NCBI RefSeq assembly: GCF_030372065.1
Contig: NZ_JAUDEA010000002.1
Span: forward strand, 62,001-126,000
DNA: 64,000 nt
Origin: Thermophilibacter provencensis
Lineage (GTDB): Bacteria > Actinomycetota > Coriobacteriia > Coriobacteriales > Atopobiaceae
Direction: 5' to 3'
Made by a program: the position numbers and the translations under genes. Of the stretch, positions 1 through 64,000 are shown one piece after another (positions within the stretch are counted from its first letter, which is position 1; each line of letters opens with the position of its first letter). Below the pieces are notes generated by a model that was given only the letters and a program-made list of their open reading frames with translations, searched no databases and was not told the origin of the DNA.

Positions 1-2297
1 CGATGGCCCTCGATCTGCTCGCGCGCCTCGGCGGCCCTCGTTGCGGCGGCCTCGCGCCTCTTAGTCACCTGCGAGCGCTCGGAGGAGGCAGCGGAGATCT
101 GCGCCTCGAGCCTACCGCGCTCGGAGGTTGCCGAGGAGAGCTCGGCGGAGAGTCGGGCGACCTCGCCCTTGGTGGCCGCCTCCTCCTCGCGAGCCGCCGC
201 GAGCGCGGACTCCGCGTCAGAGACGCCCTGGATGGCATCCTCGAGCGCCTCCGCAAGGCCTCCCAGGCTCTTCTCGAGCGCGCGAATCCTGCGTTTGCGC
301 TCGAGGGCGCCCGTCTCGTTGGACGGCGCGGAGCCAACGTGGATGCGGCCGTCCGGAAGCACCGCAACACCCTCGCGCGTGACAAAGGTGAGGCCGGGGA
401 ACTTCCCGTGCGCCGCAAGGGCGGCCGCGGGGTCATCAACGAGCCGCACATCGCCGAGAAGCGAGAAGAGCAGGTCGCGCGAGGCGTCTGAGACGCGCAG
501 GCGCTCGGCGAGCGGAACGCCGGGGGCATCCTGCACGGGCTCCCGCGTGAACGCGGAGAGGGAGACGATGGTCGCGCGACCGGCTGCGTCCTCAAGGGCA
601 AGCGCGCTCGAGACGAGCCTGCCCGCAGAAGAGGCGTCAGGGACCACGAGGGCGGCGAGGTCGTCTCCCAGCAGCTGCTCGACGAGCGACTCGAGGTCCT
701 TGTCGGCGTCTATGAGGTCAGCGAGACGGCATGTGGCGCTGTCACCGGCCTCCGCCGCAAGCGCCGCCACAAGCGGGCTTGCCTTCTCCACCTCGGCGTC
801 AACGGAGCGCAGGGCGTCAAGGGTGGCCTGCGCCGATGAGAGCGCGGTACGCGCCTCCGACTCTGCGCTGCGCGCGGAGACGAGCTCCTGGCTGCGCTGG
901 GTGATGGAGCGCGCCAGGGCGGCGGAACGCTCGCGCGCCTCGGAGAGCTCGGCCTCAACGCGCTCCGCGTGACGGGCGCGCTCCGAGAGCGCCTCCTCGG
1001 CGGTGCGCACGGTCTCGTCGAGCTGCTCAAGGCGCGAGGAGAACATCTCATCCTCAACCTCAGCGTTAGAAATCTGGTCCTCGAGCTTTGCGTAGGCAAG
1101 CGTCTCGCGGTCCGCCTCTGAGCGGGCGGCGCGCTCATCGGAGGTGATGCGCGCCATCTCGGCGTCCAGGGCACGGCGACGCTCAACCGCCTCGTGGGAG
1201 GCAGCCGAGAGCTCGTCGACCGAGCCTCTGAGGTCCTCCTCGCGCACGAGCAGGTCAGAGAGCTCGTCCGCAAGGCGGTCGTGCTCGCGCGCGGCGTCTC
1301 CGCGCTGCTTCTCCATGGCAGAGAGCTGCATGCGCATGTCGGAGAGGCGCGAGATCATGTTCTTGCCCTTCTCCTCGAGAAGGCGCATGTCGGAGTCCAT
1401 CCGACCAAGAATGTCCTGCATCCTGCGGCGCTGCTCGCCGAGGTCGCCCACAAAGAGGCCCTTCTGCTCAAGCAGCGATTGGAGCTTCTCGAGCTCGCGG
1501 CTTTTCTCGTCATAGCGATACTGTGCGAGCTCGATGGCGGCGTCGGCCTCCTTGTCGCGCGCCGCGAGAAGGTTGTAGCTCGTCTGGAGACGACGAAGGT
1601 CGTCAACGTAGAGCTGCACCTCGAGCTCCTTGAGCTCGTCCTCGAGGGCACGTGCGCGCTGAGCCTTGTCGACCTGGCGCTCCAGGGGCTTGAGCTGACG
1701 GGCAAGCTCGCGCGAGACGACCTTGGCGCGGGCGAGGTTCTCGTCCATCGAGGCGAGCTTGCGCTCGCTGCGCTCCTTGCGGCGGCGATGCTTTGAGATG
1801 TCGGCCGCCTCCTCGATGAGGGCACGGCGCTCCTCGGGGCGGCTCGAGAGGATGGAGTCGAGCTTGCCCTGGGAGATGATCGAGTGCGTGTCCTTGCCGA
1901 GGCCAGAGTCGTGCAGGATGTCCTGCACGTCCATAAGGCGGCTCGGGGAGCCGTTGATGAGGTACTCGGACTCGCCGGAACGGTACATCCGCCTCGTGAT
2001 GCCCACCTCGTTGAAGTCAATGGGCAACGTGTGATCGGAGTTGTCGAGCACGAGCGTGACCTCGGCCACGCCCACCGCGCCGCGCGCGGAGGAGCCGGAG
2101 AAGATGACATCCTCCATGGCCTGGCCGCGGAGCTGCTTTGCGCTCTGCTCGCCAAGAACCCAGAGGATGGCGTCCGAGACGTTGGACTTGCCGGAGCCGT
2201 TCGGCCCCACCACGACGGTGAGTCCCGGGTCAAAGCTCATCTGCGTCTTGTCCGCAAACGACTTGAATCCCTTGAGTGTGAGCGACTTCAGGTACAC
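1..2297 (-). CDS. smc: Chromosome segregation protein SMC (3' end outside window)
   Basis: The first 765 or so codons of the condensin ATPase that compacts and segregates the chromosome with ScpA/ScpB. The protein opens with [13 protein letters not shown], then the Walker A loop GPNGSGKS at residues 31-38 and the Q-loop region ([18 protein letters not shown]). A long coiled-coil stretch rich in Glu, Arg and Ala follows, with a hinge-like globular segment around residues 510-650. The second coil and the Walker B head lie past position 1. I chose the GTG start at 2297 because it begins exactly at the conserved N-terminus and has GGAG nine bases upstream. It follows rnc by 16 bp, so it is the last visible gene of plsX-acpP-rnc-smc, a conserved order in Gram-positive bacteria. 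Confidence 0.97.
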
Positions 2298-2313
2298 GCG
2301 GTGCTACTCCTTG

Positions 2314-3042
2314 CTAGTTGGTGGTGCCGGCGCCCTCGAAGTCGCCCGTCTCGGCATAGCCAAGACTGACGAGGGCGTCAACGGCGGCCGCGCTCTCGGA
2401 GGACTTCTTCGAGGGGCCGGAGCCGCGACCGATCCTTCTGCCACCGACCATCACGACGGAGGTGAAGGTTGGGTCGTGAGCGGGGCCCTCCTCCGAGACG
2501 AGCTTGTACTCGGGGCCGCAGTGCATGTCGCGCTGCGCGACCTCCTGCAGGCGAGACTTGGGGCTGATGGGCTTTCTCGCCAGAGCCGGGGAGACCTCGG
2601 GGCCAAGCGTCTCCAAGACAAACTCGTGGGTCACGCGATACCCCGCGTCAAGGTAGAGGGCACCAACAAGGGCCTCGTAGACGTTCTCCAGGGCCGAGTG
2701 CATGCCCCGGGCGCCCGTGCCCTTCTCGGACTCCCCCATCACGATGAGCGGTGCCACGCCGAGCCGCTCGGCAACGCTCGAGAGCATCTTGCCGGAGACG
2801 AGGCTGATCTTTGCCTGCGTGAGGGCGCCCTCGTCCATGTCCGGGAAGCGCTCAAAGAGGTCCGTGGCAACGATGGCGCCGAGGATGGAGTCACCGAGAA
2901 ACTCAAGGCGCTCGTAGGACGCGGAGACGCCCTTGCCCTCCGCGGCGGAGGGGTGCGTGAGCGCAGACTCGATGAGCTCCTGTCTCTCAAAGTGGTGGCC
3001 GCAGATCCTCTCGGCCTCGGCCACTCTGTGGTGCATCTTCAA
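2314..3042 (-). CDS. rnc: Ribonuclease III
   Basis: Double-strand-specific endoribonuclease for rRNA precursor and mRNA processing, 242 aa. The RNase III signature ERLEFLGDSILG is at residues 44-55 and supplies acidic ligands E47 and D51. A C-terminal double-stranded-RNA-binding domain spans roughly residues 163-233 (from SPKSRLQE onward). The second active-site segment reads ENVYEAL, so residue 120 is Asn where the family usually has a metal-binding Asp; the partner E123 is present. The chosen TTG start has AGGGGG eight bases upstream; an ATG two codons later is the alternative. The gene sits 17 bp after acpP and 16 bp before smc. Confidence 0.95.
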   Translation of the reverse strand: MKMHHRVAEAERICGHHFERQELIESALTHPSAAEGKGVSASYERLEFLGDSILGAIVATDLFERFPDMDEGALTQAKISLVSGKMLSSVAERLGVAPLIVMGESEKGTGARGMHSALENVYEALVGALYLDAGYRVTHEFVLETLGPEVSPALARKPISPKSRLQEVAQRDMHCGPEYKLVSEEGPAHDPTFTSVVMVGGRRIGRGSGPSKKSSESAAAVDALVSLGYAETGDFEGAGTTN

Positions 3043-3059
3043 CGAACGAGCCCCCTGCT

Positions 3060-3299
3060 TTACTGCGCGCCGGAAATGGCGTCGACGACCTCGCCGACCG
3101 TGGCAATGGAGCCCACCGCGTCATCGGCAAACGTCATGGAGAACTCGTCCTCGAGGGCGGTCACGAGCTCGAGCAGGTCAAACGAGTCCGCACCAAGCTC
3201 CTTGAGGTTGGTGGCCTCGCTCAGCTGCACGTCGCTTCCAAGAGAGAGCGTGTCCTCAACGACCTCGATGACCTTTGCGAGAATGGCGTCACGATCCAT
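3060..3299 (-). CDS. acpP: Acyl carrier protein
   Basis: A 79-residue carrier of acyl chains for fatty-acid and phospholipid synthesis. The phosphopantetheine attachment site is Ser39 in LGADSFDLLEL (most ACPs have DSL; here Phe follows Ser). The protein is acidic and predicted to be all helical, of normal family length. CCTGAGGAGG precedes the ATG. It lies between plsX and rnc in the usual lipid/ribonuclease operon, so co-transcription is likely. A short palindrome separates it from plsX. Confidence 0.97.
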   Translation of the reverse strand: MDRDAILAKVIEVVEDTLSLGSDVQLSEATNLKELGADSFDLLELVTALEDEFSMTFADDAVGSIATVGEVVDAISGAQ

Positions 3300-3344
3300 G
3301 GTTCCTCCTCAGGTTTGCACATTTCATACAATTCTACCCGCTGC

Positions 3345-3370
3345 GCGAAAAAGGGACAGTCCCTTTTCGT
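3345..3370. repeat. GGGACAGTCCC palindrome, copy 1
   Basis: An interrupted palindrome centred on AAGGGACAGTCCCTT, flanked by CGAAAA and TTTTCG, just after the plsX stop codon. The same core occurs twice near 16.6 kb. The A/T flanks would let it work as a weak terminator or processing hairpin between plsX and acpP, but recurrence of the sequence suggests a dispersed repeat family. Confidence 0.7.
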
Positions 3371-3375
3371 CATCC

Positions 3376-4362
3376 TCACGAGAGGTCGCAGGCAGCGGCG
3401 ATCTTCTCAGAGAGGCCGGCACGGGCGGCGCGGGCGGCGGCAAGCGTGCCCATGCGCACGGCCTGGGCGCTCGTGGCACCGTGACCCTTGACCACCGGGG
3501 CCCTCAGGCCAAGCAGGATGGCGCCGCCGTACTCGTCGCCGGACATCTCGGCTGCAAGGGACTTGAGCGACTTGGCGAGAAGCGCCATGCCGATCTTGTT
3601 AGTAAGCGACTCCCCCATCGCAGCCTTGAGGCGCTTGATGACAAACTTGCCGGTGCCCTCGATGGACTTGAGGGCCACGTTGCCGGTAAAGCCGTCGGCC
3701 ACGATAACGTCGAAGGTTCCGGCGAGAAGATCGGTGCCCTCGGCGTTGCCCGCAAAGCCGCAGTTGCCCTTCTCGAGAGCCGCGTGATAGGCAAGCGCCA
3801 TCTCGGAGCCCTTGGTGTCCTCGGAGCCGTTGCAGAGAAGGCCCACACGCGGGTCCTCCACGCCCAGGATCGCGCGGCTGTAGGCGCGCCCCATGTGCGC
3901 AAACTGAACCATGACGTCCGGCTTCACGTCCGCGTTGGCTCCCATGTCAAGAAAGACCGTGGGCTTTCCAGAGATGCCCGGGAACGGCAGCGAGAGCGCG
4001 GGGCGCTTGATGCCCTTGATGCGACCCACGCCAAAGGTCGCAGCGGTGAGCACGGCTCCCGTGGAGCCGGCGGAGAAGAGGCCGTCCGCCTCGCCGGCGT
4101 GAACCGCCGCCGCGGCGCGCACGATGGAGGCGTCCTTCTTGGCGCGCACCGCCTGCGCGGGGTGCTCGGACATGGTAATGACCTCGGTGGTCACGAGTGC
4201 GCGGGCCCTATCGTGGCTCGCGCAGAACGGCTCGACAACGTCCGCCGCGCCGGCAACGAGCACCGAGAGGTCGGCGTCGTCGGCAAGGGCCTGGGCAACG
4301 CCGTCGAGAAGAACCTCGGGCTCCTTGTCGGCGCCCATGACGTCTACGCAGATGGTGGTCAT
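3376..4362 (-). CDS. plsX: Phosphate acyltransferase PlsX
   Basis: Converts acyl-ACP to acyl-phosphate, the first step of the PlsX/PlsY route to phosphatidic acid at the membrane face. The 328-aa protein begins TTICVDVMGAD, the typical PlsX N-terminus, and shows FSAGSTGAVL, FLDMGANADVKP and GLLCNGSEDTKG in order. An upstream in-frame extension to 4413 exists, but the ATG at 4362 has an ideal AAGGAGGAAGC ribosome site and matches the family start. It heads the operon ahead of acpP, its substrate carrier. Confidence 0.96.
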   Translation of the reverse strand: MTTICVDVMGADKEPEVLLDGVAQALADDADLSVLVAGAADVVEPFCASHDRARALVTTEVITMSEHPAQAVRAKKDASIVRAAAAVHAGEADGLFSAGSTGAVLTAATFGVGRIKGIKRPALSLPFPGISGKPTVFLDMGANADVKPDVMVQFAHMGRAYSRAILGVEDPRVGLLCNGSEDTKGSEMALAYHAALEKGNCGFAGNAEGTDLLAGTFDVIVADGFTGNVALKSIEGTGKFVIKRLKAAMGESLTNKIGMALLAKSLKSLAAEMSGDEYGGAILLGLRAPVVKGHGATSAQAVRMGTLAAARAARAGLSEKIAAACDLS

Positions 4363-4517
4363 GCTTCCTCCTTCGTGGGGGCACACGGCGAGCTCCGGGC
4401 CGCCCCGTAACATACGCGTCTATTATGCCGCAAGCCAGGGGACCACGCTCTTCTCGCCCGGCGTTTCCGGGCGGGCGCCGAACACCCTCTCGCATACGGA
4501 TGTCAGACGGAGAGCGC

Positions 4518-4546
4518 AAAAGAGGCCGACCCCGAAGGGCCGGCCT
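4518..4546 (-). terminator. Rho-independent terminator after the 4584-5093 gene
   Basis: On the minus strand, the stem AGGCCGGCCC / GGGTCGGCCT with a TTCG-type loop is followed by TCTTTT. It lies 38 bp past the stop codon of the small DUF5648 gene. Confidence 0.8.
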
Positions 4547-4583
4547 CAGCACAAGTGGTGAGCAGGTGCGCAGGGGAAGGTGC

Positions 4584-5093
4584 CTACCACGTAGGACGCC
4601 ACGTCATGAAGAAGAGCTCGGTGTCAACGGAATTGTCCGGGTTCAGGTACGTCCCGGCGGCCATCTCGCGATCGTCCGAGATGAAGCCGATGCTCTTCAT
4701 TCCCTCCGGAAGGCCCAAGCTGGACGGGGCGTCTTGAATGGAGTAGGTAACGTACTCGTCATCGGGGACCTTGAGCGCATCGGCGGCCGCGCGCACATGC
4801 GCGGGCACGGACCCATCGAGAAGGAACTCGCGCCCGGCGATGGCAACCCAGCCGGTTCCCTCGTCGCGCCAGCCGGCGGCCTTGAGGACGTCGCGCTCGG
4901 CGGCGTCAGTCGTGTAGTGGTGCGTGCTGGAGGTGGCGTAGGGGTTGTAGAGGCGGTAGAGGTGCACGCCCTCGCCTCCGCTTGTGTTGGCGCCCGCGGC
5001 GGCCAGGGCGCTCGTCGGTGCCGACACCAGCGCGCCGAGCGCCACCGCAGCGGCGAGCACGCCGCCCATGAACACTTTTCCAAGCTTTCTCAT
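4584..5093 (-). CDS. Small secreted protein with one DUF5648 repeat
   Basis: A 169-aa exported protein. Signal peptide: basic MRKLGKVF, hydrophobic core, then an Ala-rich cleavage region ending near SALAAAG. One complete DUF5648 repeat follows (LYRLYNPYATSSTHHYT ... GWRDEGTGWV). The remaining ~85 residues are unlike the repeat, with a WRPTW terminus and no enzyme motif I recognise. A TTG five codons upstream would also be in frame, but the ATG gives a cleaner signal peptide. Monocistronic, with its own terminator. Function unknown; by analogy with the multi-repeat enzymes in this window it may bind the cell envelope. Confidence 0.85.
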   Translation of the reverse strand: MRKLGKVFMGGVLAAAVALGALVSAPTSALAAAGANTSGGEGVHLYRLYNPYATSSTHHYTTDAAERDVLKAAGWRDEGTGWVAIAGREFLLDGSVPAHVRAAADALKVPDDEYVTYSIQDAPSSLGLPEGMKSIGFISDDREMAAGTYLNPDNSVDTELFFMTWRPTW

Positions 5094-5144
5094 GAGAAAT
5101 TCTTTCAAGATGTTGCCGCAGGGACGGCAACGTCCCCCGAATGC

Positions 5145-6467
5145 CTAATTACTCTCGGAGTCATCGGCAGTCGCGGCATTCGCAGGCCCGCTCGTAAGGT
5201 CGTTTACCTGCGCAAGCGCACGGTTGAGCAAAACGGCGACCATCACCCACGTGAACACGGTGAGCAGCGCCTGAAGGACGGTGAACGAGTCCAGACCGGA
5301 CGCGTACTCGGCGGCTCCGGCGAGAAGTCCCTTGAGGCCAAGAACCGCAAAGAACGAGGCGTCCAGCATCGGGACGCCATCAAAGTCAATCACCCAGAGA
5401 ACGCGCACGGCAAGGATGAGACCCAAAAACCGCAGGAACGACTGTGAGGTGAGGCATGAGGGCTGAAGCCCCTCTCCTCTGTCGCACAGGGCGAGCGCGC
5501 CGCCAAGGATGGCACACGTTACCACATGCCCGCCAAGCGCCTGCATCGCAAGCACGAGACCCTGCATGCCCATTGCGGAAAAGAGCTCGCTGATCGAGAT
5601 TTCATGAAACGCCACGAGCGACATAATCTTGCCGAGCCCGTCAAACAGCGAGAAGCCCGCGCCCACCGCGGCTCCCACGAGCATGCCGGAGAAGACGTAG
5701 TTCCTGTGCGGCAGACGGCTCATGAAGACGTAGATGAGGGCAGCCTGGGCAAGCGTTGAGATGACTGAGCTCAGGATCGCACCGAAGGCGCCGAAGCTGC
5801 TGGAGAGGGACTCGACCAGCGTGACCACGAGCTGGGAGAACGCCCCGCCCACGAAGAGGATGCCCAGGACCGCCGCGAGGCTCAGGTTTCTTGGGGCGTT
5901 AGTCTCGAAAAAGAAGGTCAGCACCGTCACGTTGACGATGAGGACCGACATCAGCATGAACCCGGCAAAGCCGGCGTAGTAGCTCGCGTGCGCCCCGGAT
6001 CCGTTGACAACGAGGTACGAGATGCCCCAGAAGCACGCCAGCGAGACAAGAAGGACCAGGAACACACGAGAGTAGAGCCACGGGTGCGGCCACTCGCGCG
6101 AAATCTCCGAGATCGACGGCGTAGTCGTTGGCCCGCCACAGGCGAAGAGCTCCTCCGCCTCCTCTCGGCCGTGGTGCTTGAGCACCCGATCAAAGAAGTC
6201 AGCAAAGCGCAGGTCCACATGGCCGGTTCCACCGGCGATCTCGTTCAGCTTGTCGGCCGCCTGGCCCACGGCGTGCGTGGCGGCATCGGCAACGTTGCGC
6301 GCAACCTGCGACGCCGTCCGGACGACGTCAACGCTGTTGGGCTGGGACGATGCCCCCTCGTCAAACGCCGCCGACCCCGCGGGCCTATCTTCGCCCTGCT
6401 CGACACCGCACTTGGGGCAGCGATCCGCGTCCTCGGGAACCTCACTCCCGCACGTCTTACAGAACAT
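5145..6467 (-). CDS. Zinc-ribbon membrane protein with PrsW-like core
   Basis: A 440-aa protein. Residues 2-20 form a four-cysteine zinc ribbon (CKTCG ... CPKCG). A polar linker containing QAADKLNEIAGG follows, then about eight predicted membrane helices from roughly residue 155. The helix pair NYVFSGMLVGAAVGAGFSLFD and GGHVVTCAILGGAL resembles the PrsW protease family (usually ...GxxxGxGFAxxEN and HxxWxxxxGGAL). The expected catalytic Glu-Glu and Glu-Asn residues are replaced here, so it may be an inactive relative. The reading frame stays open upstream across rpmF, but the cysteine ribbon begins exactly at the ATG at 6467, which has AGGTGAGAG upstream. PrsW assignment is tentative. Confidence 0.8.
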   Translation of the reverse strand: MFCKTCGSEVPEDADRCPKCGVEQGEDRPAGSAAFDEGASSQPNSVDVVRTASQVARNVADAATHAVGQAADKLNEIAGGTGHVDLRFADFFDRVLKHHGREEAEELFACGGPTTTPSISEISREWPHPWLYSRVFLVLLVSLACFWGISYLVVNGSGAHASYYAGFAGFMLMSVLIVNVTVLTFFFETNAPRNLSLAAVLGILFVGGAFSQLVVTLVESLSSSFGAFGAILSSVISTLAQAALIYVFMSRLPHRNYVFSGMLVGAAVGAGFSLFDGLGKIMSLVAFHEISISELFSAMGMQGLVLAMQALGGHVVTCAILGGALALCDRGEGLQPSCLTSQSFLRFLGLILAVRVLWVIDFDGVPMLDASFFAVLGLKGLLAGAAEYASGLDSFTVLQALLTVFTWVMVAVLLNRALAQVNDLTSGPANAATADDSESN

Positions 6468-6675
6468 GTTTCTCTCACCTTCCAAGTAGGCCAAAACGAG
6501 AAGACACGTGTCGTGCCCCGACCATCGTGGGGCACATGCGACCCAGAGAACGCGCGGCGCGCCACCTCGTAAACGAAGAACTCGGTGAGAACATAGTCGG
6601 CCCTCACAGCCCGTGTCAAGCTGAAATCGACGAAGCGGGGAGGCACAGGCTTCCCGGTGCGGCCCCTTAGACACG

Positions 6676-6706
6676 AAAAAGGCCGGCCCCGCAAGGGAGC
6701 CGGCCT
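6676..6706 (-). terminator. Rho-independent terminator after rpmF
   Basis: On the minus strand, AGGCCGGCTCCC and GGGGCCGGCCT pair around a short loop and are followed by TTTTT. It sits 24 bp past the rpmF stop. Confidence 0.85.
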
Positions 6707-6729
6707 GGCACGTCGATAATCGCCGAGCG

Positions 6730-6909
6730 CTACTCGGTGACGATGACCTCGCGGTCCTTGTAGTGACCGCAGTTGGGGCAAACGTGGTGCGGAAGCTTGG
6801 GAGCGCCGCACTGCGGGCACACGGAGCGGGCCGGAGCCGCGAGCTTGCTGTTAGCCGAACGACGGGTGTGGGTGGCGCCGCGGCCCTTCTTTTGCTTGGG
6901 TACTGCCAT
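6730..6909 (-). CDS. rpmF: 50S ribosomal protein L32
   Basis: A 59-aa ribosomal protein, short enough to be missed by ORF filters. It begins MAVPKQKKGRGATHTRRS, the classic L32 start, and has a Cys4 zinc site (CPQCG ... CPNCG) before YKDREVI. The ATG at 6909 is preceded by AAGAGAGG. It follows yceD on the same strand by about 120 bp; the yceD-rpmF pairing is conserved across many bacteria. Confidence 0.95.
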   Translation of the reverse strand: MAVPKQKKGRGATHTRRSANSKLAAPARSVCPQCGAPKLPHHVCPNCGHYKDREVIVTE

Positions 6910-7032
6910 GTCAAAACCTCTCTTGTTCCGTACCTACGTCCGCCGAGCGCGCACGGCGGCCATAATCACCAGATTCATGCAAGGCGATACTATAGCACGT
7001 CCTCGAATAAAGCGCACGAGAACAGCAATTCT

Positions 7033-7608
7033 TCACTCCCCGCGCTCGGGCTCGCCCGAAAGGTCGAGGCCGGCCAAGGCCGCAAAGGGCGACGAGCTGA
7101 GCCTCTCCTCCTCGCGCTCGGCCTCGATCTGCTCCGCGTGACCGCAGTCCCCCTCGTTGAGGTTGGCGCCGCAGACGGGGCAGAGCCCCTTGCAGTCCTC
7201 CCGACAGAGCACCACAAAGGGAGTCTCCATCACAAGGGCCGTGAGCAGGGCGCCGGAGAGGTCGATCGTGCGATCCGACGAGACGAGCTCGTAGTCCGCC
7301 TCATCCTCGTCCTCGCCAAGCTCCTCGGGCTCCTCGAAGAGGTAGTATTCGTCAACCTCTGAGGTAACGTCGAAGTCAGCGTCGCCCAGGCAGCGGTCGC
7401 ACGTCCCCACAACGTGGGCGCGGAGGAGCCCCGTGACGAGGATGCCCTCCCCCGCGTTGGTGAGCACGACGTCGTAGTCGATCCCCCGCGGGAGAGAGAA
7501 GTCGTGGTCGCCAAGCGTGTAGCCTGCCTCATCGAGATGCGCCGCGATGGACCATGTGTCACCGGGGTTGGCGAGACGATCGTCAACCGAAACGACGATA
7601 GGCTCCAT
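7033..7608 (-). CDS. yceD: YceD/DUF177 family protein
   Basis: A 191-aa member of the DUF177 family, repeatedly found beside rpmF and linked in other bacteria to 23S rRNA maturation. It has the diagnostic C-terminal metal-site pattern LCREDCKGLCPVCGANLN and an internal CDRC pair (VGTCDRCLGD). A very acidic central segment (EEPEELGEDEDEAD) precedes the cysteine region. The gene starts two bases after the stop of the SepIVA-like gene, so translation is probably coupled. Confidence 0.9.
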   Translation of the reverse strand: MEPIVVSVDDRLANPGDTWSIAAHLDEAGYTLGDHDFSLPRGIDYDVVLTNAGEGILVTGLLRAHVVGTCDRCLGDADFDVTSEVDEYYLFEEPEELGEDEDEADYELVSSDRTIDLSGALLTALVMETPFVVLCREDCKGLCPVCGANLNEGDCGHAEQIEAEREEERLSSSPFAALAGLDLSGEPERGE

Positions 7609-7610
7609 GG

Positions 7611-8108
7611 CTACCAGGGCACGTTGTTGGTGGTGTTGCGCGGACCGGAGTTCTCGTCGAGGGTCTGGCGCACGCGGGAGACGGAGCTCGTGAGGCTCTT
7701 GAGGTTCTCCTCGAGGTGCGCGAGGACCGTGTCGGCGTACTCCTCGGCGTTGTAGCGCGTGTCGCGCTCATACTGGGCCGCCTGATCGCGGATGCCGTCG
7801 GCCTGCTGCTGGGCAAGGCGGACGATCTCCTGGTCGCCGGCAAGAATCATCGCCTGCTGCTGGGCGTCGGCAATGATGGAGTTGGCCTGCTGCTGGGCAC
7901 GGTCGAGCGTCTCCTGCTCCTCCTTAATGATGCGGCGAGCATCCTGGAACTCCTGCGGGAAGACGCGGCGAATCTCATCGAGAATCTCGTAAACGTCCTG
8001 TGCGTCGACGATCTTCTTGGTGCCGTTGTCCATGAGGGGGGACTTGGCCTCGTTCACAATCTGCTCGAGCTCGTCGACCAAGCTCTCGATTTCCTCACCT
8101 GGCTGCAT
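7611..8108 (-). CDS. DivIVA/SepIVA-like coiled-coil protein
   Basis: A 165-aa soluble protein with a short N-terminal domain (VYEILDEIRRVFPQEFQDARRIIKEE) and a long coiled coil rich in Ala and Gln with a recurring AQQQA pattern (residues ~70-115). The composition and the position directly upstream of yceD match SepIVA of mycobacteria (Rv2927c, next to the DUF177 gene), a DivIVA-family factor in septation and envelope growth. AAGGA lies eight bases before the ATG. No catalytic site. Identification rests on architecture and synteny. Confidence 0.75.
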   Translation of the reverse strand: MQPGEEIESLVDELEQIVNEAKSPLMDNGTKKIVDAQDVYEILDEIRRVFPQEFQDARRIIKEEQETLDRAQQQANSIIADAQQQAMILAGDQEIVRLAQQQADGIRDQAAQYERDTRYNAEEYADTVLAHLEENLKSLTSSVSRVRQTLDENSGPRNTTNNVPW

Positions 8109-8234
8109 CTATGGATCCTTTCGCGTGACTCATCGGGTGCCTGGTTTCCCCGGCATTCGAACAGCATGTTAGCAGATTGTTCTCACTCGTATAAAACACG
8201 ATAAGAACTTAACGAGAAGGTCACGCAGGCCGCG

Positions 8235-8750
8235 TCACATCGCTGCGTAGTGCTCGCGCAGGCGGCGGTCGACGTTAGGGGGCACGAGGATGCTGACGTC
8301 GGAGCCCATGGACGCAATCTCGCGCACAATGGACGAAGAGACATAGCCATACTCAGGGCTGGACATAACGAAGACCGACTCAAGGTCCGGAGAGAGATGG
8401 CTGTTGAGGTCCGCCTGCTGGAGCTCGTACTCAAAGTCCGTCATCGCGCGCAGGCCCTTTACCACGCCACCTGCTCCCAGCTCCGCGCAAAACTCAACTA
8501 GAAGCCCGGTGAACGGCATCACCTCGATGTCATCGGGAAGCCCTTCGAGCACGATGGCCTCGCGAATCATCTCCACCCGCTCCTCGAGCGTGAAGGCCGT
8601 TCCGCGCCCGTGCTTGTTCACTGAGGCAGCCACAGCCACGGTCACGCGCGGGAAGAGACGACGCGTGCGGCGGATGACGTCGATATGCCCCAGGGTCACC
8701 GGATCAAAGGTGCCGGGAACAACAACGTGCGTGATGATATCAGAGCTCAT
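8235..8750 (-). CDS. coaD: Phosphopantetheine adenylyltransferase
   Basis: Penultimate step of coenzyme A synthesis: transfers AMP from ATP to 4'-phosphopantetheine. The 171-aa protein has the nucleotidyltransferase motif GTFDPVTLGH near residues 13-22, KGLRAMTDFEYELQ in the centre and YVSSSIVREIA near the C-terminus, all family landmarks. Its ATG overlaps the rsmD stop (ATGA), the usual rsmD-coaD pair. Confidence 0.97.
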   Translation of the reverse strand: MSSDIITHVVVPGTFDPVTLGHIDVIRRTRRLFPRVTVAVAASVNKHGRGTAFTLEERVEMIREAIVLEGLPDDIEVMPFTGLLVEFCAELGAGGVVKGLRAMTDFEYELQQADLNSHLSPDLESVFVMSSPEYGYVSSSIVREIASMGSDVSILVPPNVDRRLREHYAAM

Positions 8751-9337
8751 GAGGGGTCCTCCTCACGCGAAACAACAAGAAGGTCAACGGCGGTGATGCC
8801 GTGTCGCTTAGATTTTACGAGGTTCAGCACCGTGGCGCACGCGAGCCCCTCCGCATCGGAGGCGTGCTCGTACACAATGACGGCATCATCGCTAAGCTGG
8901 CCCGTCACTGTAAGCCGATCAACAAGGTCGCTCACGCGCTCGGCGGAGAGGGCATAGGGCGGGTCGAGAAACACAACTCCAAAGGGGGCTCCCACAAGGC
9001 CGCGATCGACAAGAGAAAAGACATCGCCTGCCAGAGCCGAGAACTCGCCCGGCTTTGCGCCGAGCGCCTCGGCAGACCTCCTGACGCGCGCAGCTGCCCG
9101 TCGGTCCCTGTCAATAAAGGTTGCCCGTGCGGCACCGCGCGAGAGCAGCTCGAGGCCCATTGCGCCCGACCCCGCAAACGCGTCGAGCACCGAGCGGTCC
9201 GAGAGGTCAAGGCCGCACGCAGAGAGGATCATCGAAGCGATCTGCTCACGCGTCCTGTCCGTTGTGGGTCGCGTGACGCCGCGGCCCTCCGGAGCCTCGA
9301 TGGTGCGCCCGCGCCACTTTCCGCCGACTATTCTCAT
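8747..9337 (-). CDS. rsmD: 16S rRNA (guanine-N2)-methyltransferase RsmD
   Basis: SAM-dependent methylation of G966 of 16S rRNA. The 196-aa protein starts MRIVGGKWRGRTIEAP, has TRPTTDRTRE, then the SAM-binding segment LDAFAGSGAMGLELLSRGA, and the catalytic DPPY motif (VFLDPPYAL). It overlaps recG by four bases at its start and coaD by four at its end, indicating one translationally coupled unit. Confidence 0.96.
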   Translation of the reverse strand: MRIVGGKWRGRTIEAPEGRGVTRPTTDRTREQIASMILSACGLDLSDRSVLDAFAGSGAMGLELLSRGAARATFIDRDRRAAARVRRSAEALGAKPGEFSALAGDVFSLVDRGLVGAPFGVVFLDPPYALSAERVSDLVDRLTVTGQLSDDAVIVYEHASDAEGLACATVLNLVKSKRHGITAVDLLVVSREEDPS

Positions 9338-11496
9338 GCTCGCTCCAGTTCATCAAAGTAGGCCCCAAACCTGTCGCGCACCTCGAGGGCGAGCGCGCGA
9401 TGCACGGGGGCAACGAGGCGCGGGTCCGCGCTTGCGAGCTCGCGCGCATCATCATGGGCCGCCTCCACGAGGTCCCTGTCCGCATCGAGGTCAGAGATCT
9501 CAAGTGAGACGCCACCGCTCTGGCGGTACCCGAGCACCTCACCCTCGTGACGGAGGCGAAGGTCGAGCTCGGCGAGCTCAAAGCCGTCCGAGGTGGCCTC
9601 GAGGGCACCAAGCCGCTCGCGCGCCTTGCTGTCGCGCTTTGCGGCGCAGCACAGGTAAACGGTTCCGGAGACGTCGCCGCGCCCCACGCGACCCCTAAGC
9701 TGGTGCAGCGTGGCAAGGCCAAAGCGGTCGGCGTCGAGCACCACCATCGCCGTGGCGTTGGGAACGTCAACGCCCACCTCGACCACGGTCGTGGCCACGA
9801 GCACCTTGGTTTTTCCCGCGCGAAAGCGCTCCATGGCAGCGTCCTTCTCGGCAGCGGGCATGCGTCCGGTGAGAAGGTCGCAGGAGATGCCGGGGAGAAT
9901 CTCCCGGCGGAGCTCCTCAAGCGTGGATACGGCAGAGCGTGGGCGCGCTGACGTCGAGCGAAGGGCCTCGGGTACGTCGTCAAGAGCAGCGCCGTCGTCG
10001 GAGTCATCGACGAGCGGGCAGATGACATAGGCCTGCTGACCCCGCGAGACGGCATCGCGAATCGCGCCCCACGCAAGGTCGAGGCTGTCAGGCGAGATGA
10101 CCTTGGTCGAGATGCCGGCTCCCGCGCGAGGGCGCCGCGTGATGCGCGAAAGGTCAACGTCCCCGTAGAGCGAGAGCGCAAGCGTGCGCGGGATGGGGGT
10201 CGCCGTCATGGCAAGCAGGTCCGCGCCGGCGCCCTTTCTGCGCAGGGCGGCGCGCTGGTCGACGCCAAAGCGATGCTGCTCGTCTATGACCACAAGGGTG
10301 AGCGAGGAGAACTCCACGCCTTCCGAGAGGAGCGCGGTGGTGCCAAAGGCAACGCAGGTCTCGCCGCGTGCGAGCGAGCACTCGGCGAGAGCACGCTCGT
10401 CCGAGGGCGTGGAGCCCGTTATGAGCGCCCAGCTCACGTGGGACGCGTCCAGAACCGGACCGAGCTTCTCGGCATACTGACGGGCAAGGACGGAGGTGGG
10501 GGCCATCACGGCGGCCTGCGTCCCCGTGTCCGCCACGGCGGCAAGCGCCACGGCGGCCACAGCGGTCTTTCCCGTGCCCACGTCACCGAGCAGCAGGCGG
10601 TTCATCACGTGCGGGGACGCCATGTCGGCGAGAATCTCGTCGGCAGCCAGGCGCTGCTCGTCGGTGAGCGTGAACGGCAGGTTGGCGAGAAGTGCGCGCA
10701 TGTGCGGGCCAGACGTAACGTGACGCGTGGGCTCAACGCCCTCGAGCTCAAGGTTCCGACGCGTGAGAAGCGCGAGCTGAAGGCAGAGAAGCTCGTCATA
10801 GGCAAGGCGCCTACGGGCCGTCTCCGCGGTGGCAACTGTGCGCGGAAAGTGTACCTCGCGCACGGCGCGCCCGAGCGTCATGAGGGAGCGCCGGGCGGCG
10901 AGCTCAGCGGGCAGCCAGTCGCAGACGTCACCCTCGTCGGCAAGGGCTGCCGCCATGATGCGGCGCATCCAGGGAACGCTCACTCCCTCGCCGACGGGAT
11001 GGACGGGCAACACGCGCGCATAGCCGCCCGCATCGGACGACGAGCCAACAACCTCGTAGAAGGGGGCCTTCATCTGCTTGAAGCCGTAGCCAAAGGTAAC
11101 CTTGCCCGAGAGGGCAATAACGTCGCCCTGCTTGACCTGCTCTGCAATCCAGGGCTGACGGAAGAATGTGGCAACGAGCACGCCCGTCTCGTCCATGACA
11201 AAGAGCTCGACGATCTGCATGCGCGGGCGCGGCCGCTTGAGGGTAACCTTGTCAACCGTGACGACAATGGTTGCGTCCTCCCCCACGTCCGCATGGGAGA
11301 TCTTGGTGACTCGGGTGAAGTCGAGGTAGCGATGAGGAATGTGCAGGAGAAGGTCGCGAACGCGCACGATGCCCAGGCGCTCGAGCGCGGCCTGACGGTT
11401 TCCCTTGACGTAGCGCAGCCTCGACACAGAGTCAGAGAGGGCGCAGGTTCTCTGCACCCTCTCCGAAGCGTTTGATATGGCGAGGCGGGACCCCAA
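9334..11496 (-). CDS. recG: ATP-dependent DNA helicase RecG
   Basis: Branch-migration helicase acting at stalled replication forks and Holliday junctions. The 720-aa protein has an N-terminal wedge/OB region (DLLLHIPHRYLDF), Walker A GDVGTGKT around residue 310, the Walker B box DEQH in VVIDEQHRFGVDQR, TATPIPRTLAL, and motif VI QLRGRVGRGDVSG. The listed start is a TTG four bases after the fakA stop without a strong ribosome site; an in-frame GTG 13 codons later is possible. Conserved domains begin near residue 25, so either start is compatible. Order Asp23-fakA-recG resembles Bacillus yloU-yloV-recG. Confidence 0.95.
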   Translation of the reverse strand: MGSRLAISNASERVQRTCALSDSVSRLRYVKGNRQAALERLGIVRVRDLLLHIPHRYLDFTRVTKISHADVGEDATIVVTVDKVTLKRPRPRMQIVELFVMDETGVLVATFFRQPWIAEQVKQGDVIALSGKVTFGYGFKQMKAPFYEVVGSSSDAGGYARVLPVHPVGEGVSVPWMRRIMAAALADEGDVCDWLPAELAARRSLMTLGRAVREVHFPRTVATAETARRRLAYDELLCLQLALLTRRNLELEGVEPTRHVTSGPHMRALLANLPFTLTDEQRLAADEILADMASPHVMNRLLLGDVGTGKTAVAAVALAAVADTGTQAAVMAPTSVLARQYAEKLGPVLDASHVSWALITGSTPSDERALAECSLARGETCVAFGTTALLSEGVEFSSLTLVVIDEQHRFGVDQRAALRRKGAGADLLAMTATPIPRTLALSLYGDVDLSRITRRPRAGAGISTKVISPDSLDLAWGAIRDAVSRGQQAYVICPLVDDSDDGAALDDVPEALRSTSARPRSAVSTLEELRREILPGISCDLLTGRMPAAEKDAAMERFRAGKTKVLVATTVVEVGVDVPNATAMVVLDADRFGLATLHQLRGRVGRGDVSGTVYLCCAAKRDSKARERLGALEATSDGFELAELDLRLRHEGEVLGYRQSGGVSLEISDLDADRDLVEAAHDDARELASADPRLVAPVHRALALEVRDRFGAYFDELERA

Positions 11497-11499
11497 GGG

Positions 11500-13167
11500 C
11501 TACTCGATCGAGAAGATCACGGGGTAGAGGGGCTGCTCGCCGCGATGCGGGTCAATCTCAAGGTCGGGCTGGGCCTCCTCGATTGCAGCGACGAGCTTCT
11601 CGAAGGCCTCGTCGTCCATGTCCTGGCCGGCGAGGATGGTGAGAGAGTCGCCCTCCTCCTCGTCCTGCATCTTGGCAATGAGGTCAAGCGTGACCTGCTC
11701 GACGGAGGAGCCGACCACGTCGATGGAGTCGTCCTGAATGCCCATGACGTCACCGGCGTGAATGGGCGAGCCGTCAGCAGCCTGGGAGTCGCGCACGGCC
11801 GTGGTGACCTCGCCGCCGCGGACGTCCTGGATGGCCTCGGTCATGGTCTCGACGTTGTCCTCGAGCGTGCCCTCCGGGTCCACGACAAACATTGCCGAGA
11901 AGCCCTGGAGCACGGTCTTGGTGGGAACCACGGCAACCTTGGCGTCCTCGCAGGCGGAGGCTGCGGCCTCGGCGGCCATGCGGATGTTCCCGTTTCCGGG
12001 AAGGACGATGACGTTCTCGGCGTTGACCTGCTCAATGGCGGTGAGAATGTCTGCCGTGGAGGGGTTCATGGTCTGCCCACCGGAGACAACAACGTCAACG
12101 CCCAGGGAGCGCAGAATCTCCTCCTCGCCCGAGCCGGCAGCAACGGCCACAAAGCCGAGGGCCTTCTTGGGCCCGTCGCTCTTCTCGGCGGAATCGGCCT
12201 GGTCGGCCGCGATCTTGGCGGTGCGGTCGTGGGACTCCATGTCCATGTTGTGAATGAAGACCTCGTAGACCTGGCCAAACTGGAGCATGTACTCGAGGAC
12301 GCGGTTGGGCTCGTTGGAGTGCACGTGCACCTTGAAGTCCGGGTAGGCGCCCACGATAAGCTCGCAGTCGCCGAGCGTGGCGAGGTAGGCCAGGGACTCG
12401 TCGACGTCGAAGTCCTTCTCGGCCTTGAAGAGAAACTCGTTGCAGTAGCGGAACTCCGAGCCCTCCCAGTCGTCGTTGAGCTCGATCTGAACCTTGGCGG
12501 AGACGTCGGCCTTGGCGTCAACGGTGGTCTTGAACTCGGTGAGCTCGCCCGCCTTGCCGGTGGCGGCGTTGACGAAGGCCTCGAGGAAGGTGGCAAAACC
12601 AAAGGCGCCGGAGTCCACGACGCCGTTCTCCTTGAGGACGGGCAGGAGCTCAGGCGTGCGGGCAACGGACTCGTACGCCTCCACCACGAGGGCGTCGAGC
12701 ATCTCGGAGGTGGAGAGCTTGGTCTTCTCGAGCTGGTCCGCACGCGCGGAGACATCGCGCAGGACGGTGAGGATGGTGCCCTCGACCGGCTTGCGGACCG
12801 CCTTGAAGGCGACCTTCACGCCGCGACGCCACGCGTGGGCGATGTCGGCGGGGGTGGGGTGCTCCTGGTTCTTGGCGTCAACAAGGCCCTCGGCGATGCC
12901 GCGGAGGATCTGGCTGGTGATGACGCCGGAGTTGCCGCGGGCGCCCATGAGCGAGCCGTGCGTGATGGCCTTGGCGATGTCCTCGATGGTGGCGTCAGCG
13001 GGAAGAGCCTGCACCTCCCCCACGACCGTGTTGAGGGTGAGGGACATGTTCGTGCCGGTGTCACCGTCGGGGACGGGGAAGACGTTGAGCTTGTTGATCT
13101 CCTCGGCCCTGTCCGCCACGACCTTGGCGGCGGCGGGGAAGCATGTGCGGATGACGGTGGAAATCAT
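11500..13167 (-). CDS. fakA: DAK2/DegV-type fatty acid kinase FakA (YloV)
   Basis: Kinase subunit that phosphorylates fatty acids held by FakB/DegV proteins. The 555-aa protein has a DhaL-type nucleotide-binding domain starting at NVFPVPDGDTGTNM (residues 28-41, with Asp34 and Asp36 as Mg ligands) and the helix GARGNSGVITSQILRG. A central Ser/Asp-rich region and a C-terminal YloV domain (GGQTMNPSTADILTAIE; VLPGNGNI) follow. It lies 32 bp downstream of the Asp23 gene. No fakB is visible here. Confidence 0.92.
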   Translation of the reverse strand: MISTVIRTCFPAAAKVVADRAEEINKLNVFPVPDGDTGTNMSLTLNTVVGEVQALPADATIEDIAKAITHGSLMGARGNSGVITSQILRGIAEGLVDAKNQEHPTPADIAHAWRRGVKVAFKAVRKPVEGTILTVLRDVSARADQLEKTKLSTSEMLDALVVEAYESVARTPELLPVLKENGVVDSGAFGFATFLEAFVNAATGKAGELTEFKTTVDAKADVSAKVQIELNDDWEGSEFRYCNEFLFKAEKDFDVDESLAYLATLGDCELIVGAYPDFKVHVHSNEPNRVLEYMLQFGQVYEVFIHNMDMESHDRTAKIAADQADSAEKSDGPKKALGFVAVAAGSGEEEILRSLGVDVVVSGGQTMNPSTADILTAIEQVNAENVIVLPGNGNIRMAAEAAASACEDAKVAVVPTKTVLQGFSAMFVVDPEGTLEDNVETMTEAIQDVRGGEVTTAVRDSQAADGSPIHAGDVMGIQDDSIDVVGSSVEQVTLDLIAKMQDEEEGDSLTILAGQDMDDEAFEKLVAAIEEAQPDLEIDPHRGEQPLYPVIFSIE

Positions 13168-13199
13168 CTTCGAGAACCTCTTCTGTGGTCGTGGGGTGC

Positions 13200-13547
13200 C
13201 TAGCGCGCGTTGCGCAGGCCCTCGATGTGAACCTTGACGTCAACGTTGTCGAGCTCGGCGATCTGCTTGAGCAGGAACTTGACCGAGCTGGAGAGATTGC
13301 CCACGACGGAGGCCATGTTGACGCCCTGCTCCACGATCACGTGGAGGTCAACGGAGACGCGACCGCCCTCGGCGGCAACGTCGATGCCCTTGCGAAGGCG
13401 CTGGGACGGAAGCAAGCGGGCAACGCCGGCCTGCTCGTCGATCTCGGCCATGCCGACGACGCCGTAGCACTCGAGCGCGGCGTAGCCGGCGAGGTCGGCA
13501 ATGCAGTCATTGGACACCCTCAGCGTACCTGGAACGACACCAGACAT
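13200..13547 (-). CDS. Asp23/Gls24 family envelope protein
   Basis: A 115-aa member of the Asp23 (YloU) family, small membrane- or envelope-associated proteins often encoded immediately upstream of fakA. Recognisable segments are GTLRVSNDCIADLAGYAALECYGV at the start (too long to be chance; here the start matters more than the exact match) and VSVDLHVIVEQGVNM in the middle. AGGAGAA precedes the ATG. First gene of the Asp23-fakA-recG-rsmD-coaD run. Its function in this organism is not known. Confidence 0.88.
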   Translation of the reverse strand: MSGVVPGTLRVSNDCIADLAGYAALECYGVVGMAEIDEQAGVARLLPSQRLRKGIDVAAEGGRVSVDLHVIVEQGVNMASVVGNLSSSVKFLLKQIAELDNVDVKVHIEGLRNAR

Positions 13548-13596
13548 GTGGTTCTCCTCTCGCTGGCAGGAAGTGCGTATCGTCAGTATCTATGAC

Positions 13597-13602
13597 AGTA
13601 TA
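13597..13602 (-). promoter_or_regulatory. Candidate -10 box for the Asp23-fakA operon
   Basis: TATACT on the minus strand about 50 bp upstream of the Asp23 ATG. The matching -35 region is poor, so this rests on the -10 alone. Confidence 0.4.
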
Positions 13603-13771
13603 CCGCAGGAAGGTCGGACGGGACGGTTGGGAGCGCGCGAGCAGCACCTTTCCAAACGAGGGAGAACTCGCGCGGCGCCCCTCTCGACCGCAGGTCCTTC
13701 TCGACCCTGTCCCCGGCGCGTCCCAAGGTCTTCCCCGCCCCATCCCCGCCGCGTTCCGGGACCAAACGGGA

Positions 13772-13832
13772 GGTTTTGGGCAAAAGGTTTGATGAGCCGA
13801 AGCGGCTTACATCAAACCTTTTGCCCAAAACC
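13772..13832. repeat. Long inverted repeat (23-bp perfect arms)
   Basis: Arms at 13772-13794 and 13810-13832 are exact reverse complements (left arm begins GGTTTTGGGCAAAAGG). The 15-base loop has a nested AGCCG/CGGCT pair, so the cruciform or RNA hairpin could extend to about 28 pairs. There is no T-run to make it a textbook terminator. Confidence 0.9.
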
Positions 13833-14016
13833 AAGCAATACATGTTAAAACTTTAAGTCTAGCTGGCGAGAAGAACGATCAAACGACCCGCAACATAAAA
13901 CATGTTGCCCAAAACCGGCACTTTCGCAAGGATTCCACCCAACCGCTCGACGCGCGCCCTACCAAATCACAAAACCAGGCGATTTCGGACACTTCCCCAA
14001 TCCAACAAGGCGCCTC

Positions 14017-14718
14017 CTACAGCTGACGCAGGGCGTCAATGAGGCCCGTCTTGGAGTCCGTCCGCTCGTCGCGCATCTTGATGACGCGCGCCGGCACGCC
14101 CGCCACCACGGCGCCCGCGGGAACGTCCTCAACGCAAACGGCACCCGCCGCCACAACGGCCCGCGCGCCCACGCGAACGCCCTCAAGCACCACGGCGTTG
14201 GCACCGATCATGACGTCGTCCTCAACGACAACGGGCGTCGCGCTCGCAGGCTCGACCACGCCGGCGAGCACCGTTCCTGCGCCAATATGGCAGCGCGCGC
14301 CCACCGTGGCGCGCCCGCCGAGCACGGCCCCCATGTCGATCATCGTGCCCTCGCCGATGACGGCACCGATGTTGATGACGGCACCCATCATGATGACGGC
14401 GTTGTCGCCAATCTCAACGTGCTCTCGAATGATGGCGCCGGGCTCAATGCGCGCGTTCACGCCGCGCACGTCGAGCAGGGGAACCGCGGAGTTGCGGCGA
14501 TCCGCCTCGATATCTAGGTACTCGATCTCATCGACGTGCTCCTTGACGATGGGCTCGAGCTCGGACCACTCGCCAAAGACGATCTTTCCGTCGCGCCCGC
14601 CATAGACGTGCGCACCGCCCCAGTCCCAGCGCATGCCGCTCTTCTCGCGAACATACAGCTTGACGGGCGTCTTCTTGGGCGCGCTGGCAATGAAGTCGAT
14701 GATCTCGTGGGCGTTCAA
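14017..14718 (-). CDS. dapH: Tetrahydrodipicolinate N-acetyltransferase
   Basis: Acetylates tetrahydrodipicolinate in the acetylase branch of diaminopimelate/lysine synthesis. The 233-aa protein has an N-terminal helical domain and a left-handed beta-helix of hexapeptide repeats from about residue 85 ([31 protein letters not shown]), ending with VPARVIKM. This wording fits DapH rather than succinylase DapD. The TTG start has AAAGGA eight bases upstream. It is the last gene of the riboswitch-led lysA-dapA-dapB-dapH group, separated from dapB by the 41-bp palindrome array. Confidence 0.93.
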
Positions 14719-14753
14719 AGGTGGTCCTTTCGTTAGTGGTTACCTACGCTTGC

Positions 14754-14937
14754 ACCCAGAACCATATCTGGGTGCCGGGCGTTCCCTCTGCCGTACCCAG
14801 AACCAGTTCTGGGCTCCGGGAACCCCCGCTGCCGCGCCCAAATCTGGATTTGGGTGGCCTAAGGGGCCCTTGTTGCACCCAGAACCGGATCTGGGTGCCC
14901 AGCAGGGCCCTTGCCGTACCCAGAACCGGTTCTGGGT
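14754..14937. repeat. Array of five 20-bp palindromes at exact 41-bp pitch
   Basis: Palindromes begin at 14754, 14795, 14836, 14877 and 14918, each 20 bp, with 21-bp partly conserved spacers. The last is a perfect palindrome, ACCCAGAACCGGTTCTGGGT. The third, GCCCAAATCTGGATTTGGGT, differs in both arms yet keeps its symmetry. The array fills the dapB-dapH gap. No function known to me. Confidence 0.95.
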
Positions 14938-14960
14938 ACGGCAAAGCGGGCGTTACGCAA

Positions 14961-15698
14961 TCACGCAAACATCAGCGTGTCAAAGTCATAGTAGCCTGCG
15001 GGGCGCCCGAGCAGACGCGTCGCCGCGGCAACGGCACCTGACACGAAGATCTGCCGACTCGCGGCGCGATGCGTGAGGCAGACCTCCTCGTCGGTGCCAA
15101 AGAAGTGCACCTCGTGCGTTCCGGCAACGGTGCCTCCGCGGACGGCGTGCATGCCTATCTCGCCGAGAACGCGCGCACCAACGATGCCCTCACGACCGCT
15201 CACCACGGGCCGCTCCCCCGCCGGGTCAACCGCGGCGAGAAGCGCCTTGGCGGTGCCGCTCGGGGCGTCGGCCTTCTGATTGTGGTGCGTCTCCACGATC
15301 TCCACGTCCCAGCCGGGCAGGGCGTCGGCGACGAGGCGAGTGGCATGGCGCAGAGCCGCGACGCCAAGCGAGTAGTTAGACGACCAGACCACGCGGTTCT
15401 TCTCGCCAAGCGCCCTGAGCTCGTCCAGCTGCTCGGGCGTGTAGCCCGTCGCGCCGCTCACGAGGGCCGCGCCGGTGCGCCGCACGTAGGCGGCGACGTG
15501 CGGGAGCGCCGCGGGGGCCGAGAAGTCCACGATGAGGTCGGCCGCTGGCGCGACCTCGTCCAGGCTGTCGATGTTGTCCACGTCGTAGGAGCCGGTCACG
15601 TCAAACCCCGCATCGAGAAGGGCCTCGCGCACGAGACGACCCATGCGGCCGCTGCCGCCAACGACGATCGCGCTTCTCGCGGCGTTTGCGCTAGCCAA
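14961..15698 (-). CDS. dapB: 4-hydroxy-tetrahydrodipicolinate reductase
   Basis: Reduces the DapA product to tetrahydrodipicolinate with NAD(P)H. The 245-aa protein has the nucleotide-binding loop VVGGSGRMGRLV near its start, DFSAPAAL, SGATGYTPEQ, the substrate motif ETHHNQKADAPSGTAKAL, and VHFFGTDEEVCLTHRA at the C-terminus. A longer frame to 15746 exists, but the TTG at 15698 begins right before the dinucleotide fold, has AAGGGGG nearby, and overlaps the dapA stop by eight bases. Confidence 0.94.
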   Translation of the reverse strand: MASANAARSAIVVGGSGRMGRLVREALLDAGFDVTGSYDVDNIDSLDEVAPAADLIVDFSAPAALPHVAAYVRRTGAALVSGATGYTPEQLDELRALGEKNRVVWSSNYSLGVAALRHATRLVADALPGWDVEIVETHHNQKADAPSGTAKALLAAVDPAGERPVVSGREGIVGARVLGEIGMHAVRGGTVAGTHEVHFFGTDEEVCLTHRAASRQIFVSGAVAAATRLLGRPAGYYDFDTLMFA

Positions 15699-16581
15699 GG
15701 AGACCAGCCCCCTTAAGCGCGGAGACGACGCGCTCGCGGCCGGCATCGGAGATCTGCCAGAGCGGCTGGCGATAGTGCTCGCCGATCATGCCCATCTCGG
15801 CGAGGGCGCACTTGACCGGGATCGGGTTCACCTCACAGAAGAGGGCGTGGATGAGCTCGAGGTTGTCCAGCTGGGCGCGGCGCGCCGCCTCGACGTTGCC
15901 GGCGAGGAAGTCCGCGCACATCTGGTGCACCGTGGCCGGCGCAACATCGGCCCAGACAGAGATGACGCCCTTGGCGCCGAGGCTCATGAGCGGCACGACG
16001 ATGTCGTCGTTACCGGAGAACATGCGGAAGTCGTCGGAGAGGTAGCGCGCGGCCATCGTTGCGTAGCTGATGGAGCCGGAGGCCTCCTTGAGGCCCCACG
16101 CGTTAGGGTGGACGGCCAGACGAGCAAGGTTCTTCTCGCTGATGGAGCAGCCCGTGCGACCGGGGATGTTGTAGAGGATGCAGGGCACGTCCACCTTGTC
16201 CAGGACGGCGGTGAAGTGGCGGTAGATGCCCTCCTCGTTGGACTTGTTGTAGTAGGGCGTGATGAGGAGAAGCCCGTCCACCCCAAGGCGCACGAGGCCG
16301 GCGGCCTTGCGCTCGGACTCAAAGGTGGCGTTGGAGCCGGCTCCGCCGATCACGGGCACGCGCCCGGCCACGCGCTCCACCACGCAGCGGGCGACCTCGT
16401 AATCCTCATCGTCGGTCATCGTGGACGACTCGCCGGTGGTCCCGAGCACCAGGATGCCGTCGGTGCCGTTTGCCAGGTGAAAGTCCACGAGGCGCTCGAG
16501 CGCGGGGTAGTCAACGGAGCCGTCCTCGCAAAACGGCGTCACGAGAGCGACGATCGAGCCAGTCAGGTTAGTCATGTCCAT
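15691..16581 (-). CDS. dapA: 4-hydroxy-tetrahydrodipicolinate synthase
   Basis: Condenses pyruvate with aspartate semialdehyde, the entry step to diaminopimelate. The 296-aa TIM-barrel protein shows GTDGILVLGTTGESSTM, TPYYNKSNEEG, YNIPGRTG (the catalytic Tyr) and GLKEASGS (the Schiff-base Lys). Two ATGs, at 16581 and 16575, are possible; the first is better spaced from AAAGGTG. It lies just downstream of lysA, with a GGGACAGTCCC palindrome in the gap, and overlaps dapB. Confidence 0.97.
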   Translation of the reverse strand: MDMTNLTGSIVALVTPFCEDGSVDYPALERLVDFHLANGTDGILVLGTTGESSTMTDDEDYEVARCVVERVAGRVPVIGGAGSNATFESERKAAGLVRLGVDGLLLITPYYNKSNEEGIYRHFTAVLDKVDVPCILYNIPGRTGCSISEKNLARLAVHPNAWGLKEASGSISYATMAARYLSDDFRMFSGNDDIVVPLMSLGAKGVISVWADVAPATVHQMCADFLAGNVEAARRAQLDNLELIHALFCEVNPIPVKCALAEMGMIGEHYRQPLWQISDAGRERVVSALKGAGLLG

Positions 16582-16597
16582 AGCGGCACCTTTCTCG

Positions 16598-16628
16598 ATG
16601 TTACGAAGGGACAGTCCCTTTGTTACAT
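16598..16628. repeat. GGGACAGTCCC palindrome, copy 2
   Basis: ATGTTACGAAGGGACAGTCC begins the unit, which continues as an imperfect palindrome. It lies between the lysA stop and the dapA ribosome site, nine bases from copy 3. Confidence 0.85.
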
Positions 16629-16631
16629 TTC

Positions 16632-17921
16632 CTATTTGATGTTACGAAGGGACTGTCCCTTCGTAACATCCAGGGTGGCAAAGTAGTCGGAGGGGGTTTC
16701 GGCGCGGCGGATGAGCTCGGTGGAGCCGTCCTCGCGCAGCAGCACCTCGGCGGAGCGCAGCCGGCCGTTGTAGTTGTAGCCCATCGAATAGCCGTGCGCC
16801 CCGGTGTCGTGAATGACGAGCAGGTCGCCGCGCTCCACCTCGGGCAGCGCGCGGTCAACCGCGAACTTGTCGTTGTTCTCGCAGAGGTTGCCCGTCACGT
16901 CGTAGGTGCGCGACGCCGGCCAGGAAGACTTGTCCGGCCCGCCGGCCTGCCCCATGACGGTGATGTGGTGGTATGCCCCGTACATCGCCGGGCGAATAAG
17001 GTCAACGGCGCTCGCGTCAACGCCAAGGTAGTCCTTGTAGATGCGCTTCTCGTGCAACGCAAGCGTGACGAGACAGCCGTACGGCCCCATCATGAAGCGC
17101 CCCATCTCCGTGTAGATGGCAACGTCGTCCATCCCGGCGGGAACGAGCACCTCCTCATACGCGCGCCGCACGCCCTCCCCGATGGCGCGTATGTCGCAGG
17201 GCTCGTCGTCCGGGCGGTACGGGATGCCCACGCCGCCGGAGAGGTTCACAAACCCCACGTGCGCACCCGTCTCCTCGTGCAGACGCACCGCCAGCTCAAA
17301 GAGGATGCGCGCAAGCGCAGGATAGTACTCGTTGCCGTGCGTGTTGCTGGCGAGAAACGCGTGCAGCCCCAGCGTGGCGCACCCGCGCGCAACCAGCATG
17401 CGATACGCCTCAAAGAGCTGCTCCTCCGTCATGCCGTACTTGGAGTCGCCGGGGCTGTCCATGATGCCGTTGGCCAGCCGGAAGAGCCCGCCAGGGTTGA
17501 ACCGGCAACTCGCGACCGGCCCCACCGGGCCCGCAACCTCCTCAAAGAACGGGATGTGCGAGATGTCGTCGAAGTTGACGATGGCACCGAGCTCGCGCGC
17601 CAGGCGAAAGTCCTCGGCAGGCGTGTCGTTTGACGAGAACATGATCTTCTCGCCGGTAATTCCCAACAAGCGGGCGATCATCAGCTCCGTGAGGCTGGAG
17701 CAGTCGCACCCGCACCCCTCCTCCGCGAGGATGCCCACGAGCGTGGGGTTGGGGTTTGCCTTGACGGCAAAGTACTCGCGAAAGCCCGGGTTCCAGGAGA
17801 ACGCCTCGCGCACCGCGCGCGCGTTGGCGCGGATGCCGGCCTCGTCATACAGGTGAAAGGGCGTGGGATAGCGCTCGGCAATGTCTACGAGCTGGTCCTT
17901 GGTCACAAAAGGCTGCTTCAT
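16632..17921 (-). CDS. lysA: Diaminopimelate decarboxylase
   Basis: Last step of lysine synthesis, decarboxylating meso-diaminopimelate with PLP. The 429-aa alanine-racemase-fold protein has the PLP lysine at K54 (YFAVKANPNP), the Gly-rich LSGGVGIPY, and the C-terminal GNLCENNDKF and GAHGYSMGYNYNGRLR. The frame extends far upstream, but the ATG at 17921 follows AAGGGGAGC and starts at the normal family position, directly after the lysine riboswitch. The last ten or so codons (VTKGQSLRNIK) are encoded by a GGGACAGTCCC repeat, which supplies the stop, so the natural C-terminus appears to have been replaced or extended. Confidence 0.95.
   Translation of the reverse strand: MKQPFVTKDQLVDIAERYPTPFHLYDEAGIRANARAVREAFSWNPGFREYFAVKANPNPTLVGILAEEGCGCDCSSLTELMIARLLGITGEKIMFSSNDTPAEDFRLARELGAIVNFDDISHIPFFEEVAGPVGPVASCRFNPGGLFRLANGIMDSPGDSKYGMTEEQLFEAYRMLVARGCATLGLHAFLASNTHGNEYYPALARILFELAVRLHEETGAHVGFVNLSGGVGIPYRPDDEPCDIRAIGEGVRRAYEEVLVPAGMDDVAIYTEMGRFMMGPYGCLVTLALHEKRIYKDYLGVDASAVDLIRPAMYGAYHHITVMGQAGGPDKSSWPASRTYDVTGNLCENNDKFAVDRALPEVERGDLLVIHDTGAHGYSMGYNYNGRLRSAEVLLREDGSTELIRRAETPSDYFATLDVTKGQSLRNIK
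16638..16670. repeat. GGGACAGTCCC palindrome, copy 3, inside the lysA 3' end
   Basis: A perfect palindrome with 16-bp arms around one central T (GATGTTACGAAGGGAC / GTCCCTTCGTAACATC). It forms the last codons of lysA and runs almost to its stop codon. Confidence 0.9.
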
Positions 17922-17942
17922 GCAAGCTCCCCTTGATAGCGC

Positions 17943-18098
17943 TCCTGCAGGTTTCATGCAGACAGTCCTGCGGGTCTTTCCCGCAGGCCCACCCGGCGAC
18001 CGCGCCCGGACGCCAAGTTCGGCGGACTCGCCTCCCCTCGGGGTCATGACGCCTGCCGGCTGCCCCGAGGCTCTTCTCGTCCGCGCCTCTATCGAGTG
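17943..18098 (-). promoter_or_regulatory. Lysine riboswitch (L box) upstream of lysA
   Basis: Read on the minus strand, the leader has L-box landmarks in order: GATAGAGGCGCGGACGAGAA, a stem CCTCGGGG/CCCCGAGG, GGAGGCGAGTCCGCCGAA, and GACTGTC closing the aptamer. These match the conserved cores seen in, for example, the Bacillus lysC leader. A small CTGCA...TGCAG hairpin and the lysA ribosome site follow within 45 bases, with no T-run, so control of translation start is more likely than of termination. Boundaries are approximate. Confidence 0.85.
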
Positions 18099-18103
18099 TG
18101 CCC

Positions 18104-18109
18104 ACTGTA
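18104..18109 (-). promoter_or_regulatory. Candidate -10 box for the lysA riboswitch transcript
   Basis: TGC-TACAGT on the minus strand is an extended -10 type element placed a few bases before the start of the L-box aptamer, so transcription would begin at about the right place. Confidence 0.5.
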
Positions 18110-18139
18110 GCATGTGCGCGTTTGGAAATGAGCGGCTGA

Positions 18140-18145
18140 TATACT
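18140..18145 (+). promoter_or_regulatory. Candidate extended -10 box for the DapL-type gene
   Basis: TGA-TATACT, an extended -10, lies 23 bp before the ATG. The transcript would have a very short leader and diverges from the lysA riboswitch promoter about 35 bp away. Confidence 0.5.
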
Positions 18146-18167
18146 CTCGTAACGATTGGAGGAAGTC

Positions 18168-19319
18168 ATGCCCACCGAGAAGAACCCCGAGCTTGCCGCT
18201 CTCACCCGCTGGCGCCGCGACCTGCACCGCATTCCGGAGCTCGACTTTGACCTGCCGGAGACGGTGGCGTACGTCCGCGGCGTGCTCGAGGGGCTCTCGT
18301 GCGAGGTCTTCTCCCCCTGCAAGAGCGCCGTATGCGCGTGGTTTGACCTCGGGCGCACGAGCGCGATTGCCCTGCGCACGGACATGGACGCCCTCCCGGT
18401 CAACGAGATGACCGGTGCCCCCTACGCAAGCGAGCGGGCGGGCCGCATGCACGCCTGCGGCCATGACGGGCACATGGCAATGCTGCTCGCGGTTGCCACG
18501 TGGCTCGACCGCGTCGTTTTAGGGCAGGAGCCAACGACGTGCGCCGACGAGCTGCCAAGAAACGTGCTCCTTGTGTTCCAGCCTGCTGAGGAGACCACGG
18601 GTGGCGCGAGGCTCGTGTGCGAGAGCGGCGCCTTTGAGCGCTACGCCGCCGACCGCATCTTTGGGTTCCATCTCTGGCCGTACCTCCCCGCCGGCACCGT
18701 GGCATCGCGACCCGGGGCACTGCTCGCCCGCTCAAGCGAGGTCACTGCAACGTTCACGGGCGTGGCAAGCCACATCGCGCGCTGGCGAGAAGGGCGCGAC
18801 GCCCTTGCTGCCGCAACGCGCTTTGTCCCTTCTGCGGAGGCGGCCTGCGGACGCTTTGCCATGAAGACGGGTGAGCCGTGTCTGCTGCGCTTTGGCAAGC
18901 TCGAGGCCGGCACCGTGAGAAACGCCATCGCAGCCCACGCCCGCGCCGAGGGAAGCCTGCGCGTCTTCTCGGACGCCATGTTCGACCGCTCTCGGGAGGC
19001 GATAGCCTCCCTTGCCGAGAACGCCGCACGTACCGAGGGCTGCTCGGTCGAGCTCACCTTCTCGGAGGGCTATCCGCCCGTCGTGAATGACCCGCAGCTC
19101 TTCTCGGCCGTTGAGCGGGCGCTTCCGGGACTGGCGCGCATTGAGGAGCCCCTGCTCATAGCCGAGGACTTCTCCTTCTACCAGCGCGCGTTGCCCGGGG
19201 TCTTCCTTCTTCTGGGAACCGGGACGGGCACGCCGCTTCACTCTGACCGCTTTGACTTTGACGAGCAGGTCCTTCTCGCCGGCGTTGACGCCTACCGTCG
19301 GCTGCTCATGACGAGCTGA
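18168..19319 (+). CDS. M20 amidohydrolase, probable N-acetyldiaminopimelate deacetylase
   Basis: A 383-aa M20D-type peptidase/amidohydrolase. Metal-binding motifs are RTDMDALPVNE, MHACGHDGHMAML and QPAEETTGGAR; the C-terminus has EDFSFYQRALPGVFLLLGTG. The family includes hippurate hydrolases and DapL (YkuR). Its position, divergent from the riboswitch-led lysA-dapA-dapB-dapH genes, makes deacetylation of N-acetyl-diaminopimelate the best guess, since DapH products need that step. The ATG at 18168 has GGAGG six bases upstream and is preferred over an in-frame TTG at 18156. Substrate is inferred from context. Confidence 0.85.
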   Translation: MPTEKNPELAALTRWRRDLHRIPELDFDLPETVAYVRGVLEGLSCEVFSPCKSAVCAWFDLGRTSAIALRTDMDALPVNEMTGAPYASERAGRMHACGHDGHMAMLLAVATWLDRVVLGQEPTTCADELPRNVLLVFQPAEETTGGARLVCESGAFERYAADRIFGFHLWPYLPAGTVASRPGALLARSSEVTATFTGVASHIARWREGRDALAAATRFVPSAEAACGRFAMKTGEPCLLRFGKLEAGTVRNAIAAHARAEGSLRVFSDAMFDRSREAIASLAENAARTEGCSVELTFSEGYPPVVNDPQLFSAVERALPGLARIEEPLLIAEDFSFYQRALPGVFLLLGTGTGTPLHSDRFDFDEQVLLAGVDAYRRLLMTS

Positions 19320-19354
19320 CAATCCAGCGAGAAGGGCCAGGAGACAGCGCCCCC

Positions 19355-21136
19355 CTACGAGGCGCTCACCCCGTACCAGGCCACGCCCTCGCCCCTCCAG
19401 CCAAGCTTGACCAGAGCGTCGTTTTCTTCTTTGCTCGTCGTGTAGTTATGTGTGCCGATGGTCGCGAAGGGGTTGAACTGCCTATAGAGAGGCACGCCGT
19501 TCTTGGCGTCGGCTGAGTACCAGCCAATGCCCTCCTGGGACCAGCCGAGCGCCGCAAGCGCGTCGTACTCCTCCTCGCTCATGGTGTAGTGGTGGTCGTC
19601 GGCATACGGGTTGAACAGGCGATAGACCGCCGTGCCACTTGTGGGGGCCACCCAGCCAACGCCCTCGCCCGTCCATCCTATGCCAACGAGCAGGTCGCGC
19701 TCCTCTGCGGACGCGGTATAGAAGTGCTCGCCCGTGTACCGATTGTAGAGGCGCCACATAGTCTGGGTCTTTGCCGCGGGAGCGTCATCGACGGGCTTTT
19801 CGGGCTCAGACCCGTCGTCGGGCTTGAGAGCGTCATCGGGATCAGACCCATCGTCGGGCTTGGGGGTGTCGTCGGGCTTGGGGGTGTCCTCAGAGCCCTG
19901 GTCGCCATCCGGAGCCGGCGGCTCTTCCGCCCCATCGTAGGGCTTCCCCGCAATGAGCAGATAGTCCTTAGGGTAGAGCTCAGCGGTTTGCGAATCATAC
20001 AGGTAGGAAACCGTATCAAAGCCAATGTGGAAACTGTAGGAATACGGATGCGCGTTACCCAAAGCGGCGTCATAGCTTGCCAGAAAGAGACCGCCGTCCT
20101 GTCCCACAGAGCCCTTGTCGCTGTTAGTGACGTCCACGAGATAGCTCTGCCCGTCATCGAGCCTCACCACGTTCCACATGTGCGGTCCGGCTCCTGTGCC
20201 ACCCGCCATGGAGCCCGAGACCGTGATGCAGCGAAGCAGGGTGCTCGTAAAGTCCGACTCATCAAAAAGGTATTGAAAAGCCTTGGCGTAACCCTCGCAG
20301 ACAACATTGGTGCTCGGGTTTGCGTCAAAGACGCTCACGAGCTGCCAAGGATCGCCGTAGGGCGTCGATTCATCGAGCGCCGCAGCGGTGTCATAGCTTA
20401 CAAGCTCGCAAATCTCATTCTTGTATGAGACAAGCTTTTCATAGTCGGGCTCGTCGGCATGCTTGGCGACAATGCTCTTGGCGGTTGCAGCGGCACTCTG
20501 AGCCCTGCTCACGTCAGTGGAGTCAACGCAGTGCAAATCAGAAGACTTCTGATACTCAACGGCAACGGACATCTTTACCTGAGCGCTCACCGTGACGCTC
20601 TGCCCACTGGACGAAGTGCTTAAGTTGGTGGAATATCCACTGGTCTTATCGAACCAGTACAGCTCGTAGGGATGGTCGCTGAAGAGCGCCTCGAAGACGC
20701 GGCCATTGCCCAGAAAGCGGCTCATATAGAGGTCGAACGCAGCGTCACGGGCATCGCTCGACGAGGTAACGCCCAGCTCCGTAAACGTCCAGGTCTTTCC
20801 CGGCAGGGCAATGTTGTCGGTTCGCTCGCGCGATCCGGCCGCAATCTGAACAATCACGTCTTCCAGCACGTCGTACGTCTGCTTCTGCTCGTCGGTCAGC
20901 TGGTCGCGCCCACTCGTGGCAAAAAATGCGACCCGCTCATTCCCGTAGAAGAGACCGTTGACGTACCCGTCAAAGAGCTCAACGTTGTCAGGCAGCCCAC
21001 TGGCAACATCGGGGACGTTTTGAGAAACCTCACGTACGCACGCAGCCTCGGTAGCAGACGTGACGTTCGGAGCAACGAGCGACCCTACCACAACTGCCGC
21101 CGTAAGGAGCGCGGCGGTCAAAGCCCTTCTCGCCAT
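19355..21136 (-). CDS. Secreted transglutaminase-like protein with DUF5648 repeats
   Basis: A 593-aa exported protein. After a signal peptide comes an unassigned region, then a transglutaminase-like (papain-fold) domain with a plausible triad: Cys near residue 280 (TNVVCEGYAKAF), His near 319 (PHMWNVVRLDDG) and Asp near 335 (YLVDVTNSD). Bacterial members are usually proteases or amidases. An acidic, Pro-rich linker built from PKPDD/SDPDD units leads to three DUF5648 repeats (WRLYNRYTGEHFYT, YRLFNPYADDHHYT, YRQFNPFATIGTHNYT). The ATG at 21136 follows GGAGGA by seven bases. Its tail faces the DapL-type gene. Confidence 0.85.
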   Translation of the reverse strand: MARRALTAALLTAAVVVGSLVAPNVTSATEAACVREVSQNVPDVASGLPDNVELFDGYVNGLFYGNERVAFFATSGRDQLTDEQKQTYDVLEDVIVQIAAGSRERTDNIALPGKTWTFTELGVTSSSDARDAAFDLYMSRFLGNGRVFEALFSDHPYELYWFDKTSGYSTNLSTSSSGQSVTVSAQVKMSVAVEYQKSSDLHCVDSTDVSRAQSAAATAKSIVAKHADEPDYEKLVSYKNEICELVSYDTAAALDESTPYGDPWQLVSVFDANPSTNVVCEGYAKAFQYLFDESDFTSTLLRCITVSGSMAGGTGAGPHMWNVVRLDDGQSYLVDVTNSDKGSVGQDGGLFLASYDAALGNAHPYSYSFHIGFDTVSYLYDSQTAELYPKDYLLIAGKPYDGAEEPPAPDGDQGSEDTPKPDDTPKPDDGSDPDDALKPDDGSEPEKPVDDAPAAKTQTMWRLYNRYTGEHFYTASAEERDLLVGIGWTGEGVGWVAPTSGTAVYRLFNPYADDHHYTMSEEEYDALAALGWSQEGIGWYSADAKNGVPLYRQFNPFATIGTHNYTTSKEENDALVKLGWRGEGVAWYGVSAS

Positions 21137-21356
21137 TCTGTCATCCTCCATTCTTCAGAGCAATTTCAGCGACCCATGTCATTCACAAATTAACAAGGTG
21201 AGACGAGGCTGGACAATCATCTAGCCAGCAAATGGCATCGTGCGGTCAGCGAAAGGTCATCGTTACCGCCAAGCTACGGGCAGACTTCTGACGGTCTTGG
21301 GGAGAAGAGCCACCCGCGCGTCGTCACTGTCGGGAATCCGAACGAGCTCCGTCCGA

Positions 21357-21388
21357 TAAAAAAGGAGGCCACCCGAGGGCGACCTCCA
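21357..21388 (-). terminator. Rho-independent terminator after rpmB
   Basis: On the minus strand, GGAGGTCGCCC and GGTGGCCTCC pair around TCG, followed by TTTTTT, 22 bp past the rpmB stop. Confidence 0.85.
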
Positions 21389-21410
21389 GCTCACTCTATG
21401 TCACGCAGAA

Positions 21411-21599
21411 CTAGCTGCGGGCAATCTTGCCGGACTTAAGGCAACGAGAGCAGACGTTGGCCTTGCGGCGGTGACCGTCAACAACGACGGTGACGCGCTG
21501 GATGTTCGGCTTGAACGTGCGGTTAACCACACGGTTGGAGTGGCTGATGGAATGACCGGCAACGGCGTGCTTGCCGCAGAACTCACAAACCTTGGACAT
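21411..21599 (-). CDS. rpmB: 50S ribosomal protein L28
   Basis: A 62-aa ribosomal protein: MSKVCEFCGKHAVAGHSISH, a zinc-type CxxC near the start and a second one in NVCSRCLKSGKI, plus RTFKPNIQRV. An in-frame extension to 21641 is ignored because the ATG at 21599 starts the conserved protein and has GAGGAGG upstream. It stands alone here, between the transglutaminase-like gene and the thiamine-kinase fusion. Confidence 0.96.
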   Translation of the reverse strand: MSKVCEFCGKHAVAGHSISHSNRVVNRTFKPNIQRVTVVVDGHRRKANVCSRCLKSGKIARS

Positions 21600-21698
21600 G
21601 CTCGTACCTCCTCGGGGGCGCGGCGCTCCTCGCGCCCGCATTTACACAGCTCGCCCACTATAGCACATGCGGTGGGCGCTGCAAGGCCAAACCCCAAC

Positions 21699-23057
21699 TT
21701 ATTGTGGCGTTTTTGTTGTCCCGATCAGGTACGCCGCAACGGCGCCCTCGCGACACACTATCCGCGCGTCGGGCGAGCTCACCACGTTAGAGATTCCCAG
21801 GTCATCGAGAAGGCCCATCGGCTTGTCCTCCAGCTCCCACCGCATGCCGCGCTCGTCGACACGAGTCCCAGGGGCTACGGCAACGGCGGAGAAGGTCCTT
21901 CCCACGGCATCGGGCCCCAGCTCCCAACGGCTCTCCCCCTCCGCGGAGACGATCCTCATCTCGTAGGCGTCCTCCACAATGCGCGCGGAGGCGCACCCCG
22001 CACCGGCGAGCAGGCCCACAACCGCTAGCGCGTGATCGGCACGTCCGCCAGAGGCGCAGGTCACCTTCAGCGAAAGCGGCGCGGTGCGGCGCGCGGCCTC
22101 GTGACGGGCGCAGTCGATCGCAAGTGCAAGGTCGGTCGCGTACTTCTCGGAGGGAAAGCTCACGCAGGTGCGCGCCGCGGCAGCGGCCCACGCAGCCGCC
22201 TCATCTGAGGCAGAGTCGGAGTCCCCGCAGAAGACGTCGGGCACGATGCCCGCGCGGCGGCAGACATCCGCCCCGCCGTCGGCGCAGATCACGTAATCGG
22301 AGGAGTCGGCAAGACGTGCCACGAGCCCCGGGCTGCTCGGCTCGGGCGAGCCGTCAATCACAAGCGCCCGGAGCGGTGAGCCCTCCGCGGCAACGGGACG
22401 CTCGTAGTCGCGCAGAAGCGCAAGGGATAGCTCAGGATATCCGTGGCAGAAGATGTCGCACCAAGGACGCACGTCCTCCTCGCGGCGCCCGTCATGATCG
22501 TTGAAAAGACCAACGACGGCAAAACCCGCACGGCGAGAAGACCTCACGCCAAAGGGAGCATCCTCAAAGACCCACGTGGTCTCTCGCGGCGAGCCCAGAC
22601 GGCGGCATGCCTCGAGGTAGACGTCCGGGAACTCCTTGTCACGCCCGCCCACGTCCTCGGTGCTCACGATGTCGGAGAAGAACCCGTCAAGCCCATGCGT
22701 CACCAGCGCGTGACGAAGCTCGCGCTTGGGCGTCGAGGAGGCAACGATCATGGGGACCCCGGCGGCGCGAAGCTCCTCCAAGAAGTCACGGGCGCCGGGC
22801 ATGAGCGTCACCTCGTGCTCGTAGCCGTCGCGCACGTGGGCACACAGCACCTCGTAGACCTCCTCGGCCGAGGAGCCCATGCCGTATTCATCATGAAAGA
22901 GCGTGCATGCCTCCGAAAGCGCGAGCGGCTCCACAATCTCCATGGGGACGGGCGCAACGCCGTAATGATCGTAAAGCCAGTCGTAAGCATGCACCCACAT
23001 GCTCATCGAGTCGACTAGCGTGCCGTCACAGTCAAAGATCGCTCCCGCGATGTCCAT
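21699..23057 (-). CDS. HAD phosphatase-thiamine pyrophosphokinase fusion
   Basis: A 452-aa two-domain protein. Residues 1 to about 220 are a HAD-family phosphatase: DCDGTLVDS at 9-17, ASSTPKRELR (motif II), KEFPDVYLEA (motif III Lys) and FEDAPFGVRSSRRAG (motif IV). From about residue 232 it is a thiamine pyrophosphokinase domain: YVICADGGADV, PDVFCGDSDSAS, SEKYATDLALAI and GGRADHALAVVG correspond to the TPK motifs. The pair could dephosphorylate thiamine monophosphate and then pyrophosphorylate thiamine, or the HAD half may act on another substrate. No frameshift or internal start is needed to read through. Confidence 0.9.
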   Translation of the reverse strand: MDIAGAIFDCDGTLVDSMSMWVHAYDWLYDHYGVAPVPMEIVEPLALSEACTLFHDEYGMGSSAEEVYEVLCAHVRDGYEHEVTLMPGARDFLEELRAAGVPMIVASSTPKRELRHALVTHGLDGFFSDIVSTEDVGGRDKEFPDVYLEACRRLGSPRETTWVFEDAPFGVRSSRRAGFAVVGLFNDHDGRREEDVRPWCDIFCHGYPELSLALLRDYERPVAAEGSPLRALVIDGSPEPSSPGLVARLADSSDYVICADGGADVCRRAGIVPDVFCGDSDSASDEAAAWAAAAARTCVSFPSEKYATDLALAIDCARHEAARRTAPLSLKVTCASGGRADHALAVVGLLAGAGCASARIVEDAYEMRIVSAEGESRWELGPDAVGRTFSAVAVAPGTRVDERGMRWELEDKPMGLLDDLGISNVVSSPDARIVCREGAVAAYLIGTTKTPQ

Positions 23058-23080
23058 CTCTCCCCCTTCGCAGGAAAACC

Positions 23081-23137
23081 TGACAATTTACCCTGTCACC
23101 AGTGTCAGCATGACAATGAGCTCTGACGCCAGTGTCA
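23081..23137. repeat. TGTCA-box cluster related to the 59.7-kb inverted repeat
   Basis: Begins TGACAATTTACCCTGTCACC, which differs by one base from part of the 53-bp inverted repeat at 59660-59768. Further TGTCA/TGACA boxes and two copies of CCAGTGTCA follow. It lies between the divergent TPK-fusion and FmdB genes. Confidence 0.7.
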
Positions 23138-23242
23138 CGTTTTGATGATATACGCGCGGGGCGAGAAAAACCTCGCGCTTAGCAAGGTCCGCGTTGGGTA
23201 AAGTATCTTGCGTTTGGATGATTTGCGTTACGGAGGGAAACC

Positions 23243-23470
23243 ATGGCACGTTATGACTACCACTGCCCAGAGTGCGGCGCCAAGTTTGAGGTTGAGCACC
23301 CGATGAGCGCTCACCCCAAGGTGAGCTGCCCGAGCTGCGGGCACGAGGCCGAGCGCGTCTTTGATCCCTCGGGCATCGTCTTCAAGGGATCCGGCTTCTA
23401 CAACACCGACCAGCGCGGCAAGGGCGCACCCAAGCCCGAGAAGTGCGAGGGCTGCAAGGCCTGCGACTAG
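23243..23470 (+). CDS. FmdB-family zinc ribbon protein
   Basis: A 75-aa protein with the FmdB_CxxC zinc ribbon: YDYHCPECGAKFE and SCPSCGHEAERVF, then GIVFKGSGFYNTD typical of the family, and a C-terminal CEGCKAC. GGAGGGAAACC precedes the ATG. Named as a putative regulator in other bacteria, but its role is not established. It ends in a strong bidirectional terminator. Confidence 0.9.
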   Translation: MARYDYHCPECGAKFEVEHPMSAHPKVSCPSCGHEAERVFDPSGIVFKGSGFYNTDQRGKGAPKPEKCEGCKACD

Positions 23471-23488
23471 CACCTGCGGAATCGCTAC

Positions 23489-23528
23489 GAAAAACGGGGC
23501 TGAGAGCGTTGCTCTCAGCCCCGTTCCC
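23489..23528. terminator. Bidirectional terminator between fmdB-like and NlpC genes
   Basis: A 15-bp perfect stem (AACGGGGCTGAGAGC, loop GTT) at 23493-23525. On the minus strand it ends in CCCCGTTTTTCG, an excellent terminator for the NlpC/P60 gene; on the plus strand TTCCCTTT follows. Confidence 0.85.
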
Positions 23529-23529
23529 T

Positions 23530-25884
23530 TTACTTCGTGAACGGACGCGCGGCGCCCAAGACGGAGCCGGGCGCGTACATGCTTCCCACGCGAACGTTCG
23601 AGGCGAGGATGGTCGACTCGATAATCTGACCATTGCCCAGATAGATGGCAACATGGCCGTTGTAGTAGATGATGTCGCCGCGCTCGATCTGAGAGAGCGA
23701 GACGGGCTGGAAGGTCTGGTTGTTGCGCCAGGTGTTGGCAAAGCTGTGGTTCCAGTAGTACTTGCTGTAGGGGTTGTAGTCCCCGCCAGAGGCTCCCGTG
23801 AGGTCCATGCCGCAGGCGTAGAGCGCCTCCATCACAAGACCGGAGCAGTCGACCGTAGTGCCGGGACGACCGCAGTTGTTGTCCACCCATCGCGTGCCGG
23901 CACGCATGTACTCGTACGCAACGGAGATGAACGCCTCGATGCACTCCTCGCGCGTGGCGTCCGCGGAGATGATCGTGGGATGCACGTAGCTCCAGTAGGA
24001 GCCGTTGGCATACGAGGGCAGCGTCACGTTCTCGCTGGAGAGCGAGAGGCCCTTCCACTTGACCTGGTAGCCGGTCTTTGTGCACACGCCGTCCGAGCGG
24101 AAGTTGCGGATCACGCCATCGATGGTGCGCTTGCCGGTGGCCATGAGACCGCTAGAGGGGTCGAGGTAATAGGTTGCCCCACCGAGCGTGAGCCAGCCGC
24201 CTCGATAGAGGTTGCCCGAGCTCTCAAAGTAGTAGCGACCGCCGTCAATGTCCTTCCAGCCAATCGCCATGGCACCGGAGACGGTGTCAAGGTAGAGGCG
24301 CTTGCCCTCGGTGTCCCACCAGCCGCAGCGCTTGGTCGTTCCATCGTTCTCAAAGTAGTAGGTGAAGTCGGAGAGCTTCTGCCACCCTGTCTTGATCTTG
24401 CCGTCTTCGCCAAAGTAGTGCAGGGTACCGTCAACGTCGGTCACGCCGGTTGAGAGACGGCCCTTCTTGTCAAAGTGGTACTTCGTGCCGTCGATGGTCT
24501 TCCAACCGGTGGCATAGGTGCCGTCGCCGTTTCCGTAGAAGCGAGCGCCCTCGCTCTCGACCCATCCGGACTCGGAGGTGCTCGGCGCAACGGGACCGGT
24601 ATCAACGCCAAACCACGCCACGCCCTCGTAGAGCCAGCCTAGGGCAACGAGCGAGAGACGCTCGGCGGCATCGGACGTGTAGTGGTGAGTGCTGGAGAAG
24701 ACGTACGGGTTATAGAAGCGGAAGAGCTGCGTGCCGTCGTCATCAGCGCTGTACCAGGCAAGCTCCTCGCCCCTCCACCCAAGGGCGCAGAGGGCGTCGT
24801 ACTCCTTCTTGTCGGTGGTGTAGTGGTGGTCGCCACCAGGAGCATACGGGTTGAAGAGACGATAGACCGCCCTATCGGAGGTCTTCGGCGAGACCCACGC
24901 AACGCCCTCGTACTTCCAGCCAAGAGGAACCAGGGTGTCGCGCTCGGATGCAGAGGTCGAGAAGAGATGCTCGCCGGTGTAGGGGTTGTAGAGTCGGTAG
25001 AGCTCGATGGTCTCGACCTTCTCCTCAGCCCCCTCGGTCTCTGCGTCCTCCTCATTAGAGCCCCGCTCTGCCTTCGTCTCCTCAGAAGTCTCAACCTCGG
25101 CCTGAGGCTCAACATCAGCCTCAGCCTTCACCTGGGACTCAGAATCAACGTCCTCGTCATCGGCGGGAACGTTCTTGTCGGCAGACGAACCGGCTCCGCC
25201 ACGGGTGCCCTGAGCAAGCGGGTCAACCTGAAGCGGCTGAGACCCATCAGCCTCAGAAGGATCAGAGACAACGGTCTGATCGGTATCCAGGGAGGGCTCA
25301 GAGATTGAGACCTCAGGGGTCTCGACCACAACGGAAGACTCGTCACCATCAGAGGCCTTGGGGGTCTCATCCTCCTCAACGGTCTCCTGGTCTGCCTCGG
25401 AGTCCTCGTCGATCAGCGCATCACCGTCGCTAGCCTCAGCCTCAGGCTCCGCCTCGTCGGTGGCCAAGCCATCGCCCTCAGGAACCACGGACTCGTCAAC
25501 GAGCGAACCCTCAACCTCTGGAGTAATGTCAACGTCGCCCTCGGGGGTCTTCTCGCCCTCGGGGGTCTTCTCGCCCTCGGGGGTCTTCTCGCCCTCGGGG
25601 GTCTTCTCGCCCTCGGGGGTCACCTCAACGTCGTAGTCAGTCGGCGCCAGGGGGTCAGGTACCGCAGAGACGGCATCAGAGACAGCAGGCTCACTCGGAA
25701 GAACAACACCAGGCTCGTCACAGTCAGCCTCGGCCTCCGTCTCCCCCACCTCGAGGACAACGCCGTCGGCAACGTCACTCTGAGCGTTTGTCTCGGTTGC
25801 GCCCGCCGCTACCGGGCACAGCGCAAGGGTGCCGGCAACCAGGACCGACGCCGCAAGGGAGGGACCCTTTACCCTATCCAACAT
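23530..25884 (-). CDS. Secreted NlpC/P60 peptidoglycan hydrolase with DUF5648 and choline-binding-type repeats
   Basis: A 784-aa exported protein. Order of parts: signal peptide; a very acidic region of about 270 residues including five tandem TPEGEK/TPEGDV units; three DUF5648 repeats (LYRLYNPYTGEHLFS, YRLFNPYAPGGDHHYT, FRFYNPYVFSSTHHYT); seven or so aromatic glucan/choline-binding-type repeats (GWKTIDGTKYHFD, GWQKLSDFTYYFE and so on); and a C-terminal NlpC/P60 domain with Cys in VDCSGLVMEALY and His in GHVAIYLGNG. It probably cleaves peptide stems of peptidoglycan. GGGGAG precedes the ATG. It is followed by the L,D-transpeptidase gene with the same repeat types, so the two seem to share an ancestor for their binding regions. 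Confidence 0.9.
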   Translation of the reverse strand: MLDRVKGPSLAASVLVAGTLALCPVAAGATETNAQSDVADGVVLEVGETEAEADCDEPGVVLPSEPAVSDAVSAVPDPLAPTDYDVEVTPEGEKTPEGEKTPEGEKTPEGEKTPEGDVDITPEVEGSLVDESVVPEGDGLATDEAEPEAEASDGDALIDEDSEADQETVEEDETPKASDGDESSVVVETPEVSISEPSLDTDQTVVSDPSEADGSQPLQVDPLAQGTRGGAGSSADKNVPADDEDVDSESQVKAEADVEPQAEVETSEETKAERGSNEEDAETEGAEEKVETIELYRLYNPYTGEHLFSTSASERDTLVPLGWKYEGVAWVSPKTSDRAVYRLFNPYAPGGDHHYTTDKKEYDALCALGWRGEELAWYSADDDGTQLFRFYNPYVFSSTHHYTSDAAERLSLVALGWLYEGVAWFGVDTGPVAPSTSESGWVESEGARFYGNGDGTYATGWKTIDGTKYHFDKKGRLSTGVTDVDGTLHYFGEDGKIKTGWQKLSDFTYYFENDGTTKRCGWWDTEGKRLYLDTVSGAMAIGWKDIDGGRYYFESSGNLYRGGWLTLGGATYYLDPSSGLMATGKRTIDGVIRNFRSDGVCTKTGYQVKWKGLSLSSENVTLPSYANGSYWSYVHPTIISADATREECIEAFISVAYEYMRAGTRWVDNNCGRPGTTVDCSGLVMEALYACGMDLTGASGGDYNPYSKYYWNHSFANTWRNNQTFQPVSLSQIERGDIIYYNGHVAIYLGNGQIIESTILASNVRVGSMYAPGSVLGAARPFTK
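25536..25621. repeat. 18-bp tandem repeat encoding TPEGEK
   Basis: Nearly five identical copies of an 18-bp unit (core CGCCCTCGGGGGTCTTCT) within the acidic linker of the NlpC/P60 protein. Copies are identical at the DNA level, so this is a young minisatellite likely to vary in copy number. Confidence 0.9.
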
Positions 25885-25986
25885 GTACTCCCCGCTCTCG
25901 TTCGAAAAAAGTCAACCAACGAACTTTATCACGTCCGCGGGGGCATGTGAAAGAAAACAGAAGGTAGGCAGAGGCCTTTCTGAATC

Positions 25987-27534
25987 CTATCGGTAGGACA
26001 CGAACTTCGTTCCGTAGGGAATGTTGTCGTAGATCCACTTAGCCTGCTCGATGGGAAGGCGCACGCACCCGTGCGAGAGGTTCTGCCCGAGCCGACTATC
26101 GAGAACGTTGAACGTGTTCTGGTAGTACTCGACGGAGTGGATGAGGTAGTTTCCGTAGAACTGCGTGTAGTAGTAGCAGGTGTATGCAGGAAGGGACAGC
26201 GCGCCGTTGAACGAGTAGCCCTTGCCCGTGATGGTGTACTCGCCAAGAACGGTGGGCGTGGAGGCCTTGCCGGTTGTGCACAACCAATAGCTCTGGAGGG
26301 TCCACCTGCCCTTTCCGCCCGTGAAGATGCCAAGGTAGTTGTTGGTGGTGTCAACCATGATGAGCCAGTTCGTGGCGCTGCTGTACCCCTGAGCCTTGGA
26401 GACCATGTTGCTCAGGCCGGGCGTGTTGTCGAGCGACCCGTCTTCCTTGAAGATGTAGGCCTTTCCGTCGATGGTGACAAGGCCCGTCACCACGACACCG
26501 GAGGACGCGTCGAGGTAATACGTCTTACCGCCATCGTCGAGCCAGCCATGATGCATCTGGCCGTTGCTCGGGTCGAAGTAGTACCTCTGACCGCCATGGT
26601 TGGCCCAGCCCTTGACGGGAGCGCCAGCCTCGTCAAAGAGGTAGGTTGCCCCATCGATGCTGCGCATGCCCGTTGCCATGGCGCCTGACGTCTTGTCCAG
26701 GTAATAGGTCTTACCGCCCTCGTTGAGCCAGCCACCGCGATACATCTCGCCGGTGCTGGAGTCAAAGTAGTAGCTAAAGCCGGAGAACTGTGCCCAGCCA
26801 CCCTTGGGCGAGCCGCTGTCATCAAGCAGATAGTACTTTCCGTCGATGAAGGAGAGCCCGGTGTCAAGCCGGCCCTTCTCATCAAAGTGCAGGCGCTTGC
26901 CCTCCACCGTTTGCCATCCGGTCGCGTAGGTGCCGTCGCCGTAGCCGTAGAACCTCTCCCCATCCGCCTCGGACCAGCCAGAGAAGGGCTCCTCGGGCGC
27001 CTGGGGGCCAACGTCGAGCGCGTACCAGGCAACGCCCTCATGCCGCCAGCCCAGGGAGACGAGCGCCATGTTCTCCTCGGCGCTCAGGGTGTAGTTGTGC
27101 GCCCCGGTCTTGGCGTAGGGGTTGTACTGGCGCCAGAGCGGAGCCCCTTGGTCCTTGTCGGAGTACCAGCCCACGCCCTCGTAGCGCCAGCCCAGACCCG
27201 CGAGCGCGTCGCGCTCCTCCTCGCTCATGGTGTAGTGGTGATCATCGGAGTACGGGTTAAAGAGCCGGTAGACTGGGTCACCATCCGAGGGGGCGGTCCA
27301 GCCCACGCCCTCTGAGCTCCAGCCCAGACCCTTGAGCGCATCGTGCTCGTCGGCGCTCTGGGTATAGAAGTGCTCCCCCGTATAGGGGTTATAGAGACGG
27401 TAGGTGGTGATGGCGTAGGGAGCGTCTGCCGCCTCGTCGGAGGCGTCCTGCGCAGGCTCGGCACCCGCAAGCACGGGGCAGAGGGTAAGCGAAAGGGCGA
27501 GCAGCACAGGGAGAAGTCCTTCTTGAGTCCTCAT
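25987..27534 (-). CDS. Secreted L,D-transpeptidase with DUF5648 and choline-binding-type repeats
   Basis: A 515-aa exported protein: signal peptide; three DUF5648 repeats (YRLYNPYTGEHFYT, YRLFNPYSDDHHYT, WRQYNPYAKTGAHNYT) to about residue 175; around eight aromatic cell-wall-binding repeats (GWQTVEGKRLHFD, GGWLNEGGKTYYLD); and a C-terminal YkuD domain with catalytic HGC in LSHGCVRLP preceded by LIHSVEYY. YkuD enzymes make 3-3 cross-links or attach proteins to peptidoglycan. It lies upstream of the NlpC/P60 gene on the same strand, 102 bp away. Confidence 0.92.
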   Translation of the reverse strand: MRTQEGLLPVLLALSLTLCPVLAGAEPAQDASDEAADAPYAITTYRLYNPYTGEHFYTQSADEHDALKGLGWSSEGVGWTAPSDGDPVYRLFNPYSDDHHYTMSEEERDALAGLGWRYEGVGWYSDKDQGAPLWRQYNPYAKTGAHNYTLSAEENMALVSLGWRHEGVAWYALDVGPQAPEEPFSGWSEADGERFYGYGDGTYATGWQTVEGKRLHFDEKGRLDTGLSFIDGKYYLLDDSGSPKGGWAQFSGFSYYFDSSTGEMYRGGWLNEGGKTYYLDKTSGAMATGMRSIDGATYLFDEAGAPVKGWANHGGQRYYFDPSNGQMHHGWLDDGGKTYYLDASSGVVVTGLVTIDGKAYIFKEDGSLDNTPGLSNMVSKAQGYSSATNWLIMVDTTNNYLGIFTGGKGRWTLQSYWLCTTGKASTPTVLGEYTITGKGYSFNGALSLPAYTCYYYTQFYGNYLIHSVEYYQNTFNVLDSRLGQNLSHGCVRLPIEQAKWIYDNIPYGTKFVSYR

Positions 27535-27674
27535 GGGTCACACCGCCTTAAGCGTTGGGCACAGGTCCTCCTATGAAGATACCATTTCGCGGGAGACGGC
27601 CGGCGCGCAGCGCCCACCGGGGCCAGAAGGCCGGTGCGCGGCCAAGGCCGCCGTGGCCCCAGCCGCGCGCCGCA

Positions 27675-29552
27675 CTACGCAAACTGGCTGCGATAGAGCT
27701 CCGCATAGGCCCCGCCCGCAGCGAGAAGCTCGGCGTGCGTGCCCTGCTCGATGATTGTGCCCTTCTCCATCACAAGGATGAGGTCGGCGTCGACGATCGT
27801 GGAGAGGCGGTGCGCAATGACAAAGCTCGTGCGGTTCTCCATGATTGCCTCCATTGCGCGCACGATGGCCTGCTCGGTGCGGGTGTCCACGCTTGAGGTT
27901 GCCTCGTCGAGGATGAGGATCGCCGGGTCCGTGAGCATGGCGCGGGCGATGGTGAGGAGCTGTCGCTGGCCCTGCGAGATGTTCTCCGCATCATTGGAGA
28001 GCATCGTGTCATAGCCGTGCGGCAGCGTGCGCACGAAGAAGTCCACGTGCGCGGCACGCGCGGCCGCCTCAATCTCCTCGCGCGTGGCCCCGGGCTTGCC
28101 GTAGGCGATGTTCTCCGCGATGGTTCCCTCAAAGAGCCAGGCGTCCTGGAGCACCATGCCAAACTGGCGGCGCAGCTCGGCTCGGGTGAGCTCGCGCGTG
28201 TCCACGCCGTCGAGCGTGATGCGCCCTCCATCGACCTCGTAGAAGCGCATGAGCAGGTTGATGAGGGTGGTCTTTCCGGCCCCCGTGGCACCGACGATGG
28301 CCACCTTCTGCCCGGGTTCCGCCACAAGAGAGACGTCGCGCATGAGCGGCCGGTCGGCGGCATAGCCAAAGCGCACGTGCTCAAAGGCCACGCGACCCGT
28401 CACGGGATCGGGAAGCTCCGCGGGGCGCTCGGGGTCAGGCACGACCTCCCCCTCGTCAAGGAAGAGGAAGACGCGCTCTGCGGCGGCAAGCGCGCCCTGG
28501 AGCATGTTCACCGTGAGCGCGAGCTGCGTAAAGGGCTCGGACGCCTGCATCACGTACTGGAAGAACGCCTGGAAGACGCCAACGGAGATCTGGCCCATGA
28601 CCAGCATGCCTCCGGCGAGAAGACCAACCGTCACCTGGCAGAGCCGCATGAGGAAGCGAATGGCGGGAGCGATGGCGTTGGTCACAAAGTCGGCGGTGGC
28701 GGAGGTCTCCATCAGGCGGTCCGAAGCCTCCCCAACCTCGGCGAGGCTCGCGTCCTCGCGTCCAAAGGCCTTGATGACGGCACGGCCACTGTAGGCCTCC
28801 TCCACCCGACCGGTAAGCTCGCCGAGGGCGGCCTGGCGCGCGGCGGCAACCTTGAGCGTACGGGCGGTCACGAGCTTGGTGGCAACGCTCGCCACCACGC
28901 CAAAGACCACGAACACGGCCGTGAGCATAAGGTCGTAGGTTGCCATGAGGATGATGGCGCCGCCGACCATGCACACCGCGATGAGCAGCTGGAGAAGGCC
29001 GCGCTGCAGGACCTCGGAGACCTTGTCGAGGTCGTTGGTGGCGCGGCTGATGGTGTCGCCGGGCTGGTGCGCGTCATAGTACGAGAGGGGCAGACGCGCG
29101 AGCTTCTCGCCAATCTGCTTGCGAAGGCCGAGGTTGAGACGCTCGGCAAAGCTCGCCATGACGAGCACCTGAACCGTGTACGCGGCCCAGGCGGCGGTCC
29201 AGATGCCGAAAAACGTGAGGATCTGAAGGCCGCCGTTCTCGAGCGTCACCACAAAGGGCGCGCCCGTCTCAAAGGTTGCCTGGATGTTGCCCCAGAGAAG
29301 GTCGATGAGGCCGGCGCTGTACGCCGTGGCACCCAGGCTTCCGGCAACGTAGAGCACCGAGCACACCGCGGCAACCACGAGGCGCCAGCGCTGCCCGCTC
29401 GCCGCCTCCCAGAGACGACGGGCCGTTCCGAGCGCGTCGTCGGGCACCTCCAGCTCGTCCTCACTAGGCTGCTTCCCCTCGACGGGCGCTTCCCCGCGCT
29501 CGAGCTCAGCGAGCTCGTCGAGCTCGAGGTCCTTCTCGGTCTTGCTAGACAT
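27675..29552 (-). CDS. ABC exporter subunit 2 (fused permease and ATPase)
   Basis: A 625-aa half-transporter with a six-helix exporter membrane domain and a C-terminal ATPase: Walker A VGATGAGKTT, Q-loop, signature ENISQGQRQLLTIARAM, Walker B ILILDEATSSVD, His switch IAHRLSTI. The N-terminus carries about 50 extra acidic residues (ELDELAELERGEAP). It overlaps the first subunit by eight bases; the ATG at 29552 has GGGGAGG six bases upstream. With its partner and the MarR gene it forms a MarR-ABC-ABC operon, typical of drug or peptide efflux. Substrate unknown. Confidence 0.93.
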   Translation of the reverse strand: MSSKTEKDLELDELAELERGEAPVEGKQPSEDELEVPDDALGTARRLWEAASGQRWRLVVAAVCSVLYVAGSLGATAYSAGLIDLLWGNIQATFETGAPFVVTLENGGLQILTFFGIWTAAWAAYTVQVLVMASFAERLNLGLRKQIGEKLARLPLSYYDAHQPGDTISRATNDLDKVSEVLQRGLLQLLIAVCMVGGAIILMATYDLMLTAVFVVFGVVASVATKLVTARTLKVAAARQAALGELTGRVEEAYSGRAVIKAFGREDASLAEVGEASDRLMETSATADFVTNAIAPAIRFLMRLCQVTVGLLAGGMLVMGQISVGVFQAFFQYVMQASEPFTQLALTVNMLQGALAAAERVFLFLDEGEVVPDPERPAELPDPVTGRVAFEHVRFGYAADRPLMRDVSLVAEPGQKVAIVGATGAGKTTLINLLMRFYEVDGGRITLDGVDTRELTRAELRRQFGMVLQDAWLFEGTIAENIAYGKPGATREEIEAAARAAHVDFFVRTLPHGYDTMLSNDAENISQGQRQLLTIARAMLTDPAILILDEATSSVDTRTEQAIVRAMEAIMENRTSFVIAHRLSTIVDADLILVMEKGTIIEQGTHAELLAAGGAYAELYRSQFA

Positions 29553-31326
29553 GGGCATCCTCCCCCCTGGACTGGGAATCGGCGATGGCACGGTACGTGG
29601 GGCACCCGGCCATGAGCTCGTCGTGGGTCCCCAGGCCCACGACCTCGCCGTCCTTGAGGACGACGATCTGGTCGGCATCATGGATGGTGCTCACGCGCTG
29701 AGCGATGATGAGCGTGGCCGCATGTGAGAGCTCTCCCGCCAGGGCATGACGGAGCGTGGCGTCTGTCTTGTAGTCGAGCGCGGAGAACGAGTCATCAAAG
29801 ACGTAGAGGTCGGCGTCGCGCACGAGCGCGCGGGCGATGGCCAGGCGCTGACGTTGGCCACCCGAGAAGTTCGTGCCGCCCTGGGCAACGCGCGTCCCCA
29901 GGCCGTCGGGGAGCTCGCGCACAAAGCTCGCCTGAGCGACCTCCAGGGCGTGCCAGAGATGCCCGGTTGAGGCATCAGCATCACCGTGACGAAGGTTCTC
30001 CGCGATGGTGCCAGAGAAGAGCCAGGCCTTCTGCGGAACGTAGGAAATGCGCGAGCGCAGCTCCTCCTGGGAAACCTTGCGCACGTCAGCCCCCTCAAAG
30101 GTGAGGCTGCCCGCCGTGACATCGTTGAAGCGCAGCAGGAGCTTGGCCACCGTGGACTTTCCGGAGCCCGTGTTGCCGATGATGGCCGTGGTCTGGCCAC
30201 GCCTCAGGGCAAACGAGATGTCGTGCAGGGTGTCCTCGTCGGCATCCGAGAAGCGCAGGCTCGCGTGGTCAAAGCGAGCGACCTCGTCACCCGGCTCGCC
30301 GCGATGCGCGCAGAGCTGGACGGGCGTCTCGGCGTTCTCGATCTCCGGCTCGGTGGAGAGCACCGCAGCGGCGCGCGTGAGGCACGCGAGGGCGCGCGGA
30401 ACCTGGAGGATGGCGAACTGCGCCATCATGAGGAACATCATGATGAGCATCGCGTACTCAACGAGCGCCGAGATGGAGCCAATCTGCATGGCATGGGCGC
30501 CCACGCGGTCGGCACCCACCCACATGATTGCGGCCTCAACGACGTTCATGAGGAAGAACGTGATCGAGTCCGTGAGCGCAAACACAATGTTTACCCTGAT
30601 GGCGTTTGTCGCAAAGTCGTTGAACGTCTCGCCAAGCCGGGCGCGCTCGTGACCCTCCTTGCCAAAGGCACGGATCACGCGCACACCGGTGATGGACTCG
30701 CGCAGGCGGGTGTTCATGTTATCGATGAAGCCCTGAAGGCGCGTGAAGATGGGCGCGGACTTGGCAACGGCAAGGGCGCAGATGACAATGACCGCGAGCG
30801 TCACCGCAAGGAGCACCCAACCCATGACAGCGTCGGTAGAAAAGGCGAGCGCAACGGCAATCGCACAGGCGAGCGGCACGGGGAAGATCATGAGGATAGA
30901 CATGAGCAGCGTCTGCTGAACCACGTTGGCGTCGGAGAGCGTGCGCGTGATCATGGAGCCCGTGCCAAACGAGTTGAAGTCCGAGCCAGAGAACGCAAGG
31001 GACGCATCGTAGACCTTCATGCGGAGGTCGCGACCAACCTTGGCACAGAGCTTGGAGGCAAGGAACACCGTGGTGATGTAGCCGCCAGAACCAACGAGCG
31101 CAGCCGCGAGCATGGCCACGCCATGACCCATGAGGGCGCTCATGTCACGTGAGTTGACCGCCACGTTGACCATGGCCGAGAGCTGCGTGGGAATGAATAG
31201 CATTCCCATCATGTCGCAGATCGCCGCAACAAAGATGGCGGCGAGAAGTGCCTTGTACGGTGAGACGAGCGAGAGGAGCAGGCGCATGGAGGTGCGCTTG
31301 CTGTAGTCGCGATTCTTCTGTGCCAT
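29545..31326 (-). CDS. ABC exporter subunit 1 (fused permease and ATPase)
   Basis: A 593-aa half-transporter. Six predicted membrane helices (residues ~18-310), then the ATPase: Walker A IGNTGSGKSTVAK, signature NFSGGQRQRLAIARAL, Walker B LYVFDDSFSALD, His switch AQRVSTI. The residue after Walker B is Asp rather than the catalytic Glu (FDDS), as seen in the degenerate half of asymmetric heterodimeric exporters; the partner gene keeps Glu. The ATG abuts the MarR stop codon, so the three genes are coupled. Confidence 0.93.
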   Translation of the reverse strand: MAQKNRDYSKRTSMRLLLSLVSPYKALLAAIFVAAICDMMGMLFIPTQLSAMVNVAVNSRDMSALMGHGVAMLAAALVGSGGYITTVFLASKLCAKVGRDLRMKVYDASLAFSGSDFNSFGTGSMITRTLSDANVVQQTLLMSILMIFPVPLACAIAVALAFSTDAVMGWVLLAVTLAVIVICALAVAKSAPIFTRLQGFIDNMNTRLRESITGVRVIRAFGKEGHERARLGETFNDFATNAIRVNIVFALTDSITFFLMNVVEAAIMWVGADRVGAHAMQIGSISALVEYAMLIMMFLMMAQFAILQVPRALACLTRAAAVLSTEPEIENAETPVQLCAHRGEPGDEVARFDHASLRFSDADEDTLHDISFALRRGQTTAIIGNTGSGKSTVAKLLLRFNDVTAGSLTFEGADVRKVSQEELRSRISYVPQKAWLFSGTIAENLRHGDADASTGHLWHALEVAQASFVRELPDGLGTRVAQGGTNFSGGQRQRLAIARALVRDADLYVFDDSFSALDYKTDATLRHALAGELSHAATLIIAQRVSTIHDADQIVVLKDGEVVGLGTHDELMAGCPTYRAIADSQSRGEDAHV

Positions 31327-31794
31327 CTATTCCCCCTCCCTCGCGCCCAGGGCCGCGAGCTCGCGGTCGATCGCTGCGGTATAGGCGCGTGCCAGGCGCA
31401 AAAACTCGGAGCGCTCCTCAACGGAGAGACTCGAGAACGCACGGTCCTCCGCCTCGATGGCGGGAACGATGCGCTCGTCGCTGAAGGCGCGGCCCTCCGG
31501 CGTGAGCGTGACGACCTTGGCCTTGCGGCTCCCCTCGGCAAAGTCGAGGCTAATGAGCCCCTTTGCCTCGAGGGCCTTGAGGGCTGAGTTCACCGTCTGC
31601 TTGGAGTACGAGAACTCCTCGGAGATGACGCGCTGCGCCACGCTGCCGCCCGAGACCTCCACGGCATAGAGAATCCAATAGGCGGTCTCAGAGAGCCCGC
31701 ATCCACGCGCAAACTCGTAGTAGACCTTATCGGTCTTTTGATAGAGAGCGTCGAGCGCGCGAGCGCTCACCAGCTCGTCCCTATCGTCCATCAT
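31327..31794 (-). CDS. MarR-family transcriptional regulator
   Basis: A 155-aa winged-helix regulator. The DNA-binding region reads VAQRVISEEFSYSKQTVNSALKALEAKGLI with a wing at FAEGSRKAKVVTLTPEG. It is first in the operon with two ABC exporter genes and its promoter contains a 20-bp dyad between -35 and -10, so autorepression relieved by the exporter substrate is likely. Two adjacent ATGs are possible starts. Confidence 0.92.
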   Translation of the reverse strand: MMDDRDELVSARALDALYQKTDKVYYEFARGCGLSETAYWILYAVEVSGGSVAQRVISEEFSYSKQTVNSALKALEAKGLISLDFAEGSRKAKVVTLTPEGRAFSDERIVPAIEAEDRAFSSLSVEERSEFLRLARAYTAAIDRELAALGAREGE

Positions 31795-31821
31795 TTCCCT
31801 TCCCCTCAGGTGCGAGGAGCA

Positions 31822-31850
31822 AGGTTAGTCCGATTTCGGATTAAAGTCAA
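31822..31850 (-). promoter_or_regulatory. Promoter with embedded MarR-type operator
   Basis: On the minus strand: -35 TTGACT (31845-31850), a 17-bp spacer, and -10 TAACCT (31822-31827). The dyad TTAATCCGAAATCGGACTAA (31825-31844) fills the spacer and touches the -10. A regulator bound here would block RNA polymerase. Confidence 0.75.
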
Positions 31851-31863
31851 GCGATGGGAGCGG

Positions 31864-32976
31864 CTACGCCTCGGAGCGCTCCTCGGGGGTGATCACGCGC
31901 CCGACCTTTCTCACCACGGAGAGCGGGCCCTCGGTCCGCACGGTGTGGAGCGCCTCGCGTGCGAGGTGCTTGGCCCAGGGAAGCGTGGAGTACTTCTTGG
32001 GAGCCTCGCCTAACACGCTAAAGAAGAAGCGCTTGCGATGCGGGGCGAGGTTGGGAATGTGCGCCACAATGTCGGGGTCCATCTTCGAGAAGATCTCGCG
32101 CGTCTTCTTCTGGACCACCTCGTTGTCCCAGCCGTCGTCAAAGATGGCACCAAACGTATAGTTGAAGCCACGGAGGTAGTGCGCGCCGATGATGCGCTTG
32201 TCAGTGATTCCCAGGCGCTCGATGATCTGCAGCATGTCGAGCCAGCGGTCAAAGGGCCTCGCCACGGCCTCGTCCGTTGCGTGGTTGAGCGTGGAGCCCG
32301 GGAGGTCGCAGCGATAGTTATAGAAGGGCTTGTTGAGGTAGACGATGGTCTTGGCTTGGCAGAGCGTCTCCACGAGGAAGGGGTTGTCCGCCCAACCGGC
32401 GCCGGGATACTCGATGAAGCGGATGTTGTTCTCGCGAAGGAAGTCCCTGCGATAGATGGCCGACCAAATGGAGGGATGGAGCTCCATGAGCACGGTGTGC
32501 TCGGCAATGGTGAAGGGCTTGGTGGAGGTCTTGAGACGGTCGACCATGAGGCTCGGGTAAGGGGCCTGCTTCTCGGGGTCATCCCAGTTATGAATATCGG
32601 TCCAGGGGCACTTGACGATGTCGAGCTGCTCCTCAAAGCTGTCGGCAAAGGCGAGCATCTCCTCGTACATGGTGGGCTCTACCCAGTCGTCAGGCTCGAT
32701 GATGGAGACCCACGTTCCGCGCGCGACGTCGAGGCCGCGGTTGCAGCCCTGCCCGTACCCGCCGTTCTTCTTGTTGATGACCACGATGCGAGAGTCGCGG
32801 GCGGCATGCTCCTCGATGATGGCAGGAGACCCGTCCGTGGACCCGTCGTTCACGCAGATGATCTCAAGGTCGCGGTGCGTCTGAGAGGTGAGGCTGTCAA
32901 GGCACTGGTCGAGATAGGTCTCGGCGTTGTAGATGGGAACGATGATCGAGACGAGCGTCTGGGAGTCGCCGTGCAT
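31864..32976 (-). CDS. Glycosyltransferase family 2
   Basis: A 370-aa GT-A enzyme. The N-terminal domain has VSIIVPIYNAETYLDQCLDSL, NDGSTDGS, and the DxD-type metal site in SIIEPDDWVEP; the C-terminal half lacks membrane helices. It is similar to capsule/wall sugar transferases acting on the cytoplasmic face. An upstream frame to 33072 exists, but GGAGG before the ATG at 32976 and the family start fix the N-terminus. Donor and acceptor cannot be read from sequence. Confidence 0.9.
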   Translation of the reverse strand: MHGDSQTLVSIIVPIYNAETYLDQCLDSLTSQTHRDLEIICVNDGSTDGSPAIIEEHAARDSRIVVINKKNGGYGQGCNRGLDVARGTWVSIIEPDDWVEPTMYEEMLAFADSFEEQLDIVKCPWTDIHNWDDPEKQAPYPSLMVDRLKTSTKPFTIAEHTVLMELHPSIWSAIYRRDFLRENNIRFIEYPGAGWADNPFLVETLCQAKTIVYLNKPFYNYRCDLPGSTLNHATDEAVARPFDRWLDMLQIIERLGITDKRIIGAHYLRGFNYTFGAIFDDGWDNEVVQKKTREIFSKMDPDIVAHIPNLAPHRKRFFFSVLGEAPKKYSTLPWAKHLAREALHTVRTEGPLSVVRKVGRVITPEERSEA

Positions 32977-33040
32977 GCGAGGATCCTCCTTGGGTCGGTC
33001 ACAAATACGTTCATGATACCAGCTTATGTGTCCTGGCACA

Positions 33041-33068
33041 GGAAAGGGGCCCGCAGAAGCGAGCCCCT
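33041..33068 (-). terminator. Rho-independent terminator after csp
   Basis: On the minus strand, AGGGGCTCGC and GCGGGCCCCT pair around TTCT and are followed by TTTCC, 25 bp past the cold-shock gene stop. Confidence 0.7.
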
Positions 33069-33093
33069 CCAAGTCGCCCTATGTAGATAAGGA

Positions 33094-33297
33094 CTAGAGC
33101 TTGCGGACGTTGGAAGCCTGGAGCTTGCCGTTCTGGCCGGTGGTGATGTCGAACTCGACAGCCTGGCCCTCGTCCAGAGTCTTGAAGCCGTCCATCTGAA
33201 TCTCGGAGTAGTGGACGAACAGGTCGTCGCCATCCTCACGAGAGATGAAGCCGTAGCCCTTGTCCGGGTTGAACCACTTGACAGTACCCTGTGCCAT
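33094..33297 (-). CDS. Cold-shock domain protein
   Basis: A 67-aa single-domain RNA/DNA chaperone. RNP1 is KGYGFISRE and RNP2 is [10 protein letters not shown]; the start [13 protein letters not shown] is typical CspA family. Two ATGs are in frame; the one at 33297 gives the standard length. It has a 5' leader of over 100 bp with two hairpins and its own terminator, as expected of a thermally or growth-controlled single gene. Confidence 0.96.
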
Positions 33298-33317
33298 GTC
33301 GTGCCTTTCTTTCATAC

Positions 33318-33375
33318 GCCCCGCGGGGCAAAAGCTGCGCTTGCGCGCGATACCCGTAGCCGTTAGGCCACGGGT
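33318..33375 (-). promoter_or_regulatory. Structured 5' leader of the cold-shock gene
   Basis: Two stems lie upstream of the ATG: GCCCCGCGGGGC at 33318-33329 and a ten-pair hairpin at 33352-33375 (ACCCGTGGCC with loop TAAC on the minus strand). A TAAGAT -10-like box lies just upstream (minus strand, near 33380-33385). Confidence 0.45.
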
Positions 33376-33466
33376 GATATCTTACCCCGAAATCGCCGAG
33401 ACGAACACGACAATCCACTGAGGGGCAAAACCGGGCCGGTGACGCTCGGACTCGCTGCTACCGCCC

Positions 33467-35344
33467 CTAGTACTCCTGCGCAAGCGGCGTGGTGCGCAGG
33501 GTGAGCGGCTCGGCAGCCTCAGCGGAGACGGTGATCTTGTAGGTGAAGGTGACCGTCTCGCCGGCGCGGGCGTGCGCCCTCACGCGGATGAGAGGCAGAC
33601 CGCTCAGCGTCTCGTGGGCGATGCCGTAGTCCTCGATGATGCCGTCCTCGCTCCAGGCAAAGTCGGTGATGTTGCCGCCGGCGGGAGCGAGGAAGAAGCA
33701 GAAGACGATCATGTCGGAGTTATCGCGCTTGTCGCCGTTTGAACCGTGAATGTAGAGCGGGGAGGAATCGGCCTCCTCCTGGGTGATGTTGTTCGTGAGA
33801 GTGGTGGTCACGTTGTAGGTGGTGGTGCCGTCGGCGTTCTTAGTGCCCTCGTCCCAGGTGGTGTTGCTCGAGGTGTACCAGTTGATCTTGCTGTACGTGT
33901 CGTCATTGAAGTAGACGCCGAGGACGGGCTTTATGGGGTCAGTGTCGATGCCTCCGTCAAAACCAAAGGTGACCATGAGGTTCTGCTCGGTCTCGTCGAC
34001 CATCCACATGAGGACGCGACCCTCCTTGCCGCACTGCTCGATGACGTCAAAGAGCTGGTTCATGTCCGCATTGCCGAGGTTGCCCATGATCTGTTCGAAG
34101 GCAAGGCCCGCAACGGAGGAGAAATACGCGTCCTGGACGTCTCCGTCGTTCCCATACTTCCAATAGGTGTCGCTGAGAAGAACCTTGGCGGCGTTGGTAC
34201 CGTCGACGAGCGTGCCGTCAGGGGCGGTGAAGCTGCCGGTGAGCGAGAGAAGCCGCTGCAGGAAAACTGGGTCAAGGGCAATCACGCCGTTGACGTCACC
34301 AAAGCCCTCCTGGAGCCAGTACTCGCGCGCCATCTCACCCACGCGGGTGAAGTCGGGCGTGCAGTTCACCTGGGCGGGGTCCGTGTCCATGTTCGTGGCG
34401 ATGGCCGCAACCTCCTCCTCGGTGATCTCAACCTTAAGGCCAGGGTCATGCAGGATGGAGGTGAACTCGCCCATCTGGATGACGCCGTCGGTGATGGTGA
34501 CGGTTCCCCATGCGCCGGGGAGGCCGCCGGTGGTGCGCAGCTCGGCATTGTTCTGGGCAATGACGAGGTAGGTGCGGGTCTGGCCGTTGGCGCCCAGCAT
34601 CTGGGGAAGCACGTCGAGCACGGGCTGGAGCTGGTCAACGAGCCCCTGAACCTGCCCGACGGGCTCCTGAACGCGAGAGAGGACGTCGCGCAGCTGCGGG
34701 ATGTGCGCCTCGGGAAGCGAGGCGATCTGCGACACCGCCTCCTGGATGACGGGGGTCGCCGAGCGGAGCGAGTCCGCGAGCGTCTGGATGAGGCCGACGT
34801 TGATGGCGCCATTCTGGAAGATGTCCGAGAGCTTGATGCCGGAGATGCTGCTCGTCACCGGAACGAGCGCGTCATTCACGAGACTGTGCGCTGCGGAGCC
34901 GAGCGTCTGCACGGAGCGGATGTCCTCACCCACCACAGGGATGAGCGTGGCAACGTCCCAGAGCGGCGTGTGAACCTCGGAGTTGATGGCGTTGGTCTTC
35001 TCCACGATGGTGCCCATCGAGGCGGAGAGCGCGTCGGCGTCGCCGTTCTGAAGGCTCTCGGAGAGCGTGGAGGCCTGTGCCATGATTTGGGAGGCGTCGT
35101 CCTTCACCGTCATGGCGGACTGGTAGAGCATGAAGCCCACCGTTCCGCCCACAACGAGTACCACGGCAACAACGGCGGCGATCACAATGGCAACGATGCG
35201 GCCGCGATGACCGCCGTTTCCACCTCCCTTGCGAGCCTGGGCGTAGTAGGCGGCATCGGAGCGAGAGTGGGCGGAGGCCATGCCGGAGACCTTCTCGGGT
35301 TGCTCCTTGGGCTGCGACGTGTTGGGGGCAAAGTGCGAAGCCAC
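33467..35344 (-). CDS. DUF4012 membrane-anchored surface protein
   Basis: A 625-aa protein with a short basic cytoplasmic tail, one membrane helix at about residues 50-74 (GRIVAIVIAAVVAVVLVVGG) and a large outside domain. The segment VIAQNNAELRTTGGLPGAWG is the DUF4012 hallmark, a family found near exopolysaccharide genes and related by some to LytR-CpsA-Psr-type systems. The GTG start has GAGG seven bases upstream. Neighbours are wall-active enzymes and glycosyltransferases. Biochemical role not known. Confidence 0.85.
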   Translation of the reverse strand: MASHFAPNTSQPKEQPEKVSGMASAHSRSDAAYYAQARKGGGNGGHRGRIVAIVIAAVVAVVLVVGGTVGFMLYQSAMTVKDDASQIMAQASTLSESLQNGDADALSASMGTIVEKTNAINSEVHTPLWDVATLIPVVGEDIRSVQTLGSAAHSLVNDALVPVTSSISGIKLSDIFQNGAINVGLIQTLADSLRSATPVIQEAVSQIASLPEAHIPQLRDVLSRVQEPVGQVQGLVDQLQPVLDVLPQMLGANGQTRTYLVIAQNNAELRTTGGLPGAWGTVTITDGVIQMGEFTSILHDPGLKVEITEEEVAAIATNMDTDPAQVNCTPDFTRVGEMAREYWLQEGFGDVNGVIALDPVFLQRLLSLTGSFTAPDGTLVDGTNAAKVLLSDTYWKYGNDGDVQDAYFSSVAGLAFEQIMGNLGNADMNQLFDVIEQCGKEGRVLMWMVDETEQNLMVTFGFDGGIDTDPIKPVLGVYFNDDTYSKINWYTSSNTTWDEGTKNADGTTTYNVTTTLTNNITQEEADSSPLYIHGSNGDKRDNSDMIVFCFFLAPAGGNITDFAWSEDGIIEDYGIAHETLSGLPLIRVRAHARAGETVTFTYKITVSAEAAEPLTLRTTPLAQEY

Positions 35345-35449
35345 GATAAAACCTCTATTCGTAGTGATTGCAACTCCCAGAACTTAGCATAGGCTCCCCG
35401 CAGCTTCAACGATGCGGGAAGCCTGCACACAAACCAAAGAAGAGGGACG

Positions 35450-38005
35450 CTATGCCGTCTTGAGGATCAGCTCGATCATAGACGCGATGTTCTCGCCATA
35501 GCCGTCCCCGGGGACCGCCCACCTGCCGTTGAGCTCCTCGAGCGTGGGGGCGCAGCCGCGCGTGACGTACCCAAAGCGAACGTCCACGCACTCGTTCACG
35601 AGATCTTCAGTTGAGGCGTAGGCCTTGAGGTGCTGCACCTGCGCGCGAAGGCCCGTCCTGACGTCCGCAAAGCGGTTGGCACCGTCAACGGGGTTGGAGT
35701 TGACGGCACCCAGCCCGGCGAAGTTGCACCACTCAACCTTGACGGCGCCGCCAAAGCGCAGCCATCCCGTCTCGAGCATCGACTGCGCAAACACAACCTC
35801 GGCACGCACGCCCTCGGTCTTTGCCTCCTCCACGAGAATACGGCAGAAGTCGTCGATCGTAGCCGCGCCCTTCTCGGCGTAGACCGAGGAGGGATACGTC
35901 TCCTCCCCCACCGAGGAGCAATAGTAGCTGGCGAGAAGCGCGGCGCTCGCCTGGGACTCGCCCATGATCGGCGTGCCCTCGCTGTCATCAGACTCGCCGA
36001 GGCCCGGAGTCAGGACGGCATACCAGGCGATGTTCTCATCCACCCATCCGTTCTTGATCATCTGGGAGCGTTCCTTGCCGGAAAGCGTGTAGTGGTGGGT
36101 GCCCACCGTCTCGTAGGGATTGAAGAGTCGGTAGAGCGGCGCTCCGGTGGAGCCCTCGGAGTACCAGGCAATGCCCTCGTCGGACCAGCCGTTCTCGATC
36201 ATCTGCGAGCGCTCGTCGGAGCCCATCGTGTAGTGGTGATCGCCCGACCACTGGTTATAGAGACGGAAGACGCAGTCGCTCTCGGAGCCCGCCCTCGGGG
36301 CCTCCCACGCCACGCCCTCGCTCGCCCAGCCCTGGTAGACGAGGACGTTTCTCTCGGCGTCATCTGCCGTGTAGAGGTGCTGGCCGGTGTAGGGGTTGTA
36401 AAGCCGCCAGAGCGTGGTGATCTCTCGCGCCGTCCCGGTGGCGGCGCGACCCTCCGCGGCGCCGGTCTTGAGGTAGTGGTAGTAGTAGCCCGCCATCGTG
36501 GCGCCAAAGAGCGCACGGGCGTCCACGTTTCCAACGTCGTTCTTGTAGAAGATGGGGTCAAACGAGGAGCTCGCACGGTAGCCGGACGCCATGCCCACCG
36601 TGAGGAAGTGGTGGAGCGCGCCCAGCTCGTCCTCGGCCACCTCGGCGGCGTACGCGCGCTCGTAGTAGCTCTCGTCATAGACGGGAGAGAGGTCCTCGGC
36701 GCCGACCTTCTTCAGACCATAGGCCTGCGCGATGCCCTCGGCGTCAGCGATGCCAAGGTTGGCGAGCTTCTCGTCACTATTGAGAAACGCCTCGTAGTCG
36801 CTGCGGTTGTCGATGAAGGCGTGCTCCACGATGATGCCGGGGATGCCGGCCTTGCGAGCGTGGCGGATGATGCCGTAGTAGTCGCCGATGGAGCCGTCGG
36901 AGTACTGGTAGCTCTCGCCGGTGACGGTCCTCGTCTTGACGCCGCGCCAGAACAGACCAAGCTCCTCGAGCTCGTCCAGGATCTCCTTGCCGACCTTCTC
37001 GCCCACGGCGTGGGTCTCGTTGTTGTACTCGCCGTCATAGGGCGCCCACACCTCGGCGCCGTAGGCCGACGTGTTGCTGTCCCCTCCGCCGATGGCATTG
37101 AGGTGCAGGCTCACCACGATGTCGGCGTTTTGCCGGATGGCGTCGATCACGCGGTCGGAGAGCGTCTTGTACTCAAAGCGCTCGCGTGTCATGACCACCT
37201 GGACGTTGCCATAGGTCTCGAGCTCCCTGCGGCACGCCTCGGTTATCTTCCAGTTGAGCTCCTCCTCGCGCGCGCCGTCAACGCCCGTCGCACCGGCCTC
37301 GGTGGGCCGGCCGTTCTCGCCCTCGGAGTGGCCGGGGTCAAGGGCCACCACCACAACGTAGTCCGTGGAGCTCTCGGAGCTCTTTCCAGAAAGGGAGCGC
37401 GCACTGGCACCGGCACCTGAGGGAGATTTAACGCCCTCCTCAGACGCGGCCACGCCCGCGGCAACGGAGGCAACCTCCTCGGGCTCCCCCGCCGCGGAGG
37501 AGGCGGTCACCGTCGTGGCAATCTCATCCCCCTCGGAGAGCGCCTGCGCACCCTCCTCAACGGCAAACGAGCGCACGGCGTCATCGCAGTCCGAGAAGTC
37601 AACGAGCACGGAGGACCCGTCCTCAAGGGACAGCGCAAGGGAGGAGACAACATACGAGCCCGCCTCCTCCGCGACAAACGAGAAGAGCAGCGCACGCGCA
37701 GAGGAGCACGAAAGCTCAACGATCATGGAATCGCCGCTCTCCCCACACTCGATGCAAAGGCTCGCGGAGAGCACCTGAGCAGCAGAAGCCACGTCCTCAA
37801 GGGGCGAAACCACAACATTTTGCTCGCCGCCCAGAGAGAGGCGCGAACGGTCAAGGTAAAGGTAACGGATGGCCTGCGAGGAGGGCAGCGTTGGGCTGGA
37901 CGCCTCCGCGGCATAGGCCGTCCCGGAGGCGGCCAGGGTAAGGCCGGCTGCAACGGGAAGGGAGAGCAGGGCGTCTCGTCTGGTTACGTTTGCGGTGCGG
38001 GACAT
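35450..38005 (-). CDS. Bifunctional amidase/glucosaminidase autolysin with DUF5648 repeats
   Basis: An 851-aa exported protein. The signal peptide carries twin arginines (VTRRDALLSLPVAAG), suggesting Tat export. Order: an unassigned N-terminal domain; N-acetylmuramoyl-L-alanine amidase type 3 with Zn ligands in DPGHSEG, the EEELNW region and VSLHLNA, and catalytic Glu in IIVEHAFIDN; a repeat pair of the FDPIFYKNDVGNVDA type; three DUF5648 repeats (WRLYNPYTGQHLYT, FRLYNQWSGDHHYT, YRLFNPYETVGTHHYT); and a GH73 glucosaminidase-like domain with Glu in QSMLETGWLRFGG. It would cut both the glycan-peptide bond and the glycan strand. The ATG at 38005 follows AGGGGG and begins the signal peptide; the upstream extension to 38092 is rejected. 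Confidence 0.9.
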   Translation of the reverse strand: MSRTANVTRRDALLSLPVAAGLTLAASGTAYAAEASSPTLPSSQAIRYLYLDRSRLSLGGEQNVVVSPLEDVASAAQVLSASLCIECGESGDSMIVELSCSSARALLFSFVAEEAGSYVVSSLALSLEDGSSVLVDFSDCDDAVRSFAVEEGAQALSEGDEIATTVTASSAAGEPEEVASVAAGVAASEEGVKSPSGAGASARSLSGKSSESSTDYVVVVALDPGHSEGENGRPTEAGATGVDGAREEELNWKITEACRRELETYGNVQVVMTRERFEYKTLSDRVIDAIRQNADIVVSLHLNAIGGGDSNTSAYGAEVWAPYDGEYNNETHAVGEKVGKEILDELEELGLFWRGVKTRTVTGESYQYSDGSIGDYYGIIRHARKAGIPGIIVEHAFIDNRSDYEAFLNSDEKLANLGIADAEGIAQAYGLKKVGAEDLSPVYDESYYERAYAAEVAEDELGALHHFLTVGMASGYRASSSFDPIFYKNDVGNVDARALFGATMAGYYYHYLKTGAAEGRAATGTAREITTLWRLYNPYTGQHLYTADDAERNVLVYQGWASEGVAWEAPRAGSESDCVFRLYNQWSGDHHYTMGSDERSQMIENGWSDEGIAWYSEGSTGAPLYRLFNPYETVGTHHYTLSGKERSQMIKNGWVDENIAWYAVLTPGLGESDDSEGTPIMGESQASAALLASYYCSSVGEETYPSSVYAEKGAATIDDFCRILVEEAKTEGVRAEVVFAQSMLETGWLRFGGAVKVEWCNFAGLGAVNSNPVDGANRFADVRTGLRAQVQHLKAYASTEDLVNECVDVRFGYVTRGCAPTLEELNGRWAVPGDGYGENIASMIELILKTA

Positions 38006-38205
38006 AGAACCCCCTGTGAAAGACGCGGTTACACAGCGCTTCATTCTACTGTCCCTCCCCCTACCCACCTCCCGGCACCTGGATTTCTCCATTACCCTTG
38101 AGCTGCTCGTTGAGTGTTTGCTGAGAATTGCCCCAAAGCCCCGCTTGGGAAGGCTCCCGATTCCCTAAACTAAGACGTGTTGGAACCTCGAGAGTTAGGG
38201 TGCAG

Positions 38206-40638
38206 ATGAAGATCGCCTCCGCGCTGCTCTGCCGAGCGAGCGAGAAGATTTACGAGAAGCTTGTTGTGAGGGGCGTTCCTGCGTCACATGACGTGTGCGC
38301 GATCTTTGACGAGGCCTCGCCGGAGCGCACGGTGCCCTGTGCCCTCTTCCCCCTTGGGGAGCCCAGGGCAGACGAGCGCACCCTCGTGGCGGTCTCCCCC
38401 ATCGTTGACGTTCCCAAGGCCTCCTACGCCATAGCCGAGTACGACGAGCATGGACGCCTCGTCCAGAGCGTCCGCCGTACCATAGACTACGAGGCCGCAA
38501 AGTGGACCTCGCGCCTCAACTACAAGCTCCGCCCTGAGAAGTGCGCCGAGATTCGCCTCTTTGACGAGGGCAGGCTCTCCACGCTCTCGGAGATTGTCAT
38601 CAGGCAGATCATCCCCGACCAAGACATGATGATCGTTCGCGGCTCCCTCCGCCTTCCCTCCGCAGGCGAGCACGACGTGCGCCTCGCCTGCCTCGACGAG
38701 CACCTCATGCCCGCAGGCGCCGCATTTCTCAACATGGGCGAGCACGATGACAGCTCGCGTGCGTCTCGCCACGCGGGGCTCCTTGTCCATGACTTCTCGG
38801 TGCGTCTGCCCATCTCCTCCGGCAGGCTCTTCTTCTTTGGCTGGGACGAGCGCCACCCGGGCTCCTACGTCTGCCACGAGCTCTGGCCCGAGCGCAAGGA
38901 GGAGCTCCTGAACGAGATGCGCCACCGCTACATGAGCGCCGGGCTTGATCCCTACTACGCCGAGTGGCTGCGCCTCAAGCGGCCCAACCTCCTCGAGCAG
39001 GAGCTCCAGCGACGCTGCGAGCTCCCCGGCGCGCCGAGCTTCTCGCTCGTGGTGCCTCTCTTCCAGACGCCTGCCAACCTTTTCACCGAGATGGTGGACT
39101 CCGTTCGCGCGCAGACCTACGCCCGCTGGGAGCTCGTGCTCGTAAACGCGTCCCCGGAAAACGCCGATCTCTGCTCCCTCGTTGAGAGGGCATGCTCCGA
39201 TGACGAGCGGATACGCTGCGTCACGCTCGAGAAGAACCTCGGCATCTCCGGTAACACCAACGCCGGCATCGAGCGCGCCACCGGCGACTTTGTCGCGTTT
39301 CTTGACCACGATGACTTCATCGAGCCCGACACGCTCTTCGAGTACGCTCAGGCCGTCAGCGAGCACCCCGACACCGACCTCCTCTACTGCGACGAGGACA
39401 TTCTCGACCTCGACGGGGTTCTCAAGGCGCCCTTCTTCAAGCCTGACCTTGACGTTGACCTGCTGAGGACCAAGAACTACATCACGCACCTCCTCACCAT
39501 CCGCCGCAGCCTCCTTGCCGAGCTCGAGCCCTCCACGCCCGAGTTTGACGGCGCCCAGGACCACCACATGACGCTTCAGGCCGTCGAGCGCGCGCGTCGC
39601 GTGACGCACGTGCCGCGTGTCCTCTACCACTGGCGCGTGTGCGAGGGCTCCTCCTGCGGCAACCCCGAGAGCAAGCTCTATGCCGTCAAGGCCGGCATCC
39701 TCGCCGTCTCCGAGCACCTCACGCGCTGCGGGATCTCGGCGCGCGTTGAGGAGGGCGACTACCCCTTCACCTATCGCGTGCTCTACGACGTGCCGCAGCC
39801 CGAGCCGCTCGTCTCGGTGGTCATTCCCTCCTGTGACCATGCGGACGTGCTCAGGGCGTGCATCGACTCGCTCGTCGATAAGACCACGTACCAGAACTAC
39901 GAGATCGTCGTCGTTGAGAACAACAGCCGCGAGCAGGCGACGTTTGACTACTACGAGAGCCTGCCGGAGGCGACCGGAGGACGTGCCCGCGTGGTGCGCT
40001 GGGACGGCGAGGGTGGCTTCAACTACTCCAAGCTCATCAACTTTGGCGTCCGCCACGCACGCGGCGAGTACCTTCTGCTGCTCAACAACGACACCGTGCT
40101 CATCACGCCCGAGTGGATGGAGCGCTTCGTGGGCATCTGCGCGCGCGAGGAGGTAGGTGCCGCCGGGGCGCTGCTCTACTACCCCGACGACGTGATCCAG
40201 CACGCGGGCGTAGTGGTGACGGGTGCGGCCAACCACCTCTTTGCCGACATGCCGCGCGGCAACGACGGCTACTTCAACCTCGTCACCTGCCAGCGGCAGC
40301 TCTCCGCCGTCACCGCAGCGTGCATGATGGTGCGCCGCGACGCCTTCGAGCGCGTGGGGGGCTTCGAGGAGGCGCTCGCCGTCTCCTACAACGACGTTGA
40401 CTTCTGCCTCAAGCTCCGTGACGCGGGCTACGTGGTGGTCTACACGCCCGAGGTGCGGATGTACCACCATGAGTCACTCTCGCGCGGGCACGACGAGAAG
40501 CTCGAGGAGCAGGCGCGCCACATCGGCGAGATGGCGCTTCTGAGGGAGCGCTGGCCCATGCACTACGCCAAGGGGGACCCGTACTTCTCGCCGAACGTGC
40601 GTCAGGAGTGGCCGCTCAGCTCTTGGTACCACTTCTAA
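38206..40638 (+). CDS. Glycosyltransferase with two GT2 domains
   Basis: An 810-aa protein. The first ~250 residues are unassigned, then a GT2 domain (SFSLVVPLFQTPANLFTEMVDS, FLDHDDFIEPD, LYCDEDILD), then a second GT2 domain (VSVVIPSCDHADVLRACIDSL, VVENNSREQATFDYYE, LLLNNDTVLITPEW, SYNDVDFCLKLRDAGY). This layout is that of dual glycosyltransferases building rhamnan or O-antigen-like polymers. Start chosen at the ATG at 38206 after AGGGTGCAG; the frame is open further upstream. It diverges from the autolysin gene. Confidence 0.88.
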   Translation: MKIASALLCRASEKIYEKLVVRGVPASHDVCAIFDEASPERTVPCALFPLGEPRADERTLVAVSPIVDVPKASYAIAEYDEHGRLVQSVRRTIDYEAAKWTSRLNYKLRPEKCAEIRLFDEGRLSTLSEIVIRQIIPDQDMMIVRGSLRLPSAGEHDVRLACLDEHLMPAGAAFLNMGEHDDSSRASRHAGLLVHDFSVRLPISSGRLFFFGWDERHPGSYVCHELWPERKEELLNEMRHRYMSAGLDPYYAEWLRLKRPNLLEQELQRRCELPGAPSFSLVVPLFQTPANLFTEMVDSVRAQTYARWELVLVNASPENADLCSLVERACSDDERIRCVTLEKNLGISGNTNAGIERATGDFVAFLDHDDFIEPDTLFEYAQAVSEHPDTDLLYCDEDILDLDGVLKAPFFKPDLDVDLLRTKNYITHLLTIRRSLLAELEPSTPEFDGAQDHHMTLQAVERARRVTHVPRVLYHWRVCEGSSCGNPESKLYAVKAGILAVSEHLTRCGISARVEEGDYPFTYRVLYDVPQPEPLVSVVIPSCDHADVLRACIDSLVDKTTYQNYEIVVVENNSREQATFDYYESLPEATGGRARVVRWDGEGGFNYSKLINFGVRHARGEYLLLLNNDTVLITPEWMERFVGICAREEVGAAGALLYYPDDVIQHAGVVVTGAANHLFADMPRGNDGYFNLVTCQRQLSAVTAACMMVRRDAFERVGGFEEALAVSYNDVDFCLKLRDAGYVVVYTPEVRMYHHESLSRGHDEKLEEQARHIGEMALLRERWPMHYAKGDPYFSPNVRQEWPLSSWYHF

Positions 40639-40698
40639 CGAGGGGGTCTGGACAGCACGGCGCCCATCCCGACCGCGCGCCGAGAAAGCGAGACGTGA

Positions 40699-40721
40699 CG
40701 CGCAGCCCCGAGAGGGGCGCG
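40699..40721. terminator. Hairpin between convergent GT2 and DUF5648 genes
   Basis: GCAGCCCC-GAGA-GGGGCGC stem immediately beyond both convergent stop codons. No good T-run on either strand. Confidence 0.4.
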
Positions 40722-40722
40722 G

Positions 40723-41343
40723 CTACGCGGTGAACCCCCAGGAGTACCAGCCGACGCCCTCCCATTGCCAGCCAAGCTCGAGGAGCGCGTCGCGCTCCTC
40801 GACGCTCATCGTGTAGTGGTGGGTGCCCATCGTGGCATAGGGGTTAAAGAGGCGGTAGTTGGGGGTGCGCTGAGAGCTCGCCGACCAGCAGAAGACGCCC
40901 TCGCCCACCCAGCCGATGGTCTGGAGCTGATCGTACTCGTCCCTGCTCGTGGTGTAGTGATGCTCCCCCTGCGGGGAGTACGGGTTGTAGAGACGATAGA
41001 TGGGCCAGTAGTCGTCATTTTCCGGGAGGTCCTCAAACATGCCGACGAGCCCCGCGCTCGCCGGGTCGTCCTCCCCGCCAGACTCGACTGACCAGCCGAT
41101 CTTGGCCAGGGCATCGCGCTCCGCGGCGTCCGTGGTAAAGAGGTGCTCGCCAGAATACGGGTTGTAGAGACGATAGAAGGAAACGTGGTTCTCGTCGCTC
41201 TCGTAGGCGGCGTTGGCGGGGTCATCTGCCGACCAACCCGGCGTCTGCCAGCCCATGAGCGAGCCGCCCGCGGCAAGTGCGGCAACGGGGACGGCAGCGA
41301 GCGCAAGGGCGAGCGCAGAGATGACGAGCGTTCTCTTCTTCAT
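40723..41343 (-). CDS. Secreted protein consisting of DUF5648 repeats
   Basis: A 206-aa exported protein: signal peptide (MKKRTLVISALALALAAVPV), then about 160 residues that are three DUF5648 repeats (YRLYNPYSGEHLFT, YRLYNPYSPQGEHHYT, YRLFNPYATMGTHHYT) with a 25-residue acidic insert after the first. No catalytic domain. GAGGGG precedes the ATG at 41343; the upstream extension lacks a leader. A second repeat-only gene follows upstream on the same strand. A free envelope-binding module or adhesin is a reasonable guess only. Confidence 0.88.
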   Translation of the reverse strand: MKKRTLVISALALALAAVPVAALAAGGSLMGWQTPGWSADDPANAAYESDENHVSFYRLYNPYSGEHLFTTDAAERDALAKIGWSVESGGEDDPASAGLVGMFEDLPENDDYWPIYRLYNPYSPQGEHHYTTSRDEYDQLQTIGWVGEGVFCWSASSQRTPNYRLFNPYATMGTHHYTMSVEERDALLELGWQWEGVGWYSWGFTA

Positions 41344-41401
41344 GACAACCCCTCGACGATGAAAGCTTCCACAAAGAAGGATATAACAACTCGCCAAGAA
41401 A

Positions 41402-41431
41402 GGCGCCGGGCCGCCCCCCAGGGACGGCCCG
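41402..41431 (-). terminator. Probable terminator after the 41457-41975 gene
   Basis: On the minus strand, CGGGCCGTCCC and GGGGCGGCCCG pair around TGG, then GCGCCTTTCTT. Confidence 0.6.
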
Positions 41432-41456
41432 AGCAGCGTTTATGTGAGCGCAAGCG

Positions 41457-41975
41457 CTATGCGCCCTTCTGATTGGTATAGAACCAGGCAACCCCCTCGT
41501 TGACCCAACCTGCCTCAACGAGTGCCTCGACCTCGTCCTTGTCCTGCGTGAAGTGGTGGTACGCGTGCGAGACGTAGGGGTTGTAGAGGCGGTAGACGGG
41601 GATGCCGTAGAGGTTTCCGGAGTAGAAGACGATGCCCTCACCGACCCAGCCGACCTTCTTGAGCTCGGCGTACTCGTCCTTGTCGGAAGTGTAGTGGTGG
41701 TCGTCCGTGTAGGGGTTGTAGAGGCGGTAGAGGATCCAGCTCTTTCCCTCAGCGGCATAGCAGGCGGACGCCTCGGGGTTGAAAGAGTCGCTGACGGACG
41801 CCTCCCACTCCGCGACCTGCTCGTCGGTTATGGTCCAGCTGTCGGGAATCTCCACCACGCGGTTGGGCCAGTCCTCCGCAAGCGTGGTCTTGATCTCGCG
41901 GGCGCCGGCAACGCCCGGGACGAGCGCGAGGGCCAGGGCCAGGCCCGCCGCAGCAACAAACAGGTGCTTTCTCAT
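41457..41975 (-). CDS. Secreted protein with two DUF5648 repeats
   Basis: A 172-aa exported protein with signal peptide MRKHLFVAAAGLALALALVPG, a 60-residue non-repeat region (DSWTITDEQVAEWEASVSDSF) and two DUF5648 repeats of the second/third type (YRLYNPYTDDHHYT, YRLYNPYVSHAYHHFT), the last ending NEGVAWFYT. The usual first-type repeat is missing. AAGGAC precedes the ATG. Tandem with the 40723-41343 gene but separated by a probable terminator. Confidence 0.88.
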   Translation of the reverse strand: MRKHLFVAAAGLALALALVPGVAGAREIKTTLAEDWPNRVVEIPDSWTITDEQVAEWEASVSDSFNPEASACYAAEGKSWILYRLYNPYTDDHHYTSDKDEYAELKKVGWVGEGIVFYSGNLYGIPVYRLYNPYVSHAYHHFTQDKDEVEALVEAGWVNEGVAWFYTNQKGA

Positions 41976-42047
41976 GCGTCCTTCTCACGTACTGAATGTC
42001 AACTGAGAGACACTATAGCCTTTGAGCGCCCTCCCGTAAGAATTGCG

Positions 42048-45000
42048 CTACGAGCGACCACGCAGGGCGCGCCCGACGGACTTGAGCACCTCGCGGCGGC
42101 GCGAGCCAAGCGGCAGCACCGGGTCGAGCACGCGAAGCAGGCTCCTCTCCCCCACGGCGCGCTCGGGCAGCAGCACCACGGGCTCGGGGGCAGGCTCTGG
42201 TGCCGGAGCAGGCTCGGGCAGCGGCTGCGTGCTCGCAAGCGCCATGAGCTTCTCGTAGAGCGGCGTCTTGCGCGCATACTCCCAGTAGAGCTCGCTCAGG
42301 TCGCACATGCCGTACTTCCAGGGCTTCTCAAAGCCCGCGTAGTGGACAATCTTGGGGTCGGAATACGCCGTGAGATAGCGGTCGTACACGTCCGCCGGGG
42401 CAAAGCTGAAGACGCGCGCGATGCGCCCGCCGCAGTCGTTCATGACGTTCCAGGCATTGTCGAGAAACACCACGTGGCCCTGGCACTGAGCGTTCAGGAT
42501 GTCCTGGTCGTCGTAGATGTACTTGGTCTCCGCCGCAAGCTCGAGCCACTCCGCAACGCTGTGCAGCCCGCGCAGCTCGCGCGTGTTGAGCACGAGCACG
42601 CCTGCCTGAAAGTACGTGTACGGGTCCCCAAGCCCCAGAACCTCGTCGGAGTAGCGCAGGCGCTCCCCGCCTGCCATGTTGAGGTTGCCCAGGTAGTCAA
42701 TGTCAATGGCAGCCGCGAGGTAGTTGTCACCCAGCTCGGTGTCAAAGAGCTCCGCCACGTCCCCGCGCACGATGAGGTCCGAGTCAAGGTAGAGGACCTT
42801 GTCGTATCCCGGCAGAACCTCCTGGATAAGAAAGCGGTAGTAGGTCTCAACGCTAATGTGGGCGTTACTCGTACGCAGGTCATAGGAGCGCAGGATGTCC
42901 CGCACGTTGACAAAGCGCAGCGCAGCGTTCTCAAAGCGCGAGAAGAACGAGCCCATGAGCCGCTGGTTGTGCGCTGAGATGTCCTTCTCGAGGACTACCA
43001 CGTCATAGAGCCGCTCGGGAGAGGCGTTCTCCAGCATGGAGAAGATCGTCGTCGTGAGCATGGGGACGTAGTTGTTGTCCGCGGCAAAGACCACGGGAAT
43101 AACCGGGCGGCCGGCGGCTGCAAGGGGCTCGAGCGCCGGACGGCGAAGAGGCTCGGGGTTCTCAAAGTGAACGCACTGGAGCTCCTTCCAGCGCAGCTCA
43201 ACGTTCACGCGACGCTCGTGGATAAGGAAGACGTTGAGGAGACGCTCGGAGAGGTGCCCGGGCGTGCGCAGCCCCTCGTGGCTGTAGGTGGAGCAGTCCC
43301 AATCCTCCATGAAGCGCTCCAAAACCGGGAACATCCATGCGCAGTAGCGATGGAAGAGGTCGCGCCGCATGATGAACATGTTGCAGAAGCAGGCGCGGTG
43401 CCCGCCGAGAAACGCGCGGACGTCCTCGGCGTACTCCGGGTACATCTTGCAGACGATATCCATGGTGCGCGTGAGGTCCGCAAGGTTGAGGTGCGGGGCG
43501 CGCGCGTAGTGGTCGAGCGGGTTGGCGTAGCGCTCGGGGAAGGCGCTCATGTCGTTGACGCCCGTGGTGATGACGTCCCACCCCTCGATGACGGAGGCCA
43601 TGGTCGCGTCGTCAAGGCCATAGCGCTTCTGGGAGTCCCAGTCTATGCGCGCATCCATCACCTCGCCGTAGACGTTCTCATCGTGGCGGCGATCCACAAA
43701 GTCGAAGTAGCGGCGGTAGTGGCAGAAGCCGTAGTACTCGGCGTCAACGTTCTTCCAGGCCCAGTACTGCGTGGTGAGCTCGCAGTACATGGCGTTCTTC
43801 TCGGCGATGTTGTCCCCGGTGTCATCCTGGAGCGCCCAGGGGAAGCGCATGCGCGGGCGCGCGAGCCCAACCTGAACGGGCTGGAGGATGTCGCTGTGGA
43901 AGCGGTTGACCTCCTTGTGGGTGGTCACAAAGATGCGGATGCGCTGGTCGTTGTAGTCATGCTCGCTCACGGGGTGGATGTCGTCGGCCGCAGCCTCGCG
44001 CGCGGGGGCGTTCTCCTCGATGTCATAGAGATGCGAGCGTGCCTCGTGACGATACCTCGCAAAGCGCTCCGGTAGCTCGGGTGCGCCGTCGGCGAGCTCG
44101 TCTGCAAGGCGGAACCACTGCGCGGCAACGGACACGCTCTCGAAGGGCTCCCCCGTCGTGAGAGCGGCGTAGGCGCGGTCGCGCACGAGGCGCATAACCT
44201 GTGCGGCAATCTCGCCGGCCCCAAAGGCGTCCACGGCGGCGCGGGCGGCCTCGGCCTTGTCGGAGTCGTCCACGCGGCGCAGCCAGTCGTTCATGAGCAG
44301 GTCGAGGAGCTTGGACGTGGCACCCGCAACGTGCTGGCTCACGGCCTCATCAGCGCACTTCTCCGCGTAGCGCTTCATCGCGTCCACACATGCGCGGAAC
44401 TGCCTACAGAAGCTGGAGAAGGTGGCGGCTTCAATGGCGCTGGTCCCCGTAACGCCGCGGCCGTAGAAGTAGCGCAGGGCCCGCACGTCGTTCACGGTGA
44501 TTTGCTCGCTGGCGCGGTGCGCGAGAACAAGCAGCTCGTAGCAGTCCTCCGCGCGCTCGAGGCGCTCCTCGGCCATGGCAAGAAACGCCTCGCGGCAGAA
44601 CTCCGTGCGATAGGCGCGCTGCGTGACGCGCCAGTCCTGGGCATAGCCACCGTCAGCGTCAAAGATCGCGTGGCAGGCCTCCGCTCCAGACATGCGCTCG
44701 AGCGGAGCGTTGACGTTCTCCTCAAAGGCGCGGCAGTCCTCGTCGGACACGCCCGAGGGAACAACCTCGATGCCAAAGTGGACCATGTCAGGGCACCCGT
44801 CCCCAATGGCGCAGACGAGCCCCTCGAGGGCATCCGGGGAGAGCTCGTCATCGGCGTCGAGAAAGATCGTATAGTCCTTCTCGCACACCTCGATACCCGC
44901 GCGCCGGGCAAGGTGGAGCCCCCGGTTCTTGGGAAGGGAGAGCACGCGGAACCTCTCGTCACCCCTTGCGTAGCGCTGGGCAACCGCCAGCGTGTCATCC

Positions 45001-45128
45001 GGGCTGGCGTCGTTCACGATGACGCACTCCCACGAGGGGTAGGACTGGCGAGCAATGCTATCGAGACATCCCGGCAGGTACGCAACGTTGTTATACGCCG
45101 TGACGACTATCGAGAACGTGGGTGACAA
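42048..45128 (-). CDS. Three-domain glycosyltransferase: GT2-DUF4422-GT8
   Basis: A 1026-aa cytoplasmic protein fusing three transferase modules. Residues 1 to ~250 are GT2 (FSIVVTAYNNVAYLPGCLDS, FLDADDEL). About residues 395-640 are DUF4422 (IFVTTHKEV, GDNIAEKNAMYCELTTQYWAWKN, YYGFCHYRRYF, FCNMFIMRRDLFHRYCAWMF). From about 680 is GT8 (IPVVFAADNNYVPML, KVLYLDSDLIV with its DxD, YFQAGVLVLNTRELR). A Pro/Ala/Glu-rich tail (PAPEPAPEPV) ends it. The TTG start has GGGAG about eight bases upstream. Likely adds successive sugars to a wall polymer. Nearby GT2 genes suggest a shared pathway. Confidence 0.9.
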   Translation of the reverse strand: MSPTFSIVVTAYNNVAYLPGCLDSIARQSYPSWECVIVNDASPDDTLAVAQRYARGDERFRVLSLPKNRGLHLARRAGIEVCEKDYTIFLDADDELSPDALEGLVCAIGDGCPDMVHFGIEVVPSGVSDEDCRAFEENVNAPLERMSGAEACHAIFDADGGYAQDWRVTQRAYRTEFCREAFLAMAEERLERAEDCYELLVLAHRASEQITVNDVRALRYFYGRGVTGTSAIEAATFSSFCRQFRACVDAMKRYAEKCADEAVSQHVAGATSKLLDLLMNDWLRRVDDSDKAEAARAAVDAFGAGEIAAQVMRLVRDRAYAALTTGEPFESVSVAAQWFRLADELADGAPELPERFARYRHEARSHLYDIEENAPAREAAADDIHPVSEHDYNDQRIRIFVTTHKEVNRFHSDILQPVQVGLARPRMRFPWALQDDTGDNIAEKNAMYCELTTQYWAWKNVDAEYYGFCHYRRYFDFVDRRHDENVYGEVMDARIDWDSQKRYGLDDATMASVIEGWDVITTGVNDMSAFPERYANPLDHYARAPHLNLADLTRTMDIVCKMYPEYAEDVRAFLGGHRACFCNMFIMRRDLFHRYCAWMFPVLERFMEDWDCSTYSHEGLRTPGHLSERLLNVFLIHERRVNVELRWKELQCVHFENPEPLRRPALEPLAAAGRPVIPVVFAADNNYVPMLTTTIFSMLENASPERLYDVVVLEKDISAHNQRLMGSFFSRFENAALRFVNVRDILRSYDLRTSNAHISVETYYRFLIQEVLPGYDKVLYLDSDLIVRGDVAELFDTELGDNYLAAAIDIDYLGNLNMAGGERLRYSDEVLGLGDPYTYFQAGVLVLNTRELRGLHSVAEWLELAAETKYIYDDQDILNAQCQGHVVFLDNAWNVMNDCGGRIARVFSFAPADVYDRYLTAYSDPKIVHYAGFEKPWKYGMCDLSELYWEYARKTPLYEKLMALASTQPLPEPAPAPEPAPEPVVLLPERAVGERSLLRVLDPVLPLGSRRREVLKSVGRALRGRS

Positions 45129-45188
45129 AATGGCTCCCTCTCAACGGGTCTGGTGCTCCCCATTATCTCCAAACTGTGCGTCCCAGGT

Positions 45189-46373
45189 CTACCTTGTCCG
45201 CAAACGCGCAAGAAGGTGACGCACGACGCCGCGCACACTTCTCTCGTCCTTCAGGTTCTCAAGGTCTCCGAGGTGACGCTCGGCCGCTTCTTTCATGATG
45301 GCGTAGCGAGGGGAGACGGGGCCAGAGACGAGCTCGTCCGCGCGACGCGCGTCCGCGAGGAGCCGGTGAAGCTCGTCGGATGACTTTGGGCAGGTCCGGG
45401 CGTCAAAGAGCGCGTAGGCGCGGTCCCGCACAAAGCGGTAGAGCTCCCCCGCCACGGCGTCCGCGGGCCAGAGGGAGAGGACGCCGTCAATGGCAGCCCG
45501 CTGCCCCTCGGCGGAAAGGCCGTCGTGGAGCTCGTTCATGACGTGCTCAATGAGGCGGTCGCGCACGTCGGCCACGCGTGCGGGCCAGTCGTCGCGCACC
45601 ACAGCGCCCGAACACGCAAAGTCCTCGATCAGCGTGAGCGCGGCGTGATCGCGCTCGCTGGTGGCAAGCACGTCCTCAACCGTCTGGCGCGCGCCAAAGG
45701 TTTCCCCTCGACCGAGGTGGTACTCGTACCACGGCGCGTCGGGGACCGCCACGTACGTTGTCGCCATGGAGCAGAGCAGAAAGCTCGCGTAGAGGTCATC
45801 CGAGAGCGTGAGCCGCACGTCATGAGTGGCCGCCCAAGCACTGCGCGCGATCTCGCCGCGATACACCTTGTGGTGAACGTGCCAGTCAAACCCGCGGTCA
45901 CCGGAGAACTGCGTCTGGAGGATCTTCTCGCCCTCCAAGCGGCGCGGAGGTGGCGTGAGAAAACCGGTCATGCCGGCAGCGGCGCCCTCCGCCGCAGCGT
46001 TCTCCGCAATGACGCTCACGCCAAAGTGGAGGATGTCGGGGTCGTGATCCGTGAGGGCGGCTTCGATTTCCTCGAGGGCCCCGGGCGCAAGCGCGTCGTC
46101 CTGATCAACGAGAAGCACGTAGTCCCCGGTGCTCGCAAGAACGCCGTCACGGCGCGCCCGCAGCGTGCCGCCGTTCTCCGCCCGCTCGACGAGCCTCACG
46201 CGCGAGTCTCTCTCTGCAAGCGCCCTTACGAGCGTGGGCGTCTCGTCGGAGCTCCTGTCATCAGCAACGATGACCTCAAGGTCGTCCACGCCCTGAGAGA
46301 GCACGCTCTCAAGACACTCCGCAATATGCGCGGCGCCATTGAACGCCGGAACAACGACAGAAAAGCGCGGCAT
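45189..46373 (-). CDS. Glycosyltransferase family 2
   Basis: A 394-aa GT-A enzyme: FSVVVPAFNGAAHIAECLESVL, VIVADDRSSDETPTLV, LLVDQDDALAPGA (metal site), then a helical C-terminal half that resembles the region following the GT2 domain in the neighbouring 1026-aa protein (for example YRFVRDRAYALFDA versus MRLVRDRAYAALTT). The two genes therefore look like an old duplication. The ATG at 46373 follows GGGAGATTGTC; the upstream extension is rejected. Substrates unknown. Confidence 0.88.
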   Translation of the reverse strand: MPRFSVVVPAFNGAAHIAECLESVLSQGVDDLEVIVADDRSSDETPTLVRALAERDSRVRLVERAENGGTLRARRDGVLASTGDYVLLVDQDDALAPGALEEIEAALTDHDPDILHFGVSVIAENAAAEGAAAGMTGFLTPPPRRLEGEKILQTQFSGDRGFDWHVHHKVYRGEIARSAWAATHDVRLTLSDDLYASFLLCSMATTYVAVPDAPWYEYHLGRGETFGARQTVEDVLATSERDHAALTLIEDFACSGAVVRDDWPARVADVRDRLIEHVMNELHDGLSAEGQRAAIDGVLSLWPADAVAGELYRFVRDRAYALFDARTCPKSSDELHRLLADARRADELVSGPVSPRYAIMKEAAERHLGDLENLKDERSVRGVVRHLLARLRTR

Positions 46374-46599
46374 GACAATCTCCCGGCCAACGTGTAATTC
46401 CTCACCCACGATGATGGCACAAGAGCCCCGCCAGACAAAGGAGAAGGACGCGTGGCCGCGCGGGACCCATCCAAAGCGCCAGAGGGTCATGGTTCCGGGC
46501 GCTCTCATGTAAGAAGGTTGTTATCACCTGCGCAAGCACTTCTCGCCAAGCGCTCTCAGCGCGTACGATACTGCCTGGGAACTGGGGAAACGAGGGGGC

Positions 46600-47835
46600 A
46601 TGCGCGTTCGCTCGAACATAGTCATGACCGTGGCTGCCGTCGCGCTGACGGGCCTGCTCTTCCCTGGCGCGGCATGGGCGCAGGACACGCAGGACGTGTG
46701 GGGGCTTGCTCATCCCACATCAGGCGAGTTGCTTTACACGGCCGACGAGGCGGAGCGCGACGCGCTCGTTGAGTCCGGCTGGGAGGCACGGGGCGTCGCG
46801 TGGGCCGCCCCCGCGGATTCGGACGAGCCCGTCTACCGGCTCTTCTCGGATGAGGGAACTCACCTCTACACCGCCGACCCCATTGAGTGTCTCCAGCTCA
46901 TGATTGGCGGCTGGACGGGCGAGGGCATCTGCTGGTACTCGGACGAGGGGAAGGCGCTCCCCGTCATACGGACGGACAGGGGCTACGAAATAAGCTCGAC
47001 AATCCCAGGAGACTCCACCGAGATTGCCTGGTACGCGCTTTCGGGGGGAGACGTTACCCTTGAGACGGCGGACGGCATCACGGTGACGGGCCCCGCCGGT
47101 TTTAGCGAGACCGAGGAGTTCCAGCGCGTAGAGGATGAGATCGAGAAAGTCCACCAGGATGGCCATGACCTGGGCATTGTCCTTCTCGACCTGCACACGG
47201 GGCGCGGAATCTCCTATGGGGCGAGCGAGCAGCGCTACTCCGCGAGCACCGCTAAGGCGCTCTTCTGCGCGATGATCTACGAGCGTCACGGCACCGCGGG
47301 AGGCAACGCCAGGTTGGTTGAGGGGGCCGTCGTGGACTCCTCCAATGAGGATTACTTTGCGCTCTTCCACCACTACAGCGAGGAGGAATTCTTCGACTGG
47401 CTCGCCACGAGCGGCGCGCCCAACGCCACGGAACCCGCTCAGGCGGAGCACTATCTCTGGATCTCTGCCGCCGAGACCGCGGAGTGCTGGGAGCACATAT
47501 GGCGCTGGTGGCTCACGGGGGCCGAGGGGGCTGACGAGCTTGCCGGTCTTCTCGGCCGCACGCGTCACTCGGCCATGGGCGGACTGCTTAGGCAGCGCTA
47601 CGACGCGTGGTGCAAGCCGGGCTGGTACGAGGAGGACTGGCTTAACATTGCCGCAACCAACGACGTAGGCGTGGTCTTCTCTGACTGCGGGCCTTACGTC
47701 CTCGTGGTGATGACGGACTACGGGAGCGACTTCGAGCCGCTCTTCCCCATCATCGATGCGCTCAACGCGTGCCACGGCGCGCTCTGCGGCGGGTCAACGG
47801 AATCGCTGCTCACGGGATACGAGGAGCGCTCGTAG
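46600..47835 (+). CDS. Secreted beta-lactamase-fold serine hydrolase with degenerate DUF5648 repeats
   Basis: A 411-aa exported protein. After a signal peptide come three DUF5648-like repeats that have lost the NPY core (WGLAHPTSGELLYT, YRLFSDEGTHLYT, and a third barely recognisable apart from ending IAWYAL). The C-terminal domain has the SxxK nucleophile in YSASTAKAL, SxN in VDSSNEDY and KPG in place of KTG (CKPGWY), followed by ATNDVGVVF. This fits the Beta-lactamase2/DD-peptidase superfamily. Target likely peptidoglycan, not proven. A close paralogue lies 570 bp downstream. Confidence 0.85.
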   Translation: MRVRSNIVMTVAAVALTGLLFPGAAWAQDTQDVWGLAHPTSGELLYTADEAERDALVESGWEARGVAWAAPADSDEPVYRLFSDEGTHLYTADPIECLQLMIGGWTGEGICWYSDEGKALPVIRTDRGYEISSTIPGDSTEIAWYALSGGDVTLETADGITVTGPAGFSETEEFQRVEDEIEKVHQDGHDLGIVLLDLHTGRGISYGASEQRYSASTAKALFCAMIYERHGTAGGNARLVEGAVVDSSNEDYFALFHHYSEEEFFDWLATSGAPNATEPAQAEHYLWISAAETAECWEHIWRWWLTGAEGADELAGLLGRTRHSAMGGLLRQRYDAWCKPGWYEEDWLNIAATNDVGVVFSDCGPYVLVVMTDYGSDFEPLFPIIDALNACHGALCGGSTESLLTGYEERS

Positions 47836-48403
47836 CCGAGTCGCTCCGGTCCAGGGGCGCGCTTAAATAAGAGGCCGAGTGCGCGCTACAGTCCCGAGGG
47901 ACGCTTCAAAAATGCTTCGAGTGAGGCGGCTGTCCTGGCAACGCGCTTAGAAAACGTGTCGAGTGCGCTGGCGCGCTATGAGACGCTGAGAAAAGCGACC
48001 GAGAGCACGCTGATGAGGCACTTCTCGCTTTAAAAATACGTCGAGTGACACAATGGCCAAGCGAGAAGAACCTGGCACCGCGCACTCGGCAGGATTCCAA
48101 TGCGTGGGCGATACCCATGGCGCGCACTCGGGCCAATTCCAAAGCGCTCCCTCCCCCACAAGCGCGCAGTGGGCGCATTTCCAAAGCGCACCGAAAACCC
48201 TGCGCTTACTCGGCGATTTTTCGAAGCGCGTAAGCGGCACGCCCCGCACACTCGGCGAGATTTCCAAGCAGCCATGCGCACCCGGAAATGCACCCCCACC
48301 ATATCCCCCGATGCACGCCAACCGCTCGCCTAAAGAAAACTAATATGACCGCCACTCGGGCAGACAATATCCCCAGCAACAAGCACGGGAAAAGGAGCCG
48401 CGG
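47836..48403. other. 568-bp intergenic region holding an oriented repeat array
   Basis: No credible gene. Almost the whole interval between the two serine hydrolase paralogues is the 26-bp/42-bp-pitch array at 47859-48271. The last 130 bp contain a further partial unit near 48277 and the leader of the second paralogue with AAAGGAGCCG before its ATG. Confidence 0.6.
47859..48271. repeat. Ten degenerate 26-bp elements at ~42-bp pitch, orientation switching midway
   Basis: Five elements of the form GCGCTTxGAAAAxGxxTCGAGT start near 47859, 47901, 47943, 47983 and 48025. Five of the opposite orientation (GCGCACTCGGxxAATTCCAA) start near 48080, 48122, 48164, 48204 and 48246. Steps are 42, 42, 40, 42 and 42, 42, 40, 42. 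Some changes are paired at the two ends (CGCA/TGCG, CGCTT/AAGCG). Confidence 0.85.
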
Positions 48404-49699
48404 ATGAGAGCCAACCGCCATCAGAGCCAAGCGCTTCTTGCCACGGCGGCCCTTGCCCTCGTGCTCACGTTCCTTGCACCCGTGACCGCCCGCGCGGCAG
48501 ACGCGCAGTCCATGTGGCGCCTCTACAACCCCTACACCGGCGAGCACCTCTACACCGCAAGCACCAGCGAGAGAAACGCGCTGGCGGAGATTGGCTGGCA
48601 GCCCGAGGGAGTGGGCTGGATCGCCCCCACGTCGTCTCAGACGCCGGTGTACAGGCTCTTTAACCCCTACGTTGATGACCACCACTACACGACAAGCGTG
48701 GACGAGTGCGTGGCGCTCGTGGACGCCGGCTGGCGCGATGAGGGCATCTGCTGGTACTCGGACGACGCCAAGACCGTTGAGGTCAAGCGACAGTTCAACC
48801 CCTACGAGCAACGCGGGACGCACAACTACACCTACAGCCAGGACGAGGCAAACGCGCTCGTGAGCCGGGGCTGGCATGACGAGGGAGCGGCCTGGTACGC
48901 AGTTGCCCGCGGAGACGTCACCGTGACCACGTCCAGCGGAATTACCGTGGGCGGCCCCGAGGGCTTCACGGGCAGCGCGGAGTTTCAGCGTGTTGAGCAG
49001 GCCATCTCATCTGTGAGGGCCGCCGGCCGCGACATCGGAGTGGTGATGTACGACCTTCACAGCGGCCGCAGCCTCTCCTACAACGCCAACAAGAGCTTCT
49101 ACTCGGCGAGCACCGCCAAGGCGCTCTACTGCGCCATGATCCTCGAGAACTACGGCAGCGCAGGCGCCAACACGCGCCTTGTGGAAGCCTCGCTCGTCGA
49201 TTCCGACAACGCCTCCTACGGCAGGCTCGTGGACATATACGGTCGCCCGCAGTTTGACCGGTGGCTTGCCGCAAACGGCGCGCCAAGCGCATATCACCCC
49301 TCGGCTGCGCTCGACTACCTCTACATCTCCGCAGGCGAGACCGCCAACGCCTGGGAGCACATCTGGAACTGGTGGCTCTCTGGCGGCGCCGGGTCCTCGG
49401 AGTTTGCCGGATACATGAGGCGCACGCACCACTCGGCCATGGGAGGGCTTCTCCGCAAGCGCTACGAGGCCTGGTGCAAGCCGGGTTGGTATCCAGACAG
49501 CCCCGTCGGCATAAACGCGACCAACGACGTCGGCATCGTCTTCTCGGACTGCGAACCGTACGTGCTGGTGGTCATGACAAACTACGGCAACAACTTCCAG
49601 CCGCTCTTCCCGATCATCGACTCGCTCAACGCCTGTCATGGCGCGCTCTGCGGTGGGTCAACGGAGTCCCTGCTTACAGGTTATGAGACGCGCTCTTAG
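48404..49699 (+). CDS. Secreted beta-lactamase-fold serine hydrolase with three DUF5648 repeats
   Basis: A 431-aa exported protein and paralogue of the 46600 gene. Signal peptide ends near ARAADA; three intact DUF5648 repeats follow (WRLYNPYTGEHLYT, YRLFNPYVDDHHYT, KRQFNPYEQRGTHNYT). The hydrolase domain has SxxK in YSASTAKALYC, SDN in VDSDNASYG, and KPG in CKPGWYPDS followed by ATNDVGIVF. Shared long segments such as SALMGGLL-type (HHSAMGGLLRKRYEAWCK) and GALCGGSTESLLTGYE show recent duplication. Probably acts on wall peptides; beta-lactam hydrolysis is possible but unproven. Confidence 0.9.
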   Translation: MRANRHQSQALLATAALALVLTFLAPVTARAADAQSMWRLYNPYTGEHLYTASTSERNALAEIGWQPEGVGWIAPTSSQTPVYRLFNPYVDDHHYTTSVDECVALVDAGWRDEGICWYSDDAKTVEVKRQFNPYEQRGTHNYTYSQDEANALVSRGWHDEGAAWYAVARGDVTVTTSSGITVGGPEGFTGSAEFQRVEQAISSVRAAGRDIGVVMYDLHSGRSLSYNANKSFYSASTAKALYCAMILENYGSAGANTRLVEASLVDSDNASYGRLVDIYGRPQFDRWLAANGAPSAYHPSAALDYLYISAGETANAWEHIWNWWLSGGAGSSEFAGYMRRTHHSAMGGLLRKRYEAWCKPGWYPDSPVGINATNDVGIVFSDCEPYVLVVMTNYGNNFQPLFPIIDSLNACHGALCGGSTESLLTGYETRS

Positions 49700-49832
49700 A
49701 TACGGCGAGAAGAACGAGCGACCATAACCGAGCGGCCGTCGACTTTGTTAAACGTGGCTTGAGGCGGTACCGGGCACATTCCTGAACGCTATGATGCTGG
49801 TAGATGCCCGCACCAACTCGTTTGGAGGATCT

Positions 49833-51308
49833 ATGAGGCAAAACCTTCGAGCCCTGCTCGTCTCTGTGTGCGCGCTGGTCTTCTCGGCCACACTGGCCTG
49901 GCCCTGCACCGCACTGGCAGCAGATGGCCTTCAGCCCGACCCGGACGCCCCAAGCGCAAGCGCTCTCTCTGAGCTCGCGGCCGGCACGGCACTGACCGAC
50001 GACCAGGCCGCCACTCAGAACGATGAGGAGGCCCAGCCCGAGGACAACACCACGCCCACCGAGAACCCCGAGGAAGACCCCGAGAAGAACCCGGAGGAAG
50101 AGGAGCCCACGATCGACTGCTACGACCCAGATTCCTGGAACGTCTGGACCAAGACCGAGGACGGCACCTACGTCGCCACTAACGTAAACGGCGCAACCGG
50201 CATGGAACAGACCGACGCCAAGGGCGGCCTGGGCATCGACGTCTCCGTGTGGCAGCACGACATCGACTGGGCCAAGGTCAAGCAGACGGGCCTGGTGGAC
50301 TTTGTCATCATCCGCGCAGGCTGGGGCTACAACCTCACCTCTCAGGATGACGCCGAGTTCCTTGACAACGTGAAGGGCTGCATTGAGAACGACATCCCCT
50401 TTGGCATCTACCTCTACTCCTACGCCTATGACACCTCTACGGCGCTCGACGAGGCCGAGCACGTGCTGCGCCTGCTTGAGACCGCCGGCCTCACGCCCGA
50501 TCAGGTTGCCTACCCCATCTACTACGACCTTGAGACGCAGGACCCCAAGACGGGTCGTCCCGCAGGCCAGGACGGCGAGGGCAACTACCACGTCCTGAGC
50601 AACGATCAGGTCGAGCAGGTCGCGGCTACCTTCTGCTCAGCCATCCGCGAGGCCGGCTACACGCCCGGCATCTACTCCAACCTCAACTGGTGGACCAACT
50701 ACCTCACGGGCCCCGGGTTTGACGCATGGCACAAGTGGGTTGCCCAGTACAACCTCACCTGCAGCTACCAGGGCGAGTACGACATCTGGCAGTGCATGTG
50801 CAACGGGCGCATAGACGGCATCCCCGCCAACGTGGACATCAACTTCGACTACGTGGACCTCGACGCCCCCGCCGAGGTGGACGACAGCGTGGAGACGATG
50901 TATCGCATGTACAACCAGTACACAGGCGAGCACTTCTACACGGCGAGCACGGTTGAGCGCGACACCCTCATCGGTCTCGGCTGGACCTACGAGGGCACGG
51001 GTTGGATTGCCCCCACCGAGGGAATCCCGGTCTACCGCCTCTTCAACCCCTACTCCGACGACCACCACTACACCACCAGCAAGGAGGAGTACGAGTCCCT
51101 CGCCAAGATCGGCTGGCAGCAGGAGGGCGAGGGCTGGTATTCCGCCGACCCCAGCGCCGAGAACGCGGTCGCGCTGCAGCGCCTCTTCAACCCCTACGCA
51201 GAGACGGCAACCCACCACTACACCGCAAGCCCCGAGGAGGTCGAGAAGCTCGTGGAGATTGGCTGGGTGCATGAGGAAGTGGCTTGGTACGGCGTAGACC
51301 CGAACTAA
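49833..51308 (+). CDS. Secreted GH25 muramidase with DUF5648 repeats
   Basis: A 491-aa exported lysozyme. Signal peptide, an acidic Pro/Glu-rich linker (PEEDPEKNPEEEEP), then a GH25 domain with GIDVSVWQHDIDWAKVK (first catalytic Asp region), PFGIYLYSYA, YPIYYDLETQ (catalytic Asp/Glu) and YDIWQCMCNGRIDGI. Three DUF5648 repeats end the protein (YRMYNQYTGEHFYT, YRLFNPYSDDHHYT, QRLFNPYAETATHHYT). The ATG at 49833 has GGAGG six bases upstream. It cleaves the MurNAc-GlcNAc bond by family knowledge. Confidence 0.93.
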   Translation: MRQNLRALLVSVCALVFSATLAWPCTALAADGLQPDPDAPSASALSELAAGTALTDDQAATQNDEEAQPEDNTTPTENPEEDPEKNPEEEEPTIDCYDPDSWNVWTKTEDGTYVATNVNGATGMEQTDAKGGLGIDVSVWQHDIDWAKVKQTGLVDFVIIRAGWGYNLTSQDDAEFLDNVKGCIENDIPFGIYLYSYAYDTSTALDEAEHVLRLLETAGLTPDQVAYPIYYDLETQDPKTGRPAGQDGEGNYHVLSNDQVEQVAATFCSAIREAGYTPGIYSNLNWWTNYLTGPGFDAWHKWVAQYNLTCSYQGEYDIWQCMCNGRIDGIPANVDINFDYVDLDAPAEVDDSVETMYRMYNQYTGEHFYTASTVERDTLIGLGWTYEGTGWIAPTEGIPVYRLFNPYSDDHHYTTSKEEYESLAKIGWQQEGEGWYSADPSAENAVALQRLFNPYAETATHHYTASPEEVEKLVEIGWVHEEVAWYGVDPN

Positions 51309-51333
51309 GCGAGGCTAACAAGCACTGTGACGA

Positions 51334-51356
51334 GGGCGGCTCCATTGGGGCCGCCC
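51334..51356 (+). terminator. Hairpin after the muramidase gene
   Basis: GGGCGGCTCC-ATT-GGGGCCGCCC stem 26 bp past the stop; the following sequence (CCGCCATTATTC) has only a weak T-run. Confidence 0.5.
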
Positions 51357-51427
51357 CCGCCATTATTCACAACTATCGTGATGAGCTCACGCAGTTCTGG
51401 GGTGCGCCACGGAGCAAAAACGGACAC

Positions 51428-51436
51428 TGCTATACT
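51428..51436 (+). promoter_or_regulatory. Extended -10 promoter for the DUF6541-type gene
   Basis: TGC-TATACT, a near-consensus extended -10, 41 bp before the ATG. No clear -35, which extended -10 promoters do not require. Confidence 0.55.
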
Positions 51437-51477
51437 GTGCCCTGCTTAACACTACCCCCAACACGCACGGAGATTTC

Positions 51478-53526
51478 ATGTTCTTATCCGTTGCCTTTGC
51501 AATACTCGTCTGTCTGGCAACCCTTTTGATACCGGGGACAATCGCTCTCGCGGGTAGCGGGATGGGCCTGCAGCGCGCTCTTTGCTGTTCCGCGCCCGTC
51601 TCCCTGGGGCTTCTCGCTTTGGGAGGAATTGTCCTTGACCCCCTTGGGGCGAGTAATGCCACAGGCGTAACCGCCTTTTCCCTCATGAGCTCCATCGCGG
51701 TTTACTGCCTCGCCAAACGGCTCCATCCCCCCGAGACGGTACGCGCACCACAGAAAAAGAGATCGTACGCTCATGACTGGGCGATGCCAGCGCTTTACGC
51801 ACTCGTAGGCTGTGCAACAATCTACGTCACGTTTGTCGCGCAAATGGAAGGAGCGGACTCCTTTGTCCAGTTTGACGACAACGCAACACACCTTGGCATG
51901 ATCTCCGCCATGAGCGAGGGAGCCAGCTACTCAGCGCTCAAGACGACCGTCTACCCCTCGCTTCCCGCAGATCAGACGCCCTTTTCGCTCTCATCCTTCT
52001 ACCCAAACGCATGGCACATCGCTGCCGCGATCGTGTGCGAGGCGCTCGGCTGCACGGCGCCCATCGCGGAGAACGCAACAAACATTGCGCTCGTCGCACT
52101 GGTCTACCCGCTCGGAACATGCGCCCTTCTCGGCTGCTTGATCGGCGAGAGAAACCGAGCGGCAATTTCTGCGGGGGCGTTCACCTGCCTTGCCTCGATA
52201 GCCTTCCCGCTTCGCATGCTCACCGTGCACGGGGCCTTCCCCAACCTCGCCGCCTTTTGCTGCCTCCCCGCCCTTGCCGCGCTCTTTGTCTCCCTTCTTC
52301 CGACCCGCGGAGAGCGTCTGTTTGACCCTCGCCTGGCAGCCGGCTTTCTCATCGCCTCAGCAGGATGCGCGCTCACGCACCCCAACTCGATTTTCACCGC
52401 CTCCCTGCTGCTTCTTCCCTATCTTCTGCTCAATTACCTTCCCAGGTTGATTCCGGGCCAAGGATGGCGCCGCATCTCTCGCTCGCACTTCCTCCTGTTG
52501 ACACGAGGCCTTCTTTGCCTTGCCTATGTTGGCATGTGGCTCATCCTCTTCAACAGCCCGCTTTTTTCCGACATCGTCGACTTTGTGTGGCAATTCTCGC
52601 GAACGCTCCCGGAGGCGCTTTGGAACGTGCTTACGGCGGGCTACTATGCTCGGTTCCCGCAGTACCTTCTCGGTGCGCTCATCATCGTTGGGCTTGTCCG
52701 AGCCCTCCGCAGCGGCAGCCTCAGGTGGGTTGGCATATCCTATATCCTCATTGCGCTTGTCTTTGTTCTCGGCCTGACTCTTGACTACGAGACGCGACGC
52801 CTCATCAGCGGATTCTGGTACAACGACCCGGAGCGTACCGCCGCCATGCTGGCAATCGCCGCAGTGCCGCTCTCCTCGCTCGGTCTCTGGTCCGTCGCGC
52901 AGGTGCTCACAGGGACGTGGCTCACCCTGCAGAAACGTCTGGGGCATCGCCCGCTACACGCACGTCGCGTGGCCGCCGCGGCCCTTCTTGTTGCAGCGGC
53001 TGCGCTCACGTGCGTCAACTTTGACAGCAGACCAATGGGCAACGAACCCAGTCCTTTTGGGTTTGCAAGCGATCAGGTGCGTAGGACGTATCGATTCTCG
53101 GACGATCAGGTCTACACGGCCCGAGAGCGCTCGTTTGTCCAGCACGTCAAGGAGCTCGTGGGAGAAGATGCGCTCGTGCTCAACAACCCCTTTGATGGAA
53201 GCGCCTTTGCCTATGCCGCCGACGGCATTAACGTGTACTACAAGTCCTGCCGTCCCTCCAATGAGACGCAGGAGAGCGCGTCCATACGCATGTCGCTTAA
53301 CGAGATCTCCTCTTCCCGGAGCGTTCAGGACGCAGTCAAGAAAACGGGGGCTCGCTATCTCTTGCTGCTCGACGGCCCCAAACACACGGAGGGCGATGTC
53401 TACACAATGCTAGGTGACTATAGGGCAGACGTCTGGGCGGGACTTAATGTAGACGATGACACGCAGGGCTTTGAGCTCGTTCTCTCGGATGGGGTACTTC
53501 GCCTGTACAAAATAGTTTGTGACTAA
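51478..53526 (+). CDS. Polytopic membrane protein, DUF6541/GT-C-like
   Basis: A 682-aa protein with about a dozen predicted membrane helices and an outside C-terminal domain of ~150 residues (ALVLNNPFDGSAFAYAADGINVYY). The first large loop carries FDDNATHLGMISAM, the acidic motif position seen in GT-C sugar transferases, and SSFYPNAWHIAAAI, matching DUF6541 proteins common in actinobacterial wall-polymer loci. Its stop codon interleaves with that of the convergent acyltransferase gene. A role in modifying an exported glycan is inferred. Confidence 0.8.
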   Translation: MFLSVAFAILVCLATLLIPGTIALAGSGMGLQRALCCSAPVSLGLLALGGIVLDPLGASNATGVTAFSLMSSIAVYCLAKRLHPPETVRAPQKKRSYAHDWAMPALYALVGCATIYVTFVAQMEGADSFVQFDDNATHLGMISAMSEGASYSALKTTVYPSLPADQTPFSLSSFYPNAWHIAAAIVCEALGCTAPIAENATNIALVALVYPLGTCALLGCLIGERNRAAISAGAFTCLASIAFPLRMLTVHGAFPNLAAFCCLPALAALFVSLLPTRGERLFDPRLAAGFLIASAGCALTHPNSIFTASLLLLPYLLLNYLPRLIPGQGWRRISRSHFLLLTRGLLCLAYVGMWLILFNSPLFSDIVDFVWQFSRTLPEALWNVLTAGYYARFPQYLLGALIIVGLVRALRSGSLRWVGISYILIALVFVLGLTLDYETRRLISGFWYNDPERTAAMLAIAAVPLSSLGLWSVAQVLTGTWLTLQKRLGHRPLHARRVAAAALLVAAAALTCVNFDSRPMGNEPSPFGFASDQVRRTYRFSDDQVYTARERSFVQHVKELVGEDALVLNNPFDGSAFAYAADGINVYYKSCRPSNETQESASIRMSLNEISSSRSVQDAVKKTGARYLLLLDGPKHTEGDVYTMLGDYRADVWAGLNVDDDTQGFELVLSDGVLRLYKIVCD

Positions 53527-54554
53527 TCCGCGACCCCAACGAACTGGGCAACCTTGGACGCGGCAAGCCTGACGCCGGAGGCAAAAGCGGCAAGGATAAA
53601 GCCTGCTCCAAGCGAGATTGCGAGCGTGACGCCGTAGGTCCACCACTCGCTCGCGGCCTCGGCGGGCCAGAGATAACGCACCCAGTCCAGGACAACAAGG
53701 TGGACGACGTAGGCATACATCGTGGGGGCGCTGCCCAGGGCGAGGAGCCGCCCGAGCACCGGAACGCGCCCAAGGGACGGGAGCGAGAAGCGCGTGCACA
53801 CGCCGAGCGCGCAGAAGGCGACGATCGGCGTGCCGACGTAGACCTCCTGCAGGCCAAAGCGCTCGTACTCCGCAAACGAGAGCCACACGCCCAGGACGAG
53901 CCCGACCACGAGCAGAAGGACGGGCAGCCCGACACCCCGCTCCCTGATGCCGCGGAGGGCAAGGCCGGCGGCGAACATGGGGATGCCGACGTAGTACGAG
54001 CAGTGAGAGACCTCACCAAGGTCGCCCAGGGGCTCGGGAGACCCCGCAAGCTCAAACTGGTTGGTCCTCAGGGCAAAGAGCAGCACGGCGAGCAGGTAGA
54101 GCGCCCAGCGCGGATAGCCGCATGACTCCCAGAGCACGTAGAACGCGTAGACATAGACAAGCGAGAAGAGAAACCACAGGTGATAGGCAAAGGGAACGCT
54201 GTTATAGACAAAGAAGGACGGTGTGAGCACAAGCTGGCCCAGGTACTCGGCCGTGACGAGCGCGCCGCCACTCCACCACAGGCCACAGCGCTGCAGCGCA
54301 ATGTAGAGCCCAGCCGCCACGAGCGCCAGAAAGAGCGCGTGGCGCAGGCCCTTTCCGAGCTTTCTCGGCTCCTTCCCAAACGAGAAAAACCCGGCAACCA
54401 TGAAGAAGTACGGAACCGCCCAACGAGAGAGGATGTTCGCCGTGATGCCCACGCCCGCAGGTGAGATGACGTGCAGGACGAGCACACCGGCAAACGCTGC
54501 GACGCGCGCCACGTCAACGAGGGGATAGCGCACGCCGCGGGAGGCGGGAGCCAT
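53523..54554 (-). CDS. Acyltransferase 3 family membrane protein
   Basis: A 343-aa integral membrane protein with about ten helices. RYPLVDVARVAAFAGVLVLHV at the N-terminus gives the conserved Arg/His pattern, followed by WAVPYFFMVAGFFSFG and AYHLWFLFSLVYVYA. These enzymes acylate sugars of surface polymers. I prefer the ATG at 54554 with GGAGAG five bases upstream; an ATG at 54593, overlapping the upstream stop, would add 13 residues. Downstream of the CHAP gene on the same strand. Confidence 0.87.
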   Translation of the reverse strand: MAPASRGVRYPLVDVARVAAFAGVLVLHVISPAGVGITANILSRWAVPYFFMVAGFFSFGKEPRKLGKGLRHALFLALVAAGLYIALQRCGLWWSGGALVTAEYLGQLVLTPSFFVYNSVPFAYHLWFLFSLVYVYAFYVLWESCGYPRWALYLLAVLLFALRTNQFELAGSPEPLGDLGEVSHCSYYVGIPMFAAGLALRGIRERGVGLPVLLLVVGLVLGVWLSFAEYERFGLQEVYVGTPIVAFCALGVCTRFSLPSLGRVPVLGRLLALGSAPTMYAYVVHLVVLDWVRYLWPAEAASEWWTYGVTLAISLGAGFILAAFASGVRLAASKVAQFVGVAD

Positions 54555-54598
54555 GTGCTCTCCGGAACGAGCGTCCTTCTCGGCGGCTTTCATGAGCG

Positions 54599-56068
54599 CT
54601 AGTAGGCCGGACGGGCGTAACCGCGCCAGCGAGACTCCCAGCGCGACCATGTGTTGGTGCGCACGCCGCCGCCCACTCCGTTGCCCTCGATCACCGTCAC
54701 GGTGGTGTCGGTGACGCCCACGACGAGTGCGCCGTGCCCAATCGTCTGGCCGGGCCTCCAGGCGTTGTAGAGGGAGAAGGCGATGTCTCCCACCTTGATG
54801 CCCTGGAGCCCGGAGGAGCCGTTGAACGCGCCCAGAGATTTGAACTCGTTGGCAAGGTAGTCGGGCTCGACGGCCATGCCGGAGGTGCCGTAGATGTCCT
54901 GCTGGTCCGCCTCGCGGAAGCACCACCACAGGAAGTTGACGCACCACCAGCCGTGGCGGTAGTTGCAGAGCGTACCGCCCGCTGCCGTGAGCGCGTTCTC
55001 GTACTTGTAGCCGGACTCATAGGGGTTGAGCTCACCGCGGGCCACGCTGATCACGCGATCCCGGGCGTCGCTTGCCGAGAAGCCCCGCACGCCCGTCACC
55101 GAGACGGTCTCCTTCTCTCCGTACTGGTCCTCAACGTCCACGTAGAACGAGTAGCGCCCCGAGCCGCCGATGGTGTAGGTCTTGGAGTTGGTGGTGGCCC
55201 AGTCCCCGGAGCGGGCCGTGGAGCCCCACTCCGCCCAGTTGTCGCGCTCCCACACAAAGTTGTACTTGAGGCCCTGGGTGTTGCCGGAGACGCGCGCGGT
55301 CCAGGTCACCTTGGTCCCTGGGCGCAGGGGCTTGGAGTAGGAGAGGTCAAGACCCGTAAGCTCCCAGCCACGGTTGACGCGGAAGTTCTTCTTGAGGGTG
55401 ACGACCTGCCCGGTGTCCTTGTCGCGAATGTCCACGGAGAGCGTGTAGTCACCGCTGTGGGTGGGCGTGAAGGCATAGCTCTTGTCAGAGACGTACGAGG
55501 TGGCAAACGAGTCCGCACCGTTGTCGCGCGTCCAGGAGTAGCGATACTCAACGCGATCGGCGCGCGTGCCGGTGGCAGGTGCGCTCATGACGATCTTGGT
55601 GCCCGTGTTCTGTGGGGACGTGGCGCTCAGGGAGAGCTCGGAGGGAATGGTCCAGCCGCGGTCAACGGAGAGCGAGACCACCTTGGTGCCCACGGCGATG
55701 CCGTCCGGACGGACCACGTCAACAAAGACCTCGTAGGTTCCCGCCACGGGCGGCTTGAAGGTCCACTCTGGGCTGGACTGGAGGCCAGAGCCGTTCTGGA
55801 GCGAGGTGCTCCAGCTGCCCTTGTCCCAGGAGCCGTCGCGCCTCCAGCCGTAGTTGTAGCGCACGCCGTCCACGTCCTCGCCCGAGACGGAGGCGTCGAG
55901 CGTGACGCTCTCCCCCACGAGGATGCTGCTGTCGGAGATGCTAAGGCCGTCATACCAGACGTCCAGGCGAACACGAGCGGCGTAGGCGGCGGCACCGCAC
56001 GGAACGAGCGCGGCAAGCGCCAGCGCAAGAACAACGAGGAGACGACCACGCTTTGGTGAGGAAGCCAT
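54599..56068 (-). CDS. Secreted CHAP-domain wall hydrolase with Ig-like modules
   Basis: A 489-aa exported protein: signal peptide, three beta-sandwich (Y_Y_Y/PKD-like) modules of ~95 residues, each with a YxYxWxRD core (GVRYNYGWRRDGSW, RVEYRYSWTRDNG, GLKYNFVWERDNW) and ending in a RGW motif, then a C-terminal CHAP amidase/peptidase with Cys in HGWWCVNFLWWCF, His in IGHGALVVGV and Glu in VIEGNG. Unlike the other wall enzymes here it carries no DUF5648 repeats. Start at the ATG at 56068; the frame is open to 56113. Confidence 0.88.
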   Translation of the reverse strand: MASSPKRGRLLVVLALALAALVPCGAAAYAARVRLDVWYDGLSISDSSILVGESVTLDASVSGEDVDGVRYNYGWRRDGSWDKGSWSTSLQNGSGLQSSPEWTFKPPVAGTYEVFVDVVRPDGIAVGTKVVSLSVDRGWTIPSELSLSATSPQNTGTKIVMSAPATGTRADRVEYRYSWTRDNGADSFATSYVSDKSYAFTPTHSGDYTLSVDIRDKDTGQVVTLKKNFRVNRGWELTGLDLSYSKPLRPGTKVTWTARVSGNTQGLKYNFVWERDNWAEWGSTARSGDWATTNSKTYTIGGSGRYSFYVDVEDQYGEKETVSVTGVRGFSASDARDRVISVARGELNPYESGYKYENALTAAGGTLCNYRHGWWCVNFLWWCFREADQQDIYGTSGMAVEPDYLANEFKSLGAFNGSSGLQGIKVGDIAFSLYNAWRPGQTIGHGALVVGVTDTTVTVIEGNGVGGGVRTNTWSRWESRWRGYARPAY

Positions 56069-56138
56069 GGGGACCAACCTTCTCTTGAGTGAGTAGCCTG
56101 AATGGTACCTCAAAGCAATGGGTCGCGCACGAGGGCGC

Positions 56139-57293
56139 CTATGAGGTGAGCAGGGCGCGCTCCAAGGCGTCGACGGTACGGTTCCAGGAGAAGAGCTCGG
56201 CCCGCTCGCGGCAGTTGCGGGAGCGAAGACTCACGAGGGAGCGGTCGTCATCAAGCTCCATGACGGCGCGAACCACCTCATCGGCGGACATCGATGCGAT
56301 GATGCGGCCAAACTCCGGCCCGGCAACGACCTCCCGTGCGCCGCCCACGTCCGTAACGATGGGCGAGCACCCGCACGCCGCAGCCTCAAGCAGCACCGTC
56401 GAGAAGCCCTCGGAGCGCGTGGGCAGGCAGAGCGCGTCTGCCTGCAGGAGCAGCGCCGCCACGTCCGGGACGCCGAGCGCGCCCGCCCAGCGCACATGGT
56501 CGGGCGTCGCCGCGGCGGCGCCCGCCACCTCCAGGGCGAGCGGGCCCTCCCCCGCCAGGACAAAGACCACGTCACGGCCGGCAAGGCGGGCGTCGCGGGC
56601 GGCGTCGAGCAGCTGCCGCACGCCCTTCTCGGCAACAAGGCGGCCGACAAACGCAACGAGCAACGTCTCCGCGGAGAGCCCCAGCTCGGCGCGGAAGTCG
56701 CGCGCGGATGCCTGAGCGCGGTACGCAGCAGCGTCGATGGCGTTTGGGATGACGCCGCGCGCCTCGATGCCAAAGTGGCCGAGCCACGCGGCGCTGCGCT
56801 CGGAGATGCCAAAGTAGGCGGGGTCGTAGCGCCGCCCCAGGGCGGTCACGCCGTCCTCGTAGCGCCGCACGAGCCAGTCGAGCGCGGGGCTCCCCATCGA
56901 GAGGTAGGCCGAGCCGTGGTCGAGCAGGACGGGGCACAGCCCCTGCGCGCGCGCCAGGCGCAGTCCCGTGATCGAGTGGGCGTAGAAGCGGGCGTTCACG
57001 AGCACGCCGTCAAAGCGCCGGGACGAGACCTCGCGGAGCAGCCGGGAGCGCAGGGCGCACGGCCGCGGCAGCGGCATGCGGCCGGAGACAAGCGGGTGGC
57101 ACGGCAGGCGCACGACGCTCACGCCGTCCTCGTCCTTCTCGCCGGCACCTTGGCCCTCGGTGTCGTTGGTCACCACGGTGACCGCGTTGCCGCGCGCCGC
57201 GAGCAGGCGCGCCACGTTGGCGGTGAACCGCTCCACGCCGCCCATATGGGGCGGGTAGAGCGCGGAGAAGAGGGCATACGAGCGCGGCGCCAT
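56139..57293 (-). CDS. Glycosyltransferase family 4
   Basis: A 384-aa GT-B enzyme. N-terminal domain: SALYPPHMGGVERFTANVARLLAARG. C-terminal donor site: FVGRLVAEKGVRQLLDA, the Glu-containing PTRSEGFSTVLLEAAACGCSPIVTDVGG. Family members transfer sugars to lipid-linked or polymer acceptors in the cytoplasm. Its ATG shares its first base with the flippase stop region, so the two are coupled. Confidence 0.93.
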   Translation of the reverse strand: MAPRSYALFSALYPPHMGGVERFTANVARLLAARGNAVTVVTNDTEGQGAGEKDEDGVSVVRLPCHPLVSGRMPLPRPCALRSRLLREVSSRRFDGVLVNARFYAHSITGLRLARAQGLCPVLLDHGSAYLSMGSPALDWLVRRYEDGVTALGRRYDPAYFGISERSAAWLGHFGIEARGVIPNAIDAAAYRAQASARDFRAELGLSAETLLVAFVGRLVAEKGVRQLLDAARDARLAGRDVVFVLAGEGPLALEVAGAAAATPDHVRWAGALGVPDVAALLLQADALCLPTRSEGFSTVLLEAAACGCSPIVTDVGGAREVVAGPEFGRIIASMSADEVVRAVMELDDDRSLVSLRSRNCRERAELFSWNRTVDALERALLTS

Positions 57294-58522
57294 CAGGCCT
57301 CACCCGCCCCGCGGCCGCAGCGCGCGAGCACGCCCCAGCCCATCAGCGCGATGCCCACCGCAAACGCGGCGCTCACGGAGAGGCTCACGCCGTTCATGCC
57401 GCAGGCGTCCACCAGGACCACGGAGAGCGGCAGGGAGAGCAGGCACGCCACCACGTTGCCCACGAGGTTGGTGCGCATGGCGCGCATGGTCACCAGCAGG
57501 TCGCCGAGAAACGCCATGCACGCCGTGAGCGCCGAGCAGAGGATGCCCGCGTACATGAGGTAGGCGTAGGGCACCATCCCCGCGCCAAAGACCAGGCCGA
57601 TGAACCAGTCGCCGACAAGCGCAAAGGCGAGCGCCCCCAGGGCAAAGACGGCGCCGAGCGCCACGACCACCTTGGCGAGCAGCGCTCGGAAGCCGGCGGC
57701 GTCGCCCCTGTCCAGGCGCTCGGCAAAGACGCCGAGCAGCGGGGCATAGACGTAGCTCGCGCAGGCCTGGATGAGCACGATGGGCGTGCAGACCGAGGCG
57801 TAGATGCCCAGGGCCTCCTCGCCCGCGCTCAGGCTCAGGTACTGCCGGGCAAAGGTCACGGTGAAGTTGCACGCCGCGTTGCCGATCACGGCGGGAAGGC
57901 ACGCCACGAGCAGGCGCGCGATCGAGGCGCGCGAGAAGATGGGGCGAATGGAGGAGAAGCGCGACGCCTTGCGGGCGTCCCAGAGGATGACCGGGTAGGT
58001 TGCCACCACCATGGAGAGCACGGCGAGCTCCAGGCTGTTGGTGAGGGCAAGCACCGCCGAGAAGGGCGCCACGGAGAGCAGCCCGCGCGCGAAGAGCGAG
58101 ACGCCGCAGTAGTCCATGCGCAGGTGCTGCTGGTCCACGCCGTGCAGCACGTCGATGAAGACCTCTCCAGCCCGGTAGAGCAGGTAGAGCATGACCGCCG
58201 GCAGCGCGGCGGCGTCGCAGCTCGCGAGCGCGTAGAGGCCCGTTATGGCAAGGCCGGCGGCTATGGTGACAAAGCGCAGGCCCACGTACTCCCCCGACGA
58301 GGTCTCCTCGTGGATGTCCGAGACCTGATAGGAGCGGATGCGATAGAGCGCGATGGGCACGAAGACGTTGGAGAGGGCCATGGCGAGCGCGAGCGTGCCC
58401 GCGGCGTCGTAACTCGTGGAGAGGCGGACGACGAGCACCGTGAGCAGCCACTGGCAGCTCGAGTACATGAGCGAGCCCACGGAGTTCCAGAGCATGTTGG
58501 CCTTGAGCGAGGGCTCCTTCAT
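57293..58522 (-). CDS. Polysaccharide flippase (Wzx/MOP-like)
   Basis: A 409-aa protein with 12 or so predicted membrane helices. It begins ANMLWNSVGSLMYSSCQWLLTV, the usual N-terminus of MOP-family polysaccharide flippases, and the helices are separated by short charged loops. It should move an undecaprenyl-linked oligosaccharide across the membrane. An overlapping minus-strand frame of similar length exists but lacks any membrane profile. The ATG at 58522 has GAGG six bases upstream. Confidence 0.88.
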   Translation of the reverse strand: MKEPSLKANMLWNSVGSLMYSSCQWLLTVLVVRLSTSYDAAGTLALAMALSNVFVPIALYRIRSYQVSDIHEETSSGEYVGLRFVTIAAGLAITGLYALASCDAAALPAVMLYLLYRAGEVFIDVLHGVDQQHLRMDYCGVSLFARGLLSVAPFSAVLALTNSLELAVLSMVVATYPVILWDARKASRFSSIRPIFSRASIARLLVACLPAVIGNAACNFTVTFARQYLSLSAGEEALGIYASVCTPIVLIQACASYVYAPLLGVFAERLDRGDAAGFRALLAKVVVALGAVFALGALAFALVGDWFIGLVFGAGMVPYAYLMYAGILCSALTACMAFLGDLLVTMRAMRTNLVGNVVACLLSLPLSVVLVDACGMNGVSLSVSAAFAVGIALMGWGVLARCGRGAGEA

Positions 58523-58645
58523 GTGCGACCTCAAGCGATGACGGCTTACGAACGCAAGACACTATACCGCCCGGTGCACCGGGACAGCACCCACGTCATT
58601 AACTATAATGCCGGAAGAACAACCGGCCCCCGGGAACGAGCGTCT

Positions 58646-59326
58646 ATGAAGGTACTTGCCATAATCCCCGCCTATAACGAGGAGGAGTCGATTTCCCCGA
58701 CGGTCGAGGAGCTTCTCGCCGCGCGCACGGGCTGCGACTACCTCGTGGTCAACGACGGGTCCTCGGACGCGACGGAGCGCATCTGCCGCGAGCGCGGCTA
58801 CCGCTTCGTGAGCCACCCCACCAACCTGGGGCTCACGGGAGGATTCCAGACGGGGGTCAAGTACGCCCTTGCGCATGGCTATGACGCGGTGGCGCAGTTT
58901 GACGCCGACGGGCAGCACGTCCCGGGCTTTCTTCCCCGGCTAATCGAGGAGATGGAGGCCACGGGCGCCGACATCGTCATCGGATCGCGCTTTGTGACAG
59001 AGAAGAAGCCGCACTCCGCGCGCATGATCGGCTCACGCCTCATCTCCGCGATCATCCGCCTCACCACCGGACAGCGCATCAACGACCCCACCTCGGGCCT
59101 TCGCCTCTACGACCGACCCATGATGGAGGAGTTCGCCCGGCGCTTTGACTTTGGCCCCGAGCCGGACTCCCTCGCCTACCTCATGCGCCGCGGCGCCCGC
59201 GTGAGCGAGGTCCAGGTGAGCATGCGCGAGCGCCAGGCCGGGGAGAGCTATCTCAGCGCCGCGAAGTCCATCTCGTACATGGCGAGAATCTGCACCTCGG
59301 TTCTTCTCGCCCAGTGGTTCAGGTGA
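58646..59326 (+). CDS. Glycosyltransferase family 2 (dolichyl-phosphate-mannose-synthase type)
   Basis: A 226-aa GT2 with VLAIIPAYNEEESISPTVEEL, YLVVNDGSSDATERI, NLGLTGGFQTGVKYAL, and AVAQFDADGQHVPGF (DxD). Such enzymes make polyprenyl-phosphate sugars. The DUF2304 gene follows by five bases; these two families are commonly paired in wall polysaccharide loci. The frame is open upstream but the conserved start is the ATG at 58646. Confidence 0.92.
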   Translation: MKVLAIIPAYNEEESISPTVEELLAARTGCDYLVVNDGSSDATERICRERGYRFVSHPTNLGLTGGFQTGVKYALAHGYDAVAQFDADGQHVPGFLPRLIEEMEATGADIVIGSRFVTEKKPHSARMIGSRLISAIIRLTTGQRINDPTSGLRLYDRPMMEEFARRFDFGPEPDSLAYLMRRGARVSEVQVSMRERQAGESYLSAAKSISYMARICTSVLLAQWFR

Positions 59327-59331
59327 TCTGC

Positions 59332-59655
59332 ATGTCTGTTGCGCTCAGGGCGTCCCTGCTCGTATGCTCGGTTCTCGTGCTCTTCTTTGTGATGCGGCGC
59401 ATCCGCAAGGCCGGGCTCGAGATCTCCGACTCCATCTTCTGGCTTGCGCTCTCGCTCGTGCTCATCGTCATCGCGGTGTTCCCGCAGATCGCGTACTGGG
59501 CGTCTGATCTGCTTGGCTTTGACGCGCCCGTGAACTTTGTCTTCTTCTGCGGCATCATCGTACTGCTCGTGCGCACCTTCTCGCAGGACCAGAAGATCTG
59601 CCAGCTCAAGAAGAAGCTCATCGCCCTGGTGCAGGACGAGGCCCTGCGCGACTGA
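59332..59655 (+). CDS. DUF2304 small membrane protein
   Basis: A 107-aa protein with three predicted helices and a short cytoplasmic tail (FSQDQKICQLKKKLIALVQ). DUF2304 members are regularly encoded next to GT2 polyprenyl-sugar synthases and probably help anchor or regulate them. AGGTGA, which overlaps the stop of the GT2, is its ribosome site. A perfect 53-bp inverted repeat begins four bases after its stop. Confidence 0.85.
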   Translation: MSVALRASLLVCSVLVLFFVMRRIRKAGLEISDSIFWLALSLVLIVIAVFPQIAYWASDLLGFDAPVNFVFFCGIIVLLVRTFSQDQKICQLKKKLIALVQDEALRD

Positions 59656-59659
59656 CCAG

Positions 59660-59768
59660 GGCAGAGGTGACAGAGGTGATGACAAAGGTGACAGGGTAGA
59701 TTGTCACCATGATGCTCATGGTGACAATCTACCCTGTCACCTTTGTCATCACCTCTGTCACCTCTGCC
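59660..59768. repeat. Perfect 53-bp inverted repeat with a 3-base loop
   Basis: Arms at 59660-59712 and 59716-59768 are exact reverse complements over all 53 bases; the loop is TGC. Each arm contains repeated AGGTGACA/TGATGACA words and the phrase GTGACAGGGTAGATTGTCAC. It fills the gap between two convergent transcription units. There is no T-run at either end. Confidence 0.97.
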
Positions 59769-59787
59769 ATCGCCCCCACCGCGGCCC

Positions 59788-60579
59788 TTAGGTGCTCTCG
59801 TAGAACGACACGGCCTCCTCGATGTCTCCTGAGAAGAGCGTCTTGCCGTGACTGAGCACAATCCCGCGCGTGCAGAACTGCTGGGCCTGCGCGGTGGAGT
59901 GCGTGACGAAGAGCACGGTCACGTTCTCCTTCTCGATGATGGACTGCACGCGCTTCCTGCACTTGGCAGAGAACTTGCGGTCCCCCACCGAGAGCGCCTC
60001 GTCCACAACGAGGATGTCCGGGCGGATGGAGGACGCAAAGGCAAAGCCCAGGCGGGCGCGCATGCCGCTCGAGTAGGTGCGCATGGGCTGGTCGATGTAC
60101 TTGCCGAGCTCGGAGAACTCCACGATGCCCGGGATGATCTCGGAGGCCTCCTCGTCCGAGAGCCCCCAGAGCTGGCAGCGCATCTGGATGTTCTCCATGC
60201 CGGAGAGGCGCATGTCAAAGCCCGCCGAGAGCTCCAGCAGCGCCGAGACGCGCCCGTGGACCTCAATCGTTCCGGACGTGGGAAAGCACACGCCCGTGAT
60301 CATCTTGAGCGCGGTGGACTTTCCCGCACCGTTGTCCCCCAGAAAGGCCAGGGCCTCGCCGCGGCGGCACTCAAATGAGAGGTCGTCGCTCGCGTTGATT
60401 GTGTCGTACCTCACGTGGTTTGAGAAGGACGCCAAGAGGCGCTGGCGGTCGTTCTTGTAGAGCTTGTAGGTCTTGCGCACGTGGTCAAAACGCACCGCAA
60501 CGGGGTTCTCGCGATCCTCGTCCCTGATCACGACAGCGTCGCCAAGGTCGACGGCCGAGACAGTCTGCCTAGAGGACAT
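59788..60579 (-). CDS. Polysaccharide ABC exporter ATPase (TagH/Wzt type)
   Basis: A 263-aa ATPase: Walker A LGDNGAGKST, signature RTYSSGMRARLGFA, Walker B ILVVDEALSVGD, His switch FVTHSTAQAQQF. The set matches polysaccharide/teichoic-acid exporters. There is no C-terminal carbohydrate-recognition extension. The ATG at 60579 has AAGGAGG upstream and overlaps the permease stop by 11 bases; upstream in-frame codons are rejected. Confidence 0.93.
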   Translation of the reverse strand: MSSRQTVSAVDLGDAVVIRDEDRENPVAVRFDHVRKTYKLYKNDRQRLLASFSNHVRYDTINASDDLSFECRRGEALAFLGDNGAGKSTALKMITGVCFPTSGTIEVHGRVSALLELSAGFDMRLSGMENIQMRCQLWGLSDEEASEIIPGIVEFSELGKYIDQPMRTYSSGMRARLGFAFASSIRPDILVVDEALSVGDRKFSAKCRKRVQSIIEKENVTVLFVTHSTAQAQQFCTRGIVLSHGKTLFSGDIEEAVSFYEST

Positions 60580-61375
60580 CGGGCACCTCCTTGTGCAGAC
60601 GGCGGTAGTTGCGCACGGCGAGAAGCACCACCACGGCAAAGACGATGAGAAACGGTATGAGCTCGTCGGGGCGCTGCCAGAACCACTGCTTGTAGACAAA
60701 GCAGTCGCGCACGGCCTCGACGCACCAGGCAACGGGGTTGAACGCCATGATCTTCTGCCCGATGGGCGGGAGCGCGTCCAGCTGGAAGAGGATGCCCGAG
60801 AGCCAGAAGAAGGGCATCGAGAGCGTCTTGATGAGGTTGGCAAAGTCCTTCGAGACGGCGCTGAGCGGCGAGAGCATGATCGACCATGCCACCCAGAAGA
60901 CAAACATCACGAGCATGACGAGCGGCAGCTGCAGGAGGTAGCGCGAGAGGTGCACGCCCGTGAGCAGGCAGACCACGATGGTGAAGAGCATCGTGCACGC
61001 AAAGATGATCATGATGGAGAGCGTGTAGAACGTGGAGATGACCGAGAGCGGAAACTTGATGCGGTTCACGAGGTAGGAGTAGCGGTGGTAGACGTCGCTG
61101 CCGCGGTTGATGGCATCTGACATGAAGAACCACGGGAAGACGCCCGCGGCAAGCCAGAGCAGAAACGGCTGGCCGTTGACGTCGGAGGAGTGCCGCATGC
61201 CCACCGAGAGCGTGAACCAGTAGACAAGGATGTAGACGGCGGGCTTGGTGAAGAGCCACACCTTTCCGAGCGCCGCGCCGCGATAGGTCTTCACCAAATC
61301 CATCTTGGCGAGGTCCCAGATCTGATGGCGCCACTGCCAGTTGTCGGAGAGTATTTGCTTGAGGGTTGAAAGCAC
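60569..61375 (-). CDS. Polysaccharide ABC exporter permease (TagG/Wzm type)
   Basis: A 268-aa ABC-2 permease with six membrane helices. The segment WDLAKMDLVKTYRGAALGKVWLFTKPAVYI precedes the first helix, as in TagG/RfbD proteins. It should pair with the overlapping ATPase to export a lipid-linked polymer. I favour the GTG at 61375 (GGGAG four bases upstream); an ATG at 61399 without a ribosome site is the alternative. Confidence 0.92.
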   Translation of the reverse strand: MLSTLKQILSDNWQWRHQIWDLAKMDLVKTYRGAALGKVWLFTKPAVYILVYWFTLSVGMRHSSDVNGQPFLLWLAAGVFPWFFMSDAINRGSDVYHRYSYLVNRIKFPLSVISTFYTLSIMIIFACTMLFTIVVCLLTGVHLSRYLLQLPLVMLVMFVFWVAWSIMLSPLSAVSKDFANLIKTLSMPFFWLSGILFQLDALPPIGQKIMAFNPVAWCVEAVRDCFVYKQWFWQRPDELIPFLIVFAVVVLLAVRNYRRLHKEVPDVL

Positions 61376-61474
61376 GATGCTCCCTTGCGATATGTGCATT
61401 ACGTCAACAGTTTACGGTCAGCAGGCGATAAGGGCCAACTCTCGCAAAATCTCCGGGGATGACGGGACCGCCCC

Positions 61475-62527
61475 CTAAGGCCGCGTCATGAATGACCAGC
61501 GCGGCGAGATGAGCTTGTTGGTGACCCAGGTAAAACCACCCCAGGAGAATACCAGGCAGATGACGAGCGCGATGGCCACAAGAAGAGCGAGAAGCACCGG
61601 CTGATCAAGCCCCACCGCCCAATCGTAGAATCCCATCTGGGCCATGGCCTCGCGGACAAAGCGGTGGCAAATGTAGATCTGCAGCGTCCTTCTCCCCAGG
61701 AAGGAGAGCGGGCGAGAAATGAGACGACCGGTGCCCCGCGTGCCAGCGGGAGCGAGGGCCATGCAACAGAGCGCGAGCACGATGCCAAGGGCGCTTATCA
61801 GCAGATACCCCGGAACGGCGACGAGCAGCCTCATCCGACAGACGCTGTTGCCATACACAAACGGGTAAATCCCCGCGAGCTCATCCTGAAAAGCGAGATA
61901 GCACAGGGCGGCGGCGATGCCCGCGCACACCAGCACGCAGCGCACCCGCGGCGCTCTCAGACGCTCGAGCGAGGCCGCGCTCAGATAGTAGCCCGCAAAG
62001 AAGTACGGAAGAAAATGTGCGCTACGGCTGAGCGCGAGGACATCCGTCTGATCGCGGATGACGGTCGCAGCAATGCTTATCAGCGCCGCGAAAACAAGGC
62101 CAGGGGCAGGCTTGAGCCGTGCGAAGAACGGGACGAGCAGATACCAGGTCGCGAGCGAAACGAGATACCAGGGGGCCGAGGGAAGGTCGAGAACTCGCAG
62201 GAGGGTGAGGCTCTGTCCGGCAAAGAGCCGGAGCGCAACGTTAAACGCAATGCCCAGCGCAGCGTAGGTGAGCACCCGATCCACCCGCTGGCGCCCCTCC
62301 CCGTCCACGGCATGCTTGGCGAAAAAGCCCGAGACGAAGATGAACAGCGGCATGTGAAAGAGGTAGATGAGGTCATACACGCCAGAGACGTAGGGCCTCT
62401 CGGTGTGTATCGGCAAGAGAACATGGCCGATGACAACCAGAAGGATGAGGATGCCCTTGAGAGCGTCCATCCACTCGATTCGACGTCCCGGAGCGCTTGT
62501 GGGCGCCACCATGCCCCTCTCCGCCAT
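61475..62527 (-). CDS. Acyltransferase 3 family membrane protein
   Basis: A 350-aa membrane protein with about ten helices. RRIEWMDALKGILILLVVIGHVLLP holds the conserved Arg and His, and FHMPLFIFVSGFFA and LSFLGRRTLQIYICHRF are typical of the OafA/NodX superfamily. It would O-acylate a surface sugar. It is a second member of this family in the locus, only distantly similar to the 53523-54554 protein. Confidence 0.9.
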   Translation of the reverse strand: MAERGMVAPTSAPGRRIEWMDALKGILILLVVIGHVLLPIHTERPYVSGVYDLIYLFHMPLFIFVSGFFAKHAVDGEGRQRVDRVLTYAALGIAFNVALRLFAGQSLTLLRVLDLPSAPWYLVSLATWYLLVPFFARLKPAPGLVFAALISIAATVIRDQTDVLALSRSAHFLPYFFAGYYLSAASLERLRAPRVRCVLVCAGIAAALCYLAFQDELAGIYPFVYGNSVCRMRLLVAVPGYLLISALGIVLALCCMALAPAGTRGTGRLISRPLSFLGRRTLQIYICHRFVREAMAQMGFYDWAVGLDQPVLLALLVAIALVICLVFSWGGFTWVTNKLISPRWSFMTRP

Positions 62528-62668
62528 TGACCACCGCCTTCTTTTGGCCTTGACCAGCGTAGGTGATTATAGCCACCAAGGGGAAGGGCCACTACCTTGC
62601 GGAGCACAGCATATCGGCTAATATTAAAACTTGTTTGATACGCTCCCCCATCATATGAGGTGTAACAC

Positions 62669-63940
62669 GTGGCACTATCCAGAGCCGCCCTTAAGAAAAG
62701 GGTCAAGAGCCTTGCGAAGACGTCGTACTTCGCACGCTCAACGTTCAACTCGCTGCAGGATTACCGTCGCCGGCGCTACTTCAGAAGCGTGGCAAAGGAC
62801 ATTCCCATAGACGACAAGCTCGTGATTTTTGAGTCCTTCCTCGGAAGGCAGTATGCCTGCAGCCCCCGTGCCATCTACGAGGCGATGAGGTCAGACCCCC
62901 GCTTTGATGACTACCGCTTCATCTGGGTTTCTCGCAAGCCCGATGACCTGAGAAAGCGCATAGGGGACGAGCGGACCACCGTCGTAAAGTACCTCACCAG
63001 AAGCTATCTCAGAGCCTACGCGCGCGCCAAGTTCTGGGTCACCAACTGGCGCCTGCCCGCGGGGCTCTGCAAGCGAGAGGGACAGGTCGTCATTCAGACC
63101 TGGCACGGAACGCCCCTCAAAAAGATCGGCATGGATCTCACCATCGAGGGCAACGCCACGACCTCGCAGCGCAAGGGCCACCGCTCCTACCTCAACGACG
63201 CCAAGAAGTACGACTTCTTCGTCTCCCCCTCGGCGTTCTGCACCAGGGTCTTTGCGAGTGCGTTTGGCCTCACGCAGCTCGGCAAGGAGAACGTGCTCGT
63301 GGAGACGGGCTACCCGCGCAACGACCGCCTCTTCTCGTTTAGCCGGGAAGACGTTGACGACATCAAGCAGCGGTTGGGCATCGAGCCGGGCAAGCGCGTC
63401 ATTCTCTATGCCCCCACGTGGCGCGACAACCAGCACACCCTGGGCGTCGGGTACACCTTTGACCCCGTCGAGCACCTCGAGCGCTTCCTCGACAGCGTGC
63501 CCGACGACTCCATGGTCATCGTTCGCCTGCACTACCTGGTTGCAAACAAGGTCAATCTGAGCGCTTATCGCGGCAAGGTCATCGACTGCTCGCGCTGGGA
63601 GGACATCAACGACCTCTACATTGTGAGCGACGTTCTCATAACGGACTACTCGAGCGTCTTCTTTGACTACGCCAACCTGCGCAGGCCCATCCTCTTCTAT
63701 ATGTACGACCTCCAGGAGTACAGCTCTTCCGTGCGTGACTTCTACATTGATCTTGACGAGCTCCCGGGCCCCATCATCGAGACCCAGGAGGAGCTCATCG
63801 ACGCTCTTGCCAACACAGAGAAGATTGCCCGGCAATATGCCGACAAGTACCAGACCTTCATTGACACCTATGACTACCTCGACGACGCCCATGCCGGTCT
63901 GCGCGTCGCGGAGCGCTGTATTTTGGGAATCGAGGGATAG
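62669..63940 (+). CDS. CDP-glycerol glycerophosphotransferase family (TagB/TagF-like)
   Basis: A 423-aa protein of the teichoic-acid polymerase family. Landmarks: VIFESFLGRQYACSPRAIY, VIQTWHGTPLKKIGMDL (the conserved His region), VLVETGYPRNDRLF, ILYAPTWRDNQ and VSDVLITDYSSVFFDYA. These enzymes add glycerol- or ribitol-phosphate to a growing chain. The GTG start has GAGGTG six bases upstream. The locus therefore probably makes a phosphate-containing wall polymer. Confidence 0.92.
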   Translation: MALSRAALKKRVKSLAKTSYFARSTFNSLQDYRRRRYFRSVAKDIPIDDKLVIFESFLGRQYACSPRAIYEAMRSDPRFDDYRFIWVSRKPDDLRKRIGDERTTVVKYLTRSYLRAYARAKFWVTNWRLPAGLCKREGQVVIQTWHGTPLKKIGMDLTIEGNATTSQRKGHRSYLNDAKKYDFFVSPSAFCTRVFASAFGLTQLGKENVLVETGYPRNDRLFSFSREDVDDIKQRLGIEPGKRVILYAPTWRDNQHTLGVGYTFDPVEHLERFLDSVPDDSMVIVRLHYLVANKVNLSAYRGKVIDCSRWEDINDLYIVSDVLITDYSSVFFDYANLRRPILFYMYDLQEYSSSVRDFYIDLDELPGPIIETQEELIDALANTEKIARQYADKYQTFIDTYDYLDDAHAGLRVAERCILGIEG

Positions 63941-63943
63941 CTC

Positions 63944-64000
63944 ATGTTTGACGTCTCTGTAATCGTTCCGGTTTACAACGGCGAGAAAACCGTTCGCGAG
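63944..64000 (+). CDS. Glycosyltransferase family 2 (5' end only)
   Basis: The first 19 codons before the window ends read FDVSVIVPVYNGEKTVRE after the start Met, the signature opening of GT2 enzymes. GAGGG precedes the ATG, three bases after the TagF-like stop, so the two are probably co-transcribed. Confidence 0.8.
   Translation, partial: MFDVSVIVPVYNGEKTVRE

What the first reader, a model, noticed from the sequence alone, without database searches (positions are those of the whole stretch)
14754..14937. Five 20-bp palindromes at an exact 41-bp period between dapB and dapH
Start points 14754, 14795, 14836, 14877 and 14918 never deviate from 41 bp, close to four helical turns, so all dyads would face the same side of DNA. 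The third unit has changed both arms in a compensating way, which argues that symmetry itself is maintained. This could be a cooperative protein-binding array, or a run of RNA hairpins tuning dapH expression within the lysine operon.
Basis: seen in the sequence. Interest (0 to 1): 0.7.

Follow-up and report, generated by a model that had tools for sequence, protein, structure and literature searches.

The report
Phased repeat array with nuclease-like partner
A gut bacterium carries evenly spaced copies of a short palindrome between two lysine genes; they belong to a scattered repeat family whose source array lies upstream of an undescribed nuclease-like gene, and relatives of that gene are flanked by their own, different repeats, usually three or four DNA helix turns apart, which suggests an unrecognised protein-and-repeat system.

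Summary
The array is real: five units at exactly 41 bp, in the 242-bp gap between dapB and dapH of a Thermophilibacter/Olsenella-type actinobacterium. Only one unit is a perfect palindrome; the others carry 1-3 mismatched pairs. The same palindrome at the same pitch occurs at two further places in the genome, plus one degenerate copy, so this is not a dapH element.

The C31 copy lies 248 bp upstream of a ~370-aa gene with no Pfam, NCBIfam or PADLOC match. The aligned family conserves a PD-(D/E)XK/Vsr-like motif. The genus has at least 70 divergent members. 48 of 70 have matching repeats on both sides (dapH 1/27, rplE 0/28, random 5/125; Y1 transposases, a positive control, 20/26). Repeat sequences differ between members, yet 30 of 34 arrays have a pitch of 29-31 or 40-42 bp, near whole helical turns. 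Repeats in an unrelated gap match the same genome's family gene (0 of 5,000 permutations). Orthologous genes at one locus carry arrays with different arms, and the dapB-dapH palindromes match each species' own version.

Best reading: dispersed, helically phased binding sites of this protein, analogous to REP-RAYT but with an unrelated protein. Binding, cleavage and spread are inferred.

The parts
14754..14773 (.). palindrome unit 1, ACCCAGAACCATATCTGGGT (most degenerate)
14795..14814 (.). palindrome unit 2, ACCCAGAACCAGTTCTGGGC (2 mismatched pairs)
14836..14855 (.). palindrome unit 3, GCCCAAATCTGGATTTGGGT (alternative AAATC/GATTT form)
14877..14896 (.). palindrome unit 4, ACCCAGAACCGGATCTGGGT (1 mismatched pair)
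14918..14937 (.). palindrome unit 5, ACCCAGAACCGGTTCTGGGT (perfect; inside a 34-bp perfect palindrome 14911-14944)
14719..14960 (.). dapB-dapH intergenic gap (242 bp) that holds the array; both neighbouring genes are on the minus strand
14961..15746 (-). dapB (261-aa ORF), context only
   Evidence: name from the finding and the dapB search
14017..14718 (-). dapH/dapD-type ORF (233 aa, TTG start), context only

Best explanation
The array is one of several dispersed, non-coding copies of the cognate-site array of an undescribed protein family (about 370 aa, Vsr/PD-(D/E)XK-like motif). The matching gene in this genome is at contig C31:97278-98396, with its own array of the same palindrome at 41 bp starting 248 bp upstream. 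Most family members have their own repeat on both sides of the gene and scattered elsewhere in the genome. I propose that a dimer of the protein binds each site and that neighbouring dimers sit on one face of the DNA because sites lie about 3 or 4 helical turns apart, forming a cooperative cluster. The copies between dapB and dapH and between rplX and rplE would be secondary sites that spread, perhaps through cutting and copying repair. Shown by sequence: gene-repeat association, species-matched repeats, shared pitch across different repeats, concerted change of arms. Inferred: binding, dimer, nuclease activity, route of spread, effect on dapH (probably incidental).
For: Same palindrome and 41-bp pitch at C2 (rplX-rplE gap), C31 (upstream of the orphan gene) and the window. 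Orphan gene family: no Pfam/NCBIfam/PADLOC hit for three members, found in 29/31 genus genomes at E<=1e-20. 48/70 members share >=10 11-mers between 5' and 3' flank, against dapH 1/27, rplE 0/28 and random 5/125; Y1 transposases as positive control 20/26. Repeats in the rplX-rplE gap match the same genome's family members: 161 shared 12-mers against a permuted mean of 34.8 and maximum of 122 in 5,000. Protein similarity follows flank-repeat similarity (Spearman 0.32, 0/500 permutations). Pitch: 41 bp in flanks of 25 genes, 42 in 12, 30 and 31 in 7 each, none to two in coding control. In 25 representatives under 65% identical, the dominant pitch falls near whole turns in 23 (best period 10.2 bp, 0/3000 jittered sets; p=0.006 after leaving out 40-43 bp). 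Further members in other Atopobiaceae genera, examined after the pattern was seen, show pitches of 41, 31 and 21. Spacers keep exact length while palindromes are far better conserved. At the same locus next to der, orthologues in G000 and G022 have arrays of ACCCAGAACCGGTTCTGGGT and GACTCATTTCCGGAAATGAGTC, and each species has its own version in dapB-dapH. Conserved motif SPxE...RKPD...V(D/E)YxGxxH...DxxR; weak PF18741 match (best E 0.011, 5/29), a family described as Vsr-REase fold (PMC3710099).
Against: No binding or cleavage data. No structure: the only model, of three distant relatives, was unusable (mean pLDDT 32), and the PDB profile search gave no credible hit. The nuclease assignment rests on a motif and a sub-threshold Pfam match. 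22/70 genes lack a strong two-sided repeat at the cut-off; the window's parent gene (L295) itself has the array on its upstream side only. G002 has 30 dispersed CCGG palindromes with no clade-1 gene. Two tests that lumped genes more coarsely gave weaker phasing (p=0.18; p=0.017). Family members share ancestry, so their pitches are not fully independent. G009's lack of the gene rests on a 90% complete, fragmented assembly.
Confidence: 0.6

Rival explanations
1. Neutral minisatellite or decaying MITE-like repeat: palindromic units were inserted once and expanded by tandem duplication, with no protein partner; the neighbouring orphan gene is a bystander.
For: Spacers within an array are related to each other (46-64% identity against 26-32% shuffled), as tandem duplication predicts. 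The sister species has one decayed unit and no array. Paired elements of fixed length exist (104 bp in G002, 135 in G017, 184 in G000).
Against: Palindromes are much better conserved than equally old spacers and no indel changed the pitch within the arrays. Different repeats share the same two pitches. Repeats are specifically associated with one gene family.
Confidence: 0.15
2. A run of RNA hairpins in the dapB-dapH transcript that terminates, attenuates or stabilises RNA and so tunes dapH.
For: Strong predicted folding (-140 kcal/mol, z -9.1); array lies between two genes on the same strand.
Against: The same array occurs in a divergent gap and between rplX and rplE; no known RNA family matches; about a dozen relatives lack any array in this gap; other arrays of the system are not palindromic. 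Strong folding follows from any palindrome array.
Confidence: 0.1
3. REP/REPIN-type elements moved by one of the genome's RAYT (Y1) transposases.
For: Dispersed extragenic palindromes, fixed-length pairs, three Y1 genes in the genome.
Against: Each Y1 gene here has its own, different repeats; no core palindrome near 29 Y1 loci of relatives; G002 has 30 palindromes and no Y1 gene in a 99% complete assembly.
Confidence: 0.05
4. Operator array of a conventional regulator of lysine or diaminopimelate genes.
For: Dyad sites at a constant pitch in a gap in front of dapH.
Against: Other copies lie at ribosomal-protein genes and at the orphan gene; not conserved in front of dapH across the genus.
Confidence: 0.04

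Closest known systems
REP/BIME/REPIN elements with REP-associated tyrosine transposases (RAYTs)
   Same: A gene family whose members are flanked by a private repeat that also occurs scattered in intergenic DNA; repeat ends more conserved than spacers of constant length; symmetric compensating changes; several divergent genes per genome (PMC2817692, PMC3116915).
   Different: Protein is not a Y1 HUH transposase (no PF01797) but has a Vsr/PD-(D/E)XK-like motif; sites form tandem arrays at about 31 or 41 bp; in most members the repeat is not palindromic; CCGG palindromes are abundant in a genome without Y1 genes.
Vsr-like restriction endonucleases (PF18741 REase_MTES_1575)
   Same: Order of conserved acidic, histidine and DxxR motifs; weak profile match in 5 of 29 members (PMC3710099).
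   Different: Below the curated threshold; no structure; the known proteins are not described as flanked by phased repeat arrays (own knowledge plus the passages read).
Clustered operator or partition-site arrays (parS-like clusters, iterons)
   Same: Repeated sites at helical pitch, suited to cooperative binding (own knowledge, not tested).
   Different: Scattered among housekeeping genes, sequence differs between species, and the partner is a nuclease-like family.
CRISPR arrays
   Same: Short palindromic repeats with spacers of constant length.
   Different: Spacers are related to each other and repeats are dispersed as small clusters.

Membership tests
REP/REPIN-RAYT | cognate gene encodes a Y1 (PF01797) transposase | tested here: not met
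   Three array-flanked proteins have no Pfam match, and PF01797 is not among weak matches of 29 members; Y1 genes in this genome have other repeats; G002 has palindromes but no Y1 gene
REP/REPIN-RAYT | cognate gene flanked by copies of the repeat, which also occur elsewhere in the genome | tested here: met
   48/70 genes with shared flank repeats; dispersed copies matched by genome; but L295 itself has the array on one side only
REP/REPIN-RAYT | repeat is an imperfect palindrome that can form a hairpin | tested here: inconclusive
   Met for the window's clade (L295, L296), not for most other arrays such as L327, L347, L318, L333
REP/REPIN-RAYT | GTAG-type head tetranucleotide next to the palindrome | tested here: not met
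   Read directly from the window units; no GTAG/GTGG head adjoins any of the five
MITE (non-autonomous transposon) | terminal inverted repeats and target-site duplication, with a parent transposon | not tested
   Boundaries and empty sites were not resolved; the 104/135/184-bp paired elements do end in palindromes
CRISPR array | unrelated spacers between identical repeats | tested here: not met
   Spacers are 46-64% identical within arrays against 26-32% shuffled, and repeats vary
Vsr-like / PD-(D/E)XK nuclease | conserved catalytic motif and fold | tested here: inconclusive
   Motif conserved, PF18741 best E 0.011, no PDB hit, model unusable
Vsr-like / PD-(D/E)XK nuclease | DNA cleavage | not testable with these tools
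   needs biochemistry
RNA element | match to a known structured RNA family | tested here: not met
   No family reached its gathering score in the window region or in nine other repeat loci, apart from two ordinary tRNAs in L244

The most novel reading that the evidence does not exclude
A previously unrecognised class of bacterial repeat-and-protein system, widespread in Atopobiaceae: rapidly diversifying Vsr-fold nuclease-like proteins, each with its own phased site array that it binds along one helical face and spreads through the chromosome by cutting and templated repair, with protein specificity and repeat sequence co-evolving.
Probability: 0.4. Interest if true: 0.9.

Novelty: categorically new. 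Interest (0 to 1): 0.78.

Why it matters
REP elements have long raised the question of why cells keep single-copy, non-mobile transposase-like genes together with their repeats. An architecturally parallel system built on an unrelated protein would show that gene-plus-private-repeat partnerships arose more than once. The several divergent protein-repeat pairs per genome give a ready-made set for reading how a DNA-binding specificity and its sites co-evolve. The two shared pitches make a direct test of cooperative, helically phased binding possible. It would also explain much otherwise puzzling intergenic repeat DNA in Olsenella/Thermophilibacter-type gut bacteria. My literature search (open-access library only) found no description.

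Tried and rejected
RAYT link: three Y1 genes in the genome and 29 Y1 loci of relatives examined; they have other repeats. Phage or plasmid origin: no match in phages, plasmids or viral contigs. Known RNA: none. Lysine-specific function: rejected from the other array sites. Structure prediction of distant family relatives: unusable, so no fold search was run. A profile search of viral contigs could not start because the alignment is too divergent. First versions of the periodicity test, which lumped genes by 60% identity or by shared 14-mers and, in the first case, included chance short repeats, gave p=0.18 and p=0.017. The later version uses repeats with at least two supporting pairs and one gene per 65%-identity group; it was adopted after seeing the first results, so its p-value should be read with that in mind. 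Clustering genes into independent repeat families by shared 12-mers failed, everything linking into one group. An order-wide search shows the wider protein superfamily in 245/299 Coriobacteriales genomes; whether those distant members also have arrays was not tested.

Full report
Observation. The five units and the exact 41-bp pitch are present. Only unit 5 is a perfect 20-bp palindrome, and it extends to 34 bp; the others have one to three mismatched pairs. Near-palindromes of this length are common in this G+C-rich window, so the informative features are the shared sequence and the pitch. Spacers are always 21 bp and related to one another, but much less conserved than the palindromes (53% against 80% identity in the window; 46% against 87% at C2; 64% against 81% at C31; shuffled spacers 26-32%), with no indel changing the pitch within these stretches.

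Where else it occurs. The genome (2.23 Mb, 35 contigs) has the same palindrome at 41 bp in two more places: C2:59430-59654 in the rplX-rplE gap, and C31:98644-98961 in a divergent gap next to der. A degenerate cluster lies beside rimP/leuS. A second form (GCTCAAATCCGGATTTGAGC) occurs in elements of about 205 bp whose end palindromes lie 183-184 bp apart. The array is therefore not a dapB-dapH feature. No match was found in phage, plasmid or viral collections.

Relatives. A dapB search placed the window among Olsenella/Thermophilibacter-type Atopobiaceae. Of 31 genomes of the genus, about a dozen have a bare 24-28-bp dapB-dapH gap. The sister genome G009 has one decayed unit; others carry different palindromes or hairpins in the same gap and in the rplX-rplE gap. 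Common spacings between neighbouring CCGG palindromes are 30-31, 41-42, 104, 135 and 184 bp.

The partner gene. The C31 array begins 248 bp upstream of a 373-aa gene. Relatives of that gene lie beside the palindromes in G017 (palindromes on both sides), G009, G014, G008 and G021. Three members matched nothing in Pfam, NCBIfam or PADLOC. Aligned, the family conserves SPxE, RKPD, V(D/E)YxGxxH and DxxR, the order expected of Vsr-like PD-(D/E)XK nucleases (own knowledge); five of 29 members match the Vsr-like REase MTES_1575 below threshold (family described in PMC3710099). Structure prediction failed.

Association, with controls. In 48 of 70 family genes the two flanks share at least ten 11-mers, against 1/27 for dapH, 0/28 for rplE and 5/125 random places. 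The known REP-RAYT case, scored the same way, gives 20/26, so the measure recovers what it should. Repeats in the rplX-rplE gap match flanks of the same genome's family members far more than those of other genomes (161 against a permuted mean of 34.8, none of 5,000 as high). Protein and flank-repeat similarity correlate; some of that reflects shared synteny among close orthologues. The window's parent gene, L295, has the array upstream only.

Pitch. Around family genes the commonest repeat distances are 41 (25 genes), 42 (12) and 30-31 (7 each), with multiples; coding sequence gives none to two. Thirty of 34 genes with tandem arrays have a dominant pitch of 29-31 or 40-42 bp. Consensus units differ widely and, outside the clade of the window's gene, are mostly not palindromic. 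Members in other genera, looked at afterwards, show 41, 31 and 21 bp. The period test depends on how genes are grouped: p=0.18 and 0.017 for coarse groupings; 0/3000 for 25 representatives under 65% identity, and p=0.006 without the 40-43 bp group. I take the clustering at two pitches as firm and whole-turn phasing as well supported but not proven.

Concerted change. At the same locus between a DUF512-type radical-SAM gene and der (names from own reading of the sequences), G000 and G022 carry orthologous genes (67% identical) whose upstream arrays have different arms, ACCCAGAACCGGTTCTGGGT and GACTCATTTCCGGAAATGAGTC. In each species the dapB-dapH gap carries that species' own version. G009 lacks both this gene and the arrays (assembly 90% complete).

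Mechanism. I propose that protein dimers bind the units on one helical face, and that copies elsewhere are secondary sites that spread. Binding, cleavage, spread and any role at dapH are inferences. The system works like REP-RAYT but is not a member: the protein is not a Y1 transposase and the repeat need not be a hairpin. G002, with 30 palindromes but neither a Y1 gene nor a clade-1 gene, is unexplained.

Noticed in passing
whole window: CTTCTCG/CGAGAAG is the most over-represented 7-mer: 115 copies in 64 kb (about 19 expected). In predicted genes the sense-strand CTTCTCG count is 41 against 10.8 +/- 3.2 after synonymous shuffling. It also forms stems of many intergenic hairpins; a chi-like or uptake-like word is possible.
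   Followed up: partly
G002 loci L243-L258: CGCACAATTCCGGAATTGTGCG palindromes mostly 104 bp apart with variable interior around a conserved CCAGTTGAGGTTCTTCTCG core, in a 99% complete genome with no Y1 transposase and no clade-1 partner gene.
   Followed up: partly
L136, L137, L138: Three Y1 (RAYT-type) transposase genes in this genome, each with its own flanking repeats.
   Followed up: partly
L023 about 5735-5800 and L155-L182: Long conserved hairpin after rplX in many relatives (GGAGCCCCCGG...GAGAAGTGCGC...CTTCTC...CCGGGGGCTCC), terminator-like, just before the variable repeat cassette.
   Followed up: no
Coriobacteriales genomes: The wider superfamily of the partner protein is found in 245 of 299 genomes, often in many copies; whether distant members have repeat arrays is unknown.
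   Followed up: no
window 25535-25621 and 19800-19888: Perfect or near-perfect 18-bp tandem repeats (4.8 copies at 25535), probably within coding sequence.
   Followed up: no
window, positions not located: Words ACCACTACA and CAACCCCTAC occur 11-13 times against about 0.1-0.5 expected, suggesting a repetitive gene.
   Followed up: no
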